Assembly: GCA_012800215.1 (NCBI GenBank)
Contig: JAAZJT010000148.1
Location: 1-33,610 of the forward strand
Reading direction: 5' to 3'
Length of the DNA: 33,610 nt
Source: Bacillota bacterium
GTDB lineage: Bacteria > Bacillota > Dethiobacteria > Dethiobacterales > Dethiobacteraceae
Position 1 is the stretch's first letter. Each line of letters opens with the position of its first letter. The position numbers and the translations under genes are program-made. The notes beneath the pieces are model-generated. The model did no database searches. It was not told where the DNA came from and saw nothing but the letters and a program-made list of their open reading frames with translations. Below are positions 1 to 33,610 of the stretch, piece after piece.

Positions 1-98
1 CTTATCCAGAGTGGTGGAGGGACTGGCCCTGTGAAACCCGGCAACCGGACAGCTGTTACGGTGCTAATTCCAGCAGATATAATTCTGGAAGATGAGAG
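1..98 (+). promoter_or_regulatory. SAM-I (S-box) riboswitch aptamer, 5' edge cut by window start
   Basis: Contains the S-box core 'AGAGTGGTGGAGGGACTGGCCCTGTGAAACCCGGCAACC...GGTGCTAATTCC' followed by GATGAGAG, which can pair with the 5' CTTATC as P1. Closely matches the second copy at 11602. Confidence 0.95.
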
Positions 99-113
99 TC
101 GTGCTTGCGATAT

Positions 114-138
114 CTCTTTCTTTCGGAAAGAGTTTTTT
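114..138 (+). terminator. Intrinsic terminator, expression platform of SAM-I riboswitch 1
   Basis: CTCTTTC-tttcg-GAAAGAG followed by TTTTTT, between the aptamer and the gene at 190. Confidence 0.85.
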
Positions 139-189
139 ATTTACTTAAAAGGTTTATGTTTGCAGAAATCAGATTAGGGAGGATGAGCA

Positions 190-1404
190 ATGTCACAATT
201 GCGCAGCATTAAAGAAATTAACGAAAAGATTAGTAAAGGGCAAGCTGTGGTAGCTACGGCGGAAGAAGTTTTATCCATTGTGGCTGAGCAGGGAGTAGAA
301 GAAGCTGCCCGCCGGGTTGATGTTGTTACCACAGGTACCTTTGGGCCCATGTGCTCTAGCGGAGCTTTTCTTAATTTGGGGCATACAACACCGCGGATGC
401 GTATGACAAAGGTTTATCTTAACGGAGTAAATGCTTATGCCGGTATCGCTGCTGTTGATGTTTACTTAGGGGCGACGGAGATTCCTGAAACAGATCCGGC
501 TAATACAAATTTCCCTGGAGATTTTAATTATGGCGGTGCCCATGTTATAGAAGACCTGGTGGCGGGTAAGAAAGTCCGTTTGGAGGCCCTTTCCTACGGT
601 ACTAACTGTTACCCACGCAGGAAGCTGGAGACATATATTACACTTGACGATATTAATGAAGCTTATCTTTTTAACCCACGTAACTGTTACCAAAATTATA
701 ATGTGGCTGTTAATTTGTCGGAACGTACAATTTATACCTATATGGGCATTTTAAAGCCGGAACTGGGTAATGCCACTTATTCCAGTGCCGGACAATTATC
801 ACCGCTTTTAAATGATCCTTACTACAGAACAATTGGAGTGGGGACAAAAATATTTTTAGGCGGAGGCATCGGTTATGTGGCCTGGCAGGGTACACAGCAT
901 AATCCATGTGTGCAGCGCAGTGCCAATGGCGTTCCCCGGGAAGGAGCGGGAACTTTGGCGCTGATAGGCGATTTGAAACAAATGAAGGCAAAATATTTGC
1001 GGGGAGTTAGCTTTTTGGGTTATGGTGTATCTATGCAGGTGGGAGTAGGTATACCGATTCCGATTTTAGATGTAGAGACAATGCGCTACGCCACTGTAAA
1101 GGATGAAGATATTGTGGCGCAGGTTGTTGATTATGGGGAAGCTTATCCGCAAGGCAGTGGCGGCAGCCTGGGAGAGGTGACTTACGCGGAATTAAAATCA
1201 GGTAAGATAATTGTTCAGGGCAGGGAAGTACCCACAGCGCCCCTTTCCAGTTATCCGAAAGCTTTAGAAATTGCACAGCTGCTTAAGCACTGGATTGAAA
1301 AAGGTGAGTTTACTCTCGCAGAGCCGGTAGCAACTTTGCCGTCTGCTGATTCCTCTATTAAAATGCATAAATTAACAGAAAAAGGGGGCAACACTAATGA
1401 TTAA
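190..1404 (+). CDS. Homocysteine biosynthesis protein, DUF39 family (L-aspartate semialdehyde sulfurtransferase-like)
   Basis: 404 aa with DUF39-like motifs 'GTFGPMCSSGAFLNLGHTTPRM' and 'SYGTNCYPRRK'. SD AGGGAGGA. Downstream of a SAM riboswitch and overlapping a NIL/ferredoxin gene. Confidence 0.9.
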   Translation: MSQLRSIKEINEKISKGQAVVATAEEVLSIVAEQGVEEAARRVDVVTTGTFGPMCSSGAFLNLGHTTPRMRMTKVYLNGVNAYAGIAAVDVYLGATEIPETDPANTNFPGDFNYGGAHVIEDLVAGKKVRLEALSYGTNCYPRRKLETYITLDDINEAYLFNPRNCYQNYNVAVNLSERTIYTYMGILKPELGNATYSSAGQLSPLLNDPYYRTIGVGTKIFLGGGIGYVAWQGTQHNPCVQRSANGVPREGAGTLALIGDLKQMKAKYLRGVSFLGYGVSMQVGVGIPIPILDVETMRYATVKDEDIVAQVVDYGEAYPQGSGGSLGEVTYAELKSGKIIVQGREVPTAPLSSYPKALEIAQLLKHWIEKGEFTLAEPVATLPSADSSIKMHKLTEKGGNTND

Positions 1405-1816
1405 AAGCAAAGTAGTGCTGCGTTTTCCTGCTTCAGTGGTGGAACAGCCCTTCATTTATACCTTGATTAAGGAATATAACATCATTGCTAATATACTTAA
1501 AGCTAATATCAACCCGCGTAAAGAAGGCAATATGGTTGTGGAACTTAAAGCTGCAGAGAGCGATTTCAAAGCAGGTATAGAATTTTTACAGGAGCGCGGT
1601 GTAATGGTGCTGCCTTTGGAGCGGCAGATTGTCTGGTGGGAAGACCGCTGTACGCAGTGTGGTTTCTGTACAGCAATCTGCCCGACTGACGCCTTATGGA
1701 TGGAAAGGCCGAAAATGACGGTATCGTTTTGCAGTGAAAAGTGTATTGTCTGTGAACAATGCCTGAAGGCTTGTCCTGCCCGCGCTATGGAAGCACTATA
1801 TCAGGCTGAGGAGTAG
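1397..1816 (+). CDS. NIL domain / 4Fe-4S ferredoxin protein, partner of DUF39 protein
   Basis: N-terminal NIL-like domain plus two 4Fe-4S motifs (CTQCGFCTAICP, CIVCEQCLKACP). Overlaps the upstream ORF by 8 nt. Confidence 0.9.
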   Translation: MIKSKVVLRFPASVVEQPFIYTLIKEYNIIANILKANINPRKEGNMVVELKAAESDFKAGIEFLQERGVMVLPLERQIVWWEDRCTQCGFCTAICPTDALWMERPKMTVSFCSEKCIVCEQCLKACPARAMEALYQAEE

Positions 1817-1823
1817 GTAAAAC

Positions 1824-2567
1824 ATGCCGGATCATTCGCGCCGTCACTATAGAAAGTGTATGCAGCCTGCAGGTTTTGTCAGCTTTAATTGCAAAATTAA
1901 GGAGACAGATTTACAAATTGCAGTGGATGAAAAAAGTTACTACCCGCAGCTTGAGGCATTAGTTGAAAAACGTATTCTGGCTTACCGTTTGCAATTGGAA
2001 CAATATATTGTTCAGGATCCCCTTTTTGCTGAGACTTTACAGCCACATTTAGTACCACTGCAGGCACCGCTTATAGTGTTGGCCATGACACGGGCAGCAA
2101 ACCAGGCTGAAGTGGGGCCAATGGCCGCAGTGGCGGGAGCAGTGGCAGAATTTGTGGGGCGTGATTTATTAGCTGCTGTGGATGAAGTGATAGTAGAGAA
2201 CGGAGGAGATATTTTTCTCGCGGTGAAGAAAAAAACTAAAGTTGCCGTTTACGCGGGAAATTCACCTTTAAGCAACCGTTTGGCCATAGAAGTGCCGCCG
2301 CAAAAAAACGGCTTTGGTATTTGTACCTCGTCGGGAACAGTGGGGCCATCATTTAGTTTTGGTCGTGCCGATGCAGCTGTTATTGTTTCTTCCTCTGCAG
2401 TGTTGGCAGATGCTGTAGCTACGGCTGCAGCAAATCGTGTGCAGACAAGTGAGGATTTGCAAAATGCGCTGCAATTTGCCCGTCAAGTCCCCGGAGTTTC
2501 CGGCATCTTGCTGATTAAAGATGATAAACTTGCTGCCTGGGGGCAGCTTAAGCTTGTTTCCCTTTAA
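1824..2567 (+). CDS. UPF0280 family protein (COG2122, ApbE-like)
   Basis: 247 aa; 'PMAAVAGAVAEFVGRDLL...VIVENGGDIFL' is characteristic of UPF0280. Directly downstream of the NIL/ferredoxin gene. Confidence 0.88.
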   Translation: MPDHSRRHYRKCMQPAGFVSFNCKIKETDLQIAVDEKSYYPQLEALVEKRILAYRLQLEQYIVQDPLFAETLQPHLVPLQAPLIVLAMTRAANQAEVGPMAAVAGAVAEFVGRDLLAAVDEVIVENGGDIFLAVKKKTKVAVYAGNSPLSNRLAIEVPPQKNGFGICTSSGTVGPSFSFGRADAAVIVSSSAVLADAVATAAANRVQTSEDLQNALQFARQVPGVSGILLIKDDKLAAWGQLKLVSL

Positions 2568-2610
2568 CTTATTTGCGGTAAAACAGCAGTAAAATGGTAA
2601 CCATTAATTC

Positions 2611-2639
2611 TTGATTTTATAGCTTTTTTAGACTATAAT
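2611..2639 (+). promoter_or_regulatory. SigA-type promoter for tRNA-Thr
   Basis: TTGATT - 17 bp - TATAAT, 11 bp upstream of the tRNA 5' end. Confidence 0.7.
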
Positions 2640-2650
2640 ACTTAATGCAC

Positions 2651-2726
2651 GCCGGCATAGCTCAATCGGTAGAGCAGCTGAATCGTAATCAGCATGTTGG
2701 GGGTTCAAGTCCTCTTGCCGGCTCCA
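2651..2726 (+). tRNA. tRNA-Thr (anticodon CGT)
   Basis: Acceptor GCCGGCA/TGCCGGC, D-arm GCTC..GAGC, anticodon stem GCTGA/TCAGC with loop ATCGTAA (anticodon CGT), T-loop TTCAAGT, encoded CCA. Confidence 0.95.
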
Positions 2727-2748
2727 ACTAAAAAATACCATGTTTAAA

Positions 2749-2775
2749 GGGCTCACAGCGATTTGCTGTGAGCCC
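2749..2775 (+). terminator. Terminator-like hairpin after tRNA
   Basis: 11-bp perfect stem GGGCTCACAGC-gattt-GCTGTGAGCCC; the downstream T-tract is weak. Confidence 0.6.
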
Positions 2776-3068
2776 TGATTTATTATCTGTATGCACTAGG
2801 AGATAAAATTACTAAAGATATAAAATTATTAATAAAAAATTAATTTGGTAGAACATTCTATAGTATTTTATTAATTTTCACTAGACAAATATGCATACGT
2901 ATGCTAATATTGTAATAGTTAAGACATTACTTACATGTATATACAAGTACATGATAAGTGAAACGCTTAAAATTGGCAAAACTGAATACGTTAAATATTC
3001 TGATGAATAGGGAAATATAGAATTGGTTACAATGAATAGCAGGAATATTAAAGGAGGGGAACATAAAG

Positions 3069-3209
3069 ATGGCAAGTTATGCTTACAATCTTAATGCAGT
3101 ACGTGAAAGCTTGCTGCGGGAGTACATGGCAGCATCAGGAGAAAATAAAGTTGAACTTCTGACTAAAATCATGGAAATTGATGAAGAAATTGAAAGTGCG
3201 AATAAGTAA
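3069..3209 (+). CDS. Small hypothetical protein, 46 aa
   Basis: ATG preceded by AAAGGAGGGG; translation MASYAYNLNAVRESLLREYMAASGENKVELLTKIMEIDEEIESANK. Followed by a hairpin with a T-tract. Absent from the supplied ORF track (probably below a length cutoff). Confidence 0.7.
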   Translation: MASYAYNLNAVRESLLREYMAASGENKVELLTKIMEIDEEIESANK

Positions 3210-3220
3210 TTAAATTAATG

Positions 3221-3247
3221 AGGCTGGCCTTTTATGCCAGCCCTTTT
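3221..3247. terminator. Terminator between convergent genes
   Basis: GGCTGGC-cttttat-GCCAGCC followed by CTTTTT. Confidence 0.75.
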
Positions 3248-3915
3248 TAAGATAAAGTTACTGTTTCTCCCGGTGCCAGAATAATACAGTGGCTGGGAGT
3301 GTTTTTTGTTACCTTTTCTGCAAACTCATGCGGGTCTGCTTTGATGAGTGGCCAGGTATTATAATGAAAAGGTATAATTGTTTTAGCATTTATTAGTTTT
3401 GCTGCATAGACAGCATCATCAATATCCATAGTGTAATAGCCGCCGATAGGCAGTAAGAGCAGATCAATTTTTTCGATAGCGCCATACAGTTTTAAATCGC
3501 CAAAGAGACTGGTATCCCCTGTGAAATACAGAGTAAAACCATCTAAGTCTACTATAAAACCACATGCTTCGCTGCCAATACCGGCATGATGTAGAGCTTT
3601 TGTTGTGCGGACAAAGCCAAAGTCAAAATAATGTTTTACGCCAATATTCATGGCATGTTCCTTAACTTGATGTTTCTTACATTCTGCTGCCAGGTCCATT
3701 GTTGTGATAATGGTGGCACCGGTTCGCTTTGCAATATCAAGGGCATCGCCGAGGTGATCGTAATGCCCGTGAGAGACAAGAATATAATCGGGCTGAAGTT
3801 CATCTGCGGACACGGCTGCTTGAGGGTTGTCAGTAAGGAAGGGATCAAAAAGTAACTTTTGCCCATTATGTTCCACTTGAAAACAGGCGTGACCGAAAAA
3901 ACTTATTTTCGGCAT
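3247..3915 (-). CDS. UPF0173 family metal-dependent hydrolase (metallo-beta-lactamase fold)
   Basis: 222 aa; 'FFGHACFQVEHNGQKLLFDPFL', 'SHGHYDHLGD', 'YFTGDTSLFGDL', 'PFHYNTWPLI'. Confidence 0.9.
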   Translation of the reverse strand: MPKISFFGHACFQVEHNGQKLLFDPFLTDNPQAAVSADELQPDYILVSHGHYDHLGDALDIAKRTGATIITTMDLAAECKKHQVKEHAMNIGVKHYFDFGFVRTTKALHHAGIGSEACGFIVDLDGFTLYFTGDTSLFGDLKLYGAIEKIDLLLLPIGGYYTMDIDDAVYAAKLINAKTIIPFHYNTWPLIKADPHEFAEKVTKNTPSHCIILAPGETVTLS

Positions 3916-4094
3916 GTAAAATCCTCCTAATTACTAATATTACCCATATTATACTATATCTTACGTGCATTTAAAAGTTAGCGGCGGTGACAGTATAAGC
4001 ATGGGTTATATAGTTTTTTTAAGATTATGTTTATCGACATAAAGCGCTCTGTGAAGTAAACTATAAATAATGAGAGCATAAGGAGGAATGATCA

Positions 4095-4949
4095 ATGCAG
4101 CAATTTGATGTGGCAATTATTGGCTGTGGTCCGGCTGGGTTATCGGCGGCTATAAATGTAAAGGCACAAAACCGTACAGTATTATTGGTAGGACCAAAAA
4201 TTTGTAGCCTTTCTTTACATAAAGCACATCAGGTTAATAATTACTTAGGATTTTATGGACTTTCAGGGGAGGAGCTGCGTCAGCAGTTTCTGAAACATAT
4301 TGAAGCAGCGGGAATTGAAATTACAAACATTACCGTTTCCGGTATTTACCCAATGGGAAAGGTTTTTCAGCTGCAAATCCGTGATGATTTTGTAGAAGCA
4401 AAGGCAATTATCCTTACAACCGGTGTTACCGCAAGTAAAGTCTTGCCGGGAGAAGATTCCTTTCTGGGCAAAGGAGTTTCTTACTGTGCTGCATGTGATG
4501 CCATGTTTTATCGGGATAAAACAATTGTGGTCAGCAGTGATTCGGCAGAGCATGAAGATGAAGTCAGATTATTAACGGAAGTTGCGGCGAAAGTTTACTA
4601 CTTGCCGCAGTATGAAGTAAAAATGAACTTGCCTGACAATGTGGAGGTACTGGATAGTAAGATTAAGAAGTTAAAAGGTTCAGACCGCCTTGAAGTTGTG
4701 GAGCTGCAAAATGGGCAGGAATTAACAGTGGATGGTGTTTTCCTCCTGAAAGAACAATTGCCGCCAACACAGATTGTTCCCGGACTGCAGCTGGAAGACA
4801 AACATATAAAGGTTGATGAAAAAATGGCGACCAATATACCTGGTGTCTTTGCCGCCGGTGATGTAACAGGAAGACCATATCAGGTGGCTAAAGCGGTGGG
4901 ACAAGGGCAAATTGCCGCTTTTAGTGCTGTAGCTTGGGTGCAGAATTAG
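4095..4949 (+). CDS. Thioredoxin reductase-like FAD-dependent oxidoreductase
   Basis: N-terminal FAD motif 'VAIIGCGPAGLSAAI', redox CxxC 'YCAACDAMFYRDK', C-terminal 'GVFAAGDVTGRPYQVAKAVGQGQIAA'. Confidence 0.88.
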   Translation: MQQFDVAIIGCGPAGLSAAINVKAQNRTVLLVGPKICSLSLHKAHQVNNYLGFYGLSGEELRQQFLKHIEAAGIEITNITVSGIYPMGKVFQLQIRDDFVEAKAIILTTGVTASKVLPGEDSFLGKGVSYCAACDAMFYRDKTIVVSSDSAEHEDEVRLLTEVAAKVYYLPQYEVKMNLPDNVEVLDSKIKKLKGSDRLEVVELQNGQELTVDGVFLLKEQLPPTQIVPGLQLEDKHIKVDEKMATNIPGVFAAGDVTGRPYQVAKAVGQGQIAAFSAVAWVQN

Positions 4950-5000
4950 AGCCATGGAAACAGTAGGGGAATTTTATTAGCAAGGGGAAGGGTGAATTGA

Positions 5001-5891
5001 GTGGAGTTGACTGTGGCAGATTTGCGTAAAGCCTTTTTGCAGGCAGGTTACATTACCAACGAAGAAGTGCTGCTGACAGTTTTTTTGGCCCTGCAGTTAG
5101 AAAAACCTCTTTTAGTTGAAGGTGAACCAGGCGTAGGAAAAACAGAACTGGCAAAAGTATTGGCCACTGCTTTTCAGACGGAACTTATTCGCCTGCAATG
5201 TTATGAAGGTTTGGATGAAAATAAAGCTCTTTATGAGTGGAATTATCAAAGGCAGCTTCTGAAAATTCAAATGTCTAAAGATTTATCCGGCAGCAAAGAG
5301 TTGGAGGATGATTTGTTTTCTCCTGCCTATCTTTTGCAGCGGCCTTTATTGAAAGCTATTCAATCTCAGCAAAAAGTGGTACTTTTGATTGATGAAGTCG
5401 ATAAAACTGATGAAGAATTTGAAGCTTTTTTATTTGAAGTGTTATCTGACTTTCAAGTTTCTATCCCTGAATTGGGTACAATTAAATCTTTACAAATCCC
5501 CATTGTTATTTTAACCAGTAATAATGAGCGTGAATTATCAGATGGATTAAAACGACGTTGTGTTTATCTTTATTTAGATTACCCGCCGGTGGAGCAGGAG
5601 GTTAAAATGATCCAGGCTCGTCTGCCTGATGTAGGTGAAAAGTTGGCGCACGAAGTTGCTCGGGCCATTTCTTTAATTAGGCAGGAACAGGAAATCAGAA
5701 AAAAACCTTCAATAGCTGAAACGCTTGACTGGGTCAGGGCATTAATGGCCTTGGGGAAAGACCGCCTTGATGCGTCGTTAATTGATCAAACACTAAACTT
5801 TATTCTTAAAACCAAAACAGACCAAGATGTTTTTCAAAGAAAGGTTGGTGCTTCCCGCTTACTTGCAGCTGCACGGGCGGAAAAGCCATGA
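5001..5891 (+). CDS. MoxR-family AAA+ ATPase
   Basis: Walker A 'VEGEPGVGKTELAK', Walker B 'VVLLIDEVDKTDEEFE', 'VILTSNNERELSDGLKRRC'. GTG start. Confidence 0.88.
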   Translation: MELTVADLRKAFLQAGYITNEEVLLTVFLALQLEKPLLVEGEPGVGKTELAKVLATAFQTELIRLQCYEGLDENKALYEWNYQRQLLKIQMSKDLSGSKELEDDLFSPAYLLQRPLLKAIQSQQKVVLLIDEVDKTDEEFEAFLFEVLSDFQVSIPELGTIKSLQIPIVILTSNNERELSDGLKRRCVYLYLDYPPVEQEVKMIQARLPDVGEKLAHEVARAISLIRQEQEIRKKPSIAETLDWVRALMALGKDRLDASLIDQTLNFILKTKTDQDVFQRKVGASRLLAAARAEKP

Positions 5892-7222
5892 AAAACTATT
5901 TGGAAATAAATATTGTTAGATTTATACAGCTTTTACGCCATGCAGGTTTGCGTATTGGCAGTGGCGAAGTAATGGATGCTCTGCGGGCATTAACCTTCAT
6001 TGATTTAAGGAAGCGTGATGATGTGCGTATTGCACTGCAGGCTACTTTAGTAAAACATCCCGAAGAACAGCAAGTTTTTACAAAAGCTTTTGACATTTTT
6101 TTTGCTTCTCCACAGTCTCGCCAGGAATTACAAAAGCAATACCAGCAAAAAGAAGAAAATAAGAAACAGCAGCTGGAGCAGGCAGCCAAGGAATTAACTT
6201 TTCAGGGTAAACCTTTAGAATTGTCGGCACGAGAAAAAATGATATATGCCAATATTCCTGAAGCAGATCGCCAGCGCCTGCTGTCATATATTCGCAAAAC
6301 GGCTACTGGGATTAATGTTGAGGGGCACTTTCAGCCGGTTTTGGAAAGTGTCATCAGAGGTTCCCTTGCTTACTGGCGCCGTAGTTTGCGTAATGAACTG
6401 GACCTTACATTGACACCGCCTACAGAAGACGAAGAATTAAATGCTTTTTTAGCTGAGATAGGAAATACAGATTATGGCCGTACTGATTCCCTACTGGCTG
6501 AAGATATGCAGAATATACCAGATAAAGATTTGCCGCGCGCACGGGTATTAATACGCAAGTTGGCGCGGCAGATGGTGGCAAGGATTGCCCGCCGCTACCG
6601 CCAAAGCCGCAAACAAAAAAAATTGGATTTACGTAAAAGTATTAGGCATAATCTGCGCTATGGCGGTTCAATGTTTACTTTACGTTATCGCAGCCGCCGG
6701 GTGCAAAAACCAAAAATATTATTACTCTGTGATGTCTCCGGGTCTATGGCACGATATGCCAGTTTTGTGCTACAATTCATTTATGGTATTCATGATGTTG
6801 TTGCCGATATTGAGAGTTTTGTTTTCGCAGAAGGGATAGAACGTGTAACAGCTTATTTTCAGGGCAATATTGATTTCACGGAAACTATGCTCACAGTGAT
6901 GAATAATTCACAAGAATGGGGGCGTGGTACCAATTTAGGCGCAGCTTTACAAGCTTTACAGCAGGACTTTGAGCGACTCTTGACTAATCAAACTTATCTC
7001 TTAGTTGTTAGCGATACAAAAACACTCCATGTAGCTGATGCAGTGCAGGAGTTAACACAGATAAAAAGAGTGGTAAAAGATATAATCTGGCTGAACACAT
7101 TGCCGGCTTCCAGTTGGGAGACCACCGTTTCTGTAGAGTCGTTCAGAAAAATAGTACGCATGTATCCCTGTAATACTTTATCTGATTTGGAACAGGTAAT
7201 GCGTGAAAAAATAATTGCCTAG
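5888..7222 (+). CDS. VWA domain-containing, CoxE-like protein
   Basis: 'KILLLCDVSGSMARYASFVLQFIYGI' MIDAS-like motif and 'WGRGTNLGAALQAL'. Overlaps the MoxR gene. Confidence 0.85.
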   Translation: MKNYLEINIVRFIQLLRHAGLRIGSGEVMDALRALTFIDLRKRDDVRIALQATLVKHPEEQQVFTKAFDIFFASPQSRQELQKQYQQKEENKKQQLEQAAKELTFQGKPLELSAREKMIYANIPEADRQRLLSYIRKTATGINVEGHFQPVLESVIRGSLAYWRRSLRNELDLTLTPPTEDEELNAFLAEIGNTDYGRTDSLLAEDMQNIPDKDLPRARVLIRKLARQMVARIARRYRQSRKQKKLDLRKSIRHNLRYGGSMFTLRYRSRRVQKPKILLLCDVSGSMARYASFVLQFIYGIHDVVADIESFVFAEGIERVTAYFQGNIDFTETMLTVMNNSQEWGRGTNLGAALQALQQDFERLLTNQTYLLVVSDTKTLHVADAVQELTQIKRVVKDIIWLNTLPASSWETTVSVESFRKIVRMYPCNTLSDLEQVMREKIIA

Positions 7223-7246
7223 ATTAGAGCACAGGAGGGATTTAAT

Positions 7247-7999
7247 ATGAAACAAATTGCTATTGCTGGGAAAGGCGGCGTAGGGAAAACAACGTTTACA
7301 GCATTATTGATGCGCTATTTAATGCAAAACAAGCCGGGTAAATCAATGCTAGCTGTAGACGCAGATCCCAATGCCAATCTGAACGAGACGCTTGGGGTTG
7401 AGGTGGAAAATACTATTTCTGCTATTTTGGAGGATACCAAGAAACCCAATGCTGTTCCCACAGGCATGTCGAAAGAAATGTATATTGAATACAAAATGCA
7501 GGCTGCCATGGTTGAGACTAATGAATTTGACCTATTGGTAATGGGTAATCCACAAGGAGCCGGCTGCTATTGTTATCCTAATGATTTGCTGCGTAAGCAT
7601 TTAGAGAAACTGCGCAGTAATTATGATTACGTTATTGTTGATAATGAAGCAGGCTTGGAGCATTTAAGCCGCCGTATAATTTCCGATGTGGATATGCTAA
7701 TCGTGGTCAGTGACGCTGCTGCCCGCAGTATTCGTTCAGCAGCTCGTGTGCATGAGATTGTCAAATCTGTGGGACTTGATATTAAGGAAATATATTTAGT
7801 GGTAACAAAGGTAACAGGTAATGAAATAGAAATGCTGCAGCCGGAGATTGAAAAAACAGGGCTGCAGTTAATTGGCACAGTCCCAATGGATCCGTTAGTT
7901 GCAGAATATGATGTGCAGGGTAAGGCTCTGCTGAAATTACCTGACGATGCGCCTGTAGTTAAAGCAACAAATGAGATTCTAAATAAACTTACATTATAA
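7247..7999 (+). CDS. CooC-like P-loop ATPase (CO dehydrogenase maturation family)
   Basis: Deviant Walker A 'AGKGGVGKTTFTALLMRYL', 'LAVDADPNANLNETLG', 'GNPQGAGCYCYPNDLLRKHLE', 'VIVDNEAGLEHLSRR'. Confidence 0.85.
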   Translation: MKQIAIAGKGGVGKTTFTALLMRYLMQNKPGKSMLAVDADPNANLNETLGVEVENTISAILEDTKKPNAVPTGMSKEMYIEYKMQAAMVETNEFDLLVMGNPQGAGCYCYPNDLLRKHLEKLRSNYDYVIVDNEAGLEHLSRRIISDVDMLIVVSDAAARSIRSAARVHEIVKSVGLDIKEIYLVVTKVTGNEIEMLQPEIEKTGLQLIGTVPMDPLVAEYDVQGKALLKLPDDAPVVKATNEILNKLTL

Positions 8000-8039
8000 A
8001 AAGTGCGGAAACTCCTGGTCGCAGGAGTTTCTGTACTTT
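8000..8039. terminator. Bidirectional terminator between convergent genes
   Basis: Core stem GAAACTCCTG-gtcg-CAGGAGTTTC with flanking AAAAAGT / ACTTTA. Confidence 0.75.
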
Positions 8040-8049
8040 AACACCTAAT

Positions 8050-8661
8050 TTAATGATGGCGCGGGCGGCGCGGCAAATACCAGCGATAACGAATGGCGAG
8101 AATACGTAAACATATTACCAGAAGAGTTGTAGCGGCCATTGCCGGCTGTCTGGGCAGACCCATATTTTTCAACATAATAAAAGTTATGCCACCTAAAACG
8201 CAGGTTATGGCGTAGAAATCTTTAGTCAATACATAAGGAATTTCCTGCGCAAGTATATCGCGGATCATGCCCCCTGCTACAGCAGTGATGGCTCCCAGAA
8301 TCACTGCGCTGGTAGGGGTAATGGCAGCGGCAAGAGCTTTTGTTACTCCAATGGTAACAAAAGTGCCTAACCCTAAAGCATCGGCCAGCAGGATAACCGA
8401 CTGAATGTGCAGCAGCTGTTCAACAAATAAAAAAGTAAAAAGAGAGCCGGCAATGGCGAGATAAAAATAAAGATCCTGCTGAAAGACAAAGGGCGGGAAA
8501 TTTCCCAAAAACAATTCACGCAATGTGCCACCACCCAGTGCGGTAACTGTCCCTAAAACAATAATACCCAAAAGATCCATATCTTTTTTAATGGCTACCA
8601 TGGCGCCTGAGACAGCAAAGAAAAAAGTGCCTGTTAAATCTAGTATCAGCAGCAAATTCAT
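8050..8661 (-). CDS. Trimeric intracellular cation channel (TRIC) / UPF0126 family membrane protein
   Basis: Two related segments: 'AVSGAMVAIKKDMDLLGIIVLGTVTALGGGTLRELFLG' and 'GVTKALAAAITPTSAVILGAITAVAGGMIRDILAQEIPYVL'. Confidence 0.88.
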   Translation of the reverse strand: MNLLLILDLTGTFFFAVSGAMVAIKKDMDLLGIIVLGTVTALGGGTLRELFLGNFPPFVFQQDLYFYLAIAGSLFTFLFVEQLLHIQSVILLADALGLGTFVTIGVTKALAAAITPTSAVILGAITAVAGGMIRDILAQEIPYVLTKDFYAITCVLGGITFIMLKNMGLPRQPAMAATTLLVICLRILAIRYRWYLPRRPRHH

Positions 8662-8717
8662 AAGTTCCTTTCCTTCCTGATAAAAATTATTTGGCTGCGT
8701 TGAAAGGTGAATCTGTA

Positions 8718-9419
8718 ATGAATGTAAAATATATTCCTTTTAAACCAACACAAACTGCCTACTTTAAAGAACGTTTAAATCGTTTTGTGGCAGTGGTAGA
8801 ACTAAATGGTGAGCCGGTACAGGCTCATATTGCCACATCTGGCCGTTTAGGAGAATTGCTGGTGCCTGGTGCAGAAGTCCTCCTTGAAGCCAGTACTTCC
8901 AAAACCAGGCGTACCCCGTTTAGTTTGCGTGCTGTGCGCTATCAAGATATCTGGGTGTCTATTGATGCTCAGCTACCGAATAGGCTGATGCGGCAAATAT
9001 TGGTTGCCAGTGAACTGCCGCCTTTGGTAGATTGTCAGTTTATAAGAAGTGAGCCCTCATATAGTCAAGGGAGATTTGATTTTTTATTAGAGTCAGCAGG
9101 TCAACCTGTTTTTGTGGAAGTAAAATCTGTAACTTTGGTAGAAGGGGGAATAGCACTTTTTCCTGATGCACCAACAGAGCGGGGCAGGCGTCATCTAAAC
9201 AATCTAACTGTTTTGTGCAGCGAAGGAAATCGCTGTGCCGTTATTTTTGTTGTGCAGAGGTCAGATGCAACTGCCTGTGCCGCCAATAGGCAGACTGATC
9301 CTGCTTTTGCGGAAGCTCTTGCTCAGGCTGTACATGGTGGAGTAGAAACATATGCATATGGCTGTACAGTAGATCCTGGTGGTGTGACACTTAATGAAAG
9401 ACTGCCGGTTTTAGTGTAG
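8718..9419 (+). CDS. sfsA: DNA/RNA nuclease SfsA
   Basis: 'RFVAVVELNGEPVQAHIATSGRLGELLVPGAEVLLE', 'GRFDFLLE...PVFVEVKSVTLVEGGIALFPDAPTERGRRHLNNL'. Start moved to the ATG at 8718. Confidence 0.9.
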   Translation: MNVKYIPFKPTQTAYFKERLNRFVAVVELNGEPVQAHIATSGRLGELLVPGAEVLLEASTSKTRRTPFSLRAVRYQDIWVSIDAQLPNRLMRQILVASELPPLVDCQFIRSEPSYSQGRFDFLLESAGQPVFVEVKSVTLVEGGIALFPDAPTERGRRHLNNLTVLCSEGNRCAVIFVVQRSDATACAANRQTDPAFAEALAQAVHGGVETYAYGCTVDPGGVTLNERLPVLV

Positions 9420-9516
9420 TAAGAGAATTTATTACAAAGAGGAATATATCTTAGAAGAGCAGAATTATTTTTGTAGGAATATTATGAACCAAGCATAGAG
9501 ACCGGGGGGTTATATT

Positions 9517-11103
9517 TTGAAACTGACATTTTGCGGGGGTGCCCGTACTGTAACGGGGTCTTCATTTCTTTTAGAAGCTGCAGGATTAAAAATTCTTTTG
9601 GATTGCGGTATGTTTCAGGGGGGACGCCGTTTACGGGAGCGTAATTACCAACCATATCCTTATAATCCGGCAGAAATTGATTATATTATTCTTTCCCATG
9701 CACATATTGACCACTCAGGACTTATCCCGCGCCTGGTTAAAGATGGTTTTCGCGGGCAGATTTTAGCAACTCCAGCCACTGTTGATCTGGCTTCTATTAT
9801 GTTACCCGATAGCGGTTATATTCAGGAAATGGAAGCGGAATGGCAAAACCGCAAAAATCTGCGTGCCGGCAAGCCTTTGGTTGAACCTCTATATACAATT
9901 GAGGATGCTGAAGCTGCATTACGTTACTTCCGGGAAGTTGATTACTATACAACTTTTTATCTTTCCGACCGTATTAAACTGTTTTTTTATGATGCCGGTC
10001 ATATTTTGGGCTCGGCCATTACTGAATTAACTATTTGGGAAGAGGGAAAAGTAGAAAAGATTGTTTTTACCGGCGACTTGGGCAAATCAGAGCGGCCAAT
10101 TTACCGTGATCCTGATATTGTTGAGGAAGCTGATTATGTAATTATTGAAGGGACATACGGCACACGTGACCATGAAATAGAAACGGAAAGAGCTGAAAGA
10201 TTACAACAAGTAATTCAGCAAACTGTGCTCCAGCAGGGAAATGTGGTAGTACCTTCCTTTGCTGTGGGGCGGACACAGGAATTACTATATTGTTTAAGCC
10301 GCCTGATGGGGAAGGGGCAGATCCCCAACCTGCCCATTTATATTGACAGTCCTTTGGCTATTTCGGCAACAGAGGTTTTTTCCCGTCACCCCGAATGTTA
10401 TGACGTGCAAATGAGGCAAATGCTGCATGCCGGCCAAGATCCTTTTAATTTTCCTGAAGTTATTTTTACCAGGAGTGTGGAAGAATCAAAACTTATTAAC
10501 GAAAGTCCGGGAGGAGCACTAATTATTTCTGCCAGCGGCATGGCTGATGCGGGAAGAATAAAACACCACTTGAAGCATAATTTATGGCGGCCGGAATCAA
10601 CTGTCCTCTTTGTCGGCTATCAGGCAGAAGGTACATTGGGGCGGCAAATTAGGGATGGAGCTAAAAGAGTTAAAATTTTTGGCGAAGAAATAAAAATTAA
10701 TGCTCAGATTATGGCTCTAGACGGTTTTTCTGCCCATGCCGACCGGAACGAACTGGTGGCATGGTTGGGTAAATTTCACAAAAAGCCCAAACAAGTGTTT
10801 CTGGTACATGGTGAAGAAGATGTGCTGATACAATTTTCCGCTAAAATTGAAAAGGAGCTGGGCTTAGCCACTTATGTGCCGGGTTACCTGGAAACATGGG
10901 AATTTAGCCAGGCAAAAGCAAGAGCAGAGCAAAAAATGCTGCTGCCCGGTACAAAGGCGCAGCAATTGTGGCAACAATGGCAGGATTTTCAGCAGCAGTA
11001 TAGTGAAAAATTAGCCGGCCTGTTGGTAGAGGATGCTGAAGATTTGGCTGCTGTAGAAAAAGAATTGACAGCTATGACAACCTTGCTAAAGGATAATGCT
11101 TAA
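9517..11103 (+). CDS. MBL-fold / beta-CASP RNA nuclease-like metallo-hydrolase
   Basis: '[15 protein letters not shown]', '[15 protein letters not shown]', '[12 protein letters not shown]', beta-CASP and RMMBL motifs ('[20 protein letters not shown]', '[13 protein letters not shown]', '[11 protein letters not shown]'). Confidence 0.9.
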
Positions 11104-11114
11104 GGAGGTACGTA

Positions 11115-11549
11115 ATGAACGAAACATGGGATATTCAAAGTGTTTTACCGCATCGCTACCCATTTCTATTAGTGGACCGCATCTTGGAGGTAGAGCCGGG
11201 GAAAAGAGCCAAAGGAATAAAAAACGTAACCATTAATGAACCCTTTTTTCAGGGGCATTTTCCCGGTTACCCTGTAATGCCCGGTGTTTTAATTGTGGAA
11301 GCTTTGGCGCAGGTAGGAGCCTTTGCCATTTTAAGCATGCCGGAACATCAGGGCAAAATTGCTCTTTTTGCCGGCATTGATCAGCTGCGTTTCAAGCAGC
11401 AGGTGGTGCCTGGTGATGTGTTGGAACTGGAACTTGAAGTGCTTAAACTCCGCGGTACCGTTGGTAAAGGTCGTGGTGTTGCTACAGTGGGCGGCAAGGT
11501 GGCAGTCAGCGGTGAATTAATGTTTGCTTTAACGGAAAAAAAGATTTGA
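11115..11549 (+). CDS. fabZ: 3-hydroxyacyl-[acyl-carrier-protein] dehydratase FabZ
   Basis: '[20 protein letters not shown]', '[29 protein letters not shown]'. Confidence 0.95.
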
Positions 11550-11575
11550 CAAGAACAGCCAAAATAGTCTATGAT
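11546..11575 (+). promoter_or_regulatory. SigA promoter driving SAM riboswitch-metK
   Basis: TTGACA - 18 bp - TATGAT; the -35 overlaps the fabZ stop codon. Confidence 0.75.
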
Positions 11576-11601
11576 TGTAACGGTAAAAAAGCAACTGCAT
11601 A

Positions 11602-11703
11602 CTCTTATCAAGAGTGGTGGAGGGACTGGCCCGATGAAACCCGGCAACCGGGCAAATAGCCACGGTGCTAATTCCAACAGGTGCGATGCCTGGTAGATAA
11701 GAG
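11602..11703 (+). promoter_or_regulatory. SAM-I (S-box) riboswitch upstream of metK
   Basis: P1 CTCTTATC (11602-11609) pairs with GATAAGAG (11696-11703). Core AGAGTGGTGGAGGGACTGGCCCGATGAAACCCGGCAACC...GGTGCTAATTCC. Confidence 0.97.
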
Positions 11704-11717
11704 AGGTTATTCGCATG

Positions 11718-11747
11718 AAAACCTCTTATATCCAAAGAGGTTTTTTT
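11718..11747 (+). terminator. Riboswitch-controlled intrinsic terminator
   Basis: AACCTCTT-(loop)-AAGAGGTT followed by TTTTT. The 5' arm can alternatively pair with AGAGGTT at 11702-11708. Confidence 0.9.
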
Positions 11748-11816
11748 GTTTGCGCAGCTGCTGACTAAGGATTAAGATACATAATTTGTGTTAACCTATT
11801 AAAGGGAGGTATGAAT

Positions 11817-13010
11817 ATGGGCAAAGATTATCTTTTTACTTCTGAGTCTGTCACAGAAGGCCATCCCGATAAAGTGGCGGATCAAATTTCCGACGCCATT
11901 CTCGATGCTATTTTAGCGAATGACCCACAGGCACGTGTGGCGGCAGAGACTCTGGTAACAACGGGGCTTGTGCAGGTAGTAGGCGAGATTAGTACATCTA
12001 CTTATGTGGATATTCCTAAGATTGTTCGTGAAACAATTAAAGAAATCGGTTATACCCGTGCCAAGTATGGATTTGACGGGGATACATGTGCTGTTCTTAC
12101 TTCCATTGACGAGCAATCTCCGGATATTGCCTTGGGTGTAAACCGTAGTTTTGAGGCAAAAATAGGTGAATTCAGTGAATCAGAGCTTGAGGCCATTGGA
12201 GCTGGCGACCAGGGCATGATGTTTGGTTATGCGTGTAATGAAACGCCGGAATTAATGCCGCTGCCTATTGCTATGGCTCACCGTTTAGCACGAAGCCTAG
12301 CGGAAGTACGTAAGCATAAAATCTTACCATATCTACGTCCCGATGGTAAAACGCAAGTTACTGTCCGCTACGAAAATGGCAAGCCGGCTGCCATTACTAC
12401 TGTTGTAGTTTCCGCACAGCACAGGGAAGATGTGCCGCTGGAAAAGATTAAAGATGATATTATTGAATCGGTTATTAAAAAAGTAATTCCTGAAAAATAT
12501 CTTTTGCCTGAAACGAAGTTTTATGTCAATCCCACAGGGCGTTTTGTTGTAGGTGGCCCACAGGGGGACGCCGGTTTAACAGGACGTAAAATAATTGTAG
12601 ATACCTATGGCGGTTATGCCCGTCATGGCGGTGGAGCTTTCTCCGGTAAGGACCCAACTAAAGTGGACCGCTCGGCAGCATATGCTGCACGCTATGTAGC
12701 TAAAAATATAGTTGCTGCCGGCTTGGCCGAAAAGTGTGAGGTGCAGTTGGCTTATGCCATTGGAGTAGCACGACCCCTTTCACTTTTGGTAGAAACATTT
12801 AATACGGCAAAGGTTGACGAAGCAAAAATTGAAACTCTGGTAAAGAAGCATTTTGATTTGCGACCGGCAGCAATTATTCGGGATCTGCAGCTGCGCCGCC
12901 CCATTTATAAACAGATTGCCGCTTATGGTCATTTTGGCCGTATTGATCTCGATTTGCCCTGGGAAAAAACGGATAAAGCGCAGCTGCTAAAAAGTGAAGC
13001 GGGTTTATAA
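11817..13010 (+). CDS. metK: Methionine adenosyltransferase
   Basis: '[26 protein letters not shown]', '[12 protein letters not shown]', '[27 protein letters not shown]'. Start placed at 11817 for spacing to AAAGGGAGGT. Confidence 0.97.
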
Positions 13011-13024
13011 AATATAGTAGTAAA

Positions 13025-13060
13025 ACAGAGTAATGGACAAGCATTACTCTGTTTTTTTTC
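13025..13060 (+). terminator. Intrinsic terminator after metK
   Basis: ACAGAGTAATG-gacaag-CATTACTCTGT followed by a long T-tract. Confidence 0.92.
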
Positions 13061-13182
13061 TGTAAAAAAATTAGCAGCAGGAGAGTTAACTTTTTAAGAG
13101 TTTTAGCAAAAACAATAAAATATTTGTCGAGTTAATGCAAAAAGTGTTCTTTCTCGACACTATTTGTGTTCAAAGTCAGCAT

Positions 13183-13212
13183 TTGACCTATTTTCTTTGG
13201 CCTGGCTATAAT
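13183..13212 (+). promoter_or_regulatory. SigA-type promoter for DUF1659/DUF2922 genes
   Basis: TTGACC - 18 bp - TATAAT, about 30 bp before GTG 13243. Confidence 0.65.
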
Positions 13213-13242
13213 TTAGTTGATCTTAGCAAGGAGGTGAGATAT

Positions 13243-13467
13243 GTGGCTGTTGTTTTAGATCCTAATTACAGCCGGTGCCTAGTGAGATTGCAGAAGGGCG
13301 TCGATGAGGATGGAGATCCGATTCTTGTCAGCAGAACCTATGGCAGGATTCTGCCCACAGCTTCTCATGATGATGTTTATGAAGTGGCTACGGCTTTAAT
13401 GAGTTTGCAAAATTTAACGATCTATTCCATTCACCGCTTGGAGGATGGAGAGTTAATTAACGAATAA
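13243..13467 (+). CDS. DUF1659 domain-containing protein
   Basis: 74 aa from GTG at 13243 with SD AAGGAGGTGAG; 'LVRLQKGVDEDGDPILVSRTYGRILPTASHDDVYEVATALMSLQ'. The track's longer start includes the promoter and SD. Confidence 0.8.
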   Translation: MAVVLDPNYSRCLVRLQKGVDEDGDPILVSRTYGRILPTASHDDVYEVATALMSLQNLTIYSIHRLEDGELINE

Positions 13468-13499
13468 GTAAAGAGCAAAACAGGCGGGGAGGTGAAAGC

Positions 13500-13721
13500 A
13501 TGGAAAGCACCTTACAATTGGTATTCAGGAACGAAGATGGACGTTTGTTTACCCTGAGTGTGCCGGAACCTAAAGAGGATTTAACGGAAGCTGACGTCAC
13601 TGGGGTAATGGATTTAATCTTAGCTAAAAATATTTTTCAGACTACCGGTGGCGCATTGGTGTCAAAAGTAAGGGCGCGTATAGTCTCACGAGACAGTATG
13701 GATGTTGCTGCCTTTGAATAG
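13500..13721 (+). CDS. DUF2922 domain-containing protein
   Basis: 73 aa 'STLQLVFRNEDGRLFTLSVPEPKEDLTEADVTGVMDLILAKNIF'. Next to DUF1659. Confidence 0.8.
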   Translation: MESTLQLVFRNEDGRLFTLSVPEPKEDLTEADVTGVMDLILAKNIFQTTGGALVSKVRARIVSRDSMDVAAFE

Positions 13722-13817
13722 AACAACGGGAGGTTTTCCTCCCGTACATAGAAGAGTGCCTGGTGTTGGCAGGAAATAATGAGCAGGTGTGGAATACAGT
13801 CAAACGGAGGGAAAGCT

Positions 13818-15995
13818 ATGCAACGCCTGGAAGGGATAATTGAGCGAATTACATACTACAATGAAGAAACTTTGTTTTTGGTGGCCAGGCTGCGTACTGA
13901 TGATGGACAGCTTCATGCCATTATAGGCAATATGCCGTGTTTTTCTGTAGGGGAAAGGGTAAATTTGGAGGGAGAATGGACGCAACATAAAACTTTTGGC
14001 AGTCAGTTTAAAGTGCAGCGCTATGAAGTGGAGGCACCGCAAAATGAGCGGGGCATCCGTAATTTCCTTGCCTCCGGATTAATTAAAGGTGTAGGTCCTG
14101 TGACGGCGGAGAAGATTGTGGAACATTTTGGCGTGGAGGCACTGAAGATTATTGAGGAGGAGCCGGAGCGCCTGTGCGAAATCGATGGTATAGGCAGTAA
14201 AAAAGCAGCAATGATTGCCAAAAGTTTGCAGGAGAGGCAGGAAATAATGAAGATTATGACTTTCCTGCAGGGTTATGGGGTCAGCATAGGCTATGCTTCC
14301 CGTATTTATCGTAAATATGGTGAAGAAACTGTCATTCGTGTCAGAGAAAATCCATACCGTCTTGCTCAGGAAGTATATGGTATTGGTTTTAAAACGGCGG
14401 ATAAAATAGCGCTGGAAATGGGGCTGGCACCGGATTCGCCCCAGCGTATGCAGGCAGCGCTTTTATATAAATTGTATGAAGCCCAGGAGCAGGGACATGT
14501 TTATTTGCCACAGCAGGAATTAATAAAGCGCGTTGTTGAAGCTTTAACAACTAAAGAGCAAACGGTGGCAGCTTCAGCAGTTGAGCAGCAGCTGGAATCT
14601 TTGGCCAAAAATAAGTATGTGGTATTAGATACTGCCCAGTCTGAGGTTGCAGTTTATCTGTTTCCTCTTTATTATGCAGAATGCTATGTGGCAGAGCGCT
14701 TGCTGCAAATTGCGCAGTGCCAGGTATCTTATACCACACTAAAAAATATCGCTTGGTCGCAGGATGGTCTAAGCCTGGCAGCGGCACAGCGGCAGGCTGT
14801 AAATAAAGCATTGGAAACTGGGTTGCTGGTGATTACGGGTGGCCCAGGTACCGGAAAAACTACTACTATCCGTTCATTAATAACTATATTTCATGCCAAT
14901 GGTTTAGAGGTCTTATTAGCGGCACCAACCGGACGGGCAGCAAAAAGAATGACGGAGGCTACCGGAATAGAGGCAAAAACCATTCATCGTTTGCTGGAAT
15001 ATGCACAGACAGAAGCGGAAGGAAGCGGTTTTGCTTTCCAAAGAAATGAGGACCGTCCCTTGAAAGCTCATGTGCTGATTGTAGATGAAGCCTCAATGAT
15101 TGATTTGCCGCTTTTCTACCATTTACTGCGGGCTTTGCCGCAGGGATGTAAATTAATACTTGTGGGAGATATGGATCAGCTGCCCTCAGTCGGGCCTGGC
15201 AATATCTTGCGTGACATAATTACTTCCGAGGCTGTACCGGTGGTTCGCCTGGAGCAAATCTTTCGCCAGTCCCACCAAAGTATGATTGTAAGTAATGCCC
15301 ACCGTGTTAACAGTGGGCAAATGCCTGAGCTTGGCAACAGCGAAGATTTCTTTTTCATGCAGGAAAGCGATCCGGAAAAAATTTTAAGCCTGATTTTGGA
15401 TTTGTGCAGCCAGCGCCTGCCGCGCTTTAAAAACCGGGACGCCATTGCCGATATTCAGGTTCTAAGCCCCATGCGCCGTCATCTTTTAGGGGTTGACAAT
15501 TTAAATCTTAAGCTGCAGGAAGCGCTGAACCCTCCGGCATCTTATAAACCAGAGTTAAAGTATGGTAATACAATTTTTCGGCTTGGCGATAAAGTAATGC
15601 AGGTGCGTAATAATTACCAAAAAGAAGTTTTTAATGGTGACGTCGGCCGCATTACTTACATTAATCGCGAAGATGGTGAAATTATAGTGCTGTATCCTGA
15701 TTCCACAGGAGCACGCGATGTTATATATGAGCAGGCTGAATTGGATGAATTGGTACTTGCTTATGCTACTTCGGTGCATAAAAGCCAGGGCAGTGAATAT
15801 CCAATAGTGGTACTGCCTGTAGTAACGCAGCATTACATTCTTTTACAGAGAAACCTGCTTTATACTGCCATTACACGGGCAAAAGAGCTGGTAGTGCTAA
15901 TTGGTACTAAAAAAGCACTTGCCATTGCCGTACATAACAATAAGGTTGAGACACGTTACACAGGGTTAGCAATGAGACTGGCAAATAATTGCTAA
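13818..15995 (+). CDS. recD2: SF1B ATP-dependent helicase, RecD2/YrrC family
   Basis: N-terminal RecD2 region 'IERITYYNEETLFLVARLRT', Walker A 'ITGGPGTGKTTTIRSL', 'VLIVDEASMIDLPL', 'VHKSQGSEYPIVVLPV', 'LLYTAITRAKELVVLIG'. ATG 13818 follows GGAGGGAAAGCT. Confidence 0.93.
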   Translation: MQRLEGIIERITYYNEETLFLVARLRTDDGQLHAIIGNMPCFSVGERVNLEGEWTQHKTFGSQFKVQRYEVEAPQNERGIRNFLASGLIKGVGPVTAEKIVEHFGVEALKIIEEEPERLCEIDGIGSKKAAMIAKSLQERQEIMKIMTFLQGYGVSIGYASRIYRKYGEETVIRVRENPYRLAQEVYGIGFKTADKIALEMGLAPDSPQRMQAALLYKLYEAQEQGHVYLPQQELIKRVVEALTTKEQTVAASAVEQQLESLAKNKYVVLDTAQSEVAVYLFPLYYAECYVAERLLQIAQCQVSYTTLKNIAWSQDGLSLAAAQRQAVNKALETGLLVITGGPGTGKTTTIRSLITIFHANGLEVLLAAPTGRAAKRMTEATGIEAKTIHRLLEYAQTEAEGSGFAFQRNEDRPLKAHVLIVDEASMIDLPLFYHLLRALPQGCKLILVGDMDQLPSVGPGNILRDIITSEAVPVVRLEQIFRQSHQSMIVSNAHRVNSGQMPELGNSEDFFFMQESDPEKILSLILDLCSQRLPRFKNRDAIADIQVLSPMRRHLLGVDNLNLKLQEALNPPASYKPELKYGNTIFRLGDKVMQVRNNYQKEVFNGDVGRITYINREDGEIIVLYPDSTGARDVIYEQAELDELVLAYATSVHKSQGSEYPIVVLPVVTQHYILLQRNLLYTAITRAKELVVLIGTKKALAIAVHNNKVETRYTGLAMRLANNC

Positions 15996-16009
15996 TCCAG
16001 GAGGATAAA

Positions 16010-16711
16010 GTGGATTTATTGCAACCACTTTTTGACCTCTTGTTTCCGCCGCGCTGTCGTATTTGCCGCAGCTTTTTAAGAGGTGAGAAAGAAAAATTTT
16101 TATGCACTCGCTGTGCAGAATTAATTTTAAATCCGGCAGACTGCTGCAGATATTGCGGCTATCCTCTAGATAAGGAAAAAAAGTTTTGTGATTTTTGTGT
16201 CAGACAAAACTTTGCTTTTGCCGGCGTCTGTGCCGTCAGTCGTTATCACGGGCCTTTTAAAAAGGCAATTCAGCGCTTTAAATATACCGGTCACTTAGAA
16301 TTAGCATCTGTTTTTGGCAAATTATTAGCGCAGCAGGTAAGACAAAGAAACTGGCCACAGGTAGAAGTACTGGTGCCTATTCCCTTACACCCAAAAAAGC
16401 TCTGGCAGCGTGGTTATGATCAGTCGCAGTTATTAGCAGAAGCAATGGCACAGGAACTGAAAATACCGGGCCAAAACCTTTTAGAGCGCAAACGCTACAC
16501 AGTTAGTCAAACAGAATTGTCTGCAGGCGAGCGCTGGCAGAATATGAACAACGCCTTTACGGCGGTGGAGAAACAAGCTATGCCAAGCTGTGTACTGCTG
16601 GTGGATGATTTATTAACAACGGGAGCCACTGCACACTTTGCTGCCTTGGCTTTGCGCCGAGCAGGTGTGAAGGAAGTGTATCTTGCGGTTATTGCACGGG
16701 CAGTAAAATAG
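16010..16711 (+). CDS. ComF family phosphoribosyltransferase-like protein
   Basis: N-terminal zinc-finger-like CRIC..CTRC..CRYC..CDFC and PRPP-type motif 'VLLVDDLLTTGATA'. GTG 16010 follows AGGAGGATAAA. Confidence 0.88.
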   Translation: MDLLQPLFDLLFPPRCRICRSFLRGEKEKFLCTRCAELILNPADCCRYCGYPLDKEKKFCDFCVRQNFAFAGVCAVSRYHGPFKKAIQRFKYTGHLELASVFGKLLAQQVRQRNWPQVEVLVPIPLHPKKLWQRGYDQSQLLAEAMAQELKIPGQNLLERKRYTVSQTELSAGERWQNMNNAFTAVEKQAMPSCVLLVDDLLTTGATAHFAALALRRAGVKEVYLAVIARAVK

Positions 16712-16743
16712 TTTATCTTTTTTGCGCTGTGGGACGGTTTAAG

Positions 16744-16772
16744 TTGACTTTGCCGGTGGAATGTGATACTTT
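16744..16772 (+). promoter_or_regulatory. Putative SigA promoter of cold shock gene
   Basis: TTGACT - 17 bp - TACTTT. Confidence 0.5.
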
Positions 16773-16830
16773 ATGGCTAGTGTTAATGCCTAGCATCGAC
16801 ATAGTTTGATTAAATGCAGGAGGAATGTAA

Positions 16831-17028
16831 GTGTACGGTAAAGTTAAGTGGTTTAACCAAGAAAAAGGTTACGGGTTTATTGAGCGGGAAGATGGTGGCG
16901 ATGTATTCGTCCATTACTCCGCAATTCAACAAGAAGGCTTTAAAACCTTAGCTGAAGGTGAAGAAGTAGAATTCGACATCGTAGAAGGTACCCGCGGCCC
17001 ACAGGCGGCAAATGTTGTAAAAAAATAA
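16831..17028 (+). CDS. Cold shock protein, CspA family
   Basis: 65 aa '[60 protein letters not shown]'. GTG start with AGGAGG SD. Confidence 0.95.
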
Positions 17029-17060
17029 CCTTTACGGTTGTTTAGCATATTGCCCAAAAA

Positions 17061-17090
17061 AACGCAAGTTCGCTTGCGTTTTTCTTTTTT
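17061..17090 (+). terminator. Intrinsic terminator after csp
   Basis: AACGCAAG-TTCG-CTTGCGTT followed by a T-tract. Confidence 0.92.
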
Positions 17091-17129
17091 TTTAACAAAT
17101 AACCTTTATAATTTGTTAATATTTCCTCT

Positions 17130-17157
17130 GAAGGATTTTTATTTAGCTAAATGGAAA
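17130..17157 (+). promoter_or_regulatory. Candidate SigH-type promoter of hpf
   Basis: GAAGGATTT - 12 bp - ATGGAAA compared with the SigH consensus RnAGGAwWW - 11/12 - RnnGAAT. Confidence 0.5.
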
Positions 17158-17245
17158 TATATATATAATTAAGAACTCCGTTCGCTAGGCTTTAAGTGTC
17201 ACAAGGAGTGGTAATTTTAATAAGCGAGAAGGAGCTGGTAAAAGA

Positions 17246-17782
17246 ATGAAACTGCTTGTGCGCGGTAGAAACATTGAGGTCACTGATGCGCTCAAAAACT
17301 ATGCGGAAAAGAAGCTAAGCAGAATTGACAAGTATTTTACTTTTGATGCAGAGGCTCAAGTGACTATGACCGTGGAGCGCGGCATCCATAAGGTAGAGGT
17401 TACTGCCGGTATAAACGGGATGATCTTACGGGCGGAAGAAGCAACGGAGGATATGTATGCATCAATTGATCAGGTAGTAGATAAACTTGAACGACAGCTG
17501 CGGAAATACAAAACAAGAATTAATCGCAAAGCACGTCAAAATGGCGGGTTAAAAATTAAAAACGACAATTTTGAGGAAAATAATGAGGAAGAGGATACTT
17601 TAGAAGTAGTTAAAAATAAAAGATTTCTAATAAAACCAATGGATGTTGAAGAAGCTATCTTACAAATGAATTTACTGGGCCACGACTTCTATGTTTTTGT
17701 TAATAGCGAACTCGCTGAAGTTAATGTGGTTTATCGCCGCAAAGACGGTAAGTATGGCTTGATTGAACCTACACTGGAGTAA
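17246..17782 (+). CDS. hpf: Ribosome hibernation promoting factor (long form)
   Basis: 'LLVRGRNIEVTDALKNYAEKKLSRIDKYF' and C-terminal domain 'RFLIKPMDVEEAILQMNLLGHDFYVFVNSELAEVNVVYRRKDGKYGLIEP'. Confidence 0.95.
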   Translation: MKLLVRGRNIEVTDALKNYAEKKLSRIDKYFTFDAEAQVTMTVERGIHKVEVTAGINGMILRAEEATEDMYASIDQVVDKLERQLRKYKTRINRKARQNGGLKIKNDNFEENNEEEDTLEVVKNKRFLIKPMDVEEAILQMNLLGHDFYVFVNSELAEVNVVYRRKDGKYGLIEPTLE

Positions 17783-17798
17783 ATAGTAAAGCCAAATT

Positions 17799-17829
17799 AA
17801 TAAGCCGGCGTCAGCCGGCTTATTTTTCG
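17799..17829 (+). terminator. Intrinsic terminator after hpf
   Basis: AATAAGCCGGC-gtca-GCCGGCTTATT followed by TTT. Confidence 0.9.
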
Positions 17830-17837
17830 TTTGGCGT

Positions 17838-17914
17838 GTGCCAGGGGACGGTTCCTTGTCACACCTAAAAGACTGAGATGCGAGGGAGCGTGCCAGGAAA
17901 CCGTCCCCTGGCAC
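17838..17914. repeat. REP/BIME-like inverted repeat pair
   Basis: Arm 1 GTGCCAGGGGACGGTTCCTTGTCAC (17838-17862). Arm 2 GTGCCAGGAAACCGTCCCCTGGCAC (17890-17914). Perfect 16-bp inverted match between 17838-17853 and 17899-17914; arm 2 is itself a hairpin with GTGCCAGG/CCTGGCAC. Confidence 0.8.
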
Positions 17915-18010
17915 GTGATATGTAGCAAGGAAAAAAACTGTTTGCGCTGAAATAACAGCTGCGGTGTAAAGAATTTTGCTGTATGATAGAAATAAAGGTG
18001 GGGATAAAAA

Positions 18011-19111
18011 ATGGATGTAGTGATTTTTGAAGGTAATGAAACTAAAAGCCCTGTGGAAGAAATGCTGCTTGCTGTCCGGCATGCTGCACTGCGGGACAAC
18101 CTTGACAAACTAATAATGGTGCCGGAAATTAAGCGTATTATTCTTGCTACCAACAGAGAAGAGTTTCGTTCTTTTTCAGTACTGCCAAAGCTAATTGTGG
18201 AGGTTAATTCTATTCCTCCGTCAGATTTTCATTTTGGCAGTCAGCTGAGATCTTTAATTGAACGCTATCAAATTAAGACTGTACTTTGCATGGGTGGTGC
18301 TGCTGTTCCCTTAATGAAAGTAGAAGAGCTGCGTACACTTGTTCAGCAAGCGCTGGCAAAAGAAGGACGCTTTATTACCAATAATGTTCAGTCTGCTGAT
18401 ATTATTGCTTTTAATCCTGCAAATGTGCTGCACAATTTTGCAGTCCCGTCCACTGATAATGCCCTCGCACTACTCTTGCGCTATGATGTTAAATTTGAGC
18501 AGATTCTATTACCGGTAACTTTAGGCTCACAATTTGATATTGATACCCCTACTGATTTATTAATTTTAGCTGCTTCTCCTTTTGGCGGCAAACATTTGCG
18601 CCGAACATTGGACAACTTGGCGCTAGACACAGGAAATATTGAGCGGGTAAAAAATGTACTACGGGGAGCGTATAACGATCTGGCGCTAATTGGGAGGATT
18701 GGTGCGCCTGCTATTGAGAGACTGAATAAACATTTAAAAGTAAGGTTGCGTGTTTTTTCAGAGGAGCGGGGTATGAAGGCTTTAGGTCGCCTTGAGCGCA
18801 ATGAAGTTGTATCTTTGCTTGGTTTTTGGCTGGATCAAATTGGCCCTGACCGCTTTTTTGCCTACCTGGCACAGACTGTAAAGGCTGCACTGATTGACAC
18901 CAGGGTTCTTTTTGCACATCGTAAGATTTCACCTACGGATGCAGATCGTTTTTATTCAGACTTAGGGTTATATGAAAAAGTTGAAGATCCCTTTGTGCGT
19001 GATTTTACAAGGGCTGCCAAAGAATGTTCTATTCCAGTGGTTTTAGGAGGGCATTCTCTGGTTGCAGGCGGGGTTTTGGCTTTTATTGAGGAACTTTGCT
19101 GTCAAAAATAG
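18011..19111 (+). CDS. Conserved hypothetical protein, possible degenerate nucleotidyltransferase (GT-A-like) N-terminus
   Basis: 366-aa ORF with sensible upstream region. 'FDIDTPTDLLIL' resembles the D-x-D-T-P-x-D-L motif seen in MobA/CofC-like NTP transferases. Family not recognised with confidence. Confidence 0.6.
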   Translation: MDVVIFEGNETKSPVEEMLLAVRHAALRDNLDKLIMVPEIKRIILATNREEFRSFSVLPKLIVEVNSIPPSDFHFGSQLRSLIERYQIKTVLCMGGAAVPLMKVEELRTLVQQALAKEGRFITNNVQSADIIAFNPANVLHNFAVPSTDNALALLLRYDVKFEQILLPVTLGSQFDIDTPTDLLILAASPFGGKHLRRTLDNLALDTGNIERVKNVLRGAYNDLALIGRIGAPAIERLNKHLKVRLRVFSEERGMKALGRLERNEVVSLLGFWLDQIGPDRFFAYLAQTVKAALIDTRVLFAHRKISPTDADRFYSDLGLYEKVEDPFVRDFTRAAKECSIPVVLGGHSLVAGGVLAFIEELCCQK

Positions 19112-19198
19112 ACCTTTTCCTTTCTAAAGGAAGGATTTTAATGTGCTAGGTCGAAATAGGATAGGATCTATTGCAATATTTGGAATATTATTGAGCTC

Positions 19199-19873
19199 TT
19201 GGAAGAGCCTGTGAAAAGCAAAGGGGTGAATTTCTTGGCCGAAACACAAAAAGAAATTAACTTAATACAATGTGAAAAAATGATTAAGCAGATTCGTGAT
19301 GTTCTTTCTGTCAATATTGTATTAAGTGAGCAAAAAAAAATAGAAGAAATACATGTATTGGCTGAAGACACCCGTAATGCAAAGCAAATAGTGCGTGATA
19401 TTGAAACGCTTCTGCGGGTAGAATATGGCATTGATTTGGATCATAAAAAAATATCAGTGGTGCAGCTGCAGAAGGAACAACTAACAACAGGTAAAAGACT
19501 TAAATTCACAGGTATGAGCTATTCATTAAAAAAGAATCAACTGGAAGTTACGGTGGAATTAACCGGTGGCAATCGTACCTGCCAGGGGCATAGTTCCGGC
19601 ATAAATACTAAAAGGAATAGTTTACGTTTATTTGCAAAAGCCTCCATTGAGGCAATTAACCAGTTTTTAGAGCCTCATAATTTAATTACACTGGAAGATG
19701 TTGCTCAATTTACTCTCGGGAATCAAGATGTTATTTCAACAACGCTTATATTTTGCCGGGGGCTCTCTGAAGAGATACTTGTGGGGAGTGCTTTGGTGCG
19801 GCAAGACGACAAAGATGCTGTAGTACGGGCCACTTTGGCTGCAGTTAACAGAAGGGTACCAATGGAAATTTGA
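19199..19873 (+). CDS. Conserved hypothetical protein
   Basis: 224-aa open frame; possible TTG starts at 19199 or 19235, the latter after AAAGGGGTGA. No recognised domain. Confidence 0.65.
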   Translation: MEEPVKSKGVNFLAETQKEINLIQCEKMIKQIRDVLSVNIVLSEQKKIEEIHVLAEDTRNAKQIVRDIETLLRVEYGIDLDHKKISVVQLQKEQLTTGKRLKFTGMSYSLKKNQLEVTVELTGGNRTCQGHSSGINTKRNSLRLFAKASIEAINQFLEPHNLITLEDVAQFTLGNQDVISTTLIFCRGLSEEILVGSALVRQDDKDAVVRATLAAVNRRVPMEI

Positions 19874-19977
19874 CATTAACTTTGTAATAAAAGGACCGAC
19901 ACTTCCCCAAGCGGAGCGGTTTGCCTGCCGTCTGATAGCGGATCACGGTGGAGATGACCGTAAAGGGGGACAAAGAA

Positions 19978-20055
19978 ATGGCAAAAGTTTTACGTGCTCT
20001 GGTAGCTTTGACAGCGCTCGTGCTTGCTGGTGGTGCTGCATACAAATGGGTATAA
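19978..20055 (+). CDS. Candidate 25-aa hydrophobic micropeptide
   Basis: ATG preceded by AAAGGGGGA with suitable spacing; MAKVLRALVALTALVLAGGAAYKWV, one transmembrane-length hydrophobic stretch. Confidence 0.5.
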   Translation: MAKVLRALVALTALVLAGGAAYKWV

Positions 20056-20058
20056 AAT

Positions 20059-20077
20059 AGGACTGTCGGTCCTTTTT
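20059..20077 (+). terminator. Short terminator-like hairpin after mini-ORF
   Basis: AGGAC-TGTCG-GTCCT followed by TTTT. Its 3' half is also the distal arm of the long-range inverted repeat. Confidence 0.45.
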
Positions 20078-20097
20078 CTACATCAGGAGGAATCATA

Positions 20098-21345
20098 GTG
20101 TCATTCCAAAAAGAACCAGTAGCTAGTAAAATATATATTTTTCTAATAACTGCTGTGGCAATTGTATTTTTAAGATTTCACTCTCCTGATCAGCTAATGT
20201 TTTCCCAGGCTTATCTTTTTTTCATTTTATTACATATTTTTGTTGACCAATTAGATGTTCTGCTTCCTAAGGGTAGCAGTGCTGTTTCAGTCAGTTTTGC
20301 CGTTGACTTGGCATTAATTATTCTCTTTGGGCCAACAGCAGCAGCTTATGCCAGTTTGAGCACTTTGTTTAATATCCGGACTTTCAGGCATTTTCACCAG
20401 TCTTGGTATAAGATGCTGTTTAATGCTTCCCAGATGGCTTTAGCCACTGGGTTGGCGGGGCATACTTATATATTATCCGGCGGGCAAATTGGACAGGTTA
20501 ATCTGCCTTCAGATTTGCTGCCCATTATTGCCAGTACCCTTGTCTTCTTTTTCTTGAATACAACGATGGTTATGCTGGCTGTTTCCTTTTCTGAAAAAGT
20601 TTCTTTTATTGCTGTTTGGCTTACAAGCTTTAAATGGTCTGTGCCCAATTATTTATCTAACTGTCCCTTGGGTGTATTGATTGCAGCTGTTTATTTAAGT
20701 ATGGGCATTCCCGGCGTACTGCTGCTAATTTTGCCTTTAATGGTGGCGCGCCGCAGCTTTATCATGTATATGGATATGCGCAATCAGTACATCAGTACAA
20801 TTAAGGCTTTAACAAAAGCAATTGATGCCAAAGACCATTATACTCACGGGCATTCAGAACGTGTTGCCAGGTATGCGGTGCAAATTGCTGAAGAAATGGA
20901 TTTGCCGGCCGACTATATTGAAAATCTGGAATATTTAGCTTTAATGCATGATGTGGGCAAAATAGGAGTCCCGGAGCAGCTTCTCAATAAACCCGGCAGC
21001 CTGTCGAAAGAAGAATTTAAGCTAGTTAGAAATCATGCCGCCATTGGGGCTGAGATTATCAGCACTATCAAGTTTATTGGCGAACATGCCAATATTGTCA
21101 GGCATCATCATGAGCGTGTTGATGGCGGCGGCTACCCTGATGGTTTAAGAGGTGAAGAGATACCATTAGGTGCCAAAATTGTAGGGGTAGCAGATGCCTT
21201 TGACGCCATGACTTCTGAAAGGGTCTATCGCTCACCGTTGACAAGAGAGGAAGCAATAGACGAACTAAAGCGGTGCAGCGGCACTCAGTTTGACCCTAAA
21301 GTGGTACAAGCTTTTTTAAAAGTGCTGAAGCGTAGGGGGAATTAG
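20098..21345 (+). CDS. Membrane-anchored HD-GYP domain protein (putative c-di-GMP phosphodiesterase)
   Basis: N-terminal multi-TM region, then 'HTHGHSERVARYAVQIAEEM'-type and 'LMHDVGKIGVPEQLLNKPGSLSKEEF', 'HHHERVDGGGYPDGLRGEEIPLGAKIVGVADAFDAMTSERVYR'. GTG start. Confidence 0.93.
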   Translation: MSFQKEPVASKIYIFLITAVAIVFLRFHSPDQLMFSQAYLFFILLHIFVDQLDVLLPKGSSAVSVSFAVDLALIILFGPTAAAYASLSTLFNIRTFRHFHQSWYKMLFNASQMALATGLAGHTYILSGGQIGQVNLPSDLLPIIASTLVFFFLNTTMVMLAVSFSEKVSFIAVWLTSFKWSVPNYLSNCPLGVLIAAVYLSMGIPGVLLLILPLMVARRSFIMYMDMRNQYISTIKALTKAIDAKDHYTHGHSERVARYAVQIAEEMDLPADYIENLEYLALMHDVGKIGVPEQLLNKPGSLSKEEFKLVRNHAAIGAEIISTIKFIGEHANIVRHHHERVDGGGYPDGLRGEEIPLGAKIVGVADAFDAMTSERVYRSPLTREEAIDELKRCSGTQFDPKVVQAFLKVLKRRGN

Positions 21346-21885
21346 ATGATTCCAGTCAGTATTATTCTGGCTGTGCTGATCGGCAAATTGCGTGGTGGCA
21401 GTCTGGCCAGATTACAAAACTTAGACATAAAGGCACTGCCTTTAATTTTGACCGCATTACTATTACGAGTGGCAGTAGGCAAATTGGCTGATTATGGTCT
21501 ATTGCTGCCTTGGCTGCAGGTGCTGGCATACTTAATCTTTTTCTATGCCCTGGTTTTAAATTATAAAATACCGGGATTAAAAATGTTTGCTTGCGGCTGC
21601 TTTTTGAATTTCCTGGCTATAATTGCCAATGGCGGTACCATGCCTGTTTCTGCCGCTGCCATTGCTTATTCCGGCGTTAATTATGGCGACCCCACCGGTG
21701 GGATGCATAGTTTACTTACTGATGAGACACGGCTTAGCTTTTTGGCAGATATTATTCCTTTAAGACCGCCTTATTTTCCGCTTGCCCAAGTTGTGAGCGT
21801 CGGTGATATTTTAATTATAGTTGGCATTTTCTATTTTATACAGCGTCAGATGCTCAACAAGGGAGACTTGCTTGTACTGGATTAG
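21346..21885 (+). CDS. DUF5317 family membrane protein
   Basis: 179 aa, multi-TM, 'NFLAIIANGGTMPVSAAAIAYSG'. ATG abuts the HD-GYP stop codon. Confidence 0.75.
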   Translation: MIPVSIILAVLIGKLRGGSLARLQNLDIKALPLILTALLLRVAVGKLADYGLLLPWLQVLAYLIFFYALVLNYKIPGLKMFACGCFLNFLAIIANGGTMPVSAAAIAYSGVNYGDPTGGMHSLLTDETRLSFLADIIPLRPPYFPLAQVVSVGDILIIVGIFYFIQRQMLNKGDLLVLD

Positions 21886-21916
21886 AATTAATGATAAAAT
21901 AAATTTGGCTTCTGTG

Positions 21917-21946
21917 AAGGAACCGTAAGGTTCCTTTGTTGTCTTT
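21917..21946 (+). terminator. Terminator-like hairpin before secA
   Basis: AAGGAACC-gtaa-GGTTCCTT followed by TGTTGTCTTTT. Confidence 0.7.
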
Positions 21947-21975
21947 TAGATAATGCTTGTAATGGAGGGTTTGCA

Positions 21976-24828
21976 ATGCGCCGTTTACTGGCGAAACTTA
22001 TTGGTGATGTAAACCAAAGGGAAATAAAAAAAATAAAACCCCTTGTTGATAAGATTAATAGTTTAAATAACAAAATGCAGTCACTAACTGATGCCGAGCT
22101 ACGTGCCAAAACGGATGAATTAAAAGCACGCCTGCAGGAAGAATTGTCCCAGCCGCGCGCATTGGTCGAAGAAGTTAAAGCAAAACTGCCGGCAGCAGAG
22201 AGTGGATCGGCACGGCAGGAACTTCTTGATGCAGAAAAGCAATTATTCCTGGCTGAGCAGGAGGCATTATGGAAAATCCTGCCGGAGGCTTTTGCAGTAG
22301 TGAGAGAGGCAAGTTGGCGTGTGCTTAGAATGCGCCATTTTGATGTGCAGCTGCTGGGCGGTATAGTATTGCACCAGGGCAGAATTGCCGAAATGAAAAC
22401 CGGGGAAGGGAAAACACTTGTTGCCACACTGCCTGCTTATTTAAATGCCCTGGCAGGACGTGGTGTGCATATAGTTACGGTTAATGATTATTTAGCTACC
22501 CGTGACAGTGAATGGATGGGACCTGTCTATGAATTTTTAGGCTTATCAGTAGGCTTAATTGTTCATGGACTAACACCTTCCGAGCGCCGTGCAGCTTATG
22601 TTGCCGATATTACTTACGGTACTAATAACGAATTTGGTTTTGATTACTTGCGTGATAATATGGTGCGATATCAGGAAGATCTCGTGCAGCGTCCGCTTTA
22701 TTATGCCATTGTAGACGAAGTGGATAGTATTCTTATTGATGAGGCCAGAACACCTTTAATTATTTCCGGGCAAATGAAGGGTGATGAACAGCAGCATGCT
22801 GATTATATCCGTATTGATGCTGCTGTAAGACGGTTAAAGGAAGAAAAACATTATACCATTGATGAAAAGGCCAAAACTGCCTTACTGACAGAAGATGGCG
22901 AATATGAAATTGAGAAGCTACTGGGAGAAAAGGGCCTGTATGGAGCAGAAGAAATAACAGAAGAAGAGATGCAAAATGAACTGGAATCTGACATGCAGGA
23001 AATTCAAAGAAAAAACATTATCAAGAAGAAAATAGAAAACGCTTTGCGGGCTCATTATTTAATGAAGCGTGACCGTGACTATGTGGTTAAAGATGGCCAA
23101 ATTATTATTGTAGATGAATTTACAGGCCGCTTAATGTACGGCCGCCGCTACAGTGAGGGACTGCACCAGGCTATTGAGGCCAAGGAAAATGTAAAAGTTG
23201 CCAAGGAAAGTATGACACTGGCGTCCATTACCTTTCAAAATTATTTTCGTATGTATAATAAGTTGGCAGGTATGACCGGTACGGCAGCAACTGAAGAAAC
23301 AGAGTTTCAGAATATTTATGGTATGGATGTAGTGGTTATCCCCACTAATAAGCCAATGATTCGGGAAGACTTGCCCGATGTTATTTATAAAACAATGCGT
23401 GGTAAATTCCGTTGGGTCGTGGAAGAAATTGTGCGGCGCCATCAGACAGGCCAACCACTCTTAGTGGGGACTATTTCCATTGAAATATCAGAGGCCTTAA
23501 GCCAGCTCTTAAAAAAACGTGGCATTAAGCATGAAGTGTTAAATGCCAAACACCATGAAAGGGAAGCTAAGATTATTGCTCAAGCAGGACGCTTAGGCGC
23601 TGTTACCATTGCTACCAATATGGCCGGTAGGGGAACAGACATTTTATTGGGTGGTAATCCGGAAGTACTGGCTAAGGAGGAGTTTATAGCCACTTATGGC
23701 TGTGAACCGGAGCAATATTTTGCAAAAAATGAAGTGCCGGCTGCGGAGAAGGAAAACGCCCGTAATATTTATAACCAGCTGCTAGAAAAGCACTATGAAC
23801 AAACGGAGCGGGAACGCAAGCAAGTAATCGCCGTTGGTGGTTTGCATATATTGGGTACAGAGCGCCATGAAGCGCGGCGTATTGATAATCAGCTGCGCGG
23901 GCGTGCCGGGCGGCAGGGGGACCCTGGTTCCAGTCAATTTTATATTTCCTTGGAAGATGATTTAATGCGCCTCTTCGGCGGGGAAAATATTTATAATATT
24001 ATGGAGAAACTCGGCCTCGATGAAGACACTCCCATTGATCATCCGCTTATCAGCCGTGCCATTGAATCAGCCCAGAAGAAAGTGGAAAACCGAAACTTTG
24101 AAACGCGCAAGCACATATTAGAATACGACAATGTAATTAATGAACAGCGTGAAGTGATTTACAGCCAGCGCCGCCGTGTATTGGAAGGAGAAAACCTGCG
24201 TGAAACTGTTTTGGAGTGGGCGCAGGAAATGATTGCAGAGGCATTAGAGCAATATGTGCCGGAAAAAACCAGTGAAAATGAATGGGATTTGCGTGGACTT
24301 TTGAAGTGGGCAGAAAGTACTTTTTTAGCGCCGCGAAGTCTGACTGAGCAGGAACTGCAAAACAAGAGCAGAGAGGAAATTTATTCGCTGTTGTCGGATG
24401 CAGCACAAACAGCTTATCGTACGCGTGAAGCGAGAATTGGTGAAGATAATATGCGCGAAGTGGAGCGGGCTGTCATTTTACGTGCTGTAGATGCCAAATG
24501 GATGGTGCATATAGACGCGATGGATATGCTGCGCCATGAAATTGGCCTGCGGGCTTATGGGCAGCGCGATCCGCTGATAGAGTATAAGTTTGAAGCGAAG
24601 AATATGTTTGATCAGATGATTAGCGAGATTCAGGAAGAATCTGTAGAAATGCTGTTTAGGGTGCAGTTTGTTGCTCCTCCGGAGCGTCAGGCAGTGGCAG
24701 TAACCAATGAAACGCCTCCCAGCCAAGGGACTGCAGTACATGGTCCGGCCCGCTCAACTAAGGTTGGACGTAATGACCCTTGCCCTTGTGGCAGTGGTAA
24801 AAAATATAAAAAATGTTGTGGGAAGTAG
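21976..24828 (+). CDS. secA: Preprotein translocase subunit SecA
   Basis: '[20 protein letters not shown]', '[27 protein letters not shown]', '[17 protein letters not shown]', C-terminal SEC-C '[14 protein letters not shown]'. Confidence 0.98.
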
Positions 24829-24836
24829 GTGTTAGT

Positions 24837-25947
24837 GTGTCTATTGATCTTAAAAATGAGTATCAAAAGCTATCCCGGCGCCTGGCAGAAATGAGTGTTT
24901 CCCTTTGACATCGATAATAAAAATAAACGCTGTCAACAATTAGAGGCAGAAGTTAGTAAAGCTGATTTTTGGCAGGATACAGAAAAAGCACAAAAGACAA
25001 TCCAAGAATTAAATACCCTGCGAGATGAACTTACTCCCCTCATACAGGTGCGTCAGCAGTTAGAGGATTTAGAGGTTACTTTACAGCTGGCAGAAGAGGC
25101 TCAAGATGGGGAGTTATGGGCAGAAGCAGAAAAAAGCATTCTCCAACTGCATGAGGCAGTGGCCAAACTGGAGCTGGCTGTTTTATTTCGTGGTCCCTAT
25201 GATCAGCGAGATGCCATTATTGCTATTCACCCGGGAGCGGGAGGTACGGAATCACAGGATTGGGCATCAATGCTGTTACGTATGTATACGCGCTGGGCAG
25301 AACGGAAAAATTACCAGGTAGAGGTATTGGATCTATTACCTGGTGATGAAGCGGGAATTAAAAGTGCTACAATTTTAATTAAAGGGAAAAATGCTTACGG
25401 ATATTTGAAAGCAGAGCGCGGTGTACACCGATTGGTACGTATTTCCCCCTTTGATGCAGCTAGAAGGCGCCATACTTCTTTTGCTTCTCTTGATGTTTTG
25501 CCAGAAATAGGAGATGCAGATAATGAGATTGAAATCCGTCCGGAAGATTTAAAGATCGACACTTATCGTGCCAGTGGTGCCGGTGGACAACATGTTAATA
25601 CAACGGATTCAGCAGTGAGAATAACTCATTTGCCAACCGGTTTTATCGTGCAATGTCAAAATGAGCGTTCTCAGCATGCTAATCGCGACCGGGCGATGAA
25701 AATATTGCGGGCGCGCTTAGCTGACCTATATGAAAGGCAAAGATTGGAGGAAATAAGCAGTTTGCGGGGAGAACAAAAAGATATTGCCTGGGGCAGTCAA
25801 ATTCGCTCCTATGTTTTCCATCCTTATACTTTGGTAAAAGATCATCGCACCGGACTAGAGATTGGCAATATTAATGCCGTTATGGATGGCGAAATTGATC
25901 CTCTCATGGAGTTATACTTAAGAAAAACAGCCGGGAATGACAAGTAA
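24837..25947 (+). CDS. prfB: Peptide chain release factor 2, expressed through a +1 programmed frameshift at CTT TGA C (24903-24909)
   Basis: Zero-frame ORF GTG 24837 encodes VSIDLKNEYQKLSRRLAEMSVSL then TGA 24906-24908. The +1 frame continues DIDNKNKRCQQLEAEVSKADFWQD... and has 'GAGGQHVNTTDSAVRITHLPTG'. The track ORF starting at 24895 misses the N-terminus. Confidence 0.93.
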
Positions 25948-26809
25948 GCAGGGGGGTCCCGTGGTGGTTAAGTGGAAACATCTTAAAGAGCTTGTTGGCG
26001 TGTTAATTGGGACTGCCGTTATTGCTGCTGCCTTTAATATGTTTTTGACACCTAACCAGATAGCTGCCGGCGGCATAAGCGGTTTGGGAGTTATCCTTTA
26101 TTATTTGTTTAATATCCCCGTTGGGGTTACTATGTTTATTTTTAATTTGCCCCTCTTTTTTCTTGCTGCCAAGTTGTTCGGCTTCCGCTTTATAGTACGA
26201 GGGTTGTTTGGATCGGTGGCTCTATCAGTCATGGTAGAAGCATTAACCTTTTTGCCTGTGGTTACAACAGATTTGTTGCTGGCTTCTTTGTATGGAGGTA
26301 TAGTGATGGGAATTGGTGTTGCCTTAGTTTTCCGTGCCCACGGCACCACCGGCGGCACTGATCTGGCAGCGCAAGTTTTAAATAAATTATTTGGTTTTTC
26401 TATGGGGCAAAGTTTACTAGGCGTAGATTTCCTCGTAGTATTTTTGGCTGGGCTTGTTTTTAATTTGGAATTGGCCATGTATGCACTAATTTCACTTTTT
26501 GTTACCAGTCGCGTTATAGATTTGGTGCAGGAAGGCCTCAGCCAAAGCAAAGCAGCTTTAGTTATTTCGGCGCAAACTCAAGAAATTGCGGACAGAATCT
26601 TACATGAAATGGACCGCGGTGCTACAATTCTTAGCGGCAAAGGGGCATACACCGGAGAAGAGCGGACTATGGTTATGACAGTTGTTGCCCAATCAGAAGT
26701 TTCGCGTTTAAAAACCATAGTGCATGAAGTTGATGAGCAAGCTTTTGTTATATTAGGTAATGCCCATGAAGTATTGGGTGAAGGTTTCAGTGCCATAAAA
26801 AAATCGTAA
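25937..26809 (+). CDS. YitT family membrane protein
   Basis: 'LIGTAVIAAAFNMFLTPNQIAAGGISGLGVILYYLFNIPVG', 'GTTGGTDLAAQVLNK', C-terminal DUF2179-like region. Start uncertain (25937 or a GTG just downstream). Confidence 0.88.
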   Translation: MTSKQGGPVVVKWKHLKELVGVLIGTAVIAAAFNMFLTPNQIAAGGISGLGVILYYLFNIPVGVTMFIFNLPLFFLAAKLFGFRFIVRGLFGSVALSVMVEALTFLPVVTTDLLLASLYGGIVMGIGVALVFRAHGTTGGTDLAAQVLNKLFGFSMGQSLLGVDFLVVFLAGLVFNLELAMYALISLFVTSRVIDLVQEGLSQSKAALVISAQTQEIADRILHEMDRGATILSGKGAYTGEERTMVMTVVAQSEVSRLKTIVHEVDEQAFVILGNAHEVLGEGFSAIKKS

Positions 26810-26815
26810 AAAGAT

Positions 26816-26838
26816 ACCGCCAGACAGGCGGTTTTTTT
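26816..26838 (+). terminator. Intrinsic terminator after yitT-like gene
   Basis: ACCGCC-agaca-GGCGGT followed by TTTTTT. Confidence 0.88.
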
Positions 26839-27017
26839 ATACAATGTTTAACAAATTTTTAACAGATAAAAGGAATAGGAACAAAAATTTACTTTAAAAA
26901 AAATAGTTTTACTAAAGGTTTTTCCCTATAACTGTCGAACTTATGTTAAGTAGACGCAACAATTTTGTAAACTTTTGTAAAATTATACACGTGCAGACGG
27001 GAGGGAGCCAGTGCAGC

Positions 27018-27707
27018 ATGATAGAAATCCAACACGTAAATATGGTCTACCCTAATGGTGTCGGAGCACTAAAAGATATAAACCTGACGATTGAGCAGGG
27101 TGAATTTGTTTTCATTGTTGGTACCAGTGGTGCTGGTAAATCGACACTAATTCGTTTAATAGGCCGTGAATTTTTACCTGCCGGTGGCCGTATTCGCGTT
27201 TTTGGCAGAGATATAACCAAACTGCGCCGCCGTGAAGTTTCTATGTTTAGAAGAAATATTGGCGTGGTTTTTCAAGATTTTCGGCTGCTTGATAATCGTA
27301 CAGTTTTTGAGAATGTGGCCTTTGCTATGCAGGTGGTGGGGGCAAAACCACGTGAGGTGCGCCGCCGGGTACCAGAAGCGCTGGAGATGGTGGGTTTAAC
27401 AGGAAAAGCCAAATTGAAACCGTTGGAGCTGTCCGGCGGAGAACAGCAGCGTGTCTGTTTAGCCAGGGCTATTATTAATCAGCCTTCTCTGATTATTGCT
27501 GATGAACCGACGGGTAATCTTGACCCTAAAACATCTTTGGGGATTATGGATTTATTAAAAAACATTAATATTCGCGGCACTACAATATTAATGGCTACAC
27601 ACGACCGGGAAATAGTGGATCGCATGAAACAACGTGTCATCATGTTAGAAAATGGCCGAATTGTACGTGATGAGCAGAGAGGAGTCTACAGCCAAGATGC
27701 TCATTAG
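27018..27707 (+). CDS. ftsE: Cell division ATP-binding protein FtsE
   Basis: 'IEIQHVNMVYPNGVGALKDINLTIEQGEFVFIVGTSGAGKSTLIRL', 'LSGGEQQRVCLARAI'. Start set to ATG 27018 from homology pattern. Confidence 0.95.
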   Translation: MIEIQHVNMVYPNGVGALKDINLTIEQGEFVFIVGTSGAGKSTLIRLIGREFLPAGGRIRVFGRDITKLRRREVSMFRRNIGVVFQDFRLLDNRTVFENVAFAMQVVGAKPREVRRRVPEALEMVGLTGKAKLKPLELSGGEQQRVCLARAIINQPSLIIADEPTGNLDPKTSLGIMDLLKNINIRGTTILMATHDREIVDRMKQRVIMLENGRIVRDEQRGVYSQDAH

Positions 27708-28581
27708 AAATATTATTTACTACTTCAAGGAAGCTTTTGCCAGCATTTTGCGTAATGGCTGGATGAGTTTTGCGTCCATCGCGGTTGTGGCTGTTACTTT
27801 ATTTATTTTTGGTTCATTTTTTCTGTTAAACACTAATGTTCAGTATGTAACAGACGATATTAAAGAACAGGTAGAAATAATTGCCTATGTTCAAAATGAC
27901 TTGACAGCTGCAGAAACTGAGCAATTGCGCCTGCAGCTAATCCAGTTGGACAAGGTGAAAGAAGTCAAATATGTAAGTAAGGAAGAAGCTCTGGAGCGCC
28001 TGCGGGAACAATTAGGTGATTTGGTGGCAGGATATGAGGAAGAAGGGCGTAATCCATTAGATGATTCTTTTGAAGTACGTACCACGATTCCGGAGGATAT
28101 TCCGGAAGTGGCGGCAGTCATTGAAACACTGCCTGGCATTAGACGGGTAGACTATGGTACAGATGTGGTTAAAAAACTTTTTAATTTTATTGCTGCTGTT
28201 AAATGGGTTGGTCTGGCTTTTATGATCGGCTTAGCTTTTACTGCCATGTTTTTAATCGCCAATACAATTAAACTGACTGTTAATGCCCGTGCCAAAGAGA
28301 TAATGATTATGAAATGGGTAGGAGCAACGGAATGGTTTATTCGCTGGCCTTTTGTTATTGAGGGAATTATATTAGGCTCTTTAGGCTCACTACTGCCTGC
28401 ATTGGGGCTAACTTATCTCTACAATGAAGCAGTAACATGGGCTCAGATTAATCTTTATTTCTTACCACTTGTTAATCCCGACATAATTTTAGCGCCATTA
28501 GTTAAACTGCTGCTTTTAATAGGTGCTACCATTGGTGGTTTGGGAAGCCTGTTTTCAATGCGGCGCTTTTTGAAAGTTTAA
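27697..28581 (+). CDS. ftsX: Cell division protein FtsX
   Basis: 'YYFKEAFASILRNGWMSFASIAVVAVTLFIFGSFFLL', 'NTIKLTVNARAKEIMIMKWVGATEWFIRWPFVIEG'. Overlaps ftsE. Confidence 0.95.
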   Translation: MLIRNIIYYFKEAFASILRNGWMSFASIAVVAVTLFIFGSFFLLNTNVQYVTDDIKEQVEIIAYVQNDLTAAETEQLRLQLIQLDKVKEVKYVSKEEALERLREQLGDLVAGYEEEGRNPLDDSFEVRTTIPEDIPEVAAVIETLPGIRRVDYGTDVVKKLFNFIAAVKWVGLAFMIGLAFTAMFLIANTIKLTVNARAKEIMIMKWVGATEWFIRWPFVIEGIILGSLGSLLPALGLTYLYNEAVTWAQINLYFLPLVNPDIILAPLVKLLLLIGATIGGLGSLFSMRRFLKV

Positions 28582-28599
28582 GCTAGGGGGAGGATTGTT

Positions 28600-29784
28600 T
28601 TGTCACAAAGAAAGTTTACTGTAGTTCTGCTCTTGGTACTCATGCTTTTTGCTGTCGCCTTACCGGCAATGGCCACCACGATTGAGGAAAAACAAAATGA
28701 GTTATCAGAAGTTCAGAAGAATATTAAGCAGCGGGAAGCAGAATTAAAACAGAATAAACAGGAACAGGATAAAGTTTTAAAAGAGATTAGGCAGCTGCAG
28801 AATGAAATAAAGGTTATTGAAGCAGAATTACGTTCACTGGCTAATAAGATTACGACAACAGAAAGTGAGATTGCTGCAGTGGAAGAAGACTTGGCAGCGG
28901 CTGAGGAAAAACTGCTGCAGTTGGATGAGACACTGGCTGTACGGCTGCGTGCCATTCATGAACATGGAAAAGTAAGTTATTTAGAGGTTTTACTTAATAG
29001 TACTTCTTTTGTTGATTTCCTCACCCGCTATAACGGTTTGCGCCAGTTAATTGAACAGGATAAACAGTTATTAACGGAGGCAAAGGCGGAGCGTGACCGG
29101 ATTAATGAGCTAAAAGATGCTTTAGAAGAACGCCGTCAGGAACTCTTAACTTTGCGGCGGGATAATATTAATAAAAAACAGTCACTGGTAGTAAAACAGG
29201 CACAGCGAGAGCAACTGGTAGCGGCACTGCAAGCTGCTTACCGTGAAAATGATGCTCAGGTGCGTCAATTGGAAGCAGAAGCCCAGCAAATTCAAAATTT
29301 AATACTGCAACTGCAGGCCCAGCAAAATGGTTCTTCAAATAAAGGGACAGGTACTTTACTGTGGCCGGTACAAGGGTATGGTAAGGGCTGGATTACTTCC
29401 AGTTACGGCGCCAGGCGCGATCCTATTACAGGCGAGTTGGGGACTTTCCATCATGCTATTGATATCGGTATACCGCATTCTCGTTGGCCCGGCTCAGCTA
29501 GTTATACTGGCACGCCGGTAAATATCCTGGCTGCAGATTCAGGTGTTGCCTATACATATAGGAACTATGGAAGTTATGGAAATTTAGTTATTGTCGATCA
29601 TGGCAACGGCATGGCTACAGTTTATGCCCATACACATGACTTCTTGGTAGCCAACGGACAGGCAGTTTATAAGGGGCAAGCCATTGCCATTGTGGGTTCC
29701 ACAGGCAGATCCACTGGTCCCCACTTACACTTTGAGGTGCGAATTAATAATGACCGTGTAAACCCCTTAAAATATCTGCCTTAA
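28600..29784 (+). CDS. EnvC-like coiled-coil M23 peptidase (murein hydrolase activator family)
   Basis: Signal peptide, long coiled coil, M23 domain with 'HHAIDIGIP', 'GNLVIVDHGNGMATVYAH', 'GSTGRSTGPHLHFEVRIN'. TTG start. Confidence 0.92.
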   Translation: MSQRKFTVVLLLVLMLFAVALPAMATTIEEKQNELSEVQKNIKQREAELKQNKQEQDKVLKEIRQLQNEIKVIEAELRSLANKITTTESEIAAVEEDLAAAEEKLLQLDETLAVRLRAIHEHGKVSYLEVLLNSTSFVDFLTRYNGLRQLIEQDKQLLTEAKAERDRINELKDALEERRQELLTLRRDNINKKQSLVVKQAQREQLVAALQAAYRENDAQVRQLEAEAQQIQNLILQLQAQQNGSSNKGTGTLLWPVQGYGKGWITSSYGARRDPITGELGTFHHAIDIGIPHSRWPGSASYTGTPVNILAADSGVAYTYRNYGSYGNLVIVDHGNGMATVYAHTHDFLVANGQAVYKGQAIAIVGSTGRSTGPHLHFEVRINNDRVNPLKYLP

Positions 29785-29844
29785 ACTGTAGTTATTTGAA
29801 TTGGCTTGATACTACACAATAAACTTTAAAAATACAGATAAAAA

Positions 29845-29888
29845 AACAAGCTCTGGTTAATAATAGCTGCCATGAGCTTGTTTTTTTT
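29845..29888 (+). terminator. Intrinsic terminator after M23 peptidase gene
   Basis: AACAAGCTC...GAGCTTGTT followed by a T-tract. Confidence 0.85.
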
Positions 29889-29963
29889 AAAGAATTGCTA
29901 TGCTAAAATGAATCTTGCTTAAGTACATTATTAGTATACCACAACAGTATTAAGGGTGATGGT

Positions 29964-30653
29964 ATGAAGCGTTTATTAGTAGTCGAAGATGAAAAGATTA
30001 TGGCAAAGAATATTGCTTTCTTTTTAGAACGGGAAGGCTACCAGGTTGATGTGGAATATGACGGGCAGGCAGCTTGGACTGCTTTCAAAGCTAAAGCATA
30101 TCATTTGGTTTTACTGGATTGGACCCTGCCTAAACTAGACGGCCTGGAGCTATGCAGGCGCATTCGCAAAGATTCAGACGTTCCCATTATCATGATTACC
30201 GCCAAAGGGGAAATACTTGATAAAATCATTGGCTTAGAAATAGGTGCAGATGACTACATTGTGAAGCCTTTTGACCAGCGGGAATTACTGGCGCGTATTC
30301 ATGCTTTACTGCGCAGATCGGAATCTTTAAAAAATGAGGATAGTGATAAAAAATATCTTCAGTATGATGGCCTCAAATTAGACCGCGAAAAACTGCTGCT
30401 TACTTGTGGCGAGCAATCCATTAGCCTTACGGCCAATGAATATAAATTGATGGAAATAGTCATCAAAAGACCTCACAATGTCTATTCGCGGGAGTTTTTG
30501 TATGAGCAGGTTTGGGGAGAGATGGCAACAGCTAATGACCGTACTGTTGATGTCACCATTAGCCGCTTGCGTAAAAAACTCATGGACCTTTCCGGCAAAA
30601 GGTATTTTCATGCCGTCAGGGGCATGGGATACCGCCTAGGAGAAGAGTCATGA
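29964..30653 (+). CDS. OmpR/PhoB-family response regulator
   Basis: Receiver 'LVVEDEKIMAKNIAFFL', 'LVLLDWTLPKLDGLELCRRIR', winged-helix C-terminus 'VDVTISRLRKKLMD...YFHAVRGMGYRL'. Confidence 0.95.
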   Translation: MKRLLVVEDEKIMAKNIAFFLEREGYQVDVEYDGQAAWTAFKAKAYHLVLLDWTLPKLDGLELCRRIRKDSDVPIIMITAKGEILDKIIGLEIGADDYIVKPFDQRELLARIHALLRRSESLKNEDSDKKYLQYDGLKLDREKLLLTCGEQSISLTANEYKLMEIVIKRPHNVYSREFLYEQVWGEMATANDRTVDVTISRLRKKLMDLSGKRYFHAVRGMGYRLGEES

Positions 30654-32014
30654 AAATCCGGTATCAACTGTGGCTGATATTTGCCGGCCTGTTTATTACT
30701 TTTTCTTTTGCCCTGTATATGGTGATTGCAAACTCTTACGAAGAACGTTTACAGGCCGGATATGAGCAGATTGCCCTTGCCCAGGGTTCAATCATTCTGG
30801 ATAAGGTAGCAGGTACTTATCCAGAATCACAGCAGCGGAGTATTGGCTATCTGCAAAAATATAGTGAGCAGCTTAAGGCCAGGCTTATTGTGCTAAATGA
30901 GGACAAAAGCGTTTTTGCCGACAGCTTTGCAGAACTGAAACAAGGCACCACACTAAAACTGGCCATTTTGGAGCAGGAGGGGTATGCTTCTGACTTTTTG
31001 TATACGGATGATTTTGGCTACCTGCAGTATACCTTACTGCCCTTTAAGGCAGCAGTAAATCAGGGCTATTTATTAATGATTCAGCCAGCTGAAATGCTTT
31101 ATGCTGAGTTAAGCTCTTTTAGGTACTGGGTACTGCAAGCTTTGCTGCTTTCACTGCTTATCTTTTTTATATTATCCTATGTAGTTTCAACCTGGCTGAC
31201 TAAGCCCATTGGGCAAATTATTACTGCACTAAAAAAAATAACGCCGCGAAAACGTTTTTTTTCCTTGACTTACCGGCGCCAAAATGAAATTAAAGAGCTA
31301 ATTGATGCCATACAAAGAATGGTTGAAGAATTAAACCTTTATGATGAAAGACAGCAGCGTTTTTTAAGCACATCCTCCCATGAATTAAAGACACCCTTGG
31401 CGACCATGCAGTTAATTTTGGAGAATCTGCCCTATGTGCGGGAAAACGAAGAAAAGTATCTGGAGTTTACACACGACCTTACACTGCAAGTGCAAAAAAT
31501 GAAGCAAATGGTTGAGCAATTATTACAGATTACACGCTTAGGAAAAGCGCCTCTGAAAAAAGAGATAATCAGCGAGCAAGACATTGGCGAACACCTTTTG
31601 CAATCGTTTCAATATCTGGCTAAAAACAAAAATATTGTTTTGCAATTTAAATTGCAGAAAGCCTTTTTCAATGTTGACAAACGTTTATTTTTTCGCGCCC
31701 TTGATAACCTTGTTGCCAATGCTATTCGTTATTCACCGGCGGAAACTGTGGTAACAATTAAAACTAAAAGTCTAAAAGAAGAAAATATAGTGAGTGTCTT
31801 TGATCAGGGTATAGGTATTTCTCCGTCAGATCTCCCACATATTTTTGATCCTTTTTTCCGTGCTAACGATGCAACAGCCTGGAGTCAAGAAGGCAGTGGG
31901 TTAGGTTTAGCAATTGTTAAACAAATCATCGAACTCCATCGGGGTAAAATAACTGTTAACAGCAAACCCGAAAAAGGAACATCTGTTTATTTAACTCTAC
32001 CTAGACCAAAGTAA
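30650..32014 (+). CDS. Membrane sensor histidine kinase
   Basis: TM segments, HAMP-like linker, H-box 'STSSHELKTPLATMQLILENL', 'DNLVANAIRYSPAETVV', 'GSGLGLAIVKQIIELHRGKI'. Overlaps the response regulator. Confidence 0.95.
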   Translation: MKIRYQLWLIFAGLFITFSFALYMVIANSYEERLQAGYEQIALAQGSIILDKVAGTYPESQQRSIGYLQKYSEQLKARLIVLNEDKSVFADSFAELKQGTTLKLAILEQEGYASDFLYTDDFGYLQYTLLPFKAAVNQGYLLMIQPAEMLYAELSSFRYWVLQALLLSLLIFFILSYVVSTWLTKPIGQIITALKKITPRKRFFSLTYRRQNEIKELIDAIQRMVEELNLYDERQQRFLSTSSHELKTPLATMQLILENLPYVRENEEKYLEFTHDLTLQVQKMKQMVEQLLQITRLGKAPLKKEIISEQDIGEHLLQSFQYLAKNKNIVLQFKLQKAFFNVDKRLFFRALDNLVANAIRYSPAETVVTIKTKSLKEENIVSVFDQGIGISPSDLPHIFDPFFRANDATAWSQEGSGLGLAIVKQIIELHRGKITVNSKPEKGTSVYLTLPRPK

Positions 32015-32108
32015 CAAAATTGTTACACTTTATCAATCGCAGTGTTACAAAAGCTGGTTATAGTATAGTCAGAGCAAAATAACAGTACGACATATGGGAG
32101 GCCTGACG

Positions 32109-33059
32109 ATGAAAAAATTGCTTACTTTGATCTTAGTTATGGTTTTATGTTTGGTATTTTTTGCCGGCTGTGCGCAAAATCAAACGGGGGCACAACCGGA
32201 AAAACAACCACAAAAGGAAGTAGCGGATAATTCTGACCAAGAAGTGGAACAAACAGAGGAGCCATTGGATGTGACTGAACTGTCCCCCACTCCTTCTGAA
32301 GACAAAGAAACCCATTCTGTTGTCCTTTATTTTCCTGACCATGATTTAATGTGCACTTACCGTATTAAAACAGAAATTGCTGTCCGTAAAAACGAACAAG
32401 TAGCCAAAGCTGCCCTTGAAGCATGGATAAAAGGCCCGGATCACAAGGAATTAACGGGGCTTGTTCCTGCTAATTTAATAGTTGAATATGTTGAAGAAGT
32501 TAATGGCGTTGCCCATGTAAGTTTTTCTAAAGAAGTCAAAGACATTAATTTGGGATCCGGCGGCGAATTGATGTTTGCCGAGCAGATTGCGATGATTATG
32601 CAGCAATTTGGCTATCAGCAGACGCAAATTTTAGTTGAAGGCAAAAAGGTTGAACAACTGCTTGGCCATTTATACGTTGGCGAACCCATTGTAGCAGATT
32701 CACCTGAAAGGTTCCCTTGGATTGATGAAAAAGATCCGCGTGATTTTGTTCTGCAAAATGTAGCCTTCCGGATTTATGAGCCGGCACCCGGTGCAGAAGT
32801 TAAAGACAAAATCGTTATTTCCGGTTTGGCCCGCGTTTTTGAAGCATCATTCTCGTATGAATTTAAAGACGGCGATGTAGTTTTCGATAAAGGATTTACC
32901 ACAGCCACAGAAGGTGCTCCCGGCTGGGGAAAATTTGAAATTGTCATTGACATTGACAATATTACCAGTTCAACAGGTACAGTTTTCATCTATGAAACTA
33001 GTGCCAAGGATGGTTCCAGGGTTAATGAATTACGCATACCTGTAAAGATTGTAAAATAA
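32109..33059 (+). CDS. GerMN domain and Gmad2 domain lipoprotein
   Basis: Lipobox 'LVFFAGCAQ', GerMN-like 'EAWIKGPDHKELTGLVPANLIVEYVEEVNGVAHVSFSKEV', Gmad2-like 'FRIYEPAPGAEVKDKIVISGLARVFEASFSYEF'. ATG 32109 preferred. Confidence 0.88.
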   Translation: MKKLLTLILVMVLCLVFFAGCAQNQTGAQPEKQPQKEVADNSDQEVEQTEEPLDVTELSPTPSEDKETHSVVLYFPDHDLMCTYRIKTEIAVRKNEQVAKAALEAWIKGPDHKELTGLVPANLIVEYVEEVNGVAHVSFSKEVKDINLGSGGELMFAEQIAMIMQQFGYQQTQILVEGKKVEQLLGHLYVGEPIVADSPERFPWIDEKDPRDFVLQNVAFRIYEPAPGAEVKDKIVISGLARVFEASFSYEFKDGDVVFDKGFTTATEGAPGWGKFEIVIDIDNITSSTGTVFIYETSAKDGSRVNELRIPVKIVK

Positions 33060-33064
33060 ACTTA

Positions 33065-33092
33065 AAAAACCGGCAGCTGCCGGTTTTTTTTT
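33065..33092 (+). terminator. Intrinsic terminator after GerMN gene
   Basis: Palindromic AACCGGCAGCTGCCGGTT followed by TTTTTTT. Confidence 0.88.
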
Positions 33093-33146
33093 AAAGGTAA
33101 GGATCATAAATTCACAATATTTCTAAAAATACTTTATTACTTTACC

Positions 33147-33175
33147 TTGACAGCGAATTAAAGTTGACATACAAT
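33147..33175 (+). promoter_or_regulatory. SigA promoter for the solute-binding protein gene
   Basis: TTGACA - 17 bp - TACAAT. Confidence 0.75.
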
Positions 33176-33262
33176 GATAGGAAAATTAATTGCAATGAGG
33201 TTCTGATTGTTAATGGGTGGGGCCCAAAAACAATAAAAAATTATTGGGAAGTAGGTGTAGAA

Positions 33263-33610
33263 ATGAGGAGAAGGATTATATATTTGCTGATGGCAGTCCT
33301 CATGATTGTGGCAGTAATGATTACAGCCTCGGGATGCCGCAGGGAAGATGGCGGACAGAAGACAGAAGGTGACACAATTATCATTGGCGGCGCAATGTCT
33401 CTGACGGGTATCCAAGGGCCACTTGATGCTCCGGCCATAGAGGGCATCAAAGTGGCTGTTGAGGAGATCAATGCCAGTGGTGGTATTAACGGAAAATTGT
33501 TGGAGTTTCGCAATATGGACTCTAAATCGGATTCGGCGACAGCAGCGGAAGTAGCCAAGCAGCTTATCGACCAGGGTGCCGTAGCCATTATCACCTCTTC
33601 AGATTATGAC
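33263..33610 (+). CDS. ABC transporter substrate-binding lipoprotein, LivK-like (truncated by window end)
   Basis: Open frame from ATG 33263 to window end: MRRRIIYLLMAVLMIVAVMITASGCRREDGG...IIIGGAMSLTGIQGPLDAPAIEGIKVAVEEINASGGINGKLLEFRNMDSKSDSATAAEVAKQLIDQGAVAII; lipobox TASGC. Confidence 0.85.
   Translation, partial: MRRRIIYLLMAVLMIVAVMITASGCRREDGGQKTEGDTIIIGGAMSLTGIQGPLDAPAIEGIKVAVEEINASGGINGKLLEFRNMDSKSDSATAAEVAKQLIDQGAVAIITSSDYD

Follow-up and report, generated by a model that had tools for sequence, protein, structure and literature searches.

A widespread structured RNA enclosing a conserved micropeptide frame upstream of MASE9-HD-GYP genes: a candidate control or partner element

Small membrane subunits of the KdpF/CydX type are 25–30 amino acids long, have a basic N-terminus and one hydrophobic helix with a small-residue motif, and are encoded beside the gene of a membrane protein. 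Short conserved ORFs also occur in structured leaders upstream of a main gene, as in the ilvB-II (ilvBNC) uORF of Corynebacterium (PMC10272879), which is enriched in regulatory Ile, Leu, and Val codons, has terminator and antiterminator stems, and is confined to one genus (PMC10272879; uORF candidates in PMC11109978). In Thioalkalivibrio, the ykoW motif is a candidate RNA that precedes a gene whose EAL-domain product is linked to c-di-GMP hydrolysis; its eleven examples come from one genus and form a three-stem junction, with no micropeptide described (PMC11109978).

The window, by which we mean the whole 33,610-nucleotide stretch of DNA analyzed, belongs to a 1.8-Mb draft assembly whose nearest named relative among the genomes compared is a Dethiobacter MAG (L061). 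A first-pass annotation made from the letters alone had proposed that positions 19889–20077 hold an undescribed structured element with an enclosed micropeptide upstream of an HD-GYP gene. The inverted repeat of 13 bp, micro-ORF, and TCCCC/GGGGA complementarity that it described are all present at the positions given, and this proposal was borne out by covariation, peptide conservation, recurrence upstream of HD-GYP genes, and absence from Rfam. The features of the locus, in window coordinates, are as follows.

19199..19873, + strand: up224, a hypothetical 224-aa gene directly 5′ of the element and co-conserved with it; no Pfam match above cut-off
19889..19901, + strand: P1 5′ arm AAAAGGACCGACA, from the repeat search and the test of cognate against permuted arms in 40 families
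19905..19908, + strand: P2 5′ strand CCCC, complementary to the micro-ORF Shine-Dalgarno (pair counts, 88.6% of cells paired)
19910..19919, + strand: core motif AGCGGAGCGG, from column counts in 43 homologues
19916–19920, + strand: P3 5′ strand, comprising the 3′ part of the core motif plus 19920
19925..19931, + strand: P4 5′ strand (compensatory changes in six of seven P4 pairs)
19936..19942, + strand: UAGCGGA motif in the apical loop of P4; AGCGG is invariant in 42 of 42 aligned homologues
19945..19951, + strand: P4 3′ strand, then an invariant AG (pair and column counts)
19957..19961, + strand: P3 3′ strand ACCGU, partner of 19916–19920 (95.7% of cells paired)
19965..19969, + strand: putative micro-ORF Shine-Dalgarno GGGGG, also the P2 3′ strand; nearly all homologues are G-rich there
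19978..20055, + strand: 25-aa micropeptide ORF MAKVLRALVALTALVLAGGAAYKWV, with 66 homologous ORFs and a profile match
20064..20076, + strand: P1 3′ arm TGTCGGTCCTTTT, with a U-tract to 20077
20085..20090, + strand: putative HD-GYP gene Shine-Dalgarno AGGAGG, 8 nt 3′ of P1, read from the sequence
20098..21345, + strand: MASE9-HD-GYP c-di-GMP phosphodiesterase gene (415 aa), the invariable gene downstream of the element (Pfam HD_5 E = 8e-39, MASE9 E = 3e-12)
21346..21885, + strand: DUF5317 gene, the conserved next gene (Pfam PF17248 E = 1.6e-33)

At this locus, a short gap of 16 nt separates the up224 stop codon from P1, and a search for a promoter between the two found none. The perfect 13-bp repeat (19889–19901/20064–20076) extends in the repeat search to 19 nt at 89%. 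With 0.28 such seeds expected per 33.6 kb by a first-order Markov model of the window, the inverted repeat by itself is only mildly unusual. Judged by its homologues, this repeat is the closing stem, P1, of a widespread element. In an alignment-free test, we compared the best helix between the sequence 5′ of the core and that 3′ of the micro-ORF stop with the best helices of mismatched partners, using one representative per family from 40 families and permuting the 3′ regions. Scores of the cognate arms summed to 1169, compared to 735 ± 23 for the permuted arms, and 0 of 20,000 permutations scored as high; a smaller 14-family version of the test was run beforehand. Across the 40 families, each P1 arm finds its complement only at its own locus, and the letters of the arms differ wholly from family to family (GGACCGAC/GTCGGTCC, AAGCCGGCAG/CTGCCGGCTT, GGGGGGGC/GCCCCCCC, GGTTACTGTGGCCGG/CCGGTCACAGTAACC). 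The third of these pairs is the G-run/C-run stem that serves as P1 in family f25 (L148, L149, L151, L153, L165).

P1 is 8–22 bp long in nearly all families and brackets exactly the core and the ORF, with a median of 12 nt between the micro-ORF stop and the 3′ arm (3–22 nt in 34 of 40 families). The arm test did not convincingly find P1 in a few groups (f44, f12, f56); inspection suggests shifted or overlapping arms in some of them. A U-tract follows P1 in 11 of 41 groups, the window's family included; thus, long-range termination by P1 cannot be its general role. In the groups that have the tract, the window's family among them, P1 may act as a long-range terminator. The first-pass annotation had also drawn a local terminator from the 3′ arm (AGGAC-TGTCG-GTCCT), and with it two mutually exclusive folds. 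This hairpin is essentially confined to the window's genome (−4.3 kcal/mol, versus 0 to −3.0 kcal/mol in the other 12 family members), and the alternative folds are not conserved.

The predicted minimum-energy structure of 19880–20085 includes P1, P2, P3, and P4 (−69.4 kcal/mol) and is somewhat more stable than those of shuffled sequences (z = −2.26). Immediately of note for the core, which lies 5′ of the micro-ORF, are its invariant AGCGRAGCG and loop UAGCGGA motifs: within 19910–19919, the letters A, C, G, R, and A are invariant or nearly so in 43 homologues, and the conserved unpaired letters are AGCGRA before P3, CC before P4, UAGCGGA in the P4 loop, and GAG after P4. Compensatory changes were observed in five of the seven P4 pairs on 15 close sequences and in six of the seven on 43 sequences from many families, which, together with the locus-specific pairing of P1, supplies the covariation on which the first-pass annotation had made its proposal depend. 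On the 43 sequences, the whole structure had 87 double-change cells compared to 21.5 in shuffles, and was 93.7% paired compared to 42–47% for slid structures; this alignment was fitted to the model and so leans towards it, and the unfitted 15-sequence alignment shows the same. Among these covariation tests, only that of P1 allowed for phylogeny, by taking a single representative of each family.

The individual helices differ in their support. P3 was paired in 95.7% of cells, which is weak evidence of covariation because its letters are mostly invariant. P2, the TCCCC/GGGGA pairing of the first-pass annotation and a potential cover for the micro-ORF Shine-Dalgarno, was paired in 88.6% of cells of the 43-sequence alignment; this pairing thus stands as a moderately supported helix, the weakest of the structure. 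The Shine-Dalgarno itself is G-rich in nearly all homologues and lies a few nucleotides 5′ of the start codon. A proposed hairpin, ACGGT-N7-ACCGT, is present in the sequence, but just 2 of the 19 sequences tested, the window's included, can form it in full; it is not conserved because ACGG belongs to P4 and ACCGU to P3. A search of Rfam 15, which contains the c-di-GMP-I and -II riboswitches, gave no match at 19860–20110 at the gathering threshold or at E ≤ 10, in agreement with the earlier suspicion that the RNA belongs to no known family, and no Rfam family matches any of 14 homologous loci. Elsewhere in the 33-kb window, Rfam identifies two SAM (S-box) riboswitches, at 1–98 and 11602–11703. 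We also considered CsrA or TRAP sites as the source of the AGCGG repeats and dropped them: in the second copy, GAA often stands in place of GGA, and the repeats are far too few for TRAP.

Conservation of the peptide, another point that the first-pass annotation had left to be checked, is evident in the 66 homologous micro-ORFs tabulated. They start with ATG (51), GTG (12), or TTG (3) and mostly have 24–26 codons; within families, pN/pS is 0.06–0.60, and most variation falls at third codon positions. Like uORFs of structured leaders, these frames combine a conserved start, stop, and Shine-Dalgarno with coding-type substitutions upstream of one main ORF. The peptide profile consists of a basic N-terminus, a hydrophobic stretch of 12–15 residues, AGGA (or AGA, AAG, SSA), and then x-[FYW]-[KR]-W, with a tail of 4–8 residues after the small-residue motif and a total length of 19–31 aa across homologues. 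Residues 2–8 are net positive in 80 of 81 peptides, and acidic residues are absent from 77 of 81; by composition, this is the single hydrophobic helix with a positive N-terminus that characterizes a small membrane subunit. Trp is often the last residue; it is not universal (f44, f55, L046). The f25 peptides are short (about 19–20 aa), have charges within the hydrophobic stretch, and end in tails such as NYKW or VWKW.

The micropeptide has no match among Pfam or NCBIfam models. None of the 66 peptides has a codon run for a regulated amino acid, one or two Trp being frequent, and we rejected an amino-acid attenuator leader peptide on this ground. In most peptides, the GGA/AGA/SSA pattern is compatible with a signal peptidase I site and, equally, with a packed AGGA helix. 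By its sequence, the peptide could thus be a signal peptide whose cleavage would leave a tail of 4–6 residues, or a single membrane helix in which the small residues serve for packing. Both peptide and P1 persist in families with an eroded AGCGG core (f12, f71), which favors a peptide with a function of its own. The peptide is conserved more widely than the RNA core and so is unlikely to be just a leader ORF.

In most genomes of the window's family, the 241-bp region has a match at the corresponding position (E = 1e-33 to 6e-10), and matches to its core extend to other classes and families; the gene immediately 3′ is the HD-GYP orthologue. R1, a covariance model of the core from 15 sequences, matched 17 of 250 phylum genomes, and a broader model (R2) matched 50 of 399, with one copy in each genome; an HD-GYP orthologue lies downstream of every RNA match with enough flank (E of 1e-63 or better). 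With a single copy per genome, always at the same gene, we rejected a mobile element. R2 also found the core upstream of HD-GYP genes in Actinomycetes MAGs (L067, L071, L085) and a Clostridiaceae MAG (L065), and P1, AGCGG motifs, or the peptide are recognizable by eye at Eisenbacteria and Oleimmundimicrobium loci (L064, L068, L063). Neither core nor peptide was found at Streptomyces HD-GYP relatives by regular expression or R2. Overall, about 40 families have the element ahead of MASE9-HD-GYP genes; most are Bacillota, with some Actinomycetota and other MAGs. Many of the compared sequences are MAGs, and the spread outside Bacillota rests on few MAG contigs. The homologues looked for upstream of HD-GYP genes on the strength of the first-pass annotation therefore exist in these same 40 or so families, and such recurrence makes chance a poor explanation; very likely this is a genuine control or partner element that has not been described.

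Linkage was surveyed in 250 phylum genomes, with thresholds of E ≤ 1e-75 for the HD-GYP orthologue and E ≤ 1e-3 for the peptide profile. The orthologue was present in 65 genomes, the peptide in 66 (E = 1.7e-9 in the window's genome), and both in 60 (Fisher p = 1.6e-44), with the peptide 28–299 nt upstream of the HD-GYP gene in the 59 measurable cases. Five genomes apparently without the peptide have short or divergent micro-ORFs on inspection (f25, f91, f113), after which the micro-ORF is found in 65 of the 65 genomes with an HD-GYP orthologue. Among 67 peptide matches, none is a clearly unlinked copy. Eight are not directly paired: they lie at contig ends, have HD-GYP genes that are below the cut-off, more divergent, or split between contigs (G141, G224, G115), or, in one genome, have an undetected HD-GYP gene of which only the membrane N-terminal part was recognized (G276); one is probably a chance match in a long frame (G201:C72). 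At the G276 locus (L259; G276:C1:1046900-1049000), the membrane N-terminal part follows the peptide, and no HD-GYP domain was detected in the stretch fetched; the gene 3′ of the peptide is perhaps truncated or diverged. Second HD-GYP paralogues (L196, L225, L226, L227), in tandem or about 26 kb away, have neither RNA nor peptide. The exclusive linkage to one HD-GYP gene is a direct observation, as are the pairing of the RNA and the conservation of the peptide.

The neighboring genes are conserved with the element. By tblastn, up224 and the HD-GYP gene were each found in 75 of 77 loci, and each of the 12 long regions examined shows up224–element–MASE9-HD-GYP–DUF5317 in this order. This block usually sits inside hpf ... 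secA–prfB (window 17246–25947), with secA two genes beyond the HD-GYP gene in many loci; secA was not found nearby in L269, L270, L274, and L275. The conserved order of the hpf-up224-element-HD-GYP-DUF5317-(secA-prfB) operon suggests a link of c-di-GMP, ribosome hibernation, and protein export. In its translation, the window's HD-GYP protein retains the HD and HHE...GYP residues characteristic of an active phosphodiesterase. The AlphaFold model of up224 (pLDDT 89.5) has two beta-beta-beta-alpha repeats, and 8 of 28 up224 members show weak LeuA_dimer similarity (up to E = 1.4e-4). A fold match in the PDB (E = 4e-5) pointed to a tandem dsRNA-binding domain, but its TM-scores, below 0.3, are too weak to retain that assignment. 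Conceivably, up224 binds the RNA of the element.

Two further repeats lie in the window. After hpf, an inverted repeat with 16-bp arms (GTGCCAGGGGACGGTT...AACCGTCCCCTGGCAC, 17838–17914) recurs in the genome as at least ten more partial copies and looks like a REP/MITE-type repeat. At 29840–29887, a 14-nt inverted repeat (AAAAAAACAAGCTC...GAGCTTGTTTTTTT) is flanked by A and T runs and is terminator-like on both strands.

Our preferred reading, to which we give a probability of roughly one half, is that the RNA gates translation of a membrane micropeptide that is made with the membrane HD-GYP enzyme and is its small partner. We infer that 19889–20077 would form a two-part operon element, a structured RNA together with a translated 25-aa micropeptide. 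P1 would close the RNA, and the P2/P3/P4 core, carrying the AGCGG motifs and the micro-ORF Shine-Dalgarno, would set how frequently the micro-ORF is translated by masking or exposing that Shine-Dalgarno. By delimiting the unit and ending just 5′ of the HD-GYP start site, P1 would couple expression of peptide and enzyme. The peptide, with its layout of an N-in membrane helix or a signal peptide, would insert in the membrane and there contact the MASE9 membrane domain of the adjacent c-di-GMP phosphodiesterase as a small partner or regulator. Several observations count against the partnership: for a subunit acting in trans, a fixed place in cis within an RNA stem would be unnecessary, and yet no unlinked copy was found; P2, the presumed mask of the Shine-Dalgarno, is the weakest helix; the second HD-GYP paralogues do without the peptide; and the f25 peptides are short and carry charges in the hydrophobic stretch. 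More tentatively, the element may represent an undescribed, phylum-crossing class of riboregulators in which a structured RNA physically surrounds and gates a micropeptide; the micropeptide would insert in the membrane, possibly be released by signal peptidase, and control the adjacent membrane c-di-GMP phosphodiesterase. If so, membrane or secretion state would be linked to the c-di-GMP level.

Because a ribosome at the micro-ORF stop codon would often cover the P1 3′ arm, which begins a median of 12 nt beyond it, the main rival is a leader-peptide switch acting in cis. Translation of, or stalling on, the signal-peptide-like micro-ORF would decide whether the 3′ arm can pair; the sensed input would be membrane insertion, secretion, or tryptophan supply, and P1 would block HD-GYP expression by termination or by occlusion of the ribosome-binding site. 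The strict cis linkage of peptide to HD-GYP, the frequent final Trp, the U-tract in 11 of 41 groups including the window's, and an operon that often runs on to secA, as in secretion-monitor systems, are all consistent with such a switch. Most groups lack the U-tract, however, several families lack secA nearby, Trp is not universal, and no regulatory codon run is present. The tail after AGGA varies between 4 and 8 residues, which argues against a stall at a fixed distance, and the conserved hydrophobic body exceeds the needs of a stall site. We regard this switch as a serious but doubtful alternative to the gated partner peptide.

The remaining explanations account for less of the data. Second-messenger riboswitches usually control several gene families. 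An AGCGG core acting as an aptamer for a small molecule, such as c-di-GMP or another nucleotide, and controlling both micro-ORF and HD-GYP gene would explain the invariant unpaired nucleotides of the P4 loop and junction, the leader position at a second-messenger enzyme gene, and the Shine-Dalgarno within the core; we consider this new riboswitch class unlikely, as the element serves a single downstream gene family, has no Rfam match at E ≤ 10 here or in the 14 homologous loci, and has lost its core in some families while P1 and peptide remain. A generic c-di-GMP riboswitch is likewise argued against by the single gene association and the Rfam result. The resemblance to a riboswitch or attenuator noted in the first pass stays unproven, with no ligand-class match, no regulatory codon run, and a U-tract in a minority of groups (11 of 41). 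Slightly less probable than the new riboswitch class is a processed mini-mRNA, in which P1 would be a double-strand cleavage site or an end-protecting clamp that frees the micro-ORF as a stable small mRNA: this would suit a stem of 8–22 bp that brackets exactly core and ORF in nearly all families and begins 16 nt after the upstream stop codon in the window, but would leave the core motifs and the Shine-Dalgarno pairing unexplained. An ordinary intergenic terminator beside a chance ORF could be entertained for the window's genome, where the stem has a U-tract and the repeat alone is only mildly improbable, but conservation of P1, P4, and peptide in about 40 families, in single copy and at the same gene, refutes it and leaves it a negligible probability.

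Searches of Rfam, Pfam, NCBIfam, and the literature indicate that a structured RNA and micropeptide so widespread and so strictly tied to one c-di-GMP enzyme appear to have gone unlisted. In the literature searched, which left most subscription papers and supplementary tables outside its reach, we found no HD-GYP-associated RNA of such a kind and no paper naming MASE9 or DUF5317. The element offers a testable handle on the control of MASE9-HD-GYP phosphodiesterases, and it illustrates that very short conserved ORFs can hide in RNA folds that annotation pipelines skip.

Compared to described systems, the element combines familiar parts in a different arrangement. Like the arrest peptides SecM, VemP, and MifM (PMC10951299, PMC11470409), it has a hydrophobic, signal-like upstream peptide whose end adjoins an RNA stem before the downstream start, and secA is often further down its operon; its peptide is, however, much shorter (19–31 aa), with no fixed-distance arrest motif seen, and the gene directly downstream is HD-GYP in all loci rather than, as for SecM and VemP, a Sec component. 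With the c-di-GMP-I and -II riboswitches, it shares a place in the leader of a c-di-GMP turnover gene, but its motifs differ, it has a micro-ORF inside, it is associated with a single gene, and it has no Rfam match at E ≤ 10. Its peptide resembles subunits of the KdpF/CydX type in size, basic N-terminus, helix, small-residue motif, and neighboring membrane protein gene, and differs in lying always upstream, enclosed by a conserved RNA stem and with a structured translation-initiation region; its own partnership is a putative one. The ykoW motif precedes a gene for an EAL rather than an HD-GYP protein, and the element has a micropeptide inside. Like ilvB-II, finally, the element places a short conserved ORF in a structured leader RNA ahead of a main gene, but it is free of regulatory Ile, Leu, and Val codons, encodes a membrane-type peptide, surrounds the whole ORF with a long-range stem, and occurs in dozens of families.
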